DNA of 64,000 nt from Nonlabens ulvanivorans. Lineage in GTDB: Bacteria > Bacteroidota > Bacteroidia > Flavobacteriales > Flavobacteriaceae. The notes under the pieces were generated by a model. The model saw only the letters and a list, made by a program, of their open reading frames with translations. It had not been told where the DNA came from and did no database searches. A program made the translations under genes and the position numbers. Positions 1 through 64,000 of the stretch are shown one piece after another; position 1 is the first letter of the stretch, and every line of letters starts with the position of its first letter. The DNA lies in contig NZ_BBMK01000001.1 in assembly GCF_000755285.1 (NCBI RefSeq), positions 310,001 through 374,000 of the forward strand, given 5' to 3'.

Positions 1-2535
1 ATCTTTAATTCCATCTAAAGGGTTTTTACCACCTAATATATCTGTAACAGCATCGTCTAGTGTTTCTTTACCTTTATCTTTAATACGAGCCGTTTGTATC
101 TCAACGATTTGATTTGTTAAGTTTTTAACGGCAAGATCTAGATTTAAATCAACATTAGGTTTCATAAACGATCCTGATAATTGAACAGGTATAGGTACTG
201 ATATTTTATCAATATCCTCATCACTCAACTTAGACAATAATGCTGCACCATCAGTACCTAAATATCTTGCTGGCACATTTAAATCTAACTTATAACTCAT
301 ATCGTTAGTTAAGCTATGTGTTCCACTAGCGGTAATTTTAATATCCTTAATATTAAAATCAAATGGTGTGATTTGAACAGCTCCATCTTTAAAAGTAAGC
401 TTAGTCACTAGGTCTGAAAGTTTCAAATCATCCAGGTTAATAAAATTAAGGCGATCATCTAGTTTTGCAATTAAAGGCGCCTTGTTTTTATCAATTTCTC
501 TAGTTAATAATTGTGCAATAGCGTCACCAGTAAGGCTACTGATTATAGGTGTAAGGTCATTATTTAGTTGACCATTTAAATTAATCTCTGTATTTATCTT
601 TCCTTTTAATGCCTGTATGATAGGCACTAACTTCTGGAACATTTCAAATCCTTCAAAAGATTGAGCAATATCTAGATCATTCATGTCTAGCGCCATGTTA
701 AATAATGGCGTGTCACCTTTAGTTGTTACAGATCCATTAAGACCTATGTTACCATTAAAAATATCTGTAGTGGTATTATTTAGAGTTAGCGTTTCATCTC
801 GTACTAAAGCAAGACCTTTTACATTAGTCAAAGTAAGATTATCGTACAAAACTTTATTTGCGTTAAATGACATATCTGCATTGAGAAATGAAGGTATTTT
901 AATAGCCTCTGTAGTAGCCACTGCAGAATTTGCACTACTTGTTTCGGTAGTCCCAACTTCTGTCTCTGTCATAAAATCAGAAGTGTCAAACTGATTAGAA
1001 TCTACTTTAAAACTTCCTTTAAGGTCTTGATCTTTAAACAAGAATCCCATTAAATTGCTAATCGTACCGTTTGCTGCAAAATCTGTATTACCAGTTTTAG
1101 CCTTAAAGTTGTCAAGCTTTATTCTAGTATTATTCATATCCAGATCTGCACGTTCTATGTAAAGTGGTTTTTTTAAATCTGCACTGGCATAATTAAAGTC
1201 GGTTAAGCTTGCGGTTCCTTTAGTGTTGATGTTTTCATAACGTTCTTGTTCTACACTGTTCATATCAAACTTTGTAGACACGTCTGCTACTAAAGTACCA
1301 TCTAAATTCATGTCATCTCCCATAGGGAAAGCTTTAGATAAATTCCCTAGATTTAATGTTCCATCTAGATTTAAATCTACTAGCATGTTAGTAGTCAAGT
1401 TGCGTATGAGCGCATTTCCTTTCAGTCGATCTTGACCTATATTAAAAGCAACATTCCCTATTTTAACATAGGTATCTTCAGCTAGACCGGTTGTATTTTT
1501 TATCTGTGTATCAATATCAATTTTAGTAACACTTTGCGGTAAGTCAGGATATTTAAAAGAGGCATTATTTGAGCTAATGTTGATATCTAGCTTTGGTATA
1601 TGTACATCGTCTACCATACCATTAATAACACCATTAACCGTAAAATCACCAGTGGTGGTAATACCGTCCAAATTTTTACGATATACTTCAGGTATCACCG
1701 CAAAGAAATTTTTAAAATCTGAACTAGGTGTTTTGAACGCAAGATCTACCATCGTACCATCTTCTAACATTTGCACATAACCGTCAAGATTTAACTTAAG
1801 ATCATTAATTAAAGCCTCATTTTCTTGTAATGTAAATTTCTGATTTGCGAGATCCATTAAAATATCTGCGTCTAGTTCTACTTGCTGACCAGATAAATAT
1901 TCTATGTCATCCATTCCGTAAAAAACTTGCGCACTCGTCTGGGTATCTAACGTACTACTGTCTAGAGAGAAATCTCCATTACCTGAATGTGTCAGGTTCA
2001 TTAATCTTAATTTATTTTTAGTAGCCACATCTTCATAACTAAAATCAGAATTATTAATTTCATAATGATTTAAATCAAAACTAAAACCTGCAGTCGTATC
2101 TTGCGGCTCTTCTACAACAACTGCCGTAGAGTCCACCTTTGCAATATCCCAACTAGCTTTACCATCTTCATTTACCTTAAGTCTCGAGATCGCGTCATTA
2201 ATGACTAATTCATTAATATGTATAGGGTCAGAGGCATCATTAAATAAATCACCAACTGGTAAATCCAGTTTCACTTCTTTACCATAAAAAAGAGTATCGC
2301 CTTCAAATGGAGCTTTATTAATAATCGATAATCCATCAATCTGTAATCTTGCATCTGGAAAGGCTCTAAACAAACTCAAATCCACATCTGCAAACTCAAC
2401 CTGAGCATCTAATGCACCATTCAGTTTATTTTTAATAATGGTCGCAATCTGGTCTTTAAACAAGAATGGTGCTGCTGCAACAAGTACAACAACTGCGAGT
2501 AAAAAGACGCCTAATATTTTTAAAAACTTTTTCAT
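1..2535 (-). CDS. AsmA family protein (partial, C-terminus outside window)
   Basis: An 845-codon open frame that runs off the left edge of the window. It starts with ATG and a hydrophobic segment at about residues 5-27 (basic MKKFLK then a run of Leu/Val/Ala), an uncleaved anchor or signal peptide. The rest is long, beta-rich, low in Cys, with repeated NLDGT/LNLDG-like strands, as in AsmA-like proteins of Bacteroidota, which form long periplasmic beta-grooves linked to lipid transfer or outer-membrane homeostasis. Its ATG overlaps the stop of the upstream transporter gene by one base (TAATG), so the two are probably translated together. Family call is by composition and layout; exact role unknown. 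Confidence 0.75.
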   Translation of the reverse strand, partial: MKKFLKILGVFLLAVVVLVAAAPFLFKDQIATIIKNKLNGALDAQVEFADVDLSLFRAFPDARLQIDGLSIINKAPFEGDTLFYGKEVKLDLPVGDLFNDASDPIHINELVINDAISRLKVNEDGKASWDIAKVDSTAVVVEEPQDTTAGFSFDLNHYEINNSDFSYEDVATKNKLRLMNLTHSGNGDFSLDSSTLDTQTSAQVFYGMDDIEYLSGQQVELDADILMDLANQKFTLQENEALINDLKLNLDGYVQMLEDGTMVDLAFKTPSSDFKNFFAVIPEVYRKNLDGITTTGDFTVNGVINGMVDDVHIPKLDINISSNNASFKYPDLPQSVTKIDIDTQIKNTTGLAEDTYVKIGNVAFNIGQDRLKGNALIRNLTTNMLVDLNLDGTLNLGNLSKAFPMGDDMNLDGTLVADVSTKFDMNSVEQERYENINTKGTASLTDFNYASADLKKPLYIERADLDMNNTRIKLDNFKAKTGNTDFAANGTISNLMGFLFKDQDLKGSFKVDSNQFDTSDFMTETEVGTTETSSANSAVATTEAIKIPSFLNADMSFNANKVLYDNLTLTNVKGLALVRDETLTLNNTTTDIFNGNIGLNGSVTTKGDTPLFNMALDMNDLDIAQSFEGFEMFQKLVPIIQALKGKINTEINLNGQLNNDLTPIISSLTGDAIAQLLTREIDKNKAPLIAKLDDRLNFINLDDLKLSDLVTKLTFKDGAVQITPFDFNIKDIKITASGTHSLTNDMSYKLDLNVPARYLGTDGAALLSKLSDEDIDKISVPIPVQLSGSFMKPNVDLNLDLAVKNLTNQIVEIQTARIKDKGKETLDDAVTDILGGKNPLDGIKD

Positions 2536-3233
2536 TAATCTATTTTAATTTCTTCTCCTATATCTAATTTAAACAATCTTCTAAATATGAAAACACCCAG
2601 ATATAATAATGGTGTATCAATCAACGCTACCAATAACTTAAACAAAAACCCAGCACCTAATAATGTCCAAAATCGCTCCCATGGTATCACATCATAGTAA
2701 CATAACAATAATAACACACTCATAGTGTCAACAAACTGTGAAAATATGGTACTCGCATTATTGCGCAGCCATAACATTTTTCCTTTTGTTAGACGTTTCC
2801 AGAAATGATAAATCTGTATATCTACAAACTGAGCAAATAAATAGGCAAGCATACTCGCAATAACAGCAATAGTTGTTGCACCAAAAACCTTATTAAATAC
2901 ATCATCCTGTATGGCCGAAAATCCCGTAGCAGGAGCCATATCTGCCACATAAATAATTCCTAGACTAAATACCGATGCAAAAATTCCTGCAAGCACTAGG
3001 TCATTTGCCTTGCGCCTGCCATAAATCTCACTAACTAAGTCTGTAATTAAAAAGGTGATAGGATAAGGTAAGAGACCTACTGATATCTCAAAATTGAATA
3101 GCCCTAACGGATTCCAATAAAAAAACTTCTGAAAAATTAGATTAGATACCACTAGCGAACATATAAACAATGCCGCTAGAACTAAATAAATACGATTTGC
3201 CTTGCGCAAATCTGCGCCCAAAAGAGTTTTCAT
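2535..3233 (-). CDS. Queuosine precursor transporter (YhhQ/VUT family)
   Basis: A 232-residue, six-helix membrane protein. The motif SVGLLPYPITFLITDLVSEIYG near residue 50 is typical of the YhhQ/VUT family, inner-membrane proteins that import preQ0/preQ1 for queuosine tRNA modification. The open frame extends upstream to 3299, but the hydrophilic extra residues would overlap the divergent folK fusion, and the family normally begins close to the MKTLLGADLRKANR start at 3233, so I chose that. Followed by the AsmA gene with a 1-base TAATG overlap. Confidence 0.85.
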   Translation of the reverse strand: MKTLLGADLRKANRIYLVLAALFICSLVVSNLIFQKFFYWNPLGLFNFEISVGLLPYPITFLITDLVSEIYGRRKANDLVLAGIFASVFSLGIIYVADMAPATGFSAIQDDVFNKVFGATTIAVIASMLAYLFAQFVDIQIYHFWKRLTKGKMLWLRNNASTIFSQFVDTMSVLLLLCYYDVIPWERFWTLLGAGFLFKLLVALIDTPLLYLGVFIFRRLFKLDIGEEIKID

Positions 3234-3276
3234 ATTAATGTAAAAGTAGCTTTTAGGCTGCGTATAATTCCTTAAT

Positions 3277-4431
3277 TTGCTGCAATTTTTAGACATCACT
3301 TCAAATCATAACCATAAGATATTCATTGCTTTAGGTAGTAATCTAGGAGATCGTGAAACGCATCTTCTTGATGCCGCACGACTTATTGAGAGCACACTGG
3401 GCTTGATTATTAAAACGGCTCCAGTTTATGAAGTGCCTGCAGCAGGTTTTACTGGTGGGAATTTCTTAAACACTTGTATATTAGTTCACAGTCATAAAAA
3501 TCCATTAGAGACCATCACCATATTACAACAAATTGAACGTGATCTAGGTCGCGTTCCTAGAAGCGGTGATACTTATGAGGATCGTGTTATAGATTTAGAC
3601 ATATTACTATTTGATGATCAAATTATCAATACTGATTCATTGCAAGTGCCGCATCCTAGAATGGAACAACGTTCATTTGTAATGCAGCCTCTTGCTGCCA
3701 TAGCTGGTAAGGTATATCATCCAGTATTTAAAAAAAGTATACAAGAAATTGCAGACTCCTTAGAGTCATTAAACAACAAGGTTAGTTTTGAGATTTCGCT
3801 TTCGCGAAAGCGCTATCCCCCCCTAACCAATATCAATTTTATAGCCATTGAAGGAAACATAGGTTCTGGGAAAACGAGCTTATCTCATAAAATTGCTGAA
3901 GACTTTAATGGCAAACAGGTCCTAGAACGATTTGCAGACAATCCATTTCTGCCTCTATTTTATGAAGATACCGAAAGGTATGCATTCCCGCTTGAGATGT
4001 CTTTTCTCGCAGATCGCTATCAACAATTAAGTGATGACGTCGCACAACAAGATCTATTTTCAGATTTTACAGTTGCAGATTATTACGTCATTAAATCACT
4101 TATATTCAGCAAAATAACCCTTGAAAAGGAAGAGTACTCTCTATACAAACGGCTGTTTAATATGATGTATAAAGAGCTGGTAAAACCAGATTTATACATT
4201 TATTTATATCAGACAGAAGATCGTTTATTAGAAAATATAAAAAAGCGTGGTCGTGATTATGAGCAAAACATCGAGGCCAGTTACTTATCTCAAATCCAGC
4301 AAGGTTATGCAGATTTTATAAGATCTCAACAGGATTTAAAAATTAAAGTTATTGATGTTACAGACCTTGACTTTGTTAATAATCAAGAAGATTATTTAAA
4401 AGTACTAGAACAAATTACATCAGCTATTTAA
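3277..4431 (+). CDS. folK: FolK-deoxynucleoside kinase fusion
   Basis: A 384-residue bifunctional protein. Residues about 14-165 are HPPK (6-hydroxymethyl-dihydropterin pyrophosphokinase, folate pathway): FIALGSNLGDR at the start, VIDLDILLFDD and VPHPRMEQRSFVMQPL later. Residues about 188-384 are a deoxynucleoside kinase: P-loop IAIEGNIGSGKTSLS, the ERF region and the DRxxENIKKRGRDYE lid. The linker between them contains a perfect copy of the CGCTTTCGCGAAAGCG palindrome, read as LSRKR, and a C7 tract read as Pro-Pro. No in-frame ATG precedes the HPPK domain; the start shown is TTG, which is uncertain. Overlaps the convergent methyltransferase gene by 4 bases. Confidence 0.85.
   Translation: MLQFLDITSNHNHKIFIALGSNLGDRETHLLDAARLIESTLGLIIKTAPVYEVPAAGFTGGNFLNTCILVHSHKNPLETITILQQIERDLGRVPRSGDTYEDRVIDLDILLFDDQIINTDSLQVPHPRMEQRSFVMQPLAAIAGKVYHPVFKKSIQEIADSLESLNNKVSFEISLSRKRYPPLTNINFIAIEGNIGSGKTSLSHKIAEDFNGKQVLERFADNPFLPLFYEDTERYAFPLEMSFLADRYQQLSDDVAQQDLFSDFTVADYYVIKSLIFSKITLEKEEYSLYKRLFNMMYKELVKPDLYIYLYQTEDRLLENIKKRGRDYEQNIEASYLSQIQQGYADFIRSQQDLKIKVIDVTDLDFVNNQEDYLKVLEQITSAI
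3797..3812. repeat. 16-bp palindrome, copy 1 (in folK fusion)
   Basis: Perfect CGCTTTCGCGAAAGCG. Read here as Leu-Ser-Arg-Lys-Arg in the linker between the HPPK and kinase domains. Confidence 0.95.
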
Positions 4432-4955
4432 GAATTGAGTTTATAGAACAAATCATAGATTACAATTCCTGTACATACTGAGATATTTAAGGAATGCTTT
4501 GTACCATATTGCTCTAGCTCAATGACAGTGTTACAAGCGTCTACAACCTCTTGTTGCACACCTTTTACCTCATTACCCATCACTACAGCTACTTTTTTAG
4601 TAGATGGCTTAAAACCGCGCAAAGTGACTGAATCTTCTGCTTGTTCAATAGCACAAGTAGTTACTCCTTGCTCATTAAGCTCTTTAATCACGTCTATAGT
4701 ATGCTCTCGATATTCCCAAGCTACCGTTTCTGTCGCGCCCAACGCAGTTTTTCTAATATCTTTATGTGGTGGTTGCGCTGTGATACCACATAGATATATT
4801 TTTTCTACTCGATAAGCATCTGCGCTACGGAAAACAGAACCAATATTATTGAGACTGCGCACATTATCTAATACAATGATCAATGGTGTTTTATCGCTTT
4901 CGCGGAAGCGATCTACCGACAACCGATCTAATTCTTCATTAAGTAATTTTCTCAT
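4428..4955 (-). CDS. SpoU/TrmH-type RNA 2'-O-methyltransferase
   Basis: A 175-residue SPOUT methyltransferase using S-adenosylmethionine to methylate a ribose 2'-OH in tRNA or rRNA. The three SpoU motifs are present: NNIGSVFRSADAY (about residue 36), VAVVMGNEVKGV (about 122) and IELEQYGTKHSLNISVCTG (about 145), which form the trefoil knot. It lacks the extra N-terminal domain of rRNA methyltransferases RlmB/TrmH, so the exact target cannot be told. A one-mismatch palindrome copy encodes RFRES close to the N-terminus (residues about 17-21), just before the Rossmann fold. Convergent with the folK fusion. Confidence 0.85.
   Translation of the reverse strand: MRKLLNEELDRLSVDRFRESDKTPLIIVLDNVRSLNNIGSVFRSADAYRVEKIYLCGITAQPPHKDIRKTALGATETVAWEYREHTIDVIKELNEQGVTTCAIEQAEDSVTLRGFKPSTKKVAVVMGNEVKGVQQEVVDACNTVIELEQYGTKHSLNISVCTGIVIYDLFYKLNS
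4895..4910. repeat. 16-bp palindrome, copy 2 (variant, in SpoU gene)
   Basis: CGCTTTCGCGGAAGCG, one mismatch from the perfect palindrome. Encodes RFRES in the minus-strand gene. Confidence 0.85.
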
Positions 4956-4983
4956 ATCAAGATGAAAAGATTTTTGAAACTAA

Positions 4984-5009
4984 AAAAGGACTGTTTTCAC
5001 AGTCCTTTT
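4984..5009 (-). terminator. Intrinsic terminator after PorP/SprF gene
   Basis: On the minus strand AAAAGGACTG and CAGTCCTTTT pair across a 6-base loop and are followed by a T-rich tract. It lies about 20 bases beyond the stop of the SprF-like gene. Confidence 0.85.
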
Positions 5010-5028
5010 AGTTTGAATATAAATAGTA

Positions 5029-6030
5029 TTATAAGTTCACTGCAGGACAGTTACAACTCCATCTATCCTTAGTACATAAGAAATCAATTCCTAAAGTGAT
5101 CTGGTGGAATCCACCACTAGCAAATTTAATTTCACCAAACTGGTAGCTATACGTATAAGCAAACGTGAAGTTTTTATGTTTAATTCCTAATAATGGAGAA
5201 ATTAAAGAAAGATTTTGTTCTTGGATACTGGTTCCATTTACAAACTCTGCTCCATCAAAACTCTGACGGTAAGAAGCTCCTAAATAAAGTACACTCTCAT
5301 CACTCAAGTCATAATATGCTTTTGCATTGAAATCCATAAACTGCTCTTCAGTACGGTCTGTACGTTGATATAAGAAAGATGGTTCCCATTGCCACTTTGA
5401 ATTACGTGGTGCAAAAAGATATCCTAATGTCGCGATGTAACGACGTTGATTAGTACTTTCAAAACCTTCAGAATAAATTTCGCGATTTTGGAAGATAGCA
5501 TTCTTCACTGTGAAGTGTGCATAAAATTCTTTATAGAAATAAGAAGCACCTAAATCTACATTAAAGTAAGAATCAGATCTTAAAACTCCGGTGATAATAG
5601 GATCAAAGTCTGTTAGGTCAAAATCAGATTCATCTAATCTACTTTGAACAAGTCCTACGTTTACACCAAAAGAAAGTCTATTAAGGTCTTCAAATCCACC
5701 ACCTATTTGTAGGTGATAAGCATATGAAATGTATCCACCCGTTTGAGAGTGATAACCATTTTTATCATTAAATAGAATAGCACCAATACCACTATTTTCA
5801 CCTATTGCTGTATTGAAACTGAGTGTCTGTAAATTAGGAGCGTCTTCTTGATCAAACCACTGCTGTCTGATAGTAGACCTAACTTTACCACAACTAGCGG
5901 CACCTGCCATCGATGGATGTAACAAGTAATAGTTGTCTGTTAAGTAATCCAGATATACTGGTACACCTTCTTGAGCTAACGCAAACTGACTGCTAAACGC
6001 TAGTGCCAGTACAATTAAAATTTTTCTCAT
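5029..6030 (-). CDS. PorP/SprF family type IX secretion membrane protein
   Basis: A 333-residue outer-membrane protein with a cleavable signal peptide (ALAFSSQFALAQ). The N-terminal region YLDYLTDNYYLLHPSMAG followed by an R(S/T)TIRQQWF segment is the PorP/SprF signature, and the remainder is alternating beta strands as in a barrel. PorP/SprF proteins assist export or surface attachment of type IX secretion cargo and are usually encoded beside one large partner protein. Here the partner is the upstream adhesin, 17 bases away, and the pair ends at a strong terminator, so they form a two-gene operon. Confidence 0.9.
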   Translation of the reverse strand: MRKILIVLALAFSSQFALAQEGVPVYLDYLTDNYYLLHPSMAGAASCGKVRSTIRQQWFDQEDAPNLQTLSFNTAIGENSGIGAILFNDKNGYHSQTGGYISYAYHLQIGGGFEDLNRLSFGVNVGLVQSRLDESDFDLTDFDPIITGVLRSDSYFNVDLGASYFYKEFYAHFTVKNAIFQNREIYSEGFESTNQRRYIATLGYLFAPRNSKWQWEPSFLYQRTDRTEEQFMDFNAKAYYDLSDESVLYLGASYRQSFDGAEFVNGTSIQEQNLSLISPLLGIKHKNFTFAYTYSYQFGEIKFASGGFHQITLGIDFLCTKDRWSCNCPAVNL

Positions 6031-6047
6031 GTTCTATTAAGTCTATT

Positions 6048-9000
6048 CTATCTCTTTAACGCAAAATGTCCACCAAATGTTTTATTGCTTCCGTTTTCTA
6101 TGTATTCCACCTGGAACCAATAATCGGATGATGGTAACGGTTGACCATTATAAAAACCATCCCATCCTATACCGGAAGGATTCATTTGTTTAAGCAGTTT
6201 TCCGTATCGGTCAAATATATAAATTTTTGTAGTAGGTTCATTGTTAATTCCAATGATGTTCCAAGTATCATGGTAACCATCGTTGTTAGGCGTGAAATAG
6301 CGTGGATAACCGATGACATCGATAGGGATTTCTACCGTGTTACAACCGTCTAAATCCTGTATAAATACCACATGCGGACCTGGTGTAACGTCCTCAAAAA
6401 AGCCATTATATTGCCATGGACCATCGTCAACGCTAAAAATATATTGTGTTGCAGGTCCTTGAGCAAAGGCTTCTATTCTATGAACTTCATCAAAATATCG
6501 AGATGTTACCTCGGCACCAAAACTATCTGGCGGACCTAATTGTCTTACCTCTGTAGTTTGAGAACTATTACAACCTGTAGTCGTAGCTGTAGCTGTTACC
6601 GTATACATTCCTACCATAGTAGCTGTAAGTGTCGCACCTGTTTCAGCAGGCAACACATTACCGTCTAACGACCAGCTAAAACTTAATCCTGTAGCTGATA
6701 ATGTCGTGTCTAATGTTGGTGGTGAATTATCTGTGTTTAAAACATTACCGTTACCATCAAGACATAAATAGTACAAATCAAACATTTGTGGGACTGGCAC
6801 TTCATTTACAATAATATTAAAATTTGTTGTATTGAAACATCCACTAGTGTTTTCTACTCTTACATAAACAGTCTGCATCGATGATGAATTATCAAAACTT
6901 GTAGGGCTTCCTATAGCATTTGAACCGGCATCTGCATCTGCTTGTGAGTTATGATAAGTTAATGTGATTCCCGTTTGCCCATTTAAAACTGCAGTCTCAT
7001 TATCTGTCAGGTTAAAGGTTTCGGTAAGATCACCTGTGTTATTATCATCACATAATATTAAATCTGGTGCCGTTGCAGCCTGTGGCGCATCAATAACCTC
7101 AAGATTTAACGTTGTATAATTTTCACAACCTGTTACATTATCTTCTACAACAACAAATACCGTTTGTGGATTTACAGTATTAGTGTAAGAACCCGTTAAT
7201 TCATTCATCCTATTATCGGCATCTAGCTGTGTGGCATAATAGAAAACAGTATAAGAAGTATTACCACCAGTTATTTCACTATCTCTAGTCGCCAAATCAA
7301 AAGCAGTAAATCCATCAATTGTATTATCATCACAAAGATCATATAATGCTGGCGCAGTAACTACTGGTAAGTCATTAACGACCAGTTCAAAAGTTGTATC
7401 GGTATTGACACAATTAGTCAGCGCGTCTATAAGTCTCACATAAATAGTCTGTGGATTAGATGTGTTTGTATAACCATTAGTAGGCAACTCATTGACACCT
7501 ATATCAGCATCTGCCTGCGTGCTGTAATAACTGACAAGGACATTTGCTTGTCCATTCATAATTTCTGTATCCTTATCGCTTAAAGCGAAAACCGTAGTAT
7601 TAGGATCTATAGTGCTACATGATTCAAAATCTGTTATTGTAGGAGCGACTGGTGAAGGATTCAGAATTAAATTAAAACTAGCAGTATCTGCACAATTACT
7701 ATCTGTATTTAATTCTACTCGACCATAAATAGTCTCTGGCGTTGTCGTATTAGTATATGTTGGTCCTACAGGATTAACACCAGCGTCTGCATCTGCCTGA
7801 GTAAGGTGGTAAGTAACCGTTACAGATGCAGCAGCATTAGTTCCTGCCATGTCTGCGTCCTGTGTACTCAAGTCAAAGTCAAAGAAACCATCATTATCAA
7901 CATCACAAGCGATCATATCCATTGGCGTTCCTGCTGATATGGTTGCTATAATGAGATCAAACTCTTCAACAGACGCACAGTTAAATGCATTTTCTTCCAC
8001 ACGCACATATACAGTTTGTGGATTTGCGGTGTTTGAATAAGTTGATGGATTAGGGATCGGGTTGATACCAGCTTCAGCATCAGACTGAGACTCATAATAA
8101 CTTACGGTATGGTCTGCTGCGGCCAACGCACCTAAAGCTTCAGATGTTTTAGACGTTAAATCAAAGACAGCAGTTCCACCAGAACCACAAGCTTGCATAT
8201 CTGTAGGTGTAGAAGAATTAGGACTGATAAATTCTAGAAACACACTCGCTATCGTACTACAAGATGCTGTATAATTAATATTTACAGAATAATTCCCTGT
8301 GGTGGTTGCTGTATATGTAGCATTAGTAGCACCAGGAATTGGTGCCGCATTACGATTCCATTGATAACTCATGGCAGCACCAGCTATAGAAGCGTCTAAT
8401 GTATATTGATCTCCTTCACAAAGCGGATTTGAACCTACTAAGGTTCTATCCAGACCTAAATCTGCTCCAATATCAAAACTTCCTCCAGCGATGAAAACAG
8501 CGGAATCGTAAATTCGATCACTAGGTGGAGAACTTTGATCAGAATCTCCTATGACCAATTTTATAGTATAATTTCTACCTGCAACAACAGAACTTTGAGC
8601 TCTTAAAACTACTGTTCTCCCATTAAATTGCGTTGGACTTGTTGAACCTTGAGGAAGAATATTATATCTATCAAAATATTGTTCATTAATAGCTGGACAT
8701 GATCCTGGAACTGCTGGATGAATATTTGTAACTCGAATGGGCTCAGTTGTGCCCGGAAGAACTGCAAGATTAGTAGTTGTATTTGTTACAGTATCTGTTA
8801 AGAGAAATGCAAACGCATCTGAAAAAGTACACTCAAAACCTCCATCATACTCTTCACTAGCAAACAAAAACTCAAAAGACATAAAACCTGCTTGGGGGGG
8901 TACAAAATCAAAAGACATCCATGTCACATCAGTTGAATTAACCGCAGGTGTACTTCCCGCCAAAGCATTATCTAAATCTGAATCACTAGCGGTTCCTAAT

Positions 9001-9314
9001 TGATCAGACAAAGTAGGTTCCTCGATACCATTAACGTAATTAGGTCCTACGGCATTTGGGGCATGCCCAGTGGAAAGAATAATTCCTTCACGAATAGGAA
9101 AACCAGAAGAGTTATGTTGAAAATAAGCTATCCCATTTTCATTAGGTCCAGCTCCGGTACTCCAAGCGATATTTCTAACACCTGCACAAGTGCTGTTCAC
9201 AAGAACATCTTCAACGAGCTCAATATTGGTATAAGTTGTATTGTCTACTATTATTTGAGCATTTGAAAAAACACAAAGACCTAGTAGAAGTAATAAAAGG
9301 GCTGCTTTTTTCAT
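6048..9314 (-). CDS. Type IX-secreted multi-repeat adhesin (type B sorting domain)
   Basis: A 1,088-residue secreted protein. Order: signal peptide (ALLLLLLGLCVFSNAQ); choice-of-anchor L-like region (about 25-280, with LSTGHAPNAVGPN and FEFLFASEEYDGG); an Ig-like segment; five tandem repeats of about 90 residues (about 365-820) each with an acidic C-D pair, a FDL segment, an SQADAD-like motif and a PQTVYVRVE-like strand; a further Ig-like segment; and the type B sorting domain (YFTPNNDGYHDTW to the C-terminus) recognised by the type IX system. Likely a surface adhesin or gliding-type filament. A C7 tract at 8894-8900 encodes Pro-Pro. Transcribed with the PorP/SprF gene downstream. Confidence 0.9.
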   Translation of the reverse strand: MKKAALLLLLLGLCVFSNAQIIVDNTTYTNIELVEDVLVNSTCAGVRNIAWSTGAGPNENGIAYFQHNSSGFPIREGIILSTGHAPNAVGPNYVNGIEEPTLSDQLGTASDSDLDNALAGSTPAVNSTDVTWMSFDFVPPQAGFMSFEFLFASEEYDGGFECTFSDAFAFLLTDTVTNTTTNLAVLPGTTEPIRVTNIHPAVPGSCPAINEQYFDRYNILPQGSTSPTQFNGRTVVLRAQSSVVAGRNYTIKLVIGDSDQSSPPSDRIYDSAVFIAGGSFDIGADLGLDRTLVGSNPLCEGDQYTLDASIAGAAMSYQWNRNAAPIPGATNATYTATTTGNYSVNINYTASCSTIASVFLEFISPNSSTPTDMQACGSGGTAVFDLTSKTSEALGALAAADHTVSYYESQSDAEAGINPIPNPSTYSNTANPQTVYVRVEENAFNCASVEEFDLIIATISAGTPMDMIACDVDNDGFFDFDLSTQDADMAGTNAAASVTVTYHLTQADADAGVNPVGPTYTNTTTPETIYGRVELNTDSNCADTASFNLILNPSPVAPTITDFESCSTIDPNTTVFALSDKDTEIMNGQANVLVSYYSTQADADIGVNELPTNGYTNTSNPQTIYVRLIDALTNCVNTDTTFELVVNDLPVVTAPALYDLCDDNTIDGFTAFDLATRDSEITGGNTSYTVFYYATQLDADNRMNELTGSYTNTVNPQTVFVVVEDNVTGCENYTTLNLEVIDAPQAATAPDLILCDDNNTGDLTETFNLTDNETAVLNGQTGITLTYHNSQADADAGSNAIGSPTSFDNSSSMQTVYVRVENTSGCFNTTNFNIIVNEVPVPQMFDLYYLCLDGNGNVLNTDNSPPTLDTTLSATGLSFSWSLDGNVLPAETGATLTATMVGMYTVTATATTTGCNSSQTTEVRQLGPPDSFGAEVTSRYFDEVHRIEAFAQGPATQYIFSVDDGPWQYNGFFEDVTPGPHVVFIQDLDGCNTVEIPIDVIGYPRYFTPNNDGYHDTWNIIGINNEPTTKIYIFDRYGKLLKQMNPSGIGWDGFYNGQPLPSSDYWFQVEYIENGSNKTFGGHFALKR

Positions 9315-9430
9315 TTCTTCTTAACTAATAAAAAGTAAATATATGGTTTTAAGAATAACTTAACGGCTTAAAGATGACACTATCAATAGAATCAATGACT
9401 TCTTTAAGTTACTATCTACATGACGCATCG

Positions 9431-9438
9431 TATCTTTG
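9431..9438 (+). promoter_or_regulatory. Candidate -7 box for the NifU-like gene
   Basis: TATCTTTG matches the Bacteroidota -7 consensus TAnnTTTG. It lies between the first ATG (9420) and the second (9459), which supports translation from 9459. No clear -33 TTTG is visible 19-21 bases upstream. Confidence 0.5.
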
Positions 9439-9458
9439 TCACTTATAAGAGAACGATC

Positions 9459-10367
9459 ATGGATTCACATACAATTACTATTACACCTACTACTAATGAG
9501 GCGATCATTAAATTTGAAAGCAATCATTTTCTAGTTAAAAATGAAAGCTATGAATTTAAGAATATTGATGACGCAAAACCATCACCGCTAGCGCAACAGT
9601 TATTCTATTTACCGTTTGTAAAAACCGTTTATATCACTCAAAATTTTATAGCTATAGAGCGCTATGACATTATTGAATGGAGCGACGTACAAGATGAAGT
9701 AAAAGAGCAAGTAGAAAATTACTTGAATAGCGATGCACCGCTTTTAAATATTGAAAGTACACAAAAGAAAGTTCCGGTAACCGTGTATGCTGAGGCTACT
9801 CCTAATCCTTCAGTGATGAAGTTTGTGGCTAATAAGAAGCTAGTCGTGAATAGCACAGAATTTAAATCCATTGCTGACACGGCAGACAATACACTGGCAC
9901 GTCAATTATATAATTTCCCTTTTGTAAAAGAAATCTATGCCGATGAGAATTATGTATCCATTCAGAAACATGATATTGCCTCTTGGGATGAAGTGACCTT
10001 TGAAATACGTTCTTTTATTAAAGAAGCTATAGAAAATGGTGCTGAGATAGGAACTTCAAAACATGAAGCCGGAACAGTTAAAAAAGAAGGTGAAAACATA
10101 GAGCTACCTAAATTCGAAAATCTAGATGATGTCTCTAAAAAAGTGGTAGAAATCCTAGATGAGTACATCAAACCTGCTGTAGCGAGTGATGGTGGTAACA
10201 TCGTCTTTGACAGTTATGATGAAAACACTAAAGAGGTAAAAGTTATTTTACAAGGTGCCTGTAGCGGTTGCCCATCATCTACCATGACTTTGAAAAGCGG
10301 TATAGAAACGATGTTGCGTGATATGTTACCTGGTAAGGTAGATCGCGTGATGGCTATAAATGGCTAA
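9459..10367 (+). CDS. NifU-like Fe-S scaffold with duplicated N domain
   Basis: A 302-residue protein with two copies of the Nfu N-terminal domain (about 5-88 and 107-190, both with an ATPNPSVMKF-like or TPTTNEAIIKF start and an LxxLPFVKxVYIxxNFI core) and a C-terminal NifU domain (about 225-300) bearing the CSGCPSS Cys-x-x-Cys cluster site. Nfu proteins carry Fe-S clusters to target enzymes. Only the second N domain keeps the TPNPxxMKF motif; the first is degenerate. Start chosen at 9459 because a promoter-like box lies between it and the earlier ATG at 9420. Confidence 0.88.
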   Translation: MDSHTITITPTTNEAIIKFESNHFLVKNESYEFKNIDDAKPSPLAQQLFYLPFVKTVYITQNFIAIERYDIIEWSDVQDEVKEQVENYLNSDAPLLNIESTQKKVPVTVYAEATPNPSVMKFVANKKLVVNSTEFKSIADTADNTLARQLYNFPFVKEIYADENYVSIQKHDIASWDEVTFEIRSFIKEAIENGAEIGTSKHEAGTVKKEGENIELPKFENLDDVSKKVVEILDEYIKPAVASDGGNIVFDSYDENTKEVKVILQGACSGCPSSTMTLKSGIETMLRDMLPGKVDRVMAING

Positions 10368-10491
10368 TAAACCTGTCAATCACCTTTAAAATTTGTTATT
10401 AATCCAGTTGTCATTTTATCAAGTTGATTTTAAAATAGATTTTAAAATTTTACTTATCTTTTAATTCTAATTAATTTAAAAAGATATAGTT

Positions 10492-10692
10492 ATGGCAATT
10501 TTAAAAGTAATTGAAGTATTAGCAAATAGTGATAACAGCTGGGAAGAGGCTACTAATAAAGCAGTAGAACACGCCTCAAAGAGCGTTAAAAATATAAGGT
10601 CTGTTTATGTAAATGAGCAAAGCGCTCAAGTAAAAGACGGAAAAGTATCTGAATACAGAGTGAATGTAAAAATCACTTTTGAAGTAAAGTAA
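10492..10692 (+). CDS. Dodecin
   Basis: A 66-residue protein matching the dodecin family in length and pattern: a short strand (AILKVIEVLANS), one amphipathic helix with SWEEATNKAVEHAS, then two strands ending VSEYRVNVKITFEV. Dodecins form hollow dodecamers that bind flavins, buffering free FMN/riboflavin. The SxxSWExA motif and the closing RVNxKxTF strand are present. Stand-alone gene, convergent with tsaB with a 1-base gap; its terminator appears to lie inside the tsaB coding region. Confidence 0.93.
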   Translation: MAILKVIEVLANSDNSWEEATNKAVEHASKSVKNIRSVYVNEQSAQVKDGKVSEYRVNVKITFEVK

Positions 10693-10693
10693 T

Positions 10694-11383
10694 TTATCCT
10701 GCCTTAAACTCTTTAAGGTAAAAAGGCTCAAAATAAGCGACATCAACGGTGTCGCTTATTTTATACTTTAAAACAGCGTTATCGCACATGGTTATCGCTG
10801 TCGGGTTTGAGGTAATATATTGATGTGCAGACTCTTTAATTAAATTTTCAAATTTCTCTATACCAGTACCTATGAAGGTAATGTTTCCGCTTTCGCGAAA
10901 GCGAGAAAAAGAATCCTCATCTAATACAACCGCTTTAGTAGTTTCTACAAGCTCTTTACCTTGATACACTGAAGCATAAACCTCCATACGTCTTGCATCT
11001 AACATGGCGATAGTATAATCACTTGGTAAAGTATTTTGCAAGCTTAAAGACTCTAAGGTATTGATCGCAATCATAGGAATATCTAAAGCATAACACATGC
11101 CTTTTACACTAGCAACACCGATGCGTAATCCCGTATAAGATCCAGGTCCTTCACTAACTGCGATAGCGTCTAGATCTTGAACGGTAAAGTTATTGCGCTT
11201 AAGTAAGTCATCTATAAAAACATGTAAACGTTCTCCATGGGAATAACTAGAGCTATTGTCTTCTATAAAATCTAGACAGTGCGTTACTTGAAATGAGTTT
11301 GTCGTTTTATCTCCCATCGCATCACTAGCAAGTGCCACAGAACAATTTGTAGAAGAAGTTTCTACACAAAGGATAAGCGCCAT
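10694..11383 (-). CDS. tsaB: tRNA threonylcarbamoyladenosine protein TsaB
   Basis: A 229-residue ASKHA-fold protein starting ILCVETSSTNCSVAL and with the conserved VSEGPGSYTGLRIGVASVKGMCYAL stretch (about 78-102), the hallmark of TsaB, the non-catalytic partner of TsaD in making t6A37 of ANN-decoding tRNAs. A perfect palindrome copy encodes RFRES at about residue 161-165, between two strands of the second half. The 3' end holds a long hairpin that probably serves the convergent dodecin gene. One base separates it from the efflux adaptor gene upstream, so it may be read as the last gene of the efflux operon. Confidence 0.92.
   Translation of the reverse strand: MALILCVETSSTNCSVALASDAMGDKTTNSFQVTHCLDFIEDNSSSYSHGERLHVFIDDLLKRNNFTVQDLDAIAVSEGPGSYTGLRIGVASVKGMCYALDIPMIAINTLESLSLQNTLPSDYTIAMLDARRMEVYASVYQGKELVETTKAVVLDEDSFSRFRESGNITFIGTGIEKFENLIKESAHQYITSNPTAITMCDNAVLKYKISDTVDVAYFEPFYLKEFKAG
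10730..10762 (+). terminator. Hairpin inside tsaB, probable dodecin terminator
   Basis: AAAATAAGCGACA and TGTCGCTTATTTT form a 13-bp perfect stem around a 7-base loop, with T-rich 3' arm on the plus strand. It lies 38 bases past the dodecin stop but within the last codons of tsaB. Confidence 0.7.
10888..10903. repeat. 16-bp palindrome, copy 3 (in tsaB)
   Basis: Perfect CGCTTTCGCGAAAGCG; encodes RFRES followed by Gly in TsaB. Confidence 0.95.
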
Positions 11384-11384
11384 A

Positions 11385-12655
11385 CTATTCTTTCTCTACT
11401 GTTTCTTCTTTACTCTTATCGGTAGTAATAAGATCACCGGTTTTAAGTTCTTTTGTAACGGTGCGGTATGGTCCGGTGATGATTTCATCACCTTCTTTAA
11501 GGCCTGTAAGTATTACTATGTTTTTATCATCTTGAATACCAGTAGTCACGACACGCAATTTTGCTTTATCGCCAGACTTTACATAAACACACTCATACTT
11601 TTCAGCGTCTAACTCGATGTCTGCACGTTTCTTATTTTCAGTGGTATCATTTTTCACAACAATAGACTGATAGGTACTGCTATAGCATCTTTCTTTTCTC
11701 GTGTGATAATGTCAACGGTCGCTGTCATTCCAGGTTTAAACGGACTATAATTTTCTGGCTTACCTTCTGTAAGGTCTGTATAGGATTCTGGCAGAATACG
11801 TACTTTAACTTTAAAATTAGTTACCTGATCTGCAGACAACTGACCTGTTGCTGTATTTGCAATTTCTGTTACAGCACCTTCAAACTTTTTCTTTAAATAA
11901 GCATCTACCTCTACAATTGCTTTATCACCTACGGCAATTTTAACGATGTCATTTTCATTAACGTCAACTTCAACTTCCATTTGCGAAAGGTCTGCCACAC
12001 GTAGCAATTCTGTACCAGCCATTTGTTGAGTTCCTACTACTCGCTCACCTAGTTCAACAGCAAGTAATGATATGGTACCTGTCATAGGAGCAAATATACT
12101 GGTACGGCCTAAGTTGTCTGAAGCCTCATTAACGGTTGCTCCTGCACTTTGTACCGTAAAATAAGCAGATCTCTCTGATGCTTTTGCCCTATCGTATGCA
12201 GCAATAGCAGCGTCAAAATCTGATTGTGAGATCACACCTTTTTCAAAAAGTGTTGAACTACGTCCATAGTTTGCTTTTGCTTCAACTAATGATGCTTTTG
12301 CTTGTTCAAATCCAGCTTTGGCATTTGCTAGTCCAGCTCGAGAACGGCTTACACTAGATTGTAACAAATCTGGATTGATACGTGCTAAGAGGTCTCCTTT
12401 TTTAACAGCCTGTCCTTCTCTAATAGGTAATTCAATAATCTCACCTGGAACCTCTGGTGAAATGCTTACCTCAAGTTCTGGTTTGATTTTACCAGTAGCA
12501 CTCACAGTTTCTATAATATCCATTTTTTCAATGGTCATTACTTCTACCGTTTTGCCTTTATCCTTACCACCTATTACACCAGCAGCTTTGAGTCCAAAGT
12601 ACCCGATAACAGCTATTCCGAGAAGGATTAATATAATAAGTAATGGTTTTTTCAT
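11385..12655 (-). CDS. RND/MacA-type efflux adaptor (frameshifted)
   Basis: A periplasmic membrane-fusion protein, 423 residues once one base is restored. N-terminal anchor (LLIILILLGIAVIGYFGL), lipoyl/barrel-sandwich halves around a coiled-coil hairpin (about 65-195; GEIIELPIREGQAVKKGDLLARINP is the first half), then beta-barrel and membrane-proximal domains ending in TGLKEGDEIITGPY. The frame breaks near 11668-11671: IAVPI continues in frame +1 as QSIVVKNDTTENK if one base is added. The second half would otherwise have to start at a GTG inside the domain. Part of the efflux operon; the adaptor nearest tolC, followed by tsaB. Confidence 0.85.
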
Positions 12656-12659
12656 GGTT

Positions 12660-13994
12660 TTAGAATTTTAAATCTTCTGGTGCAATTCCTGTAAACAGTT
12701 CAAGAACTTTAAGTTTAAAGATATAGTCGTACTTACTGCGCAATAGACTGCTTTGTGCATTAGTCAATTGTGTTTGTGACTGGTTAAAGTCAAAGGCGTT
12801 CATCAATCCAACATTATAACGCTCTTGTGCATACTCATATGCTAGCTCTCTGGCTTCTAGCGCTTTTTGAGCACTTTGATAAGTTAGTCTTGAACCTTGA
12901 GCATCATTATATGCCTGATAAATGTTTTGCTTTAAATCTAGTTTTGCTTGTGTTTCTTGTAAACGATTGTTCTCTACATTGAGCTTACTGCGTTTAACAT
13001 TATTAGAAACCGACCAGCCATTGAAAATAGGTAGGTTCAAACTAAGACCATAAGAAATACCATCGTTTAATGATAATTGATCAAAGAACGCTAGATTCAA
13101 TCGATCACTTTCACGAGTGTTATAGTTAAAAAAAGCACTTACCGAAGGAAGTCTTGCTCCTTTAGCTATTTTTAAGTCTTGTTCTGCAATAGCAGTGTTT
13201 TGTTCAGCAATTTTAATTTCAAAACGATTTTCAGTAGCTGCGGCATAAATACCGTCTGCACCTTGATCTAATATTAGTGCCGTGGGATCACTTAAATCAG
13301 GATCTGCAACATCAAAGTTTTTAAAGTCTTCTAAATTTAAAATTTGCGCAAGAGTAATGCGAGAAATAACCACATTGTTTTGGGCTGCAAGGATTTGCTG
13401 TTCCTCATTTGCAAATGTAGCTTGAACTTCTAAGACATCTCCTCGTGGAAGTGAACCTGCATCTACTAACTGCTGTGTTTGCTCTAATTGCTTTGCAGTT
13501 AACTGGTGTTGTGTTTCTAATTGCTTTAAATTTTCTTTATTGAAAAGAACGTTTAAATAACTGTTAGCTACGTTCAATAAAATATTATCTTCTAACTGCT
13601 CTGCACTGTATTGATTGGCTAGAATATTCATTTTGGCACGTTGATGACGATAAGCATTACGCATACCATTAAATAATGTCACGCCAGAATTAAATCCATA
13701 AGACGAGTTACGTGTTGTTTGCGTTTGTAAAACACCAGTAACTACATTTTGAGTAAGACCTGTGTTCCAAGAATTACTAGCGCTCGCATTTAAAGAAGGT
13801 AAAAAGGCACCTAGCGCATCCTTCTTATCTAATTGTGCTTGCTCGATATTTAAATCTGCCTGCTTTATATTGATGTTGTTTTCTATCGCATAATTCACAC
13901 ACTCTTGAAGAGTCCATGATTTTGATTGTTGCGCTTTCGCGAAAGCGAAACTCAAAACGGCAATACTACAGATGATAATTTTTTTCATTCTCAT
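12660..13994 (-). CDS. TolC family outer-membrane efflux protein
   Basis: A 444-residue protein with the internal duplication of TolC: signal peptide, then WTLQECVNYAIENNINIKQADLNIEQAQLD, long coiled-coil stretches, and the second repeat ISYGLSLNLPIFNGW with matching helices (ARELAYEYAQERYNVGL). It forms the trimeric outer-membrane duct for the ABC permeases and adaptors encoded on both sides. The signal peptide end reads SFAFAKAQQ, and the FAFAKA part is encoded by a perfect palindrome copy. Start could be MRMKK (13994) or MKK six bases later. Confidence 0.92.
   Translation of the reverse strand: MRMKKIIICSIAVLSFAFAKAQQSKSWTLQECVNYAIENNINIKQADLNIEQAQLDKKDALGAFLPSLNASASNSWNTGLTQNVVTGVLQTQTTRNSSYGFNSGVTLFNGMRNAYRHQRAKMNILANQYSAEQLEDNILLNVANSYLNVLFNKENLKQLETQHQLTAKQLEQTQQLVDAGSLPRGDVLEVQATFANEEQQILAAQNNVVISRITLAQILNLEDFKNFDVADPDLSDPTALILDQGADGIYAAATENRFEIKIAEQNTAIAEQDLKIAKGARLPSVSAFFNYNTRESDRLNLAFFDQLSLNDGISYGLSLNLPIFNGWSVSNNVKRSKLNVENNRLQETQAKLDLKQNIYQAYNDAQGSRLTYQSAQKALEARELAYEYAQERYNVGLMNAFDFNQSQTQLTNAQSSLLRSKYDYIFKLKVLELFTGIAPEDLKF
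13932..13947. repeat. 16-bp palindrome, copy 4 (tolC signal peptide)
   Basis: Perfect CGCTTTCGCGAAAGCG; encodes AFAKA at the cleavage region of the TolC signal peptide. Confidence 0.95.
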
Positions 13995-14045
13995 AACTTC
14001 CTATATGATATGTATGTGTTTCTATTAAAATGTTACAAAAAAAGT

Positions 14046-15215
14046 TTATCCACCGTAATCACCTCGACCTGTAGGTGCTTTGAGAGCATTCCAAACTTTA
14101 ATGTTATCACCTTCTTTTACTCCAGAAAGGACTTCAACATTGATACCGTTACTTAATCCTAGTTCTACATCACGTCTTTCAAACTCTTGATCACCTACAG
14201 ACACTTCAACAAATGGTTTTTTAGTTTTTGGATCATATTGAACTAGAGCTTCTTTAATACTTAAAACGTCATCTCTTTTATCAAGTATAATACTTGCGTT
14301 TGCACTTAATCCTGCTCTAATAAAAGTAGAGTCTTGTGCTGCTTTAAGTGTTCCTTTAATCGCAAATTGAATAGCTCCATTTTCTGAAATACCTTTAGGT
14401 GCTACATAATCTAGTACTGCGTCAAATTTCTTATTATCAAAAGCTCCTACCGTAATTTCTAATGGTAGACCTTCTTTAATTTTACCTACTTCACTCTCAT
14501 CTACCTTACCTTCAAAAATCATCTTATTAACGTCTGCAATTACAGCGATAGATGTTCCTTCATTAAAGTTGTTTGCCTCAATAACTTGATTCCCTTCTTT
14601 TACGGGTACATCTAGTACCATACCAGATACAGTAGCACGTATAGCCGTTTGTGCATAATTGCCTAATCCAGCAGTAGTTCCTGTTCTAATGATATCATAG
14701 TTTTGTTGTGAACTAGTAAGATTTACTTGTTCTTGCTTTAAACGTTGAAGTGCATTATTGTAAGCATTTTGCGCCAGATCAAATTCATTTGCAGCGATAA
14801 CACCTTTATCAAAAAGTGTTTTCTGTCTGTTATAGATGGCCTTTTGATTATCTAGAGCAAGTTTTGCAGTTTCTACAGCAGTTCTAGCTCCAGAGATATT
14901 GTTTTTTGCATTAGTTAATGAAGAAACATTAGGTACTACTTTAATGTCTGCGATAAGATCACCTGCTTTCACAAAGTCTCCTGCTTCTACGTGTATTTTA
15001 TCGATTACTCCAGATATATTAGGCTTAATGTTTACCTCTTCTTTAGGCACAATACTTCCGGTAGCGACTGTTTCTTTGATTATCGTCTCCTTAGTAGGCT
15101 GCTCTGTGGTATAAGTGATAGGATCTTCTTGATCCTTTTGCCAGATATAAAAAATCCCTACTGTTGCAAGTAGCAGTATGATGATTAATGTGATTACGGT
15201 TCCTGTACGTTTCAT
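14046..15215 (-). CDS. MacA-like efflux adaptor
   Basis: A 389-residue membrane-fusion protein: N-terminal anchor (VITLIIILLLATVGIFYIW), GVIDKIHVEAGDFVKAGDLIADI half-motif of the barrel-sandwich domain, a coiled-coil hairpin (about 100-170), the second half GMVLDVPVKEGNQV, and beta-barrel/membrane-proximal domains ending VLSGVKEGDNIKVW. Pairs with the MacB-like permeases encoded just upstream (17 bases) and hands substrate to TolC encoded downstream. Intact frame. A second adaptor in the same operon (11385-12655) suggests two permease-adaptor sets. Confidence 0.9.
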   Translation of the reverse strand: MKRTGTVITLIIILLLATVGIFYIWQKDQEDPITYTTEQPTKETIIKETVATGSIVPKEEVNIKPNISGVIDKIHVEAGDFVKAGDLIADIKVVPNVSSLTNAKNNISGARTAVETAKLALDNQKAIYNRQKTLFDKGVIAANEFDLAQNAYNNALQRLKQEQVNLTSSQQNYDIIRTGTTAGLGNYAQTAIRATVSGMVLDVPVKEGNQVIEANNFNEGTSIAVIADVNKMIFEGKVDESEVGKIKEGLPLEITVGAFDNKKFDAVLDYVAPKGISENGAIQFAIKGTLKAAQDSTFIRAGLSANASIILDKRDDVLSIKEALVQYDPKTKKPFVEVSVGDQEFERRDVELGLSNGINVEVLSGVKEGDNIKVWNALKAPTGRGDYGG

Positions 15216-15231
15216 TATGGTTACTTAGTTA

Positions 15232-16491
15232 TTAGTCGGTTCTTAAAGCGTCTACTGGTTTCATTTGAGTAGCACGTGATGCTGGTATAAACCCAGCGAG
15301 TAATCCTGATATGATTAAAATGATAAGCGCGATGATAATTACGGTAATATTTACACTAGGATTTGCAAAATTTTCTACGGGTCCACTTTGATCTAATATA
15401 TAATTCATTACCCAAATTAATCCTGCAGCAGCGGCAATACCTGCTAATCCAGATATGATGGTTAACACTAGTGATTCTTGTAAGATTTGTGATTTGATAT
15501 CCCATGGCGATGCACCTAAGGCACGGCGTACACCTATTTCATTTGTACGTTCTTTTACCACTATAAGCATAATATTACTGATACCTATTCCTCCAGAAAG
15601 TAAAACCAGTGCGCCAACAAAATAGCCCACAAAACCTAAAATATCAAATAGTCCCGTGAAGCGAGCAAAAATCTCTGCTTTATCAAAGTTCCCTATTGCT
15701 CTTTGATCATCTGGATGAACACCTCTCTGTTCTCTCATGATAGATAAGACTTGAGGCTTTAATGAGGTGATGCTAGTGTGATCATATGCCGTGATAGCCA
15801 TCCAACCTACATTATTACCTGTGTTAAATGCATTTGCAAAACTGGTGAATGGTATAAATATATTGTTTGCCTCTTCTTCACTGTCACCTTGTGTATTGGG
15901 ATTTTGAAATACACCGACTACTTTAAAGTTAACTCCATTAATTTTAATATAGGTTCCTATAGGCTCTTCACCGATGTCGTATAAAGATTTAACAACATCA
16001 GTTCCTATCACTGCGGTTTTCATTTTTGCATTGATATCAGAGTAGTTGAGCCATCTACCTTTGATAATATCCATGTACTCTTGGTGAATATATTCTGGAT
16101 AATCTCCATAGATTCCAAAGGCGCCAGTTTTTTCATTTCTGGTTACATTGTTAGCACCACGGAAACCGCCTAATTGTAATCTAGGCGACACATATTGCAA
16201 TGCAGGAATATTTTGCTTGAGCGCTTCAACATCTTCTAATTTAAATTGTACAGGACGACCTTTATTAAGCCTTTATAAGCCATTGAGGTACTTTGTCCCC
16301 ACATAAACATAGAGTTTGTCGCTCCGTTTGCAAAACCGGTAGTTACACCTGTTCTTAACCCATTGGTAAGCGCCAGTAGCGCTACTAGAATAAAAATTCC
16401 CCCAGAATACTCCAAACGCAGTTAAAAACGTACGCAGCTTATTGGCATTAAGTGCCTCTAATATTTCATTCCATCGATCTCTACTAAACAT
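15232..16491 (-). CDS. MacB-like ABC permease B (two frameshifts)
   Basis: 419 residues after repair. N-terminal [31 protein letters not shown] precedes the first membrane helix, a large periplasmic domain follows (VSPRLQLGGF, GIYGDYPEYI), then three C-terminal helices with the FtsX-type motif KERTNEIGVRRALGASPWDI and closing SRATQMKPVDALR. Frame breaks: a G5 tract at 16399-16403 restores FWGIFILVALLALTNG if read as G4, and one base is missing near 16264-16268 (YKGLNKGRPVQF after repair). MacB-type permeases drive export of peptides, drugs or lipoproteins through TolC. One base separates it from permease A. Confidence 0.85.
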
Positions 16492-16492
16492 A

Positions 16493-17743
16493 TTACTCGT
16501 CTCTTAAGGCTTCTATAGGTTTAATATTTGCCGCTCTTCTAGCAGGTATAAAACCTGCTAACGCACCTGCAACTATTAAAATAATGACCGTGGTTATGGA
16601 TGTTATAAAATCAACTTTAGGATATTTAATGAAGTCTGCTTCTATTTGTGGCCCAACTAATTCTAATAAACCTACACCTAAAAACAATCCTACTAATCCT
16701 GCAAGACTCGTTATAAAAATAGCTTCTTGTAATACCATCCATATAATCTCTGATGGTAAGGCTCCTAAAGCTTTTCTAATCCCTATTTCTTTAGTACGTT
16801 CTTTTACGATAATAAGCATAATATTACCTACTCCTACGACTCCTGCAATAATGGTTCCTATACCAATAAACCAGAACACCGCTCTAATGGTATCTATTAA
16901 ACCATAAATTTTCTTGGCTTCTTCAAGTGTATCGTTAACTCTCACAGCGATACGATCATCTGGCGCAACACTAAATCTAGTGCGTAAATCTTGGTCAATG
17001 CTTTGAGACATTGCAGCACTTAATGCAACTGCTTCATCAAAACTATCACTCATTTTAACTGTGTAAGCAATGCGGTTGATATTTTCTCCAGCGTTAAATA
17101 CTTTTTGAGCTGTAGTCATAGGAATAAACAATCGTGTTTCCTCTCGAGTACCGCCTGGATCTGTATAAACACCAACTACTGTAAAGTTAATATTGTTATT
17201 AAGAATAATAGTTTCTCCAATAGCTTCTTTATCTCCAAACAAATCTTGCTTCATCTGGTATCCTAATAGACCTACTTTACGAGAACCATCGATATCTGAA
17301 TTATTTATAAATCGCCCGCTTACTAATGTAGCATTCTCGATATACTGCTGATCTGGAAAAGCTCCTTCAATACGATAGCTTCCTTGTTTTTCTTTATAAT
17401 TTATCTGTCCGCCCCCCCATGTATTATAGAGGCTTGTTTTATATTCTATCTGATCTTCATATTTTTGATTCAGATTTTCATAATCTTTATTGGTCATTTG
17501 AAGACGACGACCAGGATTAAGACCTTTAAATCCTTTTGTTGTTACTCTAGTACTTACTTGTATACGATTTGTTGCGTCACTTTCAAATTGTGCTTTCACA
17601 CCATTCTGAATACCAGAGGAAAACCCTAATAATATGACCAAAATAAATATCCCAGATGCGACAGAAAGGCTCGTTAAAAATGTACGCAATTTATTCTTAC
17701 GTATGGTTTCAAAAATCTCTTGCCAGCGTTCAATATTAAACAT
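16493..17743 (-). CDS. MacB-like ABC permease A
   Basis: A 416-residue permease starting [26 protein letters not shown], one helix, a periplasmic MacB_PCD domain (with [19 protein letters not shown]) and three C-terminal helices carrying [21 protein letters not shown] and [15 protein letters not shown]. The frame is open to 17779, but the family start is at 17743, where it overlaps the end of the ATPase gene by 8 bases. Paralogue of permease B; the two probably form a heterodimer with the single ATPase upstream. A G7 tract at 17412-17418 encodes Trp-Gly-Gly. Confidence 0.9.
17412..17418. repeat. G7/C7 tract (one of fifteen)
   Basis: Representative of a set of exactly seven-base G/C runs at 3817, 8894, 17412, 21041, 22113, 25823, 32329, 37754, 47763, 48531, 50571, 51334, 51962, 56828 and 61219. 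All but the last lie in coding sequence, where they read in frame as Gly-Gly, Trp-Gly-Gly or Pro-Pro. Confidence 0.9.
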
Positions 17744-18436
17744 GCGACAATGCTTTAACCTGATCAACCATAGTATCATCTATGATTAAACCATCCTTAA
17801 GATTTACAATACGCTTAGTCATTTGAGCGATGTCAGGCTCGTGCGTTACAATAAGTATAGTACGACCTTCTTCATTAATACCTTGAATAAGATCCATCAC
17901 CTCATAAGAGGTTTTAGTGTCTAAGGCTCCTGTAGGCTCATCTGCTAGTAATACTTTAGGATCACTAGCTAATGCTCTTGCAATTGCTACACGTTGTTTC
18001 TGACCACCAGATAACTGATTAGGCAAATGATCTGCCAGTCTGCTAGACCAACTTTCTCAAGGTAATGCATGGCACGCTCATCACGCTCTTTGCGACCTAC
18101 TTTTTGATAATACAATGGTAAGGCTACATTATCTATAGCATTCTTATAATTGATAAGATTAAAAGATTGAAAAATAAAGCCTAGAAACTTATTGCGATAC
18201 TGAGCTGCAAGCTTTTCATTAAGGTTTTTAATAGGAACTCCATCTAATGTGTAACTTCCTTGATCTGCCTCATCTAACATTCCTAAAATATTAAGCAAGG
18301 TTGATTTACCAGATCCAGAAGAACCCATGATAGATACTAACTCACCTTCCTTAACAGAAAAGTTAATTCCCTTTAGTACGTGTAATGAATTATTTCCTGT
18401 GCTATAGGATTTATGCAGGTCCTTTATTTCAATCAT
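17736..18436 (-). CDS. MacB/LolD-type ABC ATPase (frameshifted)
   Basis: 233 residues after repair. Walker [16 protein letters not shown] (about 38), Q-loop FIFQSFNL, signature [15 protein letters not shown] (about 140), Walker [15 protein letters not shown]-loop [11 protein letters not shown]. It powers the two permeases encoded directly downstream. The frame breaks at 18035-18036, where GG should be GGG; the repaired text reads [17 protein letters not shown]. First gene of the efflux operon (ATPase, two permeases, adaptor, tolC, adaptor). Confidence 0.88.
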
Positions 18437-18532
18437 GGCTAGTGTTTCTAAACATGCTTTAAAGCAAGCTTAATTACTAAGACCCTAAATTTCACTAGAT
18501 GTTACAGCAAAAATTGATAATTAAATGTTAAT

Positions 18533-18744
18533 TCAACTTTTTTTTGTGGTCGAACGATAAACTAGGTAAATTATCCCACCTACTAAAATATAAGGAAATA
18601 TCATTAAATACGTGATTCCATTATTTAAACCTTCAGCAGCTTTAGTATCTCCACCACTTTCAATTACTGCACGGCACATGGCACATTGCGCTTTCGCGGA
18701 AGCGGAATAAAAAAGAACTATAAGAAGTAAAATTAATTTTTCAT
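18533..18744 (-). CDS. Small CxxC membrane protein of the oxidase cluster (start frameshifted)
   Basis: 70 residues after repair. Signal peptide ending SASAKAQ, then CAMCRAVIESGG (a Cys-x-x-Cys pair right after cleavage), and a C-terminal membrane helix. The open frame has no good start; ATG at 18744 followed by A5 would read MKKLILLLIVLFYSA if A6, two bases after the DUF420 stop, so a base is probably missing. Proteins of this kind are common next to SCO/DUF420 genes in Flavobacteriia; function unknown, a metal or redox role is inferred from CxxC and context. The signal peptide end is a variant palindrome copy. Confidence 0.7.
18689..18704. repeat. 16-bp palindrome, copy 5 (variant, signal peptide)
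   Basis: CGCTTTCGCGGAAGCG, one mismatch; read as SASAKA at the signal-peptide cleavage region of the small CxxC protein. Confidence 0.85.
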
Positions 18745-18746
18745 CT

Positions 18747-19274
18747 CTAATAATATGGGTACATAAATAGATAAACCAAAACACCTGTTATTGCAACATA
18801 CATCCATATGGGAAATGTCCAACGAGCAATTTTCTTGTGCTTTTCAAATTTTTGAGTCCAAGCAAAGTACATTGTATAAAGAACGAGTGGTAATATGATG
18901 CCGGATAATACAATATGAGTTAATAGTATAAACAGATAAACAAATCTTAACGATGCTTCTTCAGGATATGGCACAGGTTCATTACTGATTTTTGAAATCA
19001 CATAGCTCACTAAGAATATTGCAGATAGTACAAAAGCCGTGGTCATCACTTTTCTGTGTGCTGTTTTATTCCCACTTTTAATTAATCTGAAACCCGTAAA
19101 CAATAATAGTGCAGTCATTCCATTAATTACTGCGTGAAATAGAGGGAACAATCCTGACTCAACACCTAGGAAGTTATATCTCTCGGGCATTAACATCAAT
19201 AGTATTACTACCAGAGGTACTAATATTGATATCGTTATTATAATTGCTGGTCCTTTCTTTTCTAGCGTACTCAT
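18747..19274 (-). CDS. DUF420 membrane protein
   Basis: A 175-residue protein with about five membrane helices and conserved His residues (PLFHAVINGM, HRKVMTTAF, LLTHIVLSG). This matches DUF420, a family found beside cytochrome oxidase and SCO genes in many bacteria and thought to help oxidase assembly (CtaM-like in some species). Sits one base after the SCO gene and just before the small CxxC protein in the oxidase operon. Confidence 0.85.
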   Translation of the reverse strand: MSTLEKKGPAIIITISILVPLVVILLMLMPERYNFLGVESGLFPLFHAVINGMTALLLFTGFRLIKSGNKTAHRKVMTTAFVLSAIFLVSYVISKISNEPVPYPEEASLRFVYLFILLTHIVLSGIILPLVLYTMYFAWTQKFEKHKKIARWTFPIWMYVAITGVLVYLFMYPYY

Positions 19275-19275
19275 A

Positions 19276-19977
19276 TTACTTATTTAAAAGAGTTTGTGCG
19301 TCTTCTATAATTTCTTTTAATTGTGGTTCTATACCATTCTCCTCGACACCATTATACACCATCATCCAATTGCCATAGGCGTCTTTACGAGATCTTATAT
19401 TACCTTCTCTATCTACTAGAGCAAAGTTACCACTATGTTCAAACTTTATTAGGCTATCTTGACTTTCTCCCACATAAGCACTGAAACCTTCTCTTGCTAA
19501 TTTAAAAGTAGACGCTTTATCACCACGAGCAAAGTGCCATAGTCCGTCTATAGCATTATGGCGATCTGCATAATCCTTAAGAACAGGTAGTGTGTCATAA
19601 TCTGGATCAATACTTACCGACAATATTTTAAAATCTGGGTAGTCTTTTAATTTTTCTTGGACAGTCATCAGATTATGACTCATAGGTGCACATATAGTAG
19701 GACAAGATGTAAAGAAAAAATCTACTATATAAACCTTTCCTTTCATGGAGTCATTGGTAATAGTATCACCATTATGATCTATGAACTCAAAAGCAGGAAC
19801 AGAATTAAATTTTTTGAGAAATTTATCTGCAACAGGTGCTCGATCTTCAGAACGATTGCTATCCACAACCTTGTCTTTATTGATATAGTGAATCACATTA
19901 GTCACTGCAAAATAACCAAATATGATAATGATTATCCCTAGCCCTATGTAATATGGAGTATCCTTAGACTTACTCAT
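19276..19977 (-). CDS. SCO1/SenC family copper chaperone
   Basis: A 233-residue membrane-anchored thioredoxin-fold protein. N-terminal helix (IGLGIIIIIFGYFAVTNVI), copper site VDFFFTSCPTICAPMS (Cys-x3-Cys) at about residue 98 and the distal His in LIKFEHSGNFALVD. SCO proteins load copper into the CuA site of oxidase subunit II. The open frame extends to 20040, but the start at 19977 (MSKSKDTPYY) overlaps the upstream gene by only 8 bases and is typical for the family. Confidence 0.92.
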   Translation of the reverse strand: MSKSKDTPYYIGLGIIIIIFGYFAVTNVIHYINKDKVVDSNRSEDRAPVADKFLKKFNSVPAFEFIDHNGDTITNDSMKGKVYIVDFFFTSCPTICAPMSHNLMTVQEKLKDYPDFKILSVSIDPDYDTLPVLKDYADRHNAIDGLWHFARGDKASTFKLAREGFSAYVGESQDSLIKFEHSGNFALVDREGNIRSRKDAYGNWMMVYNGVEENGIEPQLKEIIEDAQTLLNK

Positions 19978-20674
19978 CTTCTTGAATTTTTTGATCTCGA
20001 TTCTTTTTAAAAGCAAAACGATATTCTGCAAGTAACACACGCATATCGTCTATCATTCTTTTATTGAGCTGTGCAGCAGTTCTAGTGTTATAACCATAGA
20101 CAACACCATCCTGCTCAATTTCATCATCATCACGACCTCTCAAGTTTCTTTCTACATCTATCACAAACGCATAGTCTGATGATAAATCCGAATTTAATTT
20201 ATCATCTGTTTTAAAACTGTCATAAAGAGCCTGAACTTCTTGATTGCTACCTTTTAAAAAGTGCCAATCTTGTAGGTCTGTTGTTTCACCCATTTGATCT
20301 ACAATTTGCTCTATGTCATCGACACCAGATTCTGGAATAATACTAATCATTTGAAAAGTATTGAATCCGTGAAACTTCTTATAAATCTTTTCATTAAGGT
20401 TGGATACATAACCTAGACGTCCATAGGGATTGTTACCTAAAAAAGTAATTATAGTAACACTATCTTTAAGTTGTGTTGCCGTTCCTTGGATTATCTCAAA
20501 TCGATCTATTTCATGAACACTTTCTGTAACAACAGGCAAGGTCTCAAAGTGATGTTCACCATTAAGAAAAAAGAGATATGCTACTAACGGTAGAGCAAAT
20601 AAAACCACAATGACGAATTTTTTAGAAAACTCGCTGGTTTGTTTAATTCCTTCGGCCTTTGGGAAATCTGACAT
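19970..20674 (-). CDS. SCO-like thioredoxin-fold protein lacking the copper cysteines
   Basis: A 234-residue protein with an N-terminal membrane helix (FVIVVLFALPLVAYLFFL) and a periplasmic domain whose layout follows SCO: a DSVTIITFLGNNPYGRLGYV segment sits where the Cys-x3-Cys loop would be but has no cysteine; no Cys is present anywhere in the protein. It overlaps the true SCO gene downstream by 8 bases. Probably a non-copper partner or degenerate SCO paralogue in oxidase assembly. Family assignment is by position and layout only. A terminator separates it from subunit IV. Confidence 0.65.
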   Translation of the reverse strand: MSDFPKAEGIKQTSEFSKKFVIVVLFALPLVAYLFFLNGEHHFETLPVVTESVHEIDRFEIIQGTATQLKDSVTIITFLGNNPYGRLGYVSNLNEKIYKKFHGFNTFQMISIIPESGVDDIEQIVDQMGETTDLQDWHFLKGSNQEVQALYDSFKTDDKLNSDLSSDYAFVIDVERNLRGRDDDEIEQDGVVYGYNTRTAAQLNKRMIDDMRVLLAEYRFAFKKNRDQKIQEDE

Positions 20675-20688
20675 AATAAGGTATAAAA

Positions 20689-20709
20689 AAGGACGGAAAA
20701 ACCGTCCTT
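20689..20709 (-). terminator. Intrinsic terminator after oxidase subunit IV
   Basis: AAGGACGG and CCGTCCTT pair around a 5-base loop; on the minus strand a run of six T follows. It may partly separate the structural oxidase genes from the SCO/DUF420 assembly genes. Confidence 0.85.
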
Positions 20710-20733
20710 AATAATTTATTTATTTAGTATGCA

Positions 20734-21144
20734 TTAGAAGTCAAAACTTACAGCTGCATTTTTATAAACTTGATAAATATATTCTCCTTCTACAAGTAAT
20801 ATTGCAATAAGGTAAATAATTAAGAATACTCCTGTCCATACTACTGCGCGGCGCAATCCACTTACCTCATCTCTCATGTGCATAAAATCCCAAGTAATGT
20901 AATATGCCTTTACTAAAGTAAGGATAATGAATATCCAGTTTAATATTTTCAATCCTAATATATGACCGTTTAAAGAGTCTGGCTTAATATAACCTAGAGC
21001 AACCTCAACGATTGTTATTAAAGAAAGAAATATAAGTACACCCCCCCAAATTTTTTGAGTGTTAGATTTGAACTTTACAAGACCTCTAAAGATCTCTAAT
21101 TTGTGTTCTGCGTGTCCGTCAGTATGTGCTGCGTGATCTGCCAT
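20734..21144 (-). CDS. Cytochrome c oxidase subunit IV (prokaryotic type)
   Basis: A 136-residue protein with a His-rich N-terminus (HAAHTDGHAEHK) and three membrane helices; the middle one, LNWIFIILTLVKAYYITWDFMHMRDE, matches the prokaryotic cytochrome c oxidase subunit IV family, a small stabilising subunit of caa3-type oxidases. 17 bases after subunit III. A G7 tract at 21041-21047 encodes Trp-Gly-Gly before the first helix. Confidence 0.85.
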   Translation of the reverse strand: MADHAAHTDGHAEHKLEIFRGLVKFKSNTQKIWGGVLIFLSLITIVEVALGYIKPDSLNGHILGLKILNWIFIILTLVKAYYITWDFMHMRDEVSGLRRAVVWTGVFLIIYLIAILLVEGEYIYQVYKNAAVSFDF

Positions 21145-21161
21145 TTTAATGTCTTAAAAAA

Positions 21162-22162
21162 TTATACTAGGTAGAAGAATGTAAATACAAATACCCAAAC
21201 TAAATCTACAAAGTGCCAGTAAAGACCAACTTTCTCTACCATTTCATAACTACCTCTTCTTTCATAAGTACCTAATAGTACATTGAAAAATATGATTAAG
21301 TTAAAAACAACACCTGAAAATACGTGGAAACCATGGAAACCAGTAATAAAGAAAAAGAAGTCTGCAAATAAAGGTGCGCCATATTCGTTTTCAGAAAGAT
21401 TAGCTCCTTCTACTACACCTACCGCTTGATTATTTAATTTAAATAGAGACTCTTCCTAGATAACATAGTTTTATGTGAGGCACCAGTCTCAGCATCTACT
21501 TGTAAAACTTGTGTTCTAATTCTTAAATCTGGGTTTGCAGCAAAACCTTTTCTTACCTCATCAATCGTATAAGTAGAACCTATTGGATCATCTGATTGAT
21601 ACCAGATACCTTCATTATTACCTAATGCCTCTACAGGACGTTCTCCTACAGTCACAAATTCATTTAAAGCTACACGAGCGCCTTCAGCATCTGTAAATTG
21701 AAGAATTTTTCCTCCTTTAGTTTTTACAGCACCATATTCACCAGCGATAAAGTTTTTCCATTCCCATGCTTGTGAGCCTACAAATATCAAACCACCAATA
21801 ACGGTTAGTAATAAATAGAAAGAAACTTTTTTCTTATCCATATGGTGACCAGCATCTACAGCTAGAACCATCGTTACCGACGAGCCAATAAGGATAAAGG
21901 TCATTAACGCAACATAGAACATAGGTGCATCAGTCCCATGCATAAACGGGAAGTGATTGAACACCTCATCTGCGATAGGCCATTCTTCTATAAATTTAAA
22001 TCTTGAGAAACCGTAAGCGGCAAGAAATCCTGAAAAGGTCAATGCATCCGATAGGATGAAAAACCACATCATCATTTTACCATAACTAGCCTTGAGAGGA
22101 TTTGATCCACCACCCCCCCAAGTTTGCCCTTCGGTACCAGTAGGAGCTACTGTTGTATCCAT
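21162..22162 (-). CDS. Cytochrome c oxidase subunit III, long form (frameshifted)
   Basis: 333 residues after repair. N-terminal half has SYGKMMMWFFILSDALTFSGFLAAYGFSRF and a periplasmic insertion; the C-terminal part, read in the next frame from about 21453 to 21162, gives FFFFITGFHGFHVFSGV and GLYWHFVDLVWVFVFTFFYLV, the subunit III core with its helix-V His and Glu-type residues. The frame break is at 21455-21456, where GG should be GGG (SREESLFKLNNQAVG). Subunit III stabilises the heme-copper oxidase and lies beside subunit I. A G7 tract at 22113-22119 gives a four-Gly run in the N-terminus. Confidence 0.85.
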
Positions 22163-22198
22163 AATCTTTAATTAAAAATAATGTGCTGCAAAAGTACT

Positions 22199-22786
22199 CT
22201 AAAAAATGTCTTTAGCAAACACTAAAAATAATAGTAGATATATCCATAACACATCTACAAAGTGCCAAAATACGGCACCTAATTCGAAACCTAAAATTTT
22301 TGTTGGAGAATATTTTCCCTGCAACACACGTATTGTCATGACTAGCAACGCAATAAGCCCTGCAGCGATGTGAGCTAAATGGGCTACAACAATCACATAA
22401 ATGAATGATGCATTCACACTACTTCCTTCTCCGGTTAAAAATATTTTTTCATTTACCAGCCTGTCAAAGCCTGCAAATTGCATAAAAACAAAGGTGCTTC
22501 CCAGTATAAAAGTAATAACTGTAAGTATAGTTGCTCCTTTTTTATTGTTATTAAGAATAGCTTTTTTTGCAAGAAATAAGGTTAGACTACTCAACAAAAT
22601 AACTCCAGTACTCCAGAAAAACTCTTCAGGTAATTCTATCTCAACCCAATCCTTACGACCACGACTTACAACATAAGCACTTGTAAGCCCAGCAAACATC
22701 ATAATTAGACTTACAATGCCAAACCACATCATTTGTTTTTTGGAACGTGCTACTTTCTCATCGTGCGTTAATTCTATCTCTTCCAT
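22199..22786 (-). CDS. Cytochrome c oxidase subunit III (short form)
   Basis: A 195-residue, five-helix heme-copper oxidase subunit III: KKQMMWFGIVSLIMMFAGLTSAY at the first helix, IVVAHLAHIAAGLIALLV in the fourth and GAVFWHFVDVLWIYLLLFLV at the C-terminus. It precedes the long-form subunit III by 36 bases. Two subunit III-type proteins in tandem are usual in flavobacterial caa3 clusters. Subunits I and II are not in this window. Confidence 0.9.
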   Translation of the reverse strand: MEEIELTHDEKVARSKKQMMWFGIVSLIMMFAGLTSAYVVSRGRKDWVEIELPEEFFWSTGVILLSSLTLFLAKKAILNNNKKGATILTVITFILGSTFVFMQFAGFDRLVNEKIFLTGEGSSVNASFIYVIVVAHLAHIAAGLIALLVMTIRVLQGKYSPTKILGFELGAVFWHFVDVLWIYLLLFLVFAKDIF

Positions 22787-22857
22787 CGTTTATCTTAAAA
22801 ATTTATCCACCACATATATTATTTGAATCAACGTGATATAACTAACACTAACTAGCA

Positions 22858-23680
22858 TTAATTTTCTTGCCACTTGATTAGTGCGCTCTCTAAAAAGTTT
22901 ATGGCATAATATAAAAACCATAAACCCAATAAACCTACTAACACAGCACTTACCCAGGTCATATATAAACTACCTGTTACACCAAAGGCAGGAATCAGCG
23001 ATATGGATATAGTCCACACCGTGTACCAGATTATTTGCACAGCGGTACCTTTATTTGCTCCACCAGTAGCAACATTTTAAAGCCACCAGCTTTATAGTCG
23101 TCTTCTAGCATCCATCCTATCGCCCAAAAGTGAGGAAATTGCCAAAAAAACTGCAGCATAAACAAAGTACCTGGTTCTATCCCAAAATTACCACTCGCTG
23201 CAACCCAACCTAGCATGTAGGGAATCGCACCTGGAAAAGCGCCTACAAACACACAAAGTGGCGTCCTAGTCTTTAATGGCGTATAGACTGCCGCATAAAG
23301 GATAATACTCAACGCACCAAAAAAGGCCGTTGCAAAATTGATAAGATATAGTATGTAAATTCCACTAAATGCCATTATTAACCCATAGACCATGCCGTGG
23401 AAACACTTATGCGGCCAGTAGGTAATGGTCTATTGCGCGTTCTTTTCATAAGCGCATCTAGATCTTTCTCAATAATTTGATTAAAAACATTTGATGAGCC
23501 TACTAGAAAATAACCTCCTACTACCAGCATCAGTACAACCGTCCAGTCGTAAACCTCAGCACCTAAAAAGTAACCTGCAATAGAAGAAAACACCACCACT
23601 ACAGATAATCGTGGCTTTGTAATTTCTATCAAGTTTCTCACCATGCTCGGTGATTTTTCTATGGCATTTACTTCTGTCAA
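22858..23680 (-). CDS. ctaB: Protoheme IX farnesyltransferase (heme O synthase), frameshifted twice
   Basis: 274 residues after repair. UbiA-type prenyltransferase that farnesylates heme b to heme O for the oxidase. Motifs: NLIEITKPRLSVVVVFSSIAGY, VGSSNVFNQIIEKDLDALMKRTRNRPLP (N-x3-D-x2-D site) at about 75, and FFWQFPHFWAIGWMLEDDY in the middle. Breaks: one base missing at about 23379-23381 (WSMGLIMAFSG after repair) and one at about 23067-23071 (KMLPTGGANKGTAVQ). Nine-helix length is normal once joined. First gene of the oxidase operon, with a good promoter upstream. Confidence 0.9.
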
Positions 23681-23714
23681 AAAACTGTTTTAAATAGTTG
23701 ATTTTAAAGGTTTG

Positions 23715-23745
23715 CAAAGATACCTTACAACTCCTTTGTGGCAAA
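23715..23745 (-). promoter_or_regulatory. Promoter of the ctaB-oxidase operon
   Basis: On the minus strand TTTG, exactly 19 bases, then TATCTTTG: a full match to the Bacteroidota sigma-ABfr consensus TTTG-N19-21-TAnnTTTG, about 35 bases upstream of the ctaB ATG. Confidence 0.8.
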
Positions 23746-23798
23746 GGAATTTAAATGCTTTCAAAGATATTTATGATTTATGAAGAATTGCGTCTCTA

Positions 23799-23814
23799 CG
23801 CTTTCGCGAAAGCG
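23799..23814. repeat. 16-bp palindrome, copy 6 (intergenic)
   Basis: Perfect CGCTTTCGCGAAAGCG between the ctaB promoter and the terminator of the small membrane protein gene. Confidence 0.95.
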
Positions 23815-23831
23815 TACTTCTCAAACGCAAA

Positions 23832-23855
23832 AAAGGAACCCAAAAAGGTTCCTTT
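23832..23855 (-). terminator. Intrinsic terminator of the small CTERM-like gene
   Basis: AAAGGAACC and GGTTCCTTT pair around a 6-base loop, with six T following on the minus strand, 23 bases past the stop of the gene at 23878. Confidence 0.85.
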
Positions 23856-23877
23856 CTTATATGATAAGAAGACAAGC

Positions 23878-24060
23878 TTACTTCTTGCGCTTCAACTTTA
23901 CAAAGCCTATACCTATAGCAGCCGCTATAGCAAGTGCAATACCAGGTATAGGTGCAGTAGCATCCTCTACGTCTGTACCATCTGGAAATCCTGGTTGAGC
24001 CATAGCTGTCATGGACACAGTTAAAAAGGCAATTAAAGCTATTGATTTTATGTTTTTCAT
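23878..24060 (-). CDS. Small secreted protein with C-terminal membrane/sorting tail
   Basis: A 60-residue protein: signal peptide (IALIAFLTVSMTAMAQ), an 18-residue acidic stretch (PGFPDGTDVEDATAPIP), one hydrophobic helix (GIALAIAAAIGIGF) and a basic tail KLKRKK. The Pro-Ile, hydrophobic helix, basic cluster order resembles the PID-CTERM-type tails seen in small Flavobacteriia proteins, thought to be sorting signals. Almost nothing is left after removing both signals. Start at 24060 chosen for the standard signal peptide; an upstream in-frame ATG at 24105 is unlikely. Own terminator; single gene. Confidence 0.7.
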   Translation of the reverse strand: MKNIKSIALIAFLTVSMTAMAQPGFPDGTDVEDATAPIPGIALAIAAAIGIGFVKLKRKK

Positions 24061-24258
24061 TACTTCTGTATTAATAATATTAAAGGGAACTATAGTTAAG
24101 AACAATCATTAATTTAACATATATTAACAAATTGACTTGAAACAAATATACACTTTTCAATAAAACAGTTCAATCCTTATCAAAGATTTATCTCACGAAA
24201 CCTCATAATCATAACCTTAAGGTAATCTTTACATCGATTTTGTTCTATTTTTCTTTAA

Positions 24259-27200
24259 TTATCCCACCACAAAATTCACAATCTTACCTGGTACAATAAT
24301 CGTTTTACGTATTTGCTTCCCTTCTAATTGTTGCTGTACTTTCTCGTTTTCCAAAACCATTTTCTCTAACTCGTCTTTTGAAATATCTACTGGTAAATCC
24401 AGTGTAAATTTCATCTTACCATTAAATGATATCGGATAGGTCTTGCTGCTTTCTACTAAGTGTTTCCCATCAAAAACTGGGAAAGGAACATTACTTATAG
24501 ATTCATTATGACCTAAAAGCGACCATAATTCCTCTGCAATGTGTGGTGCATATGGCGATACAAGAACAGCAAGTGGTTCTAAAACCTCACGACTGTTACA
24601 TTTTTGAGCGGTCAGCTCATTTACGGCAATCATAAAACTACTTACACTTGTATTAAAGGAGAAGCTCTCAATATCATCTTGCACTTTCTTAATGGTCTTG
24701 TGCAAGGTCTTCATACTGTCTGGAGACGCTTTTTCTTCACTCACTAAAAAACCAGCGTCGTTATGATAGAGTTTCCATAGCTTTTTCATAAAACCATAAA
24801 CACCTGTAATTCCTGCAGTATTCCATGGTTTTGCCTGCTCTAGCGGACCTAAAAACATCTCGTATAAACGTAGCGTATCTGCTCCATACTGATCACAAAT
24901 ATCGTCTGGACTAACGACGTTGTATTTAGACTTGGACATTTTTTCAACTTCACGTCCCAATAGAAATTTTCCGTTGTTTTCTTTAATACAATTTTGCTCA
25001 AACCTAAAATGCATAATATCTTGTGAAAACTCTTCAGAAAAAATTAGTTCATCTGCGATTGAAACATAACGAACATTAATATGACTTTTAATATTCTCTT
25101 TGACAGAGACCAAAATATCTTCTTCTTTAAGGAATTTAAGCGCTACATCTCGATAAAATAGCTCCCTAATCTTAGCTCTTAAGTTAACCGAAACTTTAGG
25201 TAATTCGGTTTTTTTAAGTAACTCTTTAGCTATTATGTCTGAGACATAATAATTTTTAGAACTATTAATGTATCGATTCAAGTCAGAGTGATACGAATCT
25301 ATATTTAAATCGTGAGGTTTAAGAAATTCAAAAACTAAAATATATGCTTTCGCACTCTCACCCAAAATCATCCCTTGATTGATCATTTTTTGGAATGGCT
25401 CTTCTACCGTGACTTTACCTAAATCATGTAATAACTTAACCCAAAATCTACTGTACAACAAGTGACCAGTCGCGTGCTCGCTACCACCTATATATAGATC
25501 TACGTTATTCCAGTATTCTTGTGCTTCTGCAGAGAACATTTCGCTCTCATTGTTAGCATCCATATATCTAAACATGTACCATGAACTTCCTGCCCAACCT
25601 GGCATGGTATTCAATTCTAGCGGATATACACAATCGCGATTATCATCATTAGAAACGACTTTATTTTCTACCGTACACCAGCTCCATGTCGTTGCGCGAC
25701 CCAGTGGTGGCGCACCATCTTCAGTTGGCAAATATTCATCTACCTCTGGCAACTCGATAGGCAAGTACTTACTATCTATCATTTGTGGCAATCCGTCTTT
25801 ATAGTATACCGGGAATGGCTCACCCCCCCAATAACGCTGTCTAGAAAATACCGCATCACGTAATCGGTAATTGGTCTTTCCTTTTCCAGCACCTATTTCT
25901 TCAAGTTTTTGGATCGCTGTGTACATCGCTTGCTTGTAGCTCATTCCGTTTAGGAAATCACTATTACAAAGCGGTGTTTTATCCTTGGCTCCATAAGCCT
26001 CTTCAGATATGTCTACACCATCAAAAATATTTTTGATCGCTGGCATTCCTTCCTGACCTGCAAAGTAGTTGGCAAATGCATAATCACGCTCATCACCACA
26101 TGGTACTGCCATTACAGCACCAGTTCCATAACCAGCCAAAACGTAATCACCTATCCATACTGGCACAGGTTCACCACTTAATGGATGTGTAGCATATGCT
26201 CCTGTAAACACACCAGAGATAGTCTTCACATCGGCCATGCGTTCTCTTTCTGAACGTGCAGCTGTTGCTTTTTTATATGCCTCAACCGCGTCTTTTTGTG
26301 CCGCAGTAGTAATTTGATCTACCAGCTCATGCTCTGGAGCAAGTGTCATGAAGGTTACACCATAAATAGTGTCTGGACGCGTAGTAAACACATCTATTTT
26401 ATGGTCATCTAATTGAAACGAAACCATCGCACCGACAGATTTCCCTATCCAGTTGCGTTGTATTTCTTTAATAGAATCTGCCCAGTCTAATCCTTCTAGA
26501 CCTGTTAATAAACGCTCTGCAAACGCGCTAATTCTCATCATCCACTGGCGCATTTTCTTGCGTACTACAGGATGTCCACCACGTTCTGAAACGCCATTGA
26601 CTATTTCATCATTTGCAAGTACGGTTCCTAGTGCTGGACACCAGTTTACTTCCGTATCTGCTAGAAAAGTTAATCTGTAATCTAATAATATTTCTTGTTG
26701 CTCTTTTTCTGTAAACGCATTCCACTCTGCAGCGGTGAACTGTCTCAAATCTTCGTCTGTGGCAGCGTTGATGTTGTTGGTTCCGCTTTCGCGAAAGCGA
26801 GATTGTAACAAACTAATAGGTTGCGCCTTATCTGCATCATTATCATACCAACTATCAAATAGCATGATAAAAATCTCTTGCGTGTACTTATAATAATCTG
26901 GTGAAGAAGTTCTTACCTCACGATCCCAATCGAAGCTAAAACCGATGCGGTCCATCTGATTGCGGTATCCGGCAATTTTGTTTCCAGACTTATCTGTTCC
27001 ACCTTCTATATTGGTTTTGGTAGTCTCTGCAGGATGTTGACCAGTTTGTATCGCATACTGCTCTGCAGGTAGTCCAAAACTATCATAACCCATAGGGTGC
27101 AAAACATTAAAACCCTTGTGACGCTTATAACGAGACACAATATCACTAGCAATATAACCTAACGGATGACCTACGTGTAGCCCAGCACCACTAGGATATG

Positions 27201-27321
27201 GAAACATATCGAGTGCATAGAATTTAGGTTTATCTGAGTTATTTGTAGCTTTAAAAGTCTTATTAGTAGCCCAATGTTTTTGCCATTTTGCTTCTATAGA
27301 TTTGTGATCGTAATGCGTCAT
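24259..27321 (-). CDS. leuS: Leucyl-tRNA synthetase with unusual insertion
   Basis: A 1,020-residue class I synthetase. HIGH motif region MFPYPSGAGLHVGHPLGYIASD (about 39-60), editing domain with TTRPDTIYGVTFM (about 320), KMSKS loop VEKMSKSKYNVVSPDD (about 805) and the C-terminal anticodon-binding helices. Longer than the usual 920-950 of this phylum: between NQGMILG and GREVEKMSKS there are about 140 residues of unfamiliar, Lys/Ile-rich sequence (about 24965-25365) instead of the normal ~75. Also a palindrome copy read as SRFRESG (about 26784) and a G7 tract giving YWGGEPFP where the family has YWGEPFP. Confidence 0.95.
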   Translation of the reverse strand: MTHYDHKSIEAKWQKHWATNKTFKATNNSDKPKFYALDMFPYPSGAGLHVGHPLGYIASDIVSRYKRHKGFNVLHPMGYDSFGLPAEQYAIQTGQHPAETTKTNIEGGTDKSGNKIAGYRNQMDRIGFSFDWDREVRTSSPDYYKYTQEIFIMLFDSWYDNDADKAQPISLLQSRFRESGTNNINAATDEDLRQFTAAEWNAFTEKEQQEILLDYRLTFLADTEVNWCPALGTVLANDEIVNGVSERGGHPVVRKKMRQWMMRISAFAERLLTGLEGLDWADSIKEIQRNWIGKSVGAMVSFQLDDHKIDVFTTRPDTIYGVTFMTLAPEHELVDQITTAAQKDAVEAYKKATAARSERERMADVKTISGVFTGAYATHPLSGEPVPVWIGDYVLAGYGTGAVMAVPCGDERDYAFANYFAGQEGMPAIKNIFDGVDISEEAYGAKDKTPLCNSDFLNGMSYKQAMYTAIQKLEEIGAGKGKTNYRLRDAVFSRQRYWGGEPFPVYYKDGLPQMIDSKYLPIELPEVDEYLPTEDGAPPLGRATTWSWCTVENKVVSNDDNRDCVYPLELNTMPGWAGSSWYMFRYMDANNESEMFSAEAQEYWNNVDLYIGGSEHATGHLLYSRFWVKLLHDLGKVTVEEPFQKMINQGMILGESAKAYILVFEFLKPHDLNIDSYHSDLNRYINSSKNYYVSDIIAKELLKKTELPKVSVNLRAKIRELFYRDVALKFLKEEDILVSVKENIKSHINVRYVSIADELIFSEEFSQDIMHFRFEQNCIKENNGKFLLGREVEKMSKSKYNVVSPDDICDQYGADTLRLYEMFLGPLEQAKPWNTAGITGVYGFMKKLWKLYHNDAGFLVSEEKASPDSMKTLHKTIKKVQDDIESFSFNTSVSSFMIAVNELTAQKCNSREVLEPLAVLVSPYAPHIAEELWSLLGHNESISNVPFPVFDGKHLVESSKTYPISFNGKMKFTLDLPVDISKDELEKMVLENEKVQQQLEGKQIRKTIIVPGKIVNFVVG
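26784..26799. repeat. 16-bp palindrome, copy 7 (in leuS)
   Basis: Perfect CGCTTTCGCGAAAGCG; encodes RFRES followed by Gly, in a variable loop of the catalytic domain before the editing domain. Confidence 0.95.
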
Positions 27322-27341
27322 TTTATAGTCTTATGAAAGAG

Positions 27342-27372
27342 CAAAAATAGGGTGTTTACAACAATGCCGAAA
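27342..27372 (-). promoter_or_regulatory. Promoter of leuS
   Basis: On the minus strand TTTC (one mismatch from TTTG), 19 bases, then TATTTTTG, about 20 bases before the leuS ATG. Confidence 0.65.
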
Positions 27373-27447
27373 CTTATAGCGTTGTAATCGTCAGTAGCTC
27401 ATTTACTTTATTATTTTTGTGACACGATAAATTCTGTTATTAACTGC

Positions 27448-28326
27448 ATGGCATCACACGAGAGGTATCAAAAAAGACGATTATTCAGCTCCTACTTTTG
27501 GGTGGTGATTAGTGTATTTCTAGTATTGTTTTTACTAGGGATCATGGGCTTTTTCCTTTTAAATAGCCAACAGATTGCAGACCACTTCCGTGAGCAAGTG
27601 CCTATGTCTATTTACTTCAAGGACACCGCAAAAGAAGTAGAAATGCGACAGTTAGAGAAAACGTTGCAAATGGCAGATTATACTAAAAGCGCCATTTATG
27701 TGCCTGCAGAAGAAGGCGCAAAAAAACTGGTAGACGATCTAGGAGAAGATTTTATTGCAAACCTAGATGGATTTAATCCATTACCGAATTCTATAGACGT
27801 GCGACTTAATGCAAATTTTGTTACCGATGGAGAGATTGAACAAATCGCCCAAGATCTAGCGGCAAAAGATTATGTGCAAGAAGTACAGTATGATAAACCA
27901 CTTGTTTCTTTATTAAATGAAAACGTAAAAAGAATCACCTTCTGGATGCTGGTTATCGCAGGTATCTTTGTTTTAATATCTTTCTTACTGATTAACAGCT
28001 CCATAAGACTATCCGTTTATGCAAAACGATTTACTATTAAAACCATGCAAATGGTTGGTGCTACTAAAGGCTTTATACGTAAGCCGTTTATATGGACTAG
28101 TGTAAAACTAGGATTAATAGGTGCTATACTTGCTTTAATTGCGCTGGCAGGCGTGGTATACTGGATGAATGGTTTGATTCCTGAATTAGAGATATTAAAG
28201 AATTATAAAATGCTGGCCATACTATTTATAGGTGTCCTCGTTTTTGGAGTATTAATAAGTTTATTAAGTACATTTTTTGCAACCACTCGTTATTTAAATT
28301 TAAGGACTGATGAATTGTATTATTAA
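27448..28326 (+). CDS. ftsX: Cell division protein FtsX
   Basis: A 292-residue protein with one N-terminal helix (FWVVISVFLVLFLLGIMGFFLL), a periplasmic domain of about 110 residues (REQVPMSIYFKDTAKEVEM, VPAEEGAKKLVDDLGEDF) and three C-terminal helices, the standard FtsX layout. FtsX pairs with the ATPase FtsE to activate cell-wall hydrolases at the septum; ftsE is not beside it here, as is usual in this phylum. A TATTTTTG -7-like box lies at 27412-27419. First of a four-gene run with DUF3098, uppP and truB. Confidence 0.93.
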   Translation: MASHERYQKRRLFSSYFWVVISVFLVLFLLGIMGFFLLNSQQIADHFREQVPMSIYFKDTAKEVEMRQLEKTLQMADYTKSAIYVPAEEGAKKLVDDLGEDFIANLDGFNPLPNSIDVRLNANFVTDGEIEQIAQDLAAKDYVQEVQYDKPLVSLLNENVKRITFWMLVIAGIFVLISFLLINSSIRLSVYAKRFTIKTMQMVGATKGFIRKPFIWTSVKLGLIGAILALIALAGVVYWMNGLIPELEILKNYKMLAILFIGVLVFGVLISLLSTFFATTRYLNLRTDELYY

Positions 28327-28380
28327 TAGATTGTTTTCGAACCTTTAAAGATTAAACAACGAAAGCTTAAAACATTAAAA

Positions 28381-28686
28381 ATGAAACAAGGAAAAATAAA
28401 AGCAACGCAACAAAATGCTTCCAATATTGAAGCACAATCTGCTGTAGAAGAAAATATAAAACCACGTTTTGAATTTATCTTTAAAAAGAAAAATTACATG
28501 TGGATGATTATAGGTCTAATAGTTATTGTTACTGGATTTGCCTTAATGGCAGGTGGTGGTAGTGATAATCCAGAGGTGTTTAATGAAGCCATTTTTTCAT
28601 GGCGCAGGATAAGACTTGCTCCTACATTAGTACTTATAGGATTCGGTATAGAGATGTATGCTATACTATTAAATCCAGATAAATAA
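28381..28686 (+). CDS. DUF3098 membrane protein
   Basis: A 101-residue protein with a hydrophilic N-terminus and two membrane helices (MWMIIGLIVIVTGFALMAGGG and APTLVLIGFGIEMYAILL). This is the DUF3098 pattern, with FKKKNYMWMIIGL and SWRRIRLAPTLVL conserved, constantly found between ftsX and uppP in Bacteroidota. Its function is not known. Stop codon overlaps the uppP start by one base. Confidence 0.88.
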   Translation: MKQGKIKATQQNASNIEAQSAVEENIKPRFEFIFKKKNYMWMIIGLIVIVTGFALMAGGGSDNPEVFNEAIFSWRRIRLAPTLVLIGFGIEMYAILLNPDK

Positions 28687-29480
28687 TGGAGTGGTTAGAC
28701 GCATTAATTTTAGGTGTTATACAAGGCCTTACAGAATTTCTACCTGTTTCATCAAGCGGTCATTTAGAATTAGGTAAAGCCATTTTAGGTGACAACTCTG
28801 TTCCTGAAGAGAGTCTTCTCTTTACGGTCGTACTTCACTTTGCTACCGCATTGAGCACTATTATTGTTTTTAGAAAAGACATTTTCAATTTGATTGCTGG
28901 TATTTTTTCTGGTCAGATGGACGATATGATTTTTGCGGGTAAGATTCTCTTATCCATGATTCCAGCGGTAATCGTAGGGCTATTTTTTGAAGAACAATTA
29001 GAGGCCTTATTTAATGGTAATATTGTTTTAGTAGGCTGTATGCTTATTGTAACAGGTTTATTATTATTTCTAGCCGGTAGAGCCAAAAATACTGGTAAAA
29101 ACATAGGGTGGAAAGACGCTTTACTTATAGGTGTTTCTCAAGCAATCGCTATGTTGCCTGGTATATCACGTAGCGGTGCTACCATTTCAACTAGTGTCCT
29201 ATTAGGTAATGATCGTACTAAGGCTGCACGCTTCTCTTTTCTAATGGTTGTGCCTTTAATCTTTGGTAAAATAGCCAAAGACATTATGAGTGGTGACATA
29301 TCGATGGAAAGCAGCGCGAGCATGCCACTTCTTATAGGATTTATAGCAGCATTTATTACTGGATTAATTGCTTGTACCTGGATGATTTCTTTAGTACGCA
29401 AAGCAAAACTGCATTACTTCTCATACTATTGTTTTGCCGTAGGTATAATAGCAATCGCAGCTGGAGTTTTTAACGGTTAA
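28686..29480 (+). CDS. uppP: Undecaprenyl-diphosphate phosphatase
   Basis: A 264-residue membrane protein of the BacA/UppP family, which removes a phosphate from undecaprenyl diphosphate to recycle the lipid carrier for cell-wall synthesis. Signature motifs: GVIQGLTEFLPVSSSGHLEL (Glu-rich motif I, about 10-30) and LPGISRSGATIST (motif II, about 155-168). Eight helices predicted. Coupled to DUF3098 by a one-base overlap and followed by truB after 6 bases. Confidence 0.97.
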   Translation: MEWLDALILGVIQGLTEFLPVSSSGHLELGKAILGDNSVPEESLLFTVVLHFATALSTIIVFRKDIFNLIAGIFSGQMDDMIFAGKILLSMIPAVIVGLFFEEQLEALFNGNIVLVGCMLIVTGLLLFLAGRAKNTGKNIGWKDALLIGVSQAIAMLPGISRSGATISTSVLLGNDRTKAARFSFLMVVPLIFGKIAKDIMSGDISMESSASMPLLIGFIAAFITGLIACTWMISLVRKAKLHYFSYYCFAVGIIAIAAGVFNG

Positions 29481-29486
29481 ATTAAT

Positions 29487-30203
29487 ATGGATCCTAATCA
29501 AAAACCCGTTACTAATCCTTATCAAATAGGTCAGGTACTTTTAATTGATAAACCTCTAGGTTGGTCATCTTTTCAAGTAGTTAACAAAATAAGATGGTTA
29601 ATCAAACAAGAATATAGAATTAAGAAAATTAAAGTTGGCCACGCAGGAACTCTAGATCCGTTAGCTAGCGGACTTCTTATAATATGTACAGGTAAGGAAA
29701 CTAAAAATATCAATGTTTACCAAGCACAACAAAAGGAATACACTGGAACGATAACCTTAGGTGGAACTACGCCTAGTTATGATCTTGAAACCGAGGTAGA
29801 TCAAAGGTTTCCAATTTCAAATCTCACTCCAGAACTACTTCTTAAAACAACTGAGCAATTTACCGGTGATATCATGCAAAAACCACCTATATATTCAGCC
29901 ATTAAGAAGGATGGCAAAAGATTATATGAACTAGCACGTGCAGGTGAAACTACAGAAATCAAAGAACGTCAGGTAAATGTTCAGGCATTTGAATTGACTA
30001 AAATTAAGCTGCCTAAGGTTGACTTTAGAATCGAGTGCAGTAAAGGAACCTATATTAGATCCATGGCACATGATTTTGGAGCAGCACTATATAATGGTGG
30101 TCATTTAAGCACTTTAAGACGCACCGCAATAGGTAATTACCGAGTGGAAAATGCCATGACTCTAGAAGAATTTGAAGCAGATTTTAAGAATATAGAACCT
30201 TAA
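29487..30203 (+). CDS. truB: tRNA pseudouridine(55) synthase
   Basis: A 238-residue TruB: LLIDKPLGWSSFQVVNKI at the start, catalytic KVGHAGTLDPLASGLL (catalytic Asp in HAGTLDP), and KPPIYSAIKKDGKRLYELAR plus CSKGTYIRSMAHDFG later. It makes pseudouridine 55 in the T-loop of tRNAs. Shorter than E. coli TruB because the C-terminal PUA domain is missing, as usual in Bacteroidota. Last gene of the ftsX run; overlaps the convergent lipoprotein gene by 4 bases. Confidence 0.97.
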   Translation: MDPNQKPVTNPYQIGQVLLIDKPLGWSSFQVVNKIRWLIKQEYRIKKIKVGHAGTLDPLASGLLIICTGKETKNINVYQAQQKEYTGTITLGGTTPSYDLETEVDQRFPISNLTPELLLKTTEQFTGDIMQKPPIYSAIKKDGKRLYELARAGETTEIKERQVNVQAFELTKIKLPKVDFRIECSKGTYIRSMAHDFGAALYNGGHLSTLRRTAIGNYRVENAMTLEEFEADFKNIEP

Positions 30204-30673
30204 AATACCTTTACAGGAACCTCTAGACTGTCTATAATAGGTACTTCATAATTAACCATACCTTTTCCAGCACGTATACTACCATTGTATTTAATATCCA
30301 CCTTTTGATTTACTAATATTTGTAATGTTGCGTCCAGTAAACCACGCCCTTTTTCTCCATAAAAATCTTTAGGCGACATGGTAGCCTTTAATGGTAATAT
30401 AAACTCGTCACTTGCAGGCATCTCAACATCTAGATCCTGATTAATCTCTGCAGTTTTACGACCGTTTACGTAGACATCAAACTTTGCTTTAGTCAAGTCT
30501 AGCCTTACAGGATTAGGATTAAAAAGTACACAATCACCACTAAGCTGCACATTGTCTGACGTAGCATTGTTGATTTTGACATTTTTTATCTCTATAAAAA
30601 CGACCTCTTCATAGGCATCTTGACACGACGTCATCGCAATAAGAATAGAACATAAGACTAGTAAAGTACGCAT
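30200..30673 (-). CDS. LEA14-like lipoprotein
   Basis: A 157-residue protein with a lipoprotein signal peptide (LLVLCSILIAMTSC, Cys 17 as lipidation site). The mature part shows the water-stress/LEA14 beta-sandwich pattern: VKNVKINNATSDNVQL, DCVLFNPNPVRLDLTKAKFDVYVNGRK and repeated beta strands. The family is found as outer-membrane or periplasmic lipoproteins of unclear role in Bacteroidota. Convergent with truB; no partner gene in the same direction. Confidence 0.78.
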   Translation of the reverse strand: MRTLLVLCSILIAMTSCQDAYEEVVFIEIKNVKINNATSDNVQLSGDCVLFNPNPVRLDLTKAKFDVYVNGRKTAEINQDLDVEMPASDEFILPLKATMSPKDFYGEKGRGLLDATLQILVNQKVDIKYNGSIRAGKGMVNYEVPIIDSLEVPVKVF

Positions 30674-30708
30674 CGTATTGAATTTACGGTAAAGATAGTG
30701 GTAGTTAT

Positions 30709-30723
30709 GCTTTCGCGAAAGCG
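30709..30723. repeat. 16-bp palindrome, copy 8 (intergenic)
   Basis: GCTTTCGCGAAAGC core, complete; the outermost base pair is lost. Lies between the divergent lipoprotein and LamG genes. Confidence 0.85.
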
Positions 30724-30782
30724 TATTGAAACAACATATTTTTTGCTAACTTTCTAACTTGTAAAAACTTAACCCAACCACC

Positions 30783-31981
30783 ATGAAAAAACTCTACTCT
30801 TATCTTTTTTACTTATCGGATCATTTACTCTATTTGCACAAACGCAAAATGCACTTAGTTTTGACGGAACTAACGACTTTGTCCAAACCACATTCCCAGG
30901 TGTAGCTATTACTGCTGACAGGACTTTTGAAGCTCATATTAAAGTTAGCACTAGTGCTCCCAGTAACAATTTATGTATTTTAGATTACGGTACTGGCGCC
31001 TCTGGATCTAGAAATACCTTTATGGTTAATACCAATCAAGGTTTATCTTTCTTTTCAGGCGGAACTAATGGTAATTTATCTTCAACTACTGGAGTCATAA
31101 CAGCAGGGCAATGGGTTCATGTTGCCTTTGTTTTATCTAGTGGCACAGGTTTTCTTTACGTAGACGGTGTTCAAGTTGGAACTGGAAATTTATCTGGTGT
31201 TAATACTCCATCAACAGGAAACAGCGTAAGAATAGGAAGACGTGTTCCTGGAGGAAATTTATATTTTTCAGGAGAAATTGACGAAGTTAGAATTTGGAAC
31301 AGAGCATTATCTACAACTGAAATAGGTGCTAATATGAACACTGAACTTTGTCCTGATGCAACTGGGTTATTAGGTTATTATCAATTTAATGAAGGAGCTG
31401 CTGGAGGAACAAACACTTCAATCACCACTCTTCCTAATATAGTTGCTTCTACAGATGGGACTTTGACTAATTTTGCTTTATCAGGAACTAGCTCAAATTG
31501 GGTAGCAGGACCATCTATGGTAACTGCTATTTTAGATGATGAAGTAACTGAAAGTAATGGAGTTTTAACTGCTCAGCAGTCAGGTGCTAGTTACAGATGG
31601 ATTAGATGTTCAGATGGCGTTGTTATTTCTGGTGAAACTGCTATGACTTTTACACCTACGGCAACAGGATTTTATGCTGGTGAAATTACATTTAATGGGT
31701 GTACACAGGTTTCTGAATGTGTGGAAGTAACTACTTTAGGTGAAGAGTCATTTCAATTAAATAATCTAGTATTATTTCAAAACCCATCACAATTCTTAAG
31801 CTTTAAAGGAGCGATTGATCAAGAAGCTGTTATTTCTATTTATTCTATATCTGGCAAGGAATTATTATCGGCTTCATTAAACGATTCTCAAACCATTCAA
31901 CCTACTATAGCAAATGGTTTATATATGGTAACCGTTTCTCAAAATGGAGCTAGCAAAACTTTTAAGTGGATTAAGGAGTAA
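30783..31981 (+). CDS. LamG-domain protein with type A sorting domain (frameshifted)
   Basis: 399 residues after repair. Signal peptide MKKLYSYLFLLIGSFTLFAQ appears only if the T6 tract at 30805-30810 is read as T7; otherwise the frame breaks after ten codons. Then a LamG/concanavalin-like domain (about 25-210: ALSFDGTNDFVQT, WVHVAFVLSSGTGFLYVDGV, GEIDEVRIWNRALS), a short Ig-like segment (YRWIRCSDG) and the type A T9SS sorting domain (IYSISGKELLSASL to GASKTFKWIKE). Probably exported to the surface or medium by the type IX system; binding target unknown. Ends at a terminator. Confidence 0.88.
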
Positions 31982-32003
31982 CCGACGTAACTTAACTGAT
32001 AAT

Positions 32004-32033
32004 AAAAAGCCAAGTAGAACACTTGGCTTTTTT
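32004..32033 (+). terminator. Intrinsic terminator, LamG gene / XRE gene
   Basis: AAAAAGCCAAGT and ACTTGGCTTTTTT pair around a 5-base loop; T-rich on the plus strand and A-rich 5', so it could serve both converging genes. Confidence 0.85.
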
Positions 32034-32041
32034 AATTGAAA

Positions 32042-32799
32042 CTATATTGAATTCCTCAACTCTTTCATCTGCGCTTCTAGAAAAGCCATTTTATCCTCCA
32101 TACTATCTGAAAAATCTGGAATACGACGGAAAAACACGTAACGTACACGCCATAATTCTTTGAGATCGTTAACAGTAATAGTCTGATCGTCTATATTTTT
32201 ATGATCAGCTCTGAGCACAAGACCATCGGCAGTGACGTATAACCTTCTTAATATAAGTTCGTTTTCGGTAACCGCGAGAACTATAGTACCATTATTAAGC
32301 TTCTTCACCACTTTATGAGGTACTTTTTCCCCCCCAACTATAACATCTTTGGGATACAAACCTTTATCGTGGCTGGTCATTTCTAAATTAGTAACCGTAT
32401 AAGCCTGAAGTCTTTCTCAGTATTGATAGGTAAGGTCAGACGAGGCATATCATCTATAAAAGATTGATTATCGTAATATTCAAGATAATCATCAGCTAAC
32501 TTTTCGGTAATACATGGCACTTGAGCAAATTGTTCTCTTTCTAATTCTTCTGGCGTTAAGGTTAAGCGATCATTAAATTTTAAAAGCTGGTTTACGGTTA
32601 ATTCTGCTGTAAGTATATCATCAATCGATATGCTAAAATAATTAGCAATTTTAATTATCGTCTCTATTTTAGGCTCGCTACGACCTTCTTCATAAGCACC
32701 CAAAGTACCTCTCTTTAAGTCAAATAGGTCTGCAAACGCCTGCTGGCTCAAACTCTTAATCCCACGAATCTTTTTTATGTTTTTACCAAAAAATGACAT
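32042..32799 (-). CDS. XRE-type regulator with degenerate S24-like domain (frameshifted)
   Basis: 252 residues after repair. HTH_XRE domain at about 5-62 (IKKIRGIKSLSQQAFADLFDLKRGTLGAYEEGRSEPKIE), then a C-terminal half like the LexA/S24 dimerisation fold (YPKDVIVG-EKVPHKVVKK). The catalytic Ser/Lys pair of active S24 peptidases is not recognisable, so it is likely a plain dimerisation domain. The frame breaks at 32404-32405, where GG should be GGG (DFRAYTVTNLEMTSHD). A G7 tract at 32329-32335 gives VIVGGEK. Divergent from the PspA cluster across a region rich in dyads, so it may control that cluster and itself. Confidence 0.82.
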
Positions 32800-32801
32800 T
32801 A

Positions 32802-32942
32802 TTTTGCTAATTTTATTTGCAATTAAAAATAATTGTGTATATTTACACTAACAATATTAGCAAAATAGATTCTATTAAGCTAATATTTGAGTAATACTTT
32901 AATAATCTAACCAATTATAATTCAGTATACTCAAATTTTGAG
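32802..32942. promoter_or_regulatory. Dyad-rich control region between XRE gene and PspA cluster
   Basis: The 318-base gap (32800-33117) contains TTTTGCTAAT at 32802-32811 and its exact inverse ATTAGCAAAA at 32856-32865; between them GTGTA/TACAC arms; ATAGA/TCTAT at 32865-32875; a TTTGAG half-site at 32886; and a CTCAAA-T-TTTGAG dyad at 32930-32942. These are plausible operators for the XRE protein. A 33-codon open frame (32974-33075) follows. Confidence 0.5.
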
Positions 32943-32973
32943 CATTATAAAAGCAGTAGGCCGTTGTCATATA

Positions 32974-33075
32974 ATGTATCAAAATAATTTGAAACCTATA
33001 ACTTTAAAAACTTTAATTATGATACTCTTAATGATTTACGTCGCAGATATCGCACTGCATATTTTAGTGGGATAA
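32974..33075 (+). CDS. Possible 33-residue membrane peptide
   Basis: ATG to TAA, 33 codons, ending in a hydrophobic run (LIMILLMIYVADIALHILVG) that could span the membrane. It lies upstream of the YbjN-like gene in the same direction. No clear ribosome site or family; chance cannot be excluded. Confidence 0.25.
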   Translation: MYQNNLKPITLKTLIMILLMIYVADIALHILVG

Positions 33076-33117
33076 GAAGTTCCTTTTTCGTAATATTAAA
33101 CCTACCAATAAACACCT

Positions 33118-33513
33118 ATGAATAATTACTTCAGCACTATTAAAGAATACCTATTACAACTAGACTATGACATCATCAGAGAAAATCCACAAGATGGAAT
33201 TATGGTGATTGAAAAAGAAAGCGCTGGTGTTAAAAATATGATTTTAGGTATTGCACCACCTATTCTGATTATGGAACAATATATTTTCAAAATCAACAAC
33301 AAAAACGAAGAAGTTTTCAAAAGTCTGCTGCAAAAAAACCGAGATATCATTCACGGTGCATTTGTACTGGATGAAAGTGGATCTAAAGTCATCTTTAGAG
33401 ACACACTTCAAATAGAAAACCTAGATCTTAACGAGTTAGAAGGTACTCTCAACTCTTTAAGTTTATTAATGAGTGAGTACTCAGATCAAATTATCAAATT
33501 TTCAAAATATTAA
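33118..33513 (+). CDS. YbjN/CesT-Tir-like protein
   Basis: A 131-residue soluble protein of alternating strands and helices: NYFSTIKEYLLQLDYDI at the start, GVKNMILGIAPPILIMEQYIF in the middle, LQKNRDIIHGAFVLDESG and a final helix LNSLSLLMSEYSDQI. The layout matches the YbjN/CesT-Tir chaperone-like fold often encoded next to PspA and flotillin genes. First solid gene of the PspA cluster, 11 bases before pspA. Family call is by layout and context. Confidence 0.6.
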   Translation: MNNYFSTIKEYLLQLDYDIIRENPQDGIMVIEKESAGVKNMILGIAPPILIMEQYIFKINNKNEEVFKSLLQKNRDIIHGAFVLDESGSKVIFRDTLQIENLDLNELEGTLNSLSLLMSEYSDQIIKFSKY

Positions 33514-33524
33514 AAATTACCGCT

Positions 33525-34238
33525 ATGAACATATTTAAAAGAATATTCAAAATAGGTGAAGCACAAGCTAACAAAGCCGTAGATAACCTAGAAGACCCTA
33601 TCACGATGACAGAGCAAGGCATACGTGACATGAAAGCAGACTTTAACAAAAGTGTAGAGGCTATGGCGCAAGTTAAAGCCTTAGCAATACGTTCTAAAAA
33701 TGAACGCGATGAGCACGAGGCAACGGCCAAAGATTATGAATCTAAAGCGATGTTGATCCTTAAGAAAGCACACGCTGGCGATATGGAAGTTCCAGAAGCT
33801 GATCGACTTGCAAAAGAAGCACTTGCCAAAAAAGAAGAAGTACAACAACACGCCAATCGCGCCGCAGCAGACACAGAAAAGTTTAATAAAAATGTATCCC
33901 AATTAAAAGACACCATCGAGACCATTAAAGGCAACATCACTAATTGGGAAAACGAGTTGAAGACACTTAAAGCTCGTGTTAAAGTAAGTGACGCTACTAA
34001 AAATGTCAATAAACAAATGGCAGAGTTAGACAGCGCAGGAACTGTGAGTATGCTAGAACGTATGAAAGAAAAGGTGGCACAAGACGAAGCTCTTGCAGAG
34101 GCTTATGGAGATCTAGCGAACTCAAACAAATCTGTAGATGATGAAATCGATGCAGCGGCAGACATGACAGAATCTAAACTTGATGACGACCTCGCTAAAC
34201 TTAAAGAGCAGTTGGGAATCAAGAAAGATGAGGCATAA
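33525..34238 (+). CDS. pspA: PspA/IM30 family protein
   Basis: A 237-residue, almost fully helical protein: N-terminal amphipathic helix (MNIFKRIFKIGEAQANKAVD) for membrane binding, then long coiled coils (about 25-190) including LEDPITMTEQGIRDMKADFNKS, which matches the PspA start. PspA/IM30/Vipp1 proteins build ESCRT-III-like rods and rings that repair or remodel stressed membranes. Two bases separate it from the zinc-ribbon gene. Other cluster members (NfeD-like protein, flotillin, AAA ATPase) fit a membrane-stress role. Confidence 0.93.
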   Translation: MNIFKRIFKIGEAQANKAVDNLEDPITMTEQGIRDMKADFNKSVEAMAQVKALAIRSKNERDEHEATAKDYESKAMLILKKAHAGDMEVPEADRLAKEALAKKEEVQQHANRAAADTEKFNKNVSQLKDTIETIKGNITNWENELKTLKARVKVSDATKNVNKQMAELDSAGTVSMLERMKEKVAQDEALAEAYGDLANSNKSVDDEIDAAADMTESKLDDDLAKLKEQLGIKKDEA

Positions 34239-34240
34239 TC

Positions 34241-34450
34241 ATGAGCAACATAAATTATAAATGTGTCAAATGTGGCCATCATGACTATGAAACTGGAGAA
34301 ATGCGTGCAACTGGTGGCACACTTTCAAAAATATTTGACGTACAAAACAAGAAATTCTCTTACGTAGCTTGCACTCGTTGCAAGTACACAGAGTTTTATA
34401 AAGCCAGTACAGGAGCATTGAGTAATATATTTGACTTTTTTACGAGTTAA
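34241..34450 (+). CDS. Zinc-ribbon protein of the PspA cluster
   Basis: A 69-residue protein with two Cys-x-x-Cys knuckles (YKCVKCGHHDYETGEM and ACTRCKYTEFYK) making one zinc ribbon, and a C-terminal tail ending in FDFFTS. Small zinc ribbons of this type with a hydrophobic tail (ALSNIFDFF) commonly accompany PspA genes; binding partner not known. Follows pspA by 2 bases. Confidence 0.82.
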   Translation: MSNINYKCVKCGHHDYETGEMRATGGTLSKIFDVQNKKFSYVACTRCKYTEFYKASTGALSNIFDFFTS

Positions 34451-34454
34451 GGCA

Positions 34455-34475
34455 ACGGCAGATTATATCTGCCGT
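34455..34475 (+). other. Intercistronic hairpin
   Basis: ACGGCAGAT, TAT loop, ATCTGCCGT: a perfect 9-bp stem 4 bases after the zinc-ribbon stop. No T-tract, so more likely an RNA stabiliser or weak attenuator than a terminator. Confidence 0.5.
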
Positions 34476-34517
34476 AAGCTCATGCCAATCAATAAAACCA
34501 TTTAAACTTACCAACCA

Positions 34518-35228
34518 TTGGAAAACTATTTCAACATATTATTCTCTGAAGTGAACATCACACTAACTGTGTTGTTAATCATTCTTATACTCTACTGGCT
34601 CGCCACTATGATTACAGGTATTGATTTTGACTTAGACATCGATGTGGACGTAGACATAGATGTAGATGCAGACATTGACCTTGATACTGGTCTAGAAGGT
34701 GGTAACATGGATTTTCAAGATGTTGCAAATGCCGAGGTAGATCGCGAGCATGTGGTTAACAAGCGTACGCGTAGATTAAAATGGTGGCAAATTCTATTGA
34801 TTTATTTCAACTTTGTTGGATTACCATTCATGTTTACATTTACTTTCTGGATTTTCAACTGGTGGCTCATAACTGTACTTGCAACCTTAATTACCGGTAG
34901 TTATGACAATTCTTTTGGATTCATCATCGTACTTGCAGCATTGATTCCAGCATTAATTTTGACTAAAATTACGACCACTCCATTCAAGTCTTTTTTCAAA
35001 AACCTGAATAAAGATGGAGATAAGGCAGTAGATTTTTTAGGACGTAAAGCCTTACTTTTATCTACTATTTCTGGAGATAAATTAGGAAATGCTGAGGTCA
35101 TGGCAGATGGAAACAACATGAGTATTTATGTGAAATCATTAGATGGATCAGAGTTACACTTTCGCGAAAGCGTGCTCATCATCAAGCAATCAGATGACAA
35201 GAATTATTTTTTAGTGAGTAAAATCTAA
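34518..35228 (+). CDS. YqiJ/NfeD-like membrane protein with Asp repeat
   Basis: A 236-residue protein: N-terminal helix (VNITLTVLLIILILYWLATMI), a loop with Asp at every second position (DFDLDIDVDVDIDVDADIDL, about 37-56), two further helices (about 90-155) and a C-terminal OB-like beta domain (FLGRKALLLSTISGDKLGNAEV). This is the YqiJ/NfeD plan, the usual partner of flotillins encoded next door. A palindrome copy encodes HFRES in the last strands. No in-frame ATG; the start is TTG at 34518, after an in-frame stop. The Asp ladder may bind Ca2+ or other cations. Confidence 0.78.
   Translation: MENYFNILFSEVNITLTVLLIILILYWLATMITGIDFDLDIDVDVDIDVDADIDLDTGLEGGNMDFQDVANAEVDREHVVNKRTRRLKWWQILLIYFNFVGLPFMFTFTFWIFNWWLITVLATLITGSYDNSFGFIIVLAALIPALILTKITTTPFKSFFKNLNKDGDKAVDFLGRKALLLSTISGDKLGNAEVMADGNNMSIYVKSLDGSELHFRESVLIIKQSDDKNYFLVSKI
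35159..35172. repeat. Palindrome, copy 9 (in YqiJ-like gene)
   Basis: CTTTCGCGAAAGCG, one outer base differs from the 16-bp consensus; encodes FRES. Confidence 0.85.
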
Positions 35229-35234
35229 CCAAAT

Positions 35235-35257
35235 GTCAGTCTGAGCTTGTCGTAGAC
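35235..35257 (+). repeat. CTGAGCTTGTCGAAG-family repeat R1
   Basis: GTCAGTCTGAGCTTGTCG then TAGAC; one base off the best copies. Head of an inverted pair with R2, 26 bases apart, in the gap between the YqiJ-like gene and flotillin. Confidence 0.85.
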
Positions 35258-35283
35258 GTATTTAAAACAACAATTGTTGATCG

Positions 35284-35307
35284 CACTTCAACAAGCTTAG
35301 TGTGACA
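35284..35307 (-). repeat. CTGAGCTTGTCGAAG-family repeat R2
   Basis: CACTTCAACAAGCTTAGTG then TGACA; inverted with respect to R1, two mismatches from consensus. Confidence 0.8.
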
Positions 35308-35350
35308 GCAACATTAAAAAGAAAAACAAACAATAAACCAAACAACAACT

Positions 35351-37422
35351 ATGGAAGGAATCTTACCAATTATCGTCACAGGACTAGGAATACTCTTATT
35401 CCTCATTATCGTATACTTCGCAATCATTGCGATGTTCTACAAAAAAGTACATCAAGGTCAGGCGCTGGTGCGTACTGGTTTTGGAGGTACAAAAGTCGCA
35501 ACAGATAAAGGACTTTATGTTGTACCGGTATTTCACCGTGTGGAAACTATGGATATTTCTGTTAAGAAAATCCAGATCGAGCGTATGGGCGTTGAAGGAT
35601 TGATCTGTAAAGACAATATGAGAGCCGATATTAAAGTCGCGTTTTTCGTGCGCGTGAATAACGAGGTAGAATTTATCAAAAAAGTAGCGCAAACCATAGG
35701 TGTCGCTCGTGCATCTCGCAAGGAAACACTAGAAGACCTGTTTGAAGCAAAATTCTCTGAGGCATTAAAAACCGTAGGTAAAAAGTTTGAATTTATCGCA
35801 TTATATGAAGCACGTCGCGAGTTCCGTGATGAGATCGTAGATATTATCGGTACAGACTTAAATGGTTATACACTAGAAGATTGTGCGATTGACTTTCTAG
35901 AGCAAACCAGTGTTTCTCATTTAAAAGCAGACAATATTTTAGATGCAGAAGGTATCAAGAAAATTACAGACCTTACTGCTGCACAAAACATAAAGGCCAA
36001 CTTGATTAAGCGTGATGAAGAAAAAATCATCCGTAAGCAAGATGTTGAAGCTCGTGAAGCGATTCTAGAATTAGATAAACAACTAGCTGAGAAAGAAGAA
36101 CAACAATTACGTGAGATTGCAAACATTAAATCTCGTGAAGGAGCTGAAATTCTTAAGGTAGCTGAAGAAGAAAGATTAAAGTCTGAAACAGCTCGTATTG
36201 CAACTACAGAAAAAGTGCAAGTTGCCGAAGAGAACATGCAACGTCAGATCATTATTGCAGAGAAAAATAAGCAACGTACTAACGCTGTTGAAACAGAACG
36301 TGTGGAGAAAGACCGCATGTTAGAATTGACCGAGAGAGAAAGAGTAGTAACTCTAGCTCAAATCGAGAAAGAGAAAGTAGTAGAAGTAGAGAAAAAGAAC
36401 ATCCAGGACGTAATAAGAGATCGCGTGATTCTTGAAAAAGGTGTGGTTGAAGAGCAAGAGAACATGAAAGATATCGAGCTTTCAAAACTGCCGATCGTTC
36501 TAAGCAAGTAGCCATCACAAATGCTGAGGCAAAAGCACAAGACGACCTGATACGTATCACTATAGCTGCTGAGGCTTCTAAACAAGCAGCAGTTCAAAGA
36601 GCTGAAGAAATCAATATTGAAGCACTTGCTCACAAAGAAGCTAGTGAAAAGCAAGCCGATGCTCGTAAGATTCTTGCTGAAGCAACTGCAAAAGAAGAAG
36701 CAACTGTAGGACTTTCTGAAGCACAAGTAATGCATGCAAAAGCTGAGGCTAGCGAGCGACAAGGTATTGTTGATGCACTCATCATCCAGAAAAAGGCTGA
36801 AGCTGAGGCAAGCGGTATTACTGCAAAAGCTGCTGCAAAACGTCAGGATGGACTTGCTGAAGCAGAGGTAATTAAAGAAAAAGCTCTTGCAGACGCTGCT
36901 GGTATAGAAGAGAAGGCAAACGCTATGAAGAAACTAGATGGTGTAGGTAAAGACCACGAAGAGTTCAAACTACGTCTAGACAAAGAACTTCAAGTAGACC
37001 TAGCACAGATCAATATCCAGAAAGATATTGCAGACGCACAAGCGCAAGTGATAGGAGATGCATTGAAAGCGGCTAAGATTGATATCGTTGGTGGTGAGAC
37101 TATGTTCTTTGAACAAATCATCGGTCAAATCACTAAGGCTAAAGGTTATGACAGACTCGTGAATCATTCTGAAACGGTATCTGAAGTAAAAGATGCCATT
37201 CTAGGTAGTGATGACGTAAAAGGAAATTTACTTGGAAAAGTAAAAGACTTTGCAGACAAGTATAACATCAGCTCTGAGGACATCAAGAACCTATCGATAG
37301 CAAATCTGTTGAGCAATCTACAGAACAAGTCTAACGATGGTGAAGAGAAAACCATGTTAGGTAACTTGATGAACCTTGCAAAAGGAATGGGATTGTCTAA
37401 CAAGAAGTTAGGAAATATCTAA
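35351..37422 (+). CDS. Flotillin-like SPFH protein (frameshifted)
   Basis: 690 residues after repair. One N-terminal helix (IIVTGLGILLFLIIVYFAIIAMFY), SPFH/Band 7 domain (about 38-200: GQALVRTGFGGTKVATDKG, VPVFHRVETMDISVKKIQ), then a very long Ala/Glu/Lys coiled coil (about 220-540) and a C-terminal oligomerisation region. This is the YqiK flotillin type, which scaffolds membrane microdomains. The frame breaks at the A4 run 36484-36487; one more A gives SKTADRSKQVAITNAEAKA and joins the two halves. Downstream hairpin at 37433-37467 ends the unit. Confidence 0.9.
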
Positions 37423-37432
37423 GGATGTTTTT

Positions 37433-37467
37433 GACCGTCTGCCTTCTAAGCAGATGGTCTTTACTTT
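37433..37467 (+). terminator. Terminator after flotillin
   Basis: GACCGTCTGC and GCAGATGGTC (one G-U pair) form a 10-bp stem with a 7-base loop, followed by TTTACTTTC, 11 bases after the flotillin stop. Confidence 0.7.
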
Positions 37468-37474
37468 CTAATTT

Positions 37475-37497
37475 GTCAATCTGAGCCTGTCGAAGAT
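37475..37497 (+). repeat. CTGAGCTTGTCGAAG-family repeat R3
   Basis: GTCAATCTGAGCCTGTCGAA then GAT; two mismatches. Pairs as an inverted repeat with the worn copy R4. Confidence 0.85.
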
Positions 37498-37528
37498 GGT
37501 GTAACTACCAATAAGATTTATACAAATC

Positions 37529-37551
37529 GCATTTCAACAGGATTGTACTGA
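37529..37551 (-). repeat. CTGAGCTTGTCGAAG-family repeat R4 (degenerate)
   Basis: CATTTCAACAGGATTGTACT then GAG; recognisable but worn copy, inverted relative to R3. Confidence 0.55.
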
Positions 37552-37610
37552 GTTTACCGAAGTGCTAAGTGTGCCAAAAGTATAATGAATAGGAAAAATA
37601 ACTTCGAAAT

Positions 37611-37633
37611 GTCAGTCTGAGCTTGTCGAAGAC
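37611..37633 (+). repeat. CTGAGCTTGTCGAAG-family repeat R5, left flank of GIY-YIG gene
   Basis: GTCAGTCTGAGCTTGTCGAA then GAC, a consensus copy 22 bases before the GIY-YIG start codon. R6 is its inverse on the other side of the gene. Confidence 0.92.
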
Positions 37634-37655
37634 GATGTTAAAAGCAATTAACTTT

Positions 37656-37970
37656 ATGAAATTCTATTTTGTCTACATATTAAAATGCAGCGATGATAGT
37701 TTTTATACTGGTTTTACTTCTAACCTCGATCAACGAGTAGATCAACATCAAATGGGGGGGAAATCTGCAGGATATACTTCTAAAAGACTACCTGTTGAAT
37801 TAGTATGGTATGAACAGTTTCTTGACGATCCAGAACAAGCGATTGTTTGGGAGAAAAAGATAAAAGGCTGGTCAAGAAGAAAGAAACAAGCGTTGATTGA
37901 TGGAGATTGGGATAGTCTAGTCCTTTTTTCTAAAAATTATGCTCAATATGGGAATAGGATTATAAAATAG
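37656..37970 (+). CDS. GIY-YIG nuclease flanked by inverted repeats
   Basis: A 104-residue single-domain GIY-YIG endonuclease. FYFVYILKCSDDSFYTGFTS holds the GIY-YIG strands (here VYI and YTG), with Arg in LDQRVDQHQMGG, the GYTSKRLPVELVWYEQF stretch and Glu in AIVWEKKIKGWSRRKKQALI, as in the small UvrC-like family. The open frame extends into repeat R5 with a TTG, but the ATG at 37656 fits the family length. The gene stands between inverted repeats R5 and R6, with no other genes, and interrupts the flotillin-ATPase spacing. A G7 tract (37754-37760) gives Met-Gly-Gly. Confidence 0.92.
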   Translation: MKFYFVYILKCSDDSFYTGFTSNLDQRVDQHQMGGKSAGYTSKRLPVELVWYEQFLDDPEQAIVWEKKIKGWSRRKKQALIDGDWDSLVLFSKNYAQYGNRIIK

Positions 37971-37982
37971 ATTGTGCAGCCG

Positions 37983-38006
37983 CACTTCGACAAGCTCAGT
38001 GTGACA
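37983..38006 (-). repeat. CTGAGCTTGTCGAAG-family repeat R6, right flank of GIY-YIG gene
   Basis: CACTTCGACAAGCTCAGTG then TGACA, 12 bases after the GIY-YIG stop, inverted relative to R5; 36 bases before the ATPase start codon. Confidence 0.92.
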
Positions 38007-38042
38007 CAAGCATTATAACCAACAAAACAAACTACCATTTCA

Positions 38043-41000
38043 ATGGCAGAAAAAGATATAAAAGACACCACACAACTAGACTCAGGAACCTACGAGATCA
38101 TCCAGAGCCGTTTGCTCAAGCAAAAGAACGACTTGCAGCAACGACTCAATGGGCTTAATGAAGAACGTAAAAAAGTCTTCGGTTCACTAGAGACACGACT
38201 GATTGCAAATGACCGTGTAAATACAGAGAATAACTGTATTGCCCGTGATATTGTGACGATTGGCAAGTACAGTATTTTTGGCTATAACGTGCATTTTGGG
38301 TTGCGTACAGAAATCAACTTAAGTGATGTTTTTAGTATCTATGAGTTTGATCGTGATGGTGTGGATGGTGATGCATTACGCTTTCGCGAAAGCGGGAACA
38401 AGTTAAACCTCATCACAGACCCTACTTTTCAGACTGATTTTGAGAACCTTTACAAGTACTATCGCAACACGATTTTTTCAAAGTTTGCGATTATGGGGGA
38501 ATTACCTGCATATGGTATTCCAGCTCAGTGATTCGGTTACTGATATCAAAACTTTTAAATGGTTAATTACAGACGAAGGACTGCAATATGTAGACAATCG
38601 TAGTGAGCACGAGTATAAGTTTCCTGCGCAATATGGTTTCCAGTGGAAAGAAGCTGGACGTGATAATCAGCGTGCTGGAGTTCACGGTCACGTGTCTATT
38701 CTCGATAAGGTTTTTGTAGAAACTATAGGTGGCGATTTAACCATTAAAGTTGAAGATAATACTGATGATGGTCAGGGAATTTACCGTGAAGACGTAGAAC
38801 ATCGCGACCAGACGCTAGATGATGGACAATACCGCTATGCAGATTTAGGCAATCTAATCGTTCTAGAAATAAAGCCGTTTCAAGAAGAGCCTCGCTATTT
38901 TGTGTACAACCACAAGATTAAAGAAGTAGAAAAAATAGACAGCATTGCTCAGGCAGCTGTGCTGTTACCAGATGATCAAGGAATTATTTTTCCTAGTGGA
39001 TATTACTTGCAAACTGGAGCATATAATGTATTCCCTAGTGATGCTGGAAAGTTAAAATTCCAGCAAAGAATCGCGTCACCTAATGGTGAAGATCATTTGT
39101 TTGTTTTCTATAATGGGGGCAAAAGGACTGTATGTACTGATGTCTTATAATGTGATTGATCAAACGGTAAAAACACCTATCGTTTGTAATGGTTTTACAA
39201 TTTTAGAACAAGGTGAATTGTGCTATTTCCGCACAGAGGATGAGCAGACCAAGCATCACATGATGCAAATATGGCAAACACCTTATTTAAAAGGTAACAT
39301 CATGCCGTCTGAGCATCAAGACACGATGTTATTTAAGATAGGAAACAAGGACATTGTTAAAGCTATGGCGCAGGCAAATGAGCTACTGACACTTCTTAAC
39401 AAAGAAGATAGTTATAGCGGTTTGTATGATGACATTGCACGTTCTTCAAAAGATATTCTAGATGCTTATTACTGGTTGCCTGAAGAAGAAACTAAACAAA
39501 TTAATCTACCTCTTAACGAGATCAATAAAGCGTCTAACGCCGCTATTGACGAGTTTGAAAAGGTAAAACAGCTGCGCAAACAAGCGGCTGCAGATACAAA
39601 GGCAATTTCTAAAAAGGCTGATGAACTTTTTAATAAAGTAAAAAGTACTTCCTTTAAGTCCATCAATGACTTTGTACAGTTGTTAACGCAACTGAGAGGT
39701 TTACGTGGTGAAGCGATAGGACTTTATGAAATACGCTATGTAGACACTGATTTTATTAAAGGAATTGAGGAGCAAATCGTTGAGCAAAACGAGGTGATCT
39801 CCCGTCGTGCAGTGACCTTTTTACTAGACGACAAAGCGCTTGCACCATACCACGATGCGGTAAATGAAAAGCAAACAGCTCTAGACGCTACTAAGAAAGT
39901 CATCGAAATTAAGAATCTAGAAAAAGAGGTCAATCAAATAGCTGTAGATCTAGAGCTATTGATTGATATTGTTTCTAATCTGGAGATAGAAGACACGTCG
40001 CATTCTACAAAGATTATTGAAAACATATCGTTGATTTTTGCCACCATAAATCAGGTGAAAGCAGCGATTAAGAATAAGGTGAAAACCGTAGGTAAAAAAG
40101 AAGCGCAAGCAGATTTTGCAGCACAATTAAAGCTGATTGATCAAAGTATTATCAATTACCTGGACATTGCAAACACACCAGAAAAATGTGATGAATTCCT
40201 GACCAAAGTTTCCATACAACTAGAAGAACTAGAAGGGAAATTTGCCGATTATGAGGAGTACATCACAGAGATTATGGGCAAGCGTGAAGAGGTTTATGCA
40301 GCCTTTGATAATCGCAAAAGCAGTCTGGTTGAAGCGCGTAATAAAAAGGCACTCGCCTTTCAAAACGCTGCACAACGTATTTTAAAAGGAGTACAAAAAA
40401 GAGCGCAATCCTTAGATAGCATTACAGAAATCAACGGCTATTTTGCTAGCGATTTAATGATCAATAAGGTGCGCGACATAGTTGTACAATTAAAAGAACT
40501 GGACGACGCTGGAAAAGCCGAAGGAATTGAAACAGCCCTTAAAGTAGCCCGTGAAGATGCCTTGAGAAAACTTAAGGATAAGAACGAGCTTTATGAAGAT
40601 GGCGATAATATCATTAAGCTAGGGAAACACAAATTTGGCGTTAATAAACAACAGCTAGATCTTACCATCGTTTTTAAGGAAAATAAGCTGTTCTATCACT
40701 TAACAGGAACAGATTTTTATCAAGAATTACATAACGAGATTCTCACGCAATCTCAAGGAATATGGAATCAAGAATTAGTTTCAGAAAACAAACAAGTCTA
40801 TCGTGCCGCTTACCTCGCCTACTCCATCTTTAAAACTGGAGATAAAGAGACTTTAAGAATGATGAGTTCAGCAGATTTGCTGGCAACTGTTCAAGATATT
40901 GCTAGCGGTAACTATTCTGGTGGCTATGTAAAAGGTGTTCACGATCACGATGCAGCACAATTTCTAGGTGTTTTATTACACAAGCATCACGATCTAGGGT

Positions 41001-43054
41001 TGCTTACTTATGATCCTAACACGAGATCGCAGGCGCAGTTTTTCTGGAATGACTTTGACACGACACGTCGCACACGCACTAATCGTATTTTGAAAAGTGC
41101 TGGTGAAGTATTATCTGTATTTCCAGACAGTAAAGAGTATGATTTTATTGTGGATGAGCTAGCAAATGAGATCTATAATCGCAATGTTGCTACAAATGCC
41201 GACTTCGACAAGCTCAGCCTGACAAATGAATTAAAAACTACCGATGTCACGTTGAGCCTGTCGAAACGTAGTTTGAATACTACAAAGCCTAATTCTATAA
41301 CTCCTGTTCGAAACGAACATCAAATCGCAAGTTATTTATTTAACGAGTTAAAGGATAACAACAATTTTACGGTAAGCACGAGTGCTATCCAATTGAAAGA
41401 AGCTTTTGAGAAGAAAATAAAAACTCAAAATGCCGACTTGAAATTCAAGAAAAGTCTAGAAGCTTGTGAAGACGAGAAGTCTAAAGTGGAACTGGTGAGA
41501 CATTGGGTTTCCGCTTTCGCGAAAGCGCACTTCGACAAGCTCAGTGTGACAAAACAAAATTGGTTACCCTACATAGACGAATGTGTGGCAAACATCCTTT
41601 ACGGAGAATTGACTGCCGATAAAACAGTTGCCATATCGCCGCATGAAGAAATCAGTGGATTAAAAGGATCGCACAGCACGATTACCGAAGGTACATTCCT
41701 ATTCAATTACCACGACTTTGTCATAGCTCTAGAGCGTTTTGTGAATATAAAAGTGCCCGCTTATGAGACGTTTAGAAAAGCAAAACATGAGGTAACTGAA
41801 GAGCTCAAAGAGTCCTTGAGACTTGAAGAATTTAAGCCACGAGTATTGAGTTCGTTTGTGCGTAACAAGTTGATCGATCAGGTTTATTTCCCATTAATAG
41901 GAGATAATCTTGCTAAACAATTAGGTACCGTAGGCGATACAAAACGTACCGACCGTATGGGATTGTTACTACTCATATCACCACCAGGTTATGGTAAAAC
42001 AACCTTGATGGAATATGTAGCAAACCGATTAGGCTTGATATTTATGAAAATAAATGGTCCAGCGATAGGTCACGAGATCACGTCTGTAGATCCTGAAGCA
42101 GCAACTAATGCAGCGACAAGAGAAGAGCTTAAAAAACTGAATCTTGCTTTTGAAATGGGTGATAACGTGATGTTATATCTAGATGATATTCAACACTGTA
42201 ATCCTGAGTTTTTACAAAAATTCATCAGTCTGTCTGATGGAACTCGTAAAATTGAAGGAGTCTATAATGGAAAGCCTAAAACCTACGATCTACGTAGTAA
42301 GAAATTTTGCGTAATCATGGCTGGTAATCCGTATACAGAAAGTGGTGATAAGTTCCAGATTCCAGATATGCTTGCCAATCGTGCCGATATTTATAATCTA
42401 GGTGATATTATAGGTGATACAGCTCATTTATTTGAATTGAGTCTGGTAGAAAATGCACTGACTAGTAATCCCGTATTGCAACAATTGAGTAACAAGCATT
42501 TTGATGATGTTTATGCATTGATTGATCGTGTTCAAAACGGAGCAAGTGATAATGAGTTAAAAGGAAATCACAGCAATCAAGAAATAGCCGATTATGTTGC
42601 TGTGCTAGAGAAGGTATTGAAAATACGCGATACCGTTCTTAAAGTGAACCAGACTTATATCGCTAGTGCAGGAATGGAAGATGCTTATCGTACAGAGCCT
42701 AGTTTTAAACTACAAGGTTCTTATAGAGATATGAATAAACTGGTTGCAAAAGTAGTCCCAATAATGGATGATAAAGAGCTACAAACGCTTCTATTATCGC
42801 ATTATGAAAGTGAATCACAAACCTTAACTAGTGCTGCAGAGGCCAATCTTTTGAAATATAAAGAACTCGTAAAAACTATCTCACTAGAGGAACAGCAACG
42901 ATGGGAAGATATCAAAGGGATTTTTGCCAAGAACAATAAACTTAACGGTCTAGGTGGACAGAATCAAATGTCTCAAGTTTTGAGCCAAATGATGGATTTC
43001 ACCGAGAATCTAGAAGGCATTAAAGAGGTATTGAGGAAAGGATTGTCTAAGTGA
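38043..43054 (+). CDS. DUF3686/AAA 'DNA repair ATPase' of the PspA cluster (two frameshifts)
   Basis: 1,669 residues after repair. N-terminal DUF3686 region (about 1-460; starts with a coiled coil, then ENNCIARDIVTIGKYSIFGY), a long coiled-coil middle, and a MoxR-like AAA module near 1305-1480 with Walker A SPPGYGKTTLMEY, Walker B NVMLYLDDIQH and sensor VIMAGNPYTESG. The name is traditional; the context with PspA and flotillin argues for membrane stress. Two G5 tracts (38495-38499 and 39115-39119) break the frame; read as G4 they give MGNYLHMVFQLSD and FYNGAKGLYVLMSYN. Holds one palindrome at 38379, one at 41512 and three CTGAGC-type repeats. Confidence 0.88.
38379..38394. repeat. 16-bp palindrome, copy 10 (in DUF3686 ATPase)
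   Basis: Perfect CGCTTTCGCGAAAGCG; encodes RFRES followed by Gly near residue 113. Confidence 0.95.
41201..41224 (-). repeat. CTGAGCTTGTCGAAG-family repeat R7 (in ATPase gene)
   Basis: GACTTCGACAAGCTCAGCC then TGACA; read in frame as DFDKLSLT within a hydrophilic linker. Confidence 0.88.
41246..41268 (+). repeat. CTGAGCTTGTCGAAG-family repeat R8 (in ATPase gene)
   Basis: GTCACGTTGAGCCTGTCGAA then ACG; inverse of R7, 21 bases away; read in frame as VTLSLSKR. Confidence 0.82.
41512..41527. repeat. 16-bp palindrome, copy 11 (in DUF3686 ATPase)
   Basis: Perfect CGCTTTCGCGAAAGCG, encodes AFAKA, and directly abuts repeat R9. Confidence 0.95.
41528..41551 (-). repeat. CTGAGCTTGTCGAAG-family repeat R9 (in ATPase gene)
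   Basis: CACTTCGACAAGCTCAGTG then TGACA, identical to R6; read in frame as HFDKLSVT. It starts at the base after palindrome copy 11. Confidence 0.92.
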
Positions 43055-43067
43055 TGACTCAAGAATT

Positions 43068-43487
43068 ATGAAGTACTTAAAAAATATTTGGAAACAATAC
43101 AAATTTGGGAAAAAGGCTTTGCGAATAGAGCGAGAACCAGAATTAGAATTTTCTTTTCAATATTTTCAAAATGACATTCCAAGAATAGAGTTTATTAGAC
43201 AAAAAAGCTTGTTGGATTTTAAAGATATTAAAATTGAAAATCCTCATGACTTTGCTATTAAAATTTTTCCTTTTAAGGATAAGAAAATAATAGAACGTAT
43301 TAAAGATTGGAAGTATTTTGAAAATTCTTTTGATTTACAAGATGACGAGAATTCGCCACCATACCTTTGTTTGTATATGAAAGGAAATGCAAAGCAAATT
43401 CCTATAATCGCAAAAGAAATACTTCATTCTATATTTGAACTAGAAGTAAATGATGAAATTGAATATGGTATAAAGCTATATGAATAA
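43068..43487 (+). CDS. Hypothetical protein between two copies of the ATPase tail
   Basis: A 139-residue soluble protein I do not recognise. Basic N-terminus (MKYLKNIWKQYKFGKKALRIERE), mixed helices and strands with many aromatics (FSFQYFQNDIPRIEF, KIFPFKDKKIIERIKDWKYF), and an acidic C-terminus. No signal peptide or membrane helix. It starts 13 bases after the ATPase stop and is followed by a 129-base near-copy of the end of the ATPase gene, so it looks like cargo brought in together with a gene-end duplication. An immunity- or accessory-like role is possible but not shown. Confidence 0.6.
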   Translation: MKYLKNIWKQYKFGKKALRIEREPELEFSFQYFQNDIPRIEFIRQKSLLDFKDIKIENPHDFAIKIFPFKDKKIIERIKDWKYFENSFDLQDDENSPPYLCLYMKGNAKQIPIIAKEILHSIFELEVNDEIEYGIKLYE

Positions 43488-43495
43488 TCAGACAT

Positions 43496-43624
43496 GCAAA
43501 AAACAATAAGCTTAGTGGCCTAGGTGGACAAAATCAGATGTCTCAAGTCCTGAGTCAAATGATGGATTTTACCGAGAATCTAGAAGGCATTAAAGAGGTG
43601 TTGAGGAAAGGATTGTCTAAGTAA
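43496..43624 (+). pseudogene. Duplicated 3' end of the DUF3686 ATPase gene
   Basis: About 126 bases match 42929-43054 at roughly 90% identity. Of some 13 differences almost all are synonymous (one Asn to Ser, and TGA to TAA), so the copy still reads NNKLSGLGGQNQMSQVLSQM and ends RKGLSK-stop. No start codon of its own. A relic of a tail exchange or tandem duplication around the gene at 43068. Confidence 0.88.
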
Positions 43625-43832
43625 AAACAAACGTTAACCTTCAAAAAAACAGTCTTTTGAAATTCGTTTTCATCTATAATCATTGACTTAGCGCACTAAA
43701 ATCTTGATGCAATATTAACAGTAAGTGAAAAACTGTTAAAGTACTGGTTTTAAATTGTTAAAGACAATAAAAGATGTAGTTTCGGCGTTGTATTTGTTCA
43801 TATTATATCGAATTTAAAAAATTAAAATTTAT

Positions 43833-44776
43833 ATGTTGTTAAAAGTGTCTGCTTTATTAATTGTGATGTTTACTAGTCTAGTTCACGCCACTGACAAACC
43901 TTTATTGCTGCTGGAAAATGCAAATCAAGAGGTAAGTGCTTACCAAGACGCTACATTACAATTAAGCTTACAAGAACAATTATACTCAAACAAGCGATGG
44001 CGAAGTTTAATCAAAAACAAACGATTGTCTGTAAGTCTAGTTGATTTATCAAACGATGGTGTTCGATATGCTAGTATTAATGGTGATAATATGATGTATG
44101 CTGCTAGCATGCCTAAAATTGCTGTTTTATATACTGCTATGGATGCTATTGAGAAAGGTGATTTAGAATATACTGATGAAGTAAAGACGGATATGTGGTT
44201 AATGATTTCAAAATCTAATAACGCCGCTTCTACTAGAATGATTGATAGAGTAGGTTTTCAACGTATCGAAGACGTGATGTGCGATCCAGCAAATCCATTT
44301 TATGATCAATACAGTAATGGTGGTCTTTGGGTAGGTAAAAGATATGCCGCACAGGGAAGACGCCATCCAGAACCTATCAAAGGTTTAAGTCATGCTGCTA
44401 CAACTGAAGCTGTTGCTAAATTATACTACCAATTAGCCACTGGCCAATTAATTAACAATGAACGCAGTAGCGAAATGCTACAATATCTAAAAGACCCGAG
44501 TTTACATCATAAATTTGTAAACACCTTAGATCAAATTGCTCCAGAAGCAGACGTTTATAGAAAAAGTGGATCTTGGAAAAACTGGCACTGTGATAGCGTA
44601 ATTGTATGGGATGATGAGCGAAAGAAGCATTACATTCTTGTTGCATGGTAGAGTCACCTGATGGAGAAAAAATTATTAGAAATTTAGTAAGACCTGCTGA
44701 AGCCGCATTAAACAAAACACCTATCTTGCTTCAAGACATCCAATCAGGTGAAACCGTTAAACCAGCTCATATCTAA
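43833..44776 (+). CDS. Serine hydrolase, class A beta-lactamase-like (frameshifted)
   Basis: 314 residues after repair. Signal peptide (LLIVMFTSLVHA), then the beta-lactamase/DD-peptidase fold: SMPK (Ser-x-x-Lys, about residue 93), SNN (about 134) and KSG (about 247, in place of KTG). The frame breaks near 44646: adding one T gives HYILVALVESPDGEKIIRN and runs to TAA at 44774. The usual class A Glu166 motif is not obvious, so it may be a cell-wall peptidase rather than a resistance enzyme. The next gene starts within its last codons. Confidence 0.82.
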
Positions 44777-47552
44777 TTTATTTGATATAAAGAAAAAGGA
44801 ACTCTCCATAGCTTTATGGATGCAGTTATATCTTTTTCTTATAATAGGTGCATTGCTAGTAGTTAAACCTACTATCAATGCACTTTTTTTATCCACCGCT
44901 GGAGCAGATTCACTGTCAATAGCATTTATTTTAACCGCTATCATTGCGGTAGTATTATCATTCTCTTATCATAAATTACTCGAGCGATTTAATCTTAGAT
45001 ACATTATTAAATCAACGTTGTGGTTTTTTTCTGCGGTATTCTTTATCATAGGGCTGCTCGTAATGTTTGAAGTATCCAACCTTTTTTTAGTATACGCATT
45101 TTACCTATTTGTCGGAATATATGCGTTACTCGTCACTTCCCAATTTTGGGTTTTGGCAAATGTTATTTTTAATATCAGAGAAGCTAAAAGGTTATTTGGC
45201 TTTATAGGTGCTGGTGGAATTGCTGGCGGAATTGCTGGTGGATATGTCACGTCCATATTAGTACCATTTACAGGTAATGGTGCACTTATCATCTTAGCAA
45301 GTTTAATGATTGCCAGTTGCCCATACATTTACCATAAAATTAAGTCCCAAAGCTATAAGGGTAAAATGAAATTGGAATTCAAAAAGAGAGAAATGGTCTC
45401 TAAGGAACCTTCCATTAAATTAATATTTAATTCTAGGCATTTAACACATCTTGCAGGTGTTATAGGAATAGGTGTATTAGTAGCAAAACTAGTGGATTAT
45501 GAGTTTAGCTATCTCGCCAGTCAGCAAATAGAAGACCCTATGGAACTTGCGTCTTTTTTTGGGTTTTGGTTCAGTACTTTCAATATCATTTCTCTGATAT
45601 TACAATTATTAATTACAAAACGATTATTAGAAAATTTTAATATAGAGACCAATTTGTTTTTCTTGCCTGCAGCGGTAATTGCATGTGCTTTATTACTTTT
45701 TGTAATGCCAGAATTGTGGCTCGTAATCATATTAAAAGGGTTTGACGGTAGTTTGAAGCAGTCTTTACATAAAAGTGCACTAGAGCTTCTTGCTATACCC
45801 ATACCTAGTGATATAAAAAATAAAACTAAAACATTTATTGATGTTGTAGTGGATAGTATAGCCACTGGACTAGCTGGATTAGTTATCATTTTTGTTGTAA
45901 AAGGACTGAATCTTCCCAATCATATTATTACAGCATCCATTGCAGTTCTTTCTATTTTCTGGATTTATTTAATTTTTAAAGTAAAGGACAGCTATCTAAG
46001 TATCTTTAAACAAAGTATCGTAAAAAGAGAAAAATTAAGAAAAGAAAAAAATAATGTCGGTACTCTGATCAGTAACATGAAAATCATTTTTGAGAATGGT
46101 GGAACTGAAGATGTACTCGCAATGCTACAAAAACTACCAGAAATTAGTCACATAAGTTTAAGAGAGCCTGTTTTACATCTTCTTAATCATAAGAATAAAA
46201 GAGTTGTCACGGCGGTAATTAATAACTTAGACTATGTTATCGATGAACCAGTAGCGCAAGTACAAGACTTTATCTATACAGATGATAGTGAATTGATTAA
46301 TGCAGCAATGAATTATTTATTGAGCCATGAGCATATTTCATATCAATTCTATGAAAATTATCTAGATGATGAAGATGATATGATAGCAACAGCAGCTCTA
46401 TTAGCTCTAGCTGCCATTTCTCAAGAAAACCCATTATTAGCAGAAAAGTATAACCTGAAGTTACGTATCGAATTATTCTCTAGTGAGATAGGTGAAAATA
46501 ACATGCAGATAGCAGAACTTGCTCGTCTTATTGAAACATTAGGATATGCCGCTACAACAAACTACTATTCAATAATTGATAATTACTTAGGACATGACAA
46601 TAAAGCTTTGAGAATTGCAGCTATAAAATCTACTGGTCATACTAAAGACATTTATTTCTTAAAAACTCTTCTAAAAGGACTGACAGATGATGAATTAAGA
46701 AAACCTATTGTATCCTCCATTTATAAAATGGGCAATAAATCTTTGAAAATTATAAGTCAGGTTTATTCTAAAAAGAAAACAGAGAATGATATCAGAAAAG
46801 AATTACTTCATGCATTATACCATATAAAAACTAAGAGGTCTCACCGTTTACTTATTCAGCTAGCAGATCAAAGTGATATTTCGGTAAGGAAGAGAGCTTT
46901 TGAACTATTATTTAAATCCAGAAAAGATGGTAGGAAATCAATTCTGAAAAAGAAAGAATTGATAAGATTAATAGATAAAGAGTCTACAAAGTACAAGGAA
47001 TTAGTGAGAGTCTATTGGTCTTTAAAAATAAGTCAGCGCTCTGATAAAAGGACTAATGGTGTTATCTCTCTACTAGAGAAAAACACAATTGAACAACTTA
47101 TCACTAATATTGATCAATGCATCTCTGATCAACTAGAAATAATTTTTAATCTTTTATCACAACGTTATAATCCAGAAGATGTTTATGTTGCCTATAAAGG
47201 AATGATCAGTAAAGAGACCGTTTCTAGACTTCACTCTATGGAGTACCTCAACGGTATACTAAGTAGAGATTTGAAAAATATGTTATTTCCACTATTTGAG
47301 TTAGAATCACATACATTATCCAGTGAAACTTTTGAATTTCAAGAAAGAATAGAATTATATGACCGTAGTAAAATGCTAGAAAAGCTTCTTCTAGTCCGAG
47401 AAAAAAAGGTGCAATTAGCCAGTATTAAATTACTTAATCTACAAGGTGAACATTTAATATCCAGCATTTTATCACAACTACCTACATCAAAAGCTTTAGA
47501 AATCAAAAATACATTGCTATCTCTAAAAGATGATAAAATTAAAATCGCTTAG
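44748..47552 (+). CDS. Nucleotide-transporter-like membrane protein with HEAT repeats
   Basis: A 934-residue protein. Residues about 15-420 hold some 11-12 membrane helices (LWMQLYLFLIIGALLVVKPT at the start, IGAGGIAGGIAGGYVTSILVPF in the middle) in the pattern of the ATP/ADP translocase (Npt/TLC) family; residues about 440-930 are HEAT-like helical repeats (LREPVLHLLNHKNKRVVTAV, IAAIKSTGHTKDIYFLKTLL). Such fusions occur in Bacteroidota. Start is GTG, overlapping the serine hydrolase gene by 29 bases. Substrate unproven; nucleotide transport is inferred from the family. Confidence 0.65.
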   Translation: MKPLNQLISNLFDIKKKELSIALWMQLYLFLIIGALLVVKPTINALFLSTAGADSLSIAFILTAIIAVVLSFSYHKLLERFNLRYIIKSTLWFFSAVFFIIGLLVMFEVSNLFLVYAFYLFVGIYALLVTSQFWVLANVIFNIREAKRLFGFIGAGGIAGGIAGGYVTSILVPFTGNGALIILASLMIASCPYIYHKIKSQSYKGKMKLEFKKREMVSKEPSIKLIFNSRHLTHLAGVIGIGVLVAKLVDYEFSYLASQQIEDPMELASFFGFWFSTFNIISLILQLLITKRLLENFNIETNLFFLPAAVIACALLLFVMPELWLVIILKGFDGSLKQSLHKSALELLAIPIPSDIKNKTKTFIDVVVDSIATGLAGLVIIFVVKGLNLPNHIITASIAVLSIFWIYLIFKVKDSYLSIFKQSIVKREKLRKEKNNVGTLISNMKIIFENGGTEDVLAMLQKLPEISHISLREPVLHLLNHKNKRVVTAVINNLDYVIDEPVAQVQDFIYTDDSELINAAMNYLLSHEHISYQFYENYLDDEDDMIATAALLALAAISQENPLLAEKYNLKLRIELFSSEIGENNMQIAELARLIETLGYAATTNYYSIIDNYLGHDNKALRIAAIKSTGHTKDIYFLKTLLKGLTDDELRKPIVSSIYKMGNKSLKIISQVYSKKKTENDIRKELLHALYHIKTKRSHRLLIQLADQSDISVRKRAFELLFKSRKDGRKSILKKKELIRLIDKESTKYKELVRVYWSLKISQRSDKRTNGVISLLEKNTIEQLITNIDQCISDQLEIIFNLLSQRYNPEDVYVAYKGMISKETVSRLHSMEYLNGILSRDLKNMLFPLFELESHTLSSETFEFQERIELYDRSKMLEKLLLVREKKVQLASIKLLNLQGEHLISSILSQLPTSKALEIKNTLLSLKDDKIKIA

Positions 47553-48857
47553 CTAGTTATTATCTGAATTCTCAATGGTTACCTCCTGAGAGTCATTACT
47601 GGTAATATTAATTGATCGTATCGTTTTATCAATGGCACTAGCTAAATACATATGATCGCCAGCAGAGTTTTTACTAAGTATATTACTCATTAAACAAACT
47701 ACATAATTAGTACCATCTTCATGTTCAACAGTAATGATACTATTCATATAATTGTACCTATTCCCCCCCATGTACTTACCGCATGGTGTTGACTTAGATT
47801 TATCACAGCTATATAAACTACCAGATTTAAAATATACGGCAGCATTATCTAATTGTGGACTATAAGCATATCGTATTCTTCTATCTGTCATATAGAGTAG
47901 TTTTTTTATCTCTAGGCTACTCACTTCATCAATGACACAACCTTGTTCTAATTGCACCATAAATTTCATGAGACCTTTAGGTGTACCTATACTACCACCT
48001 TTACTGCCTACATATTGATCAGGCCCATTAGTAAAAAAGCTACCTAATCGCCACTCATCATGAGTTATACCTAAATTTCTCAAAGGTTGATTCACTAAGT
48101 TAATTGCAATATCTGTAAGTTCAGATTTATCAGCCTTATTAAAATAGGCATCTGCCTCTTTTTGAGTTAAAGTAAAATATGCATCTCCAAAAACGTGCAT
48201 CAATAACGCCTCACGCCAAACTATACTAGCGGCACCATTATTACTAACACTCAACATATGATCTAACCACTCATAAAGACTAAACTGGTCATTAAATACC
48301 ACAGTACGCTTTACCAGTTTATCTTTTTCAAGATCTACCACTGGTATGGTATGGTGATCGTACAGGCCCCAATTACCTGATTGTACTATTTTATTTTTCA
48401 TTAACCGTTGCCTCACAGACCAGTCCTCAGGGCACAGATTACGCAATTCATTAAAAAAAGCCGTTGCTACAGCAATTTTACCTACACTACCAGGTTGAAA
48501 ACCAGAATTCTCATTGAGTTGAGCATATTTGGGGGGGTTATTAATATTAGTAATATCCATAACGGCAATACCGTAACCCGAACTATTAGGAAAAAGTCTG
48601 CGCATTTTAGCTTGAAACTCCTTATCCACAACCATTAAAGAATCTACTGGTTTTGTGTCCTCACAAAGCCATAAATTCACCTCATCACTTTTTTTAAAAG
48701 AGCCAGGTTTTAAATATCTCTCTACGAGTGTACTATCTAAAGTTTTCTCTAATCGTTTCAGACGTTTAATCCCTGTAGATTGATAACCATCTATAGGATA
48801 CAACAATGCCAATATTAATACTACAGACACTGAAATACTATATCTAAGAATATTCAT
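47553..48857 (-). CDS. Secreted serine hydrolase, penicillin-binding-like
   Basis: A 434-residue protein with an N-terminal export signal or anchor (VSVVLILALLYPIDG). Catalytic motifs of the beta-lactamase/DD-peptidase fold: GSVGK (Ser-x-x-Lys, about 125), SVSNN (Ser-x-Asn, about 213) and FKSGSLY (Lys-Ser-Gly, about 339). Two Cys near WLCEDTK and CSKST. G7/C7 tracts at 47763-47769 and 48531-48537. Its ATG overlaps the stop of the upstream dikinase-like gene by one base (TAATG), so the two are made together. Convergent with the transporter-like gene, 1 base apart. Confidence 0.8.
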   Translation of the reverse strand: MNILRYSISVSVVLILALLYPIDGYQSTGIKRLKRLEKTLDSTLVERYLKPGSFKKSDEVNLWLCEDTKPVDSLMVVDKEFQAKMRRLFPNSSGYGIAVMDITNINNPPKYAQLNENSGFQPGSVGKIAVATAFFNELRNLCPEDWSVRQRLMKNKIVQSGNWGLYDHHTIPVVDLEKDKLVKRTVVFNDQFSLYEWLDHMLSVSNNGAASIVWREALLMHVFGDAYFTLTQKEADAYFNKADKSELTDIAINLVNQPLRNLGITHDEWRLGSFFTNGPDQYVGSKGGSIGTPKGLMKFMVQLEQGCVIDEVSSLEIKKLLYMTDRRIRYAYSPQLDNAAVYFKSGSLYSCDKSKSTPCGKYMGGNRYNYMNSIITVEHEDGTNYVVCLMSNILSKNSAGDHMYLASAIDKTIRSINITSNDSQEVTIENSDNN

Positions 48858-51776
48858 TATAATGCGATTTGTTTATTAATAAGTAACTCAGTATTATAAT
48901 CTGTTTTCTGATCCATTTTCAATAAATAAGAGTTAGTTATAGCATTACTATTCTCTACAAATGGACGTATTTGAAATAGGTATAATTTATTATTCTTAAA
49001 GCCTAACTCAATATCCCATGCACCATCATAAGAACCATCTTTAGAACTAGGCATGGTTTGATGTGCGCTTATAGCAAATTGCTGTATTTCTTTAAGATTA
49101 TCTTTACTAATAATAGGATTATTAAAATTGACAAATTCCATTCTCGAACCACCTTCAGCCGGTAATTTACGTTGCGTGCGTTCTCTAGCCGGTGCTACTA
49201 GTTGACTGTTGCCTTGATTATCGACTATAAAAGTTTCTGCACTTTGACCATCTACTGCTCCACCAGCACCACGGCTCATTGCAATCGTGATACCATCAGC
49301 ATTTTGATGAACAAAATCCTTAGTAATCAACACACCGCTATAATCTACATCCACAGTAGGTATTACTAGAATAGATGGATAAACATTTTCTGGATTCTCT
49401 AAATAAGCTTGCCTCCATTTAAAACTACGCTCTGTATAAGGACTAGCCCACACATCTCTTATTCCTTTCATTATTTTTTCTTCGCTCACCACATTAAAAA
49501 CGGTCAGGTTTAAACCTGCACCGGTAAATTCCTCGAGATCTTCCATGTTGGTGTCACTTCTTAAAAAAACTGGAACTTTACCCATATCGTTCCCTAGAAT
49601 TCCTCTAAAATCCTTTTTTAACTCTTTTATAAATTCTGACTTGATAGGCATCCTAGCGATAGCCTCCCTTAAAACTGCTAGTTGTTCCAATTGATATTTT
49701 TCTACATCTGCTGTAGAGGATCCAGTATCTTTTAATTGTCTCGCTTTCGCGAAAGCGGACTCTAAGAAGTCCCAGTAACTACCATCTGTTTCAGGCATAT
49801 TTTGAGACATGTGATTTCTAAAAACTCCAAAAGGAATTATAATACCATTTACAACATGGTCAGGAAACAACTGTTTCAATTGACCAAGATTAGCAGCTTT
49901 AGGACCACATAAAACCCCACTGTCTGCGCTATTAACACTAGCCATATCAATAGGCACAACGATGTCTAACTTCAATTTTTCTTCAGAAATACGGATGGTT
50001 TTCTTCTCTTTTTGTTGGTTCTTATTGAATAATGATTGCTCTTCGTCATCCATCTCGTTAGCAGGTTTTATAACCACTGCACCACGATCACTTACAGCAT
50101 AAAACACCTGTCTCCCATTATAATCCTTAAGGTCTGAAAGATTATCTGCACTGATGGCACTATTAGGAATTCCTAAGTTGCGCGCTAGTAATTGTACATG
50201 AGAGACTAGATTACCTTCTGATACTGTAGCAATACCTGCAACTGGTTTTAAATCGCTAGGTGGATTATCAAATACATATATTTTTTTTGGGTCTACGGTC
50301 ATCCCTTCTGCATTACCTGTTACGACTACTAGTTCTCCTTGAGTATATCCTGGATTAAGACCTCTTACAGTACTAATATTACTCAGTACTGGGATGTATG
50401 TTGAACTACCTAACTGTCTTGAGATTAAACCAGAAAACTCACCTATTGAAGAACCTAGAGGTAATAATAATGAACTGCGTATACGGTCATCATAAAATCC
50501 ATATGATAAAGGCTCAAAACCGGTATACTCTTCTACAACATCTCCATAAATACTGTTGACCATACCTGTTCCCCCCCAAGATACCTGATTGCGAGCTACG
50601 TTTATGAAATCCATCAACTGGTTTGCGGTGATGGTTGCATCAGTACTTAACAGTAACTGATCCTCAACGGCATCCCATTCCCATTTCTCTACATAACCCG
50701 AGCTAGCCAATGCCTCACTGAGCGCATGTACTTTATCCATATGTTCTCTTATCGTTGCAGGAATCCACTGCGATGACTTCTGAAATATCAACTCTTCTAG
50801 TCGTAAGCTAAGTTCTAATGCACTAGTACGTCTAGTTCCTCTTCTATCTTCTTGAATATTATAACGTATATCGCACATCAATCCTGATGCTGCTGGTATG
50901 ATTATAGAAGGATCTGTTTCTTGAGCATAGGTCTTAGAAAACCAATCTGTTTGCGTTTTTAAGTAACTGTCATTATCCCAATCAGAAACCATTTGAGCAA
51001 GTTCACTAATGCTTACAGGTTCAAAAAACTCTTTCATGTCTGTTATGAGTTTTTGAAAGTCAGCCAGCGTTTGCTCGTTTAAAGTAGACTTGTTAGCATC
51101 ATACCACTCTTGAACCTTTTGAATGTCTCTTGACTCTGGATTACCATGAATTTTAATCCTGATATCCATAAATTTAGGATACTTTTCTGCAATTACTTTA
51201 CTAGTGCTTCTTATATCTTGAGCAAGATTGGTATCTCCATCATGTGGAATATCTCTAAGGCTTTCTCTAATTAAAAAAAAAGTCTTGGTCTAAAATCTGA
51301 TTACTAGAAAGTATGGTATAATAAAACTTACGTCCCCCCCATTCTTCCTCGTCCTCAATTTGCTTTGCGCCGCGATAATATTTTGATTTTTCTTGAATCC
51401 ATCCATTATCTACACTTTCTAAATAACGCTGTAATTGATATTGTTTTACTCTACTATGGTTGAATGAAGCATCCCAAAAGCCCCATACATCGTTTGATGC
51501 TAATATTTCTCCTAGATAAATATGTCTACTTTTGGCTAGACTTACGACATCTGACTTATAACTAGCATGTTGAATTCCACCACCTATAGCATCTGGACAT
51601 GGATCTTTTGCATCTCTTATAGTTCCATCTTCACAAAACCAATTGATTTCTTTATAGGGACCACGGTCTAGGCCTCTATAACTATCAATTTGACTTGTAA
51701 TTTTCACATCATCATATAGTTGACTCCAAGAAAATACAGGTAATAATAGTATGAAGTAAAAGTGTTTAATAAGCAT
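48857..51776 (-). CDS. Exported dikinase-like protein, glucan water dikinase-type order (frameshifted)
   Basis: 972 residues after repair. Signal peptide MLIKHFYFILLLPVFSWSQ; N-terminal region without known fold (Cys in NWFCEDGTIRDAKDPC); phosphohistidine domain at about 470-560 with catalytic His in NLVSHVQLLARNLGIPN; then a PEP-synthase-type ATP-grasp domain to the end (CGPKAANLGQLKQLFPD, PFGVFRNHM, VFLRSDTNMEDL, LYLFQIRPF). The His-then-ATP-grasp order is that of glucan water dikinases, reverse of PEP synthase. Frame: A9 at 51273-51281 (T9 in the gene) should be T8 (DQDFFLIRESLRDIPHDGD). Catalytic activity outside the cytoplasm would need ATP there. Palindrome copy 12 encodes SAFAKA. Confidence 0.78.
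49742..49757. repeat. 16-bp palindrome, copy 12 (in dikinase-like gene)
   Basis: Perfect CGCTTTCGCGAAAGCG; encodes AFAKA in a variable helix of the ATP-grasp domain. Confidence 0.95.
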
Positions 51777-51857
51777 GTAGCTGGTTTTACTCAAAGGTAA
51801 ACAGCTAAGTTGTTAAAATAATGAGAATTTAGATAGGTTTATAATAAAAATACAGCG

Positions 51858-52465
51858 TTATACAACCTCTCTTAACATACTGATCAAGTCGTTCTCGGTA
51901 TCTTTTCCTTTGTCTTTATTATACCAGTTTTGAAGCTCTTGTTTAAACTCTGGAGAAAGCGCCCCCCCTTTTGCAGCTTTTTCATCTGCAACAAGTTGAG
52001 TCGCTTTAGTAGGTCTAGGTCCCATGTTGTCACTGGCAGTCCAGTATTTTTATCGACAAGAATTAGTTTTGCAATAGCACGACCACCATTAGTTAAAAAC
52101 CGTTCCATTAATAATGGGTTTTCATCACGCAACACTACCTTAAAATCTACTCCGGCAGCTTGCGCTACCTTATTCATCATGGGCATGGTTTGCGCAGCAT
52201 CACCACACCAGCTTTCGGTAATAATTAAAAAGTAAACATCTTTATCAAAAGAATTTAGAAACTCTTGATATTGTGGTAAGATTTTTAAAGTCTTATCCAA
52301 TCGTTTCATACGCTGGTTGTTGAGCTTAGTATACTCTGCGAGTGCTTCTGTCACCTCATCACCGCTATTAGTTCCATTAACGGTATGCGCCTCTACAAAG
52401 GCTCTATACTGCTCATAAGATATAGACTTATTTGCTGCATCTTTTATAATCTGTTGTAATTCCAT
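51858..52465 (-). CDS. Thioredoxin-family protein (frameshifted)
   Basis: 202 residues after repair, start MELQQIIKD at 52465. A thioredoxin-fold core with VYFLIITESWCGDAAQTMPMM (about 75) carrying W-C-G-D-A, so one Cys only in the usual CxxC place, then AAGVDFKVVLRDENPLLMERFLTNGGRAIAKLI and the cis-Pro region LPVTTWGPRPTKATQLV. The frame breaks at 52021-52023: GGG should be GGGG. The repaired tail reads GGALSPEFKQELQNWYNKD and ends at 51858. Known as a 'thioredoxin family protein' in this phylum; likely a thiol-based reductase or resolving partner. Confidence 0.85.
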
Positions 52466-52534
52466 AATACAAAAGTAAGTCAGCTTATAACATGTATAAA
52501 ATGACAAATGTCACTGGTTATGTGAAATTATTCC

Positions 52535-52933
52535 CTAATATTTAAAGCGTCTGTTTTCCTTTTTCTCACTATGCTTTTTTTTATCGTTTAAACGCTTGCG
52601 TTTAACAGATTTGGGCGTGGTTCTTTTCTTTCTTAGTTTTTGCACTATTAATGCTCCATTAAGCAAACCGATAAACCGCTTAAAAACTAATTCTTTATTA
52701 CTGGATTGACTTCTAGAATCCTGACAACTCAATTGCAATGTACCATCCTTTGTCAATCGGTTTTGTAATTTTAATAAAATACGCTCGTGTTCTACATCAG
52801 TAAATGCAATGCTTTGACCAGCATCCCATTCTAGCAAAACTTTAGTAGCAACTTTATTGGCGTGTTGCCCACCAGGACCACTACTCGCTACAGCTTTGTA
52901 ATTTACTTCTCTATGTAACTGACCTAGATCCAT
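52535..52933 (-). CDS. arfB: Alternative ribosome-rescue factor ArfB
   Basis: A 132-residue release-factor-like protein with the GGQ motif in VASSGPGGQHANKVATKV (about 15-33) and the basic, unstructured C-terminal tail (KKRTTPKSVKRKRLNDKKKH) that enters the empty mRNA channel. ArfB hydrolyses peptidyl-tRNA on stalled ribosomes. The stop of the DUF4301 gene is directly adjacent, so both are likely cotranscribed. Confidence 0.93.
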   Translation of the reverse strand: MDLGQLHREVNYKAVASSGPGGQHANKVATKVLLEWDAGQSIAFTDVEHERILLKLQNRLTKDGTLQLSCQDSRSQSSNKELVFKRFIGLLNGALIVQKLRKKRTTPKSVKRKRLNDKKKHSEKKENRRFKY

Positions 52934-54487
52934 CTAATTTTGATGTGCCGGTTTTAATAAATCATTTACTGTTTTCACGGGATTGAAAGTAATTAAAGGA
53001 ACTTCAACAAAAACACTGTTCCAATATGCCATTCCACCATTCCATAAACCAGGAAGTTCTTGAGCTTTTATATCCATACCTAATCTAGATTTATGTGTTA
53101 TAAAACCAGTCTGCTCATCACAAAAATCTAACAGATTAAATTTATTTCCTTTATAATCTCGTACCGCACATACTAAATCTACTGGATTAAAATGAGTACT
53201 CTTATTTGCTATGGCAACTTGCTGCGTATTGCTTTTGTCTATTTGCGCACCTTCTATAATCTCTATAGAAAGTTCACCTTTCTGATTATATACCCAAAAA
53301 GGCCCACCACCAGGCTCGCCTTCATTTTTTACCATACCACAGACCCTTAATGGTCGATTAAGTCGATTAAATAAATACTCGAGCTGAAATTCTCTAGCAT
53401 ATTTTTTATAATCTGATGGCAATACTGCACTTAATTGCGTCGTTAAAAACTCTTCTATCTCGATTTTCAGAATTTCATCGACTTTATTCTCCTCAATAAG
53501 TCTTAAATATTTAAAACATTGCTCTTGTAAGGTTAGTAAAAGACCAGCTAGTGATTTCTTATAATCGCCTACCTCTTGCTCTAGCGATGACACAGTAACA
53601 TTATCTATATTTTTTATAAAAATAACATCAGCATCAAGATCATTGAGATTCATTAGTAAAGCTCCATGCCCAGAAGGTCTGAAGAAAAGATCACCAGTTT
53701 CAGTAACTATAGGTTGGTTTTTATAGTCTACGGCGATAGTATCTGTAGAGGACTTTTGATGCGAGAATTCAATTTCAAACTCTGTACCTGTTTTACATTC
53801 TACAATCTTTTCAATTCGGTCAAATTCCGCGTTGAAATGATCTTTAAAATTCTCGGCAATAGTAAAATGCAGTCTTGCTTGCTTATTTGTTGAAGCATAA
53901 ATACTTGCTTCAAAAAGATGCTCTTCAAATGCCGTGGCACTATGATCCTTATATCTATGGAACGGTACTAAACCTTTAGGCATTTGTCCATAATTAAGTC
54001 CATCTATCTCGAGCATTTGCTTAATAAATAGCAGCTTCTTTTCACGATCTGCTTTTGCGTGCCACTCTTCAAATGTTGTTTTAAGTGAGGTCATTACCTC
54101 GTCATAGAATGGAAATTTTTCTAAAGCAATAAAGAATGTAAATAATTCTTGTGCTTTATTTTTATTTATAAAAGAGTTTATAGAATCCTCACAAGGATCA
54201 AAATCCTTTAAAAACTCATGTAAAAACCTGAACATTCTAGTCGCAGCACCACTAGCTGGAACAAACTTTAGAACCTGTAAATCACTTATTTTTTCTTCAA
54301 ACTCATTACGATAGTACAAATGGTCTGCTTCTTTAAACCTTATGATACCATCTGACACAACTGCTGGCCGATCTAACTTTACAACGGGAAATCCTGTCTT
54401 AAAACGCTCAACTTGCTTTAAGATAGTATCTGTAGTGATATTTTTACTTTCCAGTTGCGCTAGTTGTTGTTTAGTAAACTTGATCAT
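52934..54487 (-). CDS. DUF4301 protein
   Basis: A 517-residue cytoplasmic protein of the DUF4301 family. The stretch QVLKFVPASGAATRMFRFLHEFL near residue 80 is the family hallmark and looks like a nucleotidyltransferase-type phosphate-binding loop; further conserved parts are LFFRPSGHGALLMNLNDLDADVIFIKNIDN and the C-terminal PLITFNPVKTVNDLL. Activity unknown; a sugar nucleotidyltransferase-like role is inferred. Overlaps the upstream NadR-like gene by 4 bases. Confidence 0.85.
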   Translation of the reverse strand: MIKFTKQQLAQLESKNITTDTILKQVERFKTGFPVVKLDRPAVVSDGIIRFKEADHLYYRNEFEEKISDLQVLKFVPASGAATRMFRFLHEFLKDFDPCEDSINSFINKNKAQELFTFFIALEKFPFYDEVMTSLKTTFEEWHAKADREKKLLFIKQMLEIDGLNYGQMPKGLVPFHRYKDHSATAFEEHLFEASIYASTNKQARLHFTIAENFKDHFNAEFDRIEKIVECKTGTEFEIEFSHQKSSTDTIAVDYKNQPIVTETGDLFFRPSGHGALLMNLNDLDADVIFIKNIDNVTVSSLEQEVGDYKKSLAGLLLTLQEQCFKYLRLIEENKVDEILKIEIEEFLTTQLSAVLPSDYKKYAREFQLEYLFNRLNRPLRVCGMVKNEGEPGGGPFWVYNQKGELSIEIIEGAQIDKSNTQQVAIANKSTHFNPVDLVCAVRDYKGNKFNLLDFCDEQTGFITHKSRLGMDIKAQELPGLWNGGMAYWNSVFVEVPLITFNPVKTVNDLLKPAHQN

Positions 54488-55041
54488 TTAGACTCATTTT
54501 CTATCGCCTTTATTGCATTTTCAAATCTTTGAGTATCCAACCCATCTACGATTTTATAAGGCTTATTAAACTTATTGAGTGCCGCTAGAAACAACTCAAA
54601 CATTTCTTCTCGACGTTCTGGCCGGTCTCGCAAATCATCTGGAGTCCAAGGAACGTCTACTTGTAATAGTAAATATAACTCATATGACGATTCTTCCACA
54701 GCATTTATAAGTTCTTGCGGTGCCTGGTTGAAATATGCCATACAATACACATAGGTTTCTAACACATCTGTATCACAAAAAAGATAATCCTGAGCTTTAC
54801 TTACTGCATTGTTTTCTAGATTTCTTTGACCTATTGCAATAGGTAAGATATCATCATAACTACAAACTTCTCCAGTATGGTTAAATTTATCCTGCAGATA
54901 TTCTCTAGCAAATTCTTCTATTAAGACAGTATTGTAATGTTGAGCTAGCTTTCGCGAAAGCGTACTCTTACCAGTACTTTCTGGTCCATATAAAACTATT
55001 CTTTTCCCAGAATAGGCTGCTTGTTGAGATATTTTTTCCAT
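54484..55041 (-). CDS. NadR-type ATP-binding kinase (ribosylnicotinamide kinase domain)
   Basis: A 185-residue P-loop kinase: RIVLYGPESTGKSTLSRKLAQHY (Walker A), EEFAREYLQDKF and FCDTDVLETYVYCMAYF, then VPWTPDDLRDRPERR. This is the C-terminal kinase domain of NadR alone, phosphorylating nicotinamide riboside to NMN; the nucleotidyltransferase half is missing. It overlaps pnuC by 46 bases. Because the next upstream gene is a YkoF-like thiamine binder, a thiamine-type kinase role is a possible alternative. Palindrome copy 13 encodes LSRKLAQ right behind the P-loop. Confidence 0.85.
   Translation of the reverse strand: MEKISQQAAYSGKRIVLYGPESTGKSTLSRKLAQHYNTVLIEEFAREYLQDKFNHTGEVCSYDDILPIAIGQRNLENNAVSKAQDYLFCDTDVLETYVYCMAYFNQAPQELINAVEESSYELYLLLQVDVPWTPDDLRDRPERREEMFELFLAALNKFNKPYKIVDGLDTQRFENAIKAIENESK
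54948..54961. repeat. Palindrome, copy 13 (in NadR-like gene)
   Basis: GCTTTCGCGAAAGC; encodes LSRK in the helix right after Walker A. Confidence 0.88.
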
Positions 55042-55634
55042 TCCAAATAACCGTAGTAAGCAATAATAGCGAGAAATAAATAAAGTAGTGCACTGAAACT
55101 GTATCCTTTATAAAAATATAACGGAACGGATATGACATTTCCAACCAGTAAAACTATCCAATGCTCCAGCTTACGACGCGCCATTAACCACATACCAGCA
55201 AAGAAAATTCCCGTAGTAAGCATATCAATATATGAAACTGTACTCTCTAGCCTGTCTGTATAAAAGTATAAAAAGAAGATAGCAACGGCAGCAGCAATGA
55301 GTAGCAGGAAACTAACAAGCCATTCATCCCTGCTAACCTTAGTAATAAGCGTTTCATGAGTAACGTCTACTTTGCGCGTCCAGATATACCAACCATAAAT
55401 ACTCATTATGAAGTAATAAATATTAATCACCATATCACCTAGCAAATTCCACTGCCATAAAAGATATGAGAATATCAAGGTACTAATTATTCCAAAAGGA
55501 AAAACCAAAATATTATTGCGTTTAGAAAACAACACACTCATAACAGATGCAACCACCATTATAAGCTCTAATACAATATGAGAAGTTTTATAATCTCTGT
55601 ACTGACCAAATATGAATTCTATAACCTCACTCAT
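54996..55634 (-). CDS. pnuC: PnuC-family vitamin transporter
   Basis: A 212-residue, seven-helix membrane protein. ELIMVVASVMSVLFSKRNNILVFPFGIISTL and the C-terminal WIVLLVGNVISVPLYFYKGY plus LFLAIIAYYGYLEWKKYL are typical PnuC elements. PnuC imports nicotinamide riboside by facilitated diffusion, trapped by the downstream kinase (46-base overlap). In Bacteroidota close relatives (PnuT) carry thiamine, and a YkoF-like gene lies directly upstream, so the true substrate is open. Confidence 0.88.
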   Translation of the reverse strand: MSEVIEFIFGQYRDYKTSHIVLELIMVVASVMSVLFSKRNNILVFPFGIISTLIFSYLLWQWNLLGDMVINIYYFIMSIYGWYIWTRKVDVTHETLITKVSRDEWLVSFLLLIAAAVAIFFLYFYTDRLESTVSYIDMLTTGIFFAGMWLMARRKLEHWIVLLVGNVISVPLYFYKGYSFSALLYLFLAIIAYYGYLEWKKYLNKQPILGKE

Positions 55635-55894
55635 CTAAAAGAAGGTTCATAATCACTACGATCTGTCTTTACTACTTTCATATAAAATAAAACAGCTTTA
55701 GTTTGTTCCATACTTTTCGACATTTCTCGAGTTAAAAACTGCATTAATGGAACAAAATCCCCATAAATTTGAGTCGCCAGCGGATTTTCCAATACCGTAA
55801 ATTCTGAGTCGCGTAGCGTTTTGATGAAATCAATAATGTGCTGTTCATAGTCGTCTTGTAATGGCGACATAGTTAATTCAATTGATGCTTTCAT
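55631..55894 (-). CDS. YkoF/DUF77-like small-molecule-binding protein
   Basis: An 87-residue alpha-beta protein, ferredoxin-like: IELTMSPLQDDYEQHIIDFI, FTVLENPLATQIYGDF, KAVLFYMKVVK. The strand-helix-strand layout and the TQIYGD segment fit the YkoF/thiamine-binding (DUF77) group that binds the pyrimidine part of thiamine. It overlaps pnuC by 4 bases and belongs to the same operon. Confidence 0.75.
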   Translation of the reverse strand: MKASIELTMSPLQDDYEQHIIDFIKTLRDSEFTVLENPLATQIYGDFVPLMQFLTREMSKSMEQTKAVLFYMKVVKTDRSDYEPSFR

Positions 55895-55903
55895 GCTTAG
55901 TTT

Positions 55904-56633
55904 TTAATTCCAATTAATTTTTTGTTCAATTGCTGTACCAATTACGAGCATATCAGCACCAGCGAGATAGCTAGATTCTAGCTGTTGTAAAGATCGCAAG
56001 CCACCGCCAACTATTAAAGGAATCTCCAGCTGATTTTTTACAGATTTTATGATTTCTGGCTTTACCGGTGTAATAGCACCACTACCTGCCTCTAGATAAA
56101 TCAATTGATTCCCCCATTAACTGGCCAGCAAATGCTGTGTGAACTATAAATTCTGGATCGTACTGAGATAATGGTAAAGTTTGAGAAACTCGTTGCACTG
56201 CACTTTCATGACCACCATCGATTAATAAATAACCCGTCGGCACGATTTCCAACTTACTTTTCAATAACTGCGCAGCAGCCTGTCGTTGTTGTCTTATTAA
56301 ATAATCAGGATTGTCTCCAGAAATTAAATTGAGAAACAACAAGCCATCAGCATTTTCGGTAAGTTGATGATGTGATCCAGGAAAGATAACGATCGGTATC
56401 TTTATAATTTCTTTTGCAGCAGTAATCCACTTATCGAGATCTACATTTACCATTGTGCTGCCACCTACAAAAAGTACAAAATACTCGACATCAACCTCTT
56501 TTTGAATTAGGATTCTGAGGTCATTAATTTCATCAAAGGTGTCTATTAAATCTTCAATCCTTGTTTTTTCAGGGTCGATTAAAAAAGCCATCGATCGAGT
56601 TGCTTGTTGAATACCTCTTAAAAATTTAAGCAT
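55904..56633 (-). CDS. Geranylgeranylglyceryl phosphate synthase family protein (frameshifted)
   Basis: 242 residues after repair. TIM-barrel of the GGGPS/PcrB family: AFLIDPEKTRIEDL at the start, VGGSTMVN, IPIVIFPGSHHQLTENADGLLFLNLISGDNPDYL, IVPTGYLLIDGG, then LIYLEAGSGAITPVKPEI and PLIVGGGLRSLQQLESSYLAGADMLVIGT. It joins glycerol-1-phosphate to a polyprenyl diphosphate. The G5 tract 56111-56115 breaks the frame; with G4 the text reads QLMGNQLIYLEAGSGA. In Bacteroidota the lipid product is not well known. Overlaps the Sfp-type gene by 8 bases. Confidence 0.88.
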
Positions 56634-57264
56634 TGTAAGCTGGTAGTATATAAGCCATCATAAAATCTTCTAATCGTTGAAAGTATACATCATACTTAAA
56701 GTTATCACCGTTATAGATTATTCTAGAAATAGTATGATTTAAATCCAATTCAAAAGGCTCTACATAACAATGCGCTTTAAATCCCAGACCTTTTGTCCCA
56801 TAAAGCTTATACATAGATTCTTTGGCACCCCCCCAAATTACCGTCAACGATTCTATCGGGTCATCTAGTTCTTTTACAAACTCTTCTTCATAACCTATAA
56901 ACTTTGGCGCGATACGTTGAATTTTATCGCGCAGTTTTTCTATATCAATTCCTACTGCAGCATCACTAACGATAATTGCGGTAAATTCATAACTATGTGT
57001 AATCGATATATTTTTACCATCATCTAAGTGTGGTTTACCGTCCACCGAGTAATATAAATTTTGATCTGTATATCCAGCTTCTCTCAAAAGATGTCTAATA
57101 CTTAAAAAACCACGTCTGTGTAGCTCTGAGCTCATAGTAAACAATCTATTTACAGAGTTCTCAGATAATTCTAATCCAGTGCGCAACCACGCCTCAGACT
57201 CTGTTATGTTCCAGATATATACGGTTGTATTTTCTCTATTTGTTAGGGTTTTGTAAAGAGGCAC
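56626..57264 (-). CDS. 4'-phosphopantetheinyl transferase (Sfp-type)
   Basis: A 212-residue Sfp-superfamily protein moving phosphopantetheine from CoA to carrier proteins. Motifs: ISITHSYEFTAIIVSDAAVGIDIEKLRDKI (GxDxE at about 110) and the WxxKE motif, here read IWGGAKESMYKLYGTKG. The family has W-G-A-K-E in this place; the additional Gly comes from a G7 tract at 56828-56834 and would disturb a metal/catalytic element, so a G4 reading is likely. First gene of the run down to arfB. Confidence 0.9.
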   Translation of the reverse strand: MPLYKTLTNRENTTVYIWNITESEAWLRTGLELSENSVNRLFTMSSELHRRGFLSIRHLLREAGYTDQNLYYSVDGKPHLDDGKNISITHSYEFTAIIVSDAAVGIDIEKLRDKIQRIAPKFIGYEEEFVKELDDPIESLTVIWGGAKESMYKLYGTKGLGFKAHCYVEPFELDLNHTISRIIYNGDNFKYDVYFQRLEDFMMAYILPAYNA

Positions 57265-57284
57265 GAGAATCGATTAGTTTTTTG

Positions 57285-57360
57285 TAAATTTGCAGCCGCA
57301 ATTTAAGCAAATAACAGCTTTTAATTTGTTGATTTTTAAACATATCAACGACATAAAGCT
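57285..57360 (+). promoter_or_regulatory. ahcY upstream region: -7 box and leader hairpin
   Basis: TAAATTTG at 57285-57292 fits the Bacteroidota -7 box; no good -33 at 19-21 bases. The leader contains nested arms AGCTTT/AAAGCT (57316-57321 and 57355-57360) and GTTGAT/ATCAAC (57328-57333 and 57344-57349). No known riboswitch was recognised. Confidence 0.4.
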
Positions 57361-57378
57361 AACACATTAAAATTCATT

Positions 57379-58695
57379 ATGAGTACAAACACAATTCCAT
57401 ACGTTCCTTACAAAGTAAAAGATATAACTCTTGCTGAGTACGGAAGATTAGAAATAGAGCTTGCAGAAGCTGAAATGCCAGGTCTTATGGCATTACGTGA
57501 AGAATATAAAGAATCACAACCACTTAAAGGGTCACGTATCGCTGGATGTCTACACATGACTATACAAACAGCTGTACTTATTGAAACATTAGTTGCACTA
57601 GGAGCAGATGTTACATGGTCATCATGTAATATATTCTCAACTCAAGATCATGCTGCTGCTGCAATTGCTGCTGCTGGTATACCAGTATACGCATGGAAAG
57701 GAATGAGTGAAGAAGAATTCAACTGGTGTATTGAACAAACGCTATTCTTTGGTGAAGACAGAAAGCCATTGAACATGATACTAGATGATGGTGGTGATTT
57801 AACTAACATGGTTTTTGACGAGTTCCCAGAACTTGCTGCAGGAATTAATGGACTATCTGAAGAAACTACTACTGGAGTACACAGATTATATGAGCGTATG
57901 AAGAACGGTACCCTAGTAATGCCAGCCATCAACGTAAATGACTCGGTGACTAAATCTAAATTTGATAACAAATACGGTTGTCGCGAGAGTGCTGTAGACG
58001 CTGTACGTCGTGCAACTGACACTATGCTTGCTGGAAAGCGTGTTGTAGTTTGTGGATATGGTGATGTAGGTAAAGGTACCGCAGCTTCCTTCCGTGGTGC
58101 AGGATCTATTGTTACAGTAACTGAAATCGACCCTATTTGTGCATTACAAGCCGTAATGGATGGTTTTGAAGTAAAACAATTAGAGAATGTAGTAGGAAAC
58201 GCAGATATCGTTATCACAACTACAGGAAATAAAGATATTATACGTGGTGAGCACTTTAAAAGCATGCGTGATAAAGTAATCGTTTGTAACATCGGTCACT
58301 TTGATAATGAAATAGATGTCGCTTTCTTAAATGAAAACTACGGTAGTTCTAAGGTAGAAATCAAACCACAAGTTGATAAGTATACCATTGATGGTAAAGA
58401 CATCATCCTACTTGCAGAAGGTCGTTTGGTAAACTTAGGTTGTGCAACAGGTCACCCTAGTTTTGTAATGAGTAATTCTTTTACAAATCAAACACTTGCT
58501 CAAATTGAACTATGGACTAATGTAGATGCCTATAAAAATGAAGTTTATATGTTACCTAAGCATCTTGATGAGAAAGTAGCTGCATTACACCTATCAAGAA
58601 TGGGCGCAGAGCTTACCGTGCTTAAGAAAGATCAGGCTGATTATATAGGTGTAGAGGTTGAAGGACCTTTCAAACCAGAATACTACAGATATTAA
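57379..58695 (+). CDS. ahcY: Adenosylhomocysteinase
   Basis: A 438-residue SAH hydrolase, splitting S-adenosylhomocysteine to adenosine and homocysteine with bound NAD. Catalytic and NAD motifs: [39 protein letters not shown], the Rossmann loop [21 protein letters not shown] (about 212-232), HFDNEIDV and [22 protein letters not shown]. Ends PFKPEYYRY as usual. Lies in its own unit, divergent from the Sfp-type gene. Confidence 0.98.
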
Positions 58696-58717
58696 TATTT
58701 AACCTTTTGCTTGGGTA

Positions 58718-58740
58718 TTAAGTTTTATTTTTTAACTTAA
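58718..58740 (+). terminator. Possible weak terminator after ahcY
   Basis: TTAAGTT and AACTTAA pair around a T-rich loop, followed by CACTTTTTG. AT-only stem, so weak. Confidence 0.4.
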
Positions 58741-58773
58741 CACTTTTTGCAAATGGCGCGGATATTGTAACTA

Positions 58774-58789
58774 CGCTTTTGCGAAAGCG
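58774..58789. repeat. 16-bp palindrome, copy 14 (variant, intergenic)
   Basis: CGCTTTTGCGAAAGCG, one mismatch, 16 bases before the start of the small gene at 58805. Confidence 0.85.
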
Positions 58790-58804
58790 TATTAATAACA
58801 ATTT

Positions 58805-59020
58805 ATGAAGATTATCGAAGAAGCATTAGCTTTTGAAACTGAAACAATGAGTAATATGTCAACCAGTGATAGAGTCCACGCATCAAGAAGAGCAAAGGAC
58901 TTAATCTTAGGTTTAAATGATATTTACAAAGAAAACAAAGACGAAGAGATCATGGATCTTATGAAACGTCTCACTGCTAAAAAGCAGAAGATTGAGAAAA
59001 GATTGAAAGGTAGACCTTAA
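58805..59020 (+). CDS. Small conserved-looking helical protein
   Basis: 71 residues, no signal or membrane part. Entirely helical: MKIIEEALAFETETMSNMSTSDRVHASRRAKDLI then DEEIMDLMKRLTAKKQKIEKRLKGRP. I do not recognise the family. Good codon use and a strong terminator after it support a real gene. The Arg/Lys-rich C-terminus could contact nucleic acid or the ribosome, but this is only a guess. Confidence 0.65.
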   Translation: MKIIEEALAFETETMSNMSTSDRVHASRRAKDLILGLNDIYKENKDEEIMDLMKRLTAKKQKIEKRLKGRP

Positions 59021-59044
59021 GGCCTATTAGACAATAAAATTAGC

Positions 59045-59092
59045 AGCCAGTAAGGTATACTCGATAAAGAGTGTATTTTTACTGGCTGTTTT
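59045..59092 (+). terminator. Intrinsic terminator after the 71-residue gene
   Basis: AGCCAGTAA at 59045 pairs with TTACTGGCT at 59079; inner arms TATACTC/GAGTGTA extend the stem; GTTTTTA follows. Confidence 0.8.
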
Positions 59093-59144
59093 TATTATAT
59101 ACTTTACTATCAATCACATCGTTTACATTTAAAAACTTTTACTT

Positions 59145-59510
59145 ATGAAAAACCTAAGTATCTATTTATCAATACTACTTACATCAATAGTTGTAACTTC
59201 ATGTTCAACAGATTTTCCGCGTGAGGAGATTGATACGGCAAATCTATCGGGCTTTATAGAAGGTGGTAATGCTGGTGGATTATACGGAGATGCTGGTCTT
59301 AAAATTACTAAAGACTCCATACAAATGACGGATTGGCCAGTGTCAAGATTAACAACTAGTCTAGATATCTTACTAGACACTACATTAATAGACAAAACAA
59401 GCTTTACCGATTTTTACACCATACAGATTGAAAATAAAGGGACTTTGAAACAACGTGAGTTCATCGACTCGTTGGTTGTTGTTTTAAGCAAACAAGGCTT
59501 AATTAAATAA
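59145..59510 (+). CDS. Hypothetical lipoprotein
   Basis: A 121-residue protein with a lipoprotein signal peptide (SIYLSILLTSIVVTSC, lipid Cys at about 20). The mature part has Gly-rich strands (SGFIEGGNAGGLYGDAG) and a C-terminal half LTTSLDILLDTTLIDKTSFTDFYTIQI. No known family recognised. Single gene between two terminators. Confidence 0.7.
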   Translation: MKNLSIYLSILLTSIVVTSCSTDFPREEIDTANLSGFIEGGNAGGLYGDAGLKITKDSIQMTDWPVSRLTTSLDILLDTTLIDKTSFTDFYTIQIENKGTLKQREFIDSLVVVLSKQGLIK

Positions 59511-59544
59511 ACTGAAGACCTATAACACAAAACTTGTAAAACAT

Positions 59545-59581
59545 AAAAATCCCAAGTCGCATGAGCAACTTGGGATTTTTT
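59545..59581. terminator. Bidirectional terminator, lipoprotein gene / rpmA
   Basis: AAAAATCCCAAGT and ACTTGGGATTTTTT pair around a 10-base loop; T tracts on both strands fit use by both converging genes. Confidence 0.88.
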
Positions 59582-59598
59582 AATGTGAAAAAAAGTTT

Positions 59599-59859
59599 TT
59601 AAGCTTCTGCCTGAACGATAGAAACGTAAGACCTATTATTTCTTTTTTTAGTAAACTTCACTAATCCGTCTACTTTTGCATGTAATGTAAAGTCCTTACC
59701 AGCATATACGTTTTCACCTGGATGGTGCTCCATACCGCGCTGACGAATAAGAATGTTACCAGCGATTGCTGCTTGTCCACCAAAAATTTTAACACCTAAG
59801 CGTTTTGATGCTGATTCTCTTCCGTTTTTCGAACTACCTACTCCTTTTTTGTGAGCCAT
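59599..59859 (-). CDS. rpmA: Ribosomal protein bL27
   Basis: 86 residues. [24 protein letters not shown] is the conserved bL27 start, and [28 protein letters not shown] follows. The N-terminal arm reaches the peptidyl-transfer centre. Last gene of the rplU-rpmA operon, 49 bases after rplU. Confidence 0.98.
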
Positions 59860-59908
59860 GGTTATAAATTTTAAGGATATCTATAAAAGATATCGTGTTC
59901 TACTTTAA

Positions 59909-60587
59909 TTAACTAGGCATAACTCCGCCGTTAGCTTCGTCTTGCCATTTTTTTAATTCGTCCCATTTACCATCTGCAGCCATTTGAGCTTGCATAGGCC
60001 ATGAATCTGTGATATGATTACCACGTACATCTGCTATGATTTCAGAAATCTTTGCAGCGTCAGTTTTTGCAAGTTCTGCAAAAGTTGTGATACCAGCCTC
60101 GTTAAGAGTGCTTGCAATCTTTGGTCCGATTCCTTCTACTTTTTTAAGATCGTCTGCTTTAGAAGTTTCCTTCTTTGCGGCTTTAGGGGGCTGCTGCTGG
60201 AGCTGCCTCTTTTGCAGGTGCTGCTTTCTTTGCTGGTGCTTTCTTTTCTGCTTTTGGAGCAGATTTCTTACCACCTGAAGCAGAAATGCTGGAGATCTGA
60301 ATCTGAGTTAATGATTGACGGTGACCGTTTTTCTTACGGTATCCTTTTCTACGTTTTTTCTTAAAAACGATTACTTTGTCACCTTTAAGGTGTCCCAGAA
60401 CTTTTGCTTCAGCAAATGCTCCTTCTATAGCTGGGGCGCCGAGAGTGATGTCGTTGTCATTGCCTAAAAGAAGAACTTTATCGATGGAAACTGTTGCTCC
60501 TTCGTCTTCTTGTAAACGATGTACAAACAACTTCTGATCTTTCTCGATCTTGAATTGTTGCCCTGCTATCTCTACGATTGCGTACAT
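59909..60587 (-). CDS. rplU: Ribosomal protein bL21 with helix-hairpin-helix extension (frameshifted)
   Basis: 225 residues after repair. bL21 core at 1-105 (MYAIVEIAGQQFKIEKDQKL, VIVFKKKRRKGYRKKNGHRQ), an Ala/Lys/Pro linker (about 110-140), and a C-terminal helix-hairpin-helix domain (DDLKKVEGIGPKIASTLNEAG) plus ADVRGNHITDSWPMQAQMAADG. The G5/C5 tract at 60186-60190 breaks the frame inside the linker; with C4 it reads AAAPKAAKKETSKADD. The long form is usual in Flavobacteriia. An essential gene, so a real loss of frame is unlikely, although the core alone would remain. Confidence 0.93.
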
Positions 60588-60619
60588 AATTGTAATTTAA
60601 CTTTGTTAAAAAATGGACG

Positions 60620-60650
60620 CAAATATACTGCTATTCTGGTAATTAGCAAA
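60620..60650 (-). promoter_or_regulatory. Promoter of rplU-rpmA
   Basis: On the minus strand TTTG, exactly 19 bases, TATATTTG: full consensus Bacteroidota promoter, about 33 bases upstream of the rplU ATG. Confidence 0.85.
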
Positions 60651-60663
60651 CTTTTTTAATATT

Positions 60664-60678
60664 CGCTTTCGCGAAAGC
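60664..60678. repeat. 16-bp palindrome, copy 15 (intergenic)
   Basis: CGCTTTCGCGAAAGC, last base lost; between the rplU promoter and the DUF4199 gene. Confidence 0.88.
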
Positions 60679-60699
60679 TTAAAAACTACACATTTAAGC

Positions 60700-61182
60700 T
60701 TAAGAATTCTGATTAAGAGGCTTTTGAGAATTCCTTACTCCTTTTGTATTCCAAGACTGTTTAAAAATAGGGATTATAAGTAAAGAACTTACTATTGCAG
60801 TAGAAATCCCGGATAGGAATACGAATAAAAGAAGCCCTACCTCATCGGTACCTGATGCTAAAGGTATGGATGCACTAATCTCTTGAACTAAGTTAGGATT
60901 TATCTCAAACAGATAGATAGCCATAAATACAGTAAATACTACAGAAATTAAAAAGCCACTAGCTAAACCAGATAAAAAACCATCCATATACTTAAAATTA
61001 TGTGGCTGTGATTTATAAACGCTTCTTATTATGAAATATAGACCTGCTGCCATAATAGGTGCATTTAGAAAGCTTAAGTAAATTTTATCTGCTACACCTA
61101 TAGATGCTATGACTAAGAAATATGCAATTAATAGAGCAATTATACTGAGAGATATTTTAAGTGTGTTTTTTGAAAATAACAT
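60700..61182 (-). CDS. DUF4199 membrane protein
   Basis: A 160-residue protein with four membrane helices (about 8-30, 38-55, 72-95, 118-142): IALLIAYFLVIASIGV, MDGFLSGLASGFLISVVFTVFMAIYLF and SSLLIIPIFKQ. The FKYMDGFLSGLASG step and overall plan match DUF4199, common in Bacteroidota, unknown function. Single gene; a G7 tract (61219-61225) lies upstream of its start. Confidence 0.75.
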   Translation of the reverse strand: MLFSKNTLKISLSIIALLIAYFLVIASIGVADKIYLSFLNAPIMAAGLYFIIRSVYKSQPHNFKYMDGFLSGLASGFLISVVFTVFMAIYLFEINPNLVQEISASIPLASGTDEVGLLLFVFLSGISTAIVSSLLIIPIFKQSWNTKGVRNSQKPLNQNS

Positions 61183-61364
61183 GTTATTGATTTTTGATTA
61201 TTTTTAAAGTACGGCTATGGGGGGGCAGATAACACACCCTATTTGACCTTTCTTTAACTCACAAATAGGTAGTTAACAGCTATTTTTGAGAATTCTATAA
61301 GAAACCTGTAACATTTCATATAGAAAAAACACTAACTAAAAGTAACAATCGTAAAAATCACAAA

Positions 61365-63086
61365 ATGAAAAAAATTGTTTTAAGTCTTGCAGCAGCTTTT
61401 ATGGCTGTGTCGGGATTTGCACAAGAAGTGGAGTACGTTGAGTATGATCTACCTAACGGACTGCATGTAATCTTGCATCAAGAAAATAGTGCGCCAGTTG
61501 TAACAACTGGAGTAATGTATCAAGTAGGTGCAAAAGATGAGGATCCAGGTAGAACAGGATTTGCTCACTTTTTTGAGCATCTTTTATTTGAAGGAACTGA
61601 GAACATTGAACGCGGGAAATGGTTTGATATCGTTAGCGCAAATGGCGGAAGCAATAATGCCAACACGACTCAAGATCGTACATACTATTATGAGACGTTC
61701 CCTTCTAATAACCTAGAAATGGGATTATGGATGGAAAGCGAGCGTATGTTACATCCTAAAATTGAACAAATAGGTGTAGACACTCAAAACGAGGTTGTAA
61801 AGGAAGAAAAGCGCCAGCGTATAGATAATGCACCATATGGAGCAATTATTTACAGAACCGGTATCGATAAGCACTTATTTAAAACACACCCATACGGGCA
61901 AAGTGTTATAGGATCTATGAAAGACTTAAATGCTGCAAAGCTTTCTGAATTTCAAGACTTTAATGACAAATATTACAACCCTAATAACGCTACTCTTGTA
62001 GTTGCTGGTGATATCAATATTGATCAAACAAAGAAAATGATTGAGGACTATTTTGGTCCTATTCCTAATAAGGCACCAAGAAATGTACGCAAAACCATTG
62101 TTGAAGAGCCTATAACTTCAACTCGTTATGCTACAGAATATGATGCTAATATCCAGATACCGGCTAAAATATTTTCTTATATCACTCCTAAATCTATAGA
62201 CCGTGATGCTTACGTACTTGATTACATCTCATCAGTTTTAACTGGTGGAGCAAGCTCAAGAATGCAAAAAAGAATGGTAGAAGAAGAGCAGGTAGCTTTA
62301 CAAGTATTAGCATTTGCGCAGTCTAACCAAGATTATGGTACCTATACTATGGGAGCTCTTTCTAAAGGTGACATCCCATTAAGTAAACTTGCAGAAGTTA
62401 TGGATGAAGAAATCGTTAAGCTTCAAACAGAATTAATTTCTGAAAGGGAATATCAAAAACTTCAAAACCAATTTGAAACTAGATTTGTAAGCTCTAATTC
62501 TAGAGTAGAAGGAATTGCTTCTTCACTTGCCACTTATAATATGCTTAAAGGTGATACAGAACTTATTAATAAAGAACTAGAAATTTATAGAGGTATAACT
62601 CGTGAGGACATCAAAAGAGTTGCAAATAAATATTTAAAGCCCAATCAAAGACTAGAATTAGATTATCTAGCTGGTAGCGCACCAACAGAAGAAGAGATGG
62701 CTGCCGCAGCAGATGAGTTAAAAGTAGTAGACAATAAACTACAAATCAACAGAATCTATTTTGACAACGATCAAGCAGCGATTACTGAAAGCGCAGCAAA
62801 AGAGTTAGATCGTATCGTTAATATGATGATGAAGAACTCTTCTATGGAAATTCTAGCAGAAACTTATACGGATACAAGAGGTAGCGATAGTTACAATAAA
62901 ACCTTATCTCAAAAACGTGCAGATGCAGTTAAAGGTTATTTGATATCAAAAGGTATTACTGCGAACAGAGTAAAAGCTGTAGGAAGAGGAGAAGACAACC
63001 CAGTTGTAGATTGTGAAAGCAAGACATGTACTGATGAAGAATATGAGCAATCTAGAAGAACTGAATTTACCATTACTAAAAAATAA
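61365..63086 (+). CDS. M16 zinc peptidase fused to OmpA domain
   Basis: A 573-residue exported protein. Signal peptide (VLSLAAAFMAVSGFAQ), M16 catalytic domain with the inverted zinc motif HFFEH (about 71-75) and the distal Glu in QNEVVKEEKRQR, the second M16 domain to about 450, and a C-terminal OmpA peptidoglycan-binding domain (INRIYFDNDQAAITESA, YTDTRGSDSYNKTLSQKRA, RAVGRGEDNP-like and final RRTEFTI). The OmpA tail should tie the protease to the cell wall in the periplasm. The non-catalytic M16 partner follows after 7 bases. Confidence 0.92.
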   Translation: MKKIVLSLAAAFMAVSGFAQEVEYVEYDLPNGLHVILHQENSAPVVTTGVMYQVGAKDEDPGRTGFAHFFEHLLFEGTENIERGKWFDIVSANGGSNNANTTQDRTYYYETFPSNNLEMGLWMESERMLHPKIEQIGVDTQNEVVKEEKRQRIDNAPYGAIIYRTGIDKHLFKTHPYGQSVIGSMKDLNAAKLSEFQDFNDKYYNPNNATLVVAGDINIDQTKKMIEDYFGPIPNKAPRNVRKTIVEEPITSTRYATEYDANIQIPAKIFSYITPKSIDRDAYVLDYISSVLTGGASSRMQKRMVEEEQVALQVLAFAQSNQDYGTYTMGALSKGDIPLSKLAEVMDEEIVKLQTELISEREYQKLQNQFETRFVSSNSRVEGIASSLATYNMLKGDTELINKELEIYRGITREDIKRVANKYLKPNQRLELDYLAGSAPTEEEMAAAADELKVVDNKLQINRIYFDNDQAAITESAAKELDRIVNMMMKNSSMEILAETYTDTRGSDSYNKTLSQKRADAVKGYLISKGITANRVKAVGRGEDNPVVDCESKTCTDEEYEQSRRTEFTITKK

Positions 63087-63093
63087 TATAACA

Positions 63094-64000
63094 ATGAAAA
63101 AGCAATTTATATTTTTAATGGTATTACTCCTTACAGGAGCAGGTGCCATTGCACAAATAGACCGATCTCAAATGCCTACCTCTGGTCCTACTCCAGAAAT
63201 AAACCTAGGTAAGCCGTATACATTTGAACTTAAAAACGGTTTAAAAGTACTGGTAGTAACTGACAAGAAGCTGCCTACCTTCAGCATGAGTTTAGACCTA
63301 AACAATCCACCAGTGTTTGAAGGTGACAAAGCTGGTGTACAGTCCTTAACTGGAGCCTTAATGGGAAAAGGATCTACTGAAACTGCTAAAGAGAAATTTA
63401 ACGAGCAAGTAGATTTCTTAGGTGCAAGAATTAGTGTGGGAACTGGTGGTGGATTTGCCGCTAGTTTATCTAAGTATAAGAACGACGTTTTTGGACTTTT
63501 TGCAGAAGCTGCGTTTAAACCTAATTTTACTCAAGAAGAATTAGATTTTGAAAAATCTCAATTATTAGAAGGATTAAAATCTGGTGAGAACAGTGCTGCT
63601 GCTATCGCTGGTAAAGTACGTAGCGCATTAGTTTATGGAAAAGATCACCCAGCAGGTGAATTTGCAACCGAAGAAACAGTAAACAACGTAACACTTGATG
63701 ATGTTAAGAACTTCTATGCCACTTACTTCAAACCTTCAAACGGGTACTTAATCATCACAGGAGATATTGAGAAAAAAGAAGCTAAAAAGCTAGTTAAGAA
63801 ATACTTTGGTAAATGGGAAAAAGGAATGGCTCCAGAACCTACACTACCTACTTTAAGCGACGTAGATCAAACTCAAATTAACTTAGTTGATGTGCCTAAC
63901 GCTGTTCAAACAGAACTAGCAATTTACAGCCTTTCAGATTTGAAGATGAGTGATCCAGATTACTATGCAGCTTTAGTAACAAACTATGTTTTCGGTGGTT
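63094..64000 (+). CDS. M16 peptidase-like partner subunit (partial)
   Basis: 302 residues seen; the gene runs off the right edge. Signal peptide (FLMVLLLTGAGAIAQ), then the M16 fold FELKNGLKVLVVTDKKLPTFSMSLDL, but the zinc motif place reads GALMGKGSTETAK instead of HxxEH, so it is catalytically inactive. Such subunits pair with the active one encoded just upstream. TGDIEKKEAKKLVKKYFG is a normal M16 middle motif. Confidence 0.9.
   Translation, partial: MKKQFIFLMVLLLTGAGAIAQIDRSQMPTSGPTPEINLGKPYTFELKNGLKVLVVTDKKLPTFSMSLDLNNPPVFEGDKAGVQSLTGALMGKGSTETAKEKFNEQVDFLGARISVGTGGGFAASLSKYKNDVFGLFAEAAFKPNFTQEELDFEKSQLLEGLKSGENSAAAIAGKVRSALVYGKDHPAGEFATEETVNNVTLDDVKNFYATYFKPSNGYLIITGDIEKKEAKKLVKKYFGKWEKGMAPEPTLPTLSDVDQTQINLVDVPNAVQTELAIYSLSDLKMSDPDYYAALVTNYVFGG

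Follow-up and report, generated by a model that had tools for sequence, protein, structure and literature searches.

Why should the gene for a small nuclease lie between inverted copies of one short repeat? The question is raised by a locus of Nonlabens ulvanivorans (Flavobacteriaceae): in the window, by which we mean the whole 64-kb stretch of DNA analysed here (64,000 nucleotides), a gene encoding a 104-amino-acid GIY-YIG protein (37656-37970, + strand) has inverted copies of the 15-mer CTGAGCTTGTCGAAG on both sides. In REP/REPIN systems with RAYT, the gene of an HUH/Y1 enzyme is flanked by its own repeats, which carry the tags GTAG or CGTC. GIY-YIG nucleases have reportedly been linked with repeats as well: a 2025 paper on Ssn is said to describe GIY-YIG nucleases of Neisseria, which cut single-stranded DNA at the NTS repeat and modulate transformation; homologues are put in the thousands, each said to have its own sequence. 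The first-pass annotation of the window had proposed a REP-like mobile unit in which the nuclease acts on its flanking repeats.

Results

A small GIY-YIG gene bracketed by inverted repeats

The 104-aa protein matches PF01541 at 59.1 bits (Pfam cut-off 22.6), and this is its sole Pfam match, with neither an added DNA-binding domain nor an HUH/Y1 transposase domain found by Pfam. In an alignment of 28 relatives 21 columns are invariant, including Y7, Y17, R27, H31 and E66; by analogy with I-TevI, we take the Tyr, Arg, His and Glu residues to have catalytic roles. By sequence, the nearest solved structures are those of the UPF0213 proteins 1zg2 and 1ywl, named hypothetical proteins. An alternative in-frame ATG is possible at 37635. 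On the basis of the PF01541 match and the conserved residues, we annotate the gene as a UPF0213-like GIY-YIG nuclease and putative repeat-specific single-strand nuclease. The rest of the genome (G000; 3.09 Mb, 3,091,813 bases, 25 contigs, 87% complete) contains one other small GIY-YIG gene, on contig C24 (open frame of 109 aa, 29% identical), and three further GIY-YIG matches in longer frames.

The gene is intergenic and situated between its presumed sites, in a conserved cluster that runs from a CesT_Tir_1/YbjN-like protein through PspA, a 236-aa ORF (ORF236) and an SPFH/Band_7 gene to a DUF3686 AAA ATPase. The SPFH and DUF3686/ATPase genes are broken into several frames at 36490-36730, about 38496 and about 39113; their spacing in congeners fits unbroken genes, and since two of the breaks lie at runs of G, assembly indels are likely. 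The window also holds the palindrome GCTTTCGCGAAAGC, exact or with one mismatch, at 15 sites from 3797 to 60679, about one per 4 kb (30 strand-wise matches against 0.03 expected); some lie within reading frames, and the pattern recalls highly iterated palindromes.

With up to three mismatches allowed, CTGAGCTTGTCGAAG has ten matches in the window against 1.12 expected, a number reached in 0 of 100 shuffles, and nine of the ten fall within 35241-41544. Two exact copies stand on either side of the gene, at 37617-37631 (+) and 37985-37999 (-), and seven others lie within 3.6 kb, at 35241, 35286, 37481, 37548, 41203, 41252 and 41530. The bracketing by inverted repeats that had been read from the letters alone is thus borne out, with two corrections: the repeats lie 24 bases from the ATG and 14 past the stop (22 and 12 had been given), and a tenth match, at 9209 with three mismatches and hence at chance level, exists in a window said to hold none away from the gene. 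The exact 15-mer occurs 11 times in the genome, its reversed control 0 times. Of the 14 copies of the core GAGCYTGTCGAAG in the genome, three are no more than 600 bp away from the gene (binomial P = 4e-8, with no correction for the choice of the place).

The repeat is a tagged hairpin with a covarying stem

The 15-mer was ruled out as the complete unit, being its middle part, because conserved letters reach from a tag, TGTCA, to the foot of a stem of 4 bp. The full length is about 24 nt, TGTCA-NNYY-GAG-loop-CGA-RRNN: the tag, present on the 5' side alone, leads into the 4-bp stem, whose arms show compensatory changes; further in, GA stands opposite GA, followed by a G-C pair and the loop. In the window, the unit 5' of the gene (37610-37633, +) has the stem GTCT/AGAC and the inverted unit 3' of it (37983-38006, -) the stem CACT/AGTG, both with the tag TGTCA and the loop CTTGT; upstream lie a further tagged hairpin unit (37474-37497, +; TGTCA, stem ATCT/AGAT, loop CCTGT) and a degenerate one with the loop TTTAC and without the TGTCA tag (37541-37564, +). 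Between ORF236 and the SPFH gene, a unit at 35234-35257 (+) faces a degenerate 15-mer copy with two mismatches (35286-35300, -). The ATPase reading frame contains an inverted pair, 41201-41224 (-) and 41245-41268 (+, stem ACGTT/AACGT), which we call site 1, and a single unit at 41528-41551 (-), site 2.

To assess covariation, we took all core copies up to 600 bp from a gene, whether or not they could form a stem. In the resulting 150 distinct flanks, whose relatedness this test does not remove, the four stem positions pair in 96, 93, 93 and 91%; at position 3, where the letters vary, 140 of 150 pair (shuffled mean 38.7), and at position 4, where they vary likewise, 137 of 150 (shuffled mean 56). 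A second class of unit, with CGNAG loops, gives 95, 95, 90 and 82% of 113, positions 3 and 4 contributing 102/113 and 93/113. Outside the stem, conservation is confined to the 5' side and to TGTCA; the Sphingomonad tag is CCG-led, e.g. CCGTTCG or CCGCTCA. The GA of GAG stands opposite the GA of CGA, as G.A and A.G, and, judging from known DNA motifs, may form sheared tandem pairs. The nearest upstream unit is in + orientation at 35 of 49 loci and the nearest downstream unit in - orientation at 41 of 50 (34/40 and 32/40 in the CGNAG class), so that the tags mostly point outward from the gene.

In a 16-gene clade labelled 'none' for its loop class, 15 loci have TGTCA, a 4-bp stem (mostly GTTC, CTTC or CATC), GA/GA and a long loop, a plan found in 2 of 320 shuffled flanks by a search framed after the clade's repeats had been seen; five more distant relatives of the clade have none. 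DNA folding energies single out 0 of six window units as folding clearly better than their own shuffles, and the thermodynamic argument for a hairpin was dropped for this reason.

Regulatory or terminator-like hairpins, clustered as a by-product of their intergenic position, could account for part of this picture, since the window units closest to the gene lie between genes and can form small hairpins. Such hairpins would not be expected to have a one-sided tag, to lack a T run after the stem, as the unit does, or to lie inside the ATPase reading frame, nor would DNA 1-5 kb from the gene, or DNA beside viral GIY-YIG genes, be nearly free of units, as described below. We regard this explanation as very improbable.

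Units crowd small GIY-YIG genes in several phyla

We scanned species genomes with the 28-sequence alignment and used the best 80 of at least 579 confirmed candidates. Flavobacteriaceae and other Bacteroidota are among the sources of these 80, as are Sphingomonads, Ignavibacteria, Chloroflexota, Nitrospinota, a Nocardioides and a Legionella MAG. Among these best 80 loci, the core GAGCYTGTCGA reaches 3.76 per kb in the first 100 bp from the gene, and the bins beyond 1 kb have 0.027 per kb (1-2 kb) and 0.007-0.023 (further out), a drop of more than 100-fold; 36 of the 80 loci have a copy within 500 bp. When the inner triplets of 4-bp-stem hairpins were ranked at the same 80 loci with no motif preset, GAG/CGA came first, with 202 hairpins in 62 kb near the genes, 21 in 490 kb far from them, and 65 of the 80 loci represented.

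The Sphingomonad family of the Novosphingobium locus L116, which belongs to another class, was sampled separately (119 genomes, 79 with a match, the best 30 loci used; one of them, L287, is L116 itself). It has 67 core copies within 400 bp (24 kb) and 1 beyond 700 bp (48 kb), a core copy at 21 of the best 30 loci, and GAG/CGA again in first place (26/30 loci). The negative control consisted of 62 viral GIY-YIG relatives, looked at as possible carriers too; for 55 of them the gene was uniformly set at 240 bases. The core was found in 0 of the 62, and there were 2 hairpins in 48 kb. The repeats are not independent of GIY-YIG genes, the co-location for which the first-pass annotation had suggested a genome search, and its comparison with REP architecture holds as well: the units are tagged hairpins with inverted pairs that flank the gene in several phyla. 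At loci L055 (G264) and L061 (G034), tandem GIY-YIG genes about 1 kb apart lie among repeats.

Whole-genome counts of GAGCYTGTCGAAG were made for 16 loci, with a reversed control of 0-2 per genome except at L138. For loci labelled CYTGT the counts are 105 (L144), 85 (L110), 69 (L127), 58 (L116), 40 (L122), 37 (L071), 31 (L072), 25 (L103), 24 (L100), 6 (L133) and 5 (L124), the last two being few for genomes with a gene of this label, which counts against a pairing of nuclease and repeat. L132, labelled 'none' by a tie and with one CCTGT unit, has 162; L119, labelled CGNAG and with one CCTGT unit, has 40; L138 has 8 (control 3), and L098 and L145 have 0. The copy number observed per genome thus ranges from 0 to about 160.

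Repeats with and without a cognate gene nearby

At the level of the family (249 genomes), a close GIY-YIG match (E at most 1e-15) is present in 91 genomes, of which 44 have at least three GAGCYTGTCGAAG copies; of the 158 genomes without such a match, 15 have that many, an odds ratio of 8.9. Nine of these 15 exceptions were examined; seven of the nine have a GIY-YIG match with E at most 1e-3, and a CYTGT hairpin occurs in 0 of the 15 stretches read. Genome G198 has 40 copies, none near its four GIY-YIG matches; at the 11 places read, several copies belong to a longer, MITE-like repeat whose inverted ends are GTTAAGTTAAGCT-like. In this MITE-like repeat (L272-L276, L280, L282) the CYTGT units are single or form an inverted pair 41 bp apart. 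Such repeat-rich genomes without a cognate gene count against the pairing and remain partly unexplained.

Loop classes cluster on the nuclease tree

A tree was built from 98 columns and 139 rows, with near-copies included and rows containing stops entered with X at the stop. Loop labels were assigned by our own rule on the three commonest loops per locus, by which 34 of the 139 rows are 'none', some by tie. Five loop classes plus 'none' need 26 changes on this 139-protein tree, from which relatedness is not removed (shuffled mean 69.9; 0 of 200 as low); 19 of its 133 inner branches are well supported and 52 are open. The correspondence of loop class and clade is not one-to-one: the CYTGT class alone accounts for 19 changes, and CTTGT cores also occur beside genes of another clade (L034 in G015, L024 in G006, L320 in G001), there in a longer repeat without the TGTCA tag. 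G001 and G009 each have two GIY-YIG genes with different loops, none of them shared: CTTGT/CCTGT at L016 (G001) and L017 (G009), and CGGAGT, CGAAGT or CGTAGC, without the CYTGT core, at L036 (G001) and L037 (G009).

Since loop classes cluster strongly, if not one-to-one, on the nuclease tree, we infer that the nucleases read their own hairpins, and the relation of loop class to nuclease clade suggests a recognition code. The residues most informative for CYTGT versus CGNAG are 89, 93 and 90, then 64-65; they point to the C-terminal region, though relatedness may exaggerate this signal.

Units and genes turn over between congeners

In G015 an orthologue occupies the same place, between SPFH and DUF3686, and so does one in G014, where the contig is short and the DUF3686 side alone is visible; they share 86 and 90% identity with the window protein. 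Orthologues of 66-75% identity in G001, G009 and G021 belong to another gene cluster, again among repeats. As repeats adjoin orthologues both at the same place and elsewhere, all six close genus orthologues (6/6) have adjacent units, where the first-pass annotation had looked for a counter-example in relatives with the gene but no flanking repeats. The check it proposed, whether repeat-poor relatives lack the gene, fared worse: genus genomes with an orthologue have 4-22 core copies versus 0-23 in those without, a wide overlap (2-23 in 16 genomes, and 0 in G019, which has no GIY-YIG match either).

We read the SPFH-DUF3686 gap in 15 genus members. In G008, G021, G009 and G019 it measures just 133-219 bp and has no gene and no CYTGT unit; in G001 it has a 405-codon ORF. 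In seven of the 15 (G003, G004, G011, G012, G018, G020 and G022; loci L242, L245, L240, L249, L251, L246 and L244) it contains a RAYT-like gene, as judged by ORF, and the G020 ORF matches Y1_Tnp and, below the curated cut-off, NF047646. This occupancy, together with genomes that have repeats without a cognate gene nearby, would fit a passenger role for the GIY-YIG gene, with another enzyme such as RAYT moving the repeats and the arrays serving as permissive insertion sites. Yet none of the seven RAYT-occupied gaps has a CYTGT unit, loop classes cluster on the GIY-YIG tree, the two GIY-YIG genes of one genome (G001, G009) can have different, unshared loops, and the association recurs in other phyla; a passenger role therefore appears improbable to us.

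At site 1 of the ATPase frame, the inverted CYTGT pair of G000 is also present in G015; it stands in the opposite order in G008 and consists of one intact and one altered copy in G003. G011 and G004 have a repeat of another type there, and G017, G020, G022, G001 and G009 lack CYTGT units at this site. The G011 and G004 ATPase genes (L215, L220) have a GAG-GCTCT-CGA hairpin at the CYTGT place, read as the peptide QFESLTAR. At site 2, G000 and G011 have one unit each and G018 has two of the CGGAGT kind; the remaining 12 of the 15 genomes shown have none. A check for target-site duplication of the insertion-sequence type at polymorphic copies met flanks too diverged for one to be defined; at site 2 the difference is 18 bp, the stretch with the unit being longer by that much than in unit-less relatives. 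G000, G001, G009 and G015 all have the unit between ORF236 and SPFH, G020 and G021 lack it, and in G008, G017 and G022 other sequence splits the interval. In the comparison of lone G001 units with those of G009, the locus L313 gave short matches only. Finally, the second nuclease gene of G001, 47% identical to that of the window, is absent at the matching place of G009, where repeat units are all that is left. Units and genes thus turn over between congeners at matching places.

Discussion

Gene and short hairpin repeats probably travel together, the GIY-YIG nuclease recognising a repeat family of its own, in a REP-like design. Four lines of sequence evidence lead us to this reading: in several phyla, repeats in inverted orientation are tightly clustered at genes of this type; each is built as a tagged hairpin with a covarying stem and a loop that goes with its class; these loop classes group together on the protein tree; and at matching places congeners differ in their units and genes. 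Counted against it are the folding energies, the imperfect match of loop and clade, the repeat-rich genomes without the gene, the overlap of copy number within the genus and the failure to define a target-site duplication. The mobile unit proposed at the outset, with a nuclease acting on its repeats, accordingly stands in part: flanking association, loop clustering and presence or absence at matching places agree with it, and the repeat-rich genomes lacking a cognate gene nearby and the copy-number overlap do not.

How might such a pair work? The enzyme would bind the unit as single-stranded DNA, either on the lagging strand or on a strand taken up in transformation. It may read the loop partly with its C-terminal region, residues 87-93 being among the most different between loop classes, and would nick beside the tag or the stem. 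Further along, nicking followed by host repair, recombination or strand switching could spread or delete units and occasionally the gene too, and gene and repeats could be maintained as selfish partners, in a way comparable to RAYT and REP. GIY-YIG enzymes are hydrolytic and do not join DNA; a joining step is therefore missing from this spreading mechanism. In its full form, the proposal would be a GIY-YIG analogue of RAYT/REP in several phyla, in which the tagged hairpin with its opposed GA pairs is recognised, nicking and host repair copy the enzyme's own repeats, loop and nuclease co-evolve into many pairs, and these compete with RAYTs for genomic niches. We hold this full form tentatively, at a little under an even chance.

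The same hydrolytic chemistry would suit a nuclease that recognises the repeats and does not move them. The repeats would then be marks that tune single-stranded DNA uptake or recombination in natural transformation, spread by ordinary recombination and kept by function; tuning of transformation via repeats has reportedly been proposed in the Ssn/NTS study in Neisseria. That 11 of the 14 core copies in the N. ulvanivorans genome lie more than 600 bp from the gene is in keeping with marks, and so is the G009 repeat array from which the gene is missing, as recombination between repeats could bring about. Units at polymorphic places, also inside a reading frame, sit less well with it, and a uniform marking function does not predict that units crowd the gene itself. 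We consider marks of this kind rather unlikely, if well worth keeping in mind beside the REP-like pair.

A GIY-YIG/repeat system of this kind has probably already been described as Ssn, which makes the statement in the first-pass annotation that no such system is known probably wrong: the Ssn proteins are said to be GIY-YIG enzymes that act on dispersed genomic repeats, and the window system would be a putative variant. With Ssn/NTS of Neisseria meningitidis, as reportedly described, it would share a small stand-alone GIY-YIG nuclease, dispersed repeats as presumed sites and a wide bacterial spread. Gene-associated genomic repeats, a feature of the Ssn type, are present here; a homologue-specific repeat is approached, in that loop classes cluster on the tree, yet CTTGT cores also adjoin genes of another clade. 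Several things seen here may or may not be in the Ssn paper: the tagged covarying hairpin with its opposed GA, the division into loop classes, the copies within a reading frame and the site that RAYT-like genes occupy in congeners.

The likeness to REP/RAYT lies in an enzyme gene flanked by repeats, which are short, imperfect hairpins tagged on the 5' side only and arranged in inverted pairs, and in a repeat class related to the enzyme class. Unlike there, the enzyme is GIY-YIG and not HUH/Y1, a Y1_Tnp gene standing instead at the same site in congeners, and the tag is TGTCA (CCG-led in Sphingomonads) and not GTAG or CGTC. Having the wrong enzyme and the wrong tag, the system is REP/RAYT-like in layout and not a member. 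With GIY-YIG homing endonucleases of the I-TevI type it has in common the GIY-YIG catalytic domain in a selfish-looking gene; here there is no intron and no added DNA-binding domain, the gene is intergenic, and its presumed sites flank it and are not interrupted. A homing-type empty site, in the form of a CYTGT unit, was not found in the empty gaps of G008, G009, G019 and G021. The UPF0213 proteins 1zg2 and 1ywl add closeness by sequence.

Among the papers listed as joining GIY-YIG with REPIN, RAYT or palindromic intergenic repeats, the pairing is not described in titles and the openings of abstracts. A survey of the GIY-YIG superfamily (PMC1564403) does not contain the terms UPF0213 and COG2827, and a paper dealing with GTAG and CGTC repeats (PMC3733652) does not contain 'GIY'. 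Our searches found no paper on the letters of the repeat sequence and none linking UPF0213 with GIY-YIG.

The finding offers an owner for the core GAGCYTGTCGA beside such genes in Bacteroidota, Alphaproteobacteria, Chloroflexota, Nitrospinota and Ignavibacteriota. It also provides many natural enzyme/site pairs for testing how small GIY-YIG proteins recognise structured single-stranded DNA. If it is true that such enzymes spread repeats, an unrelated enzyme class would be doing the job of the RAYTs.
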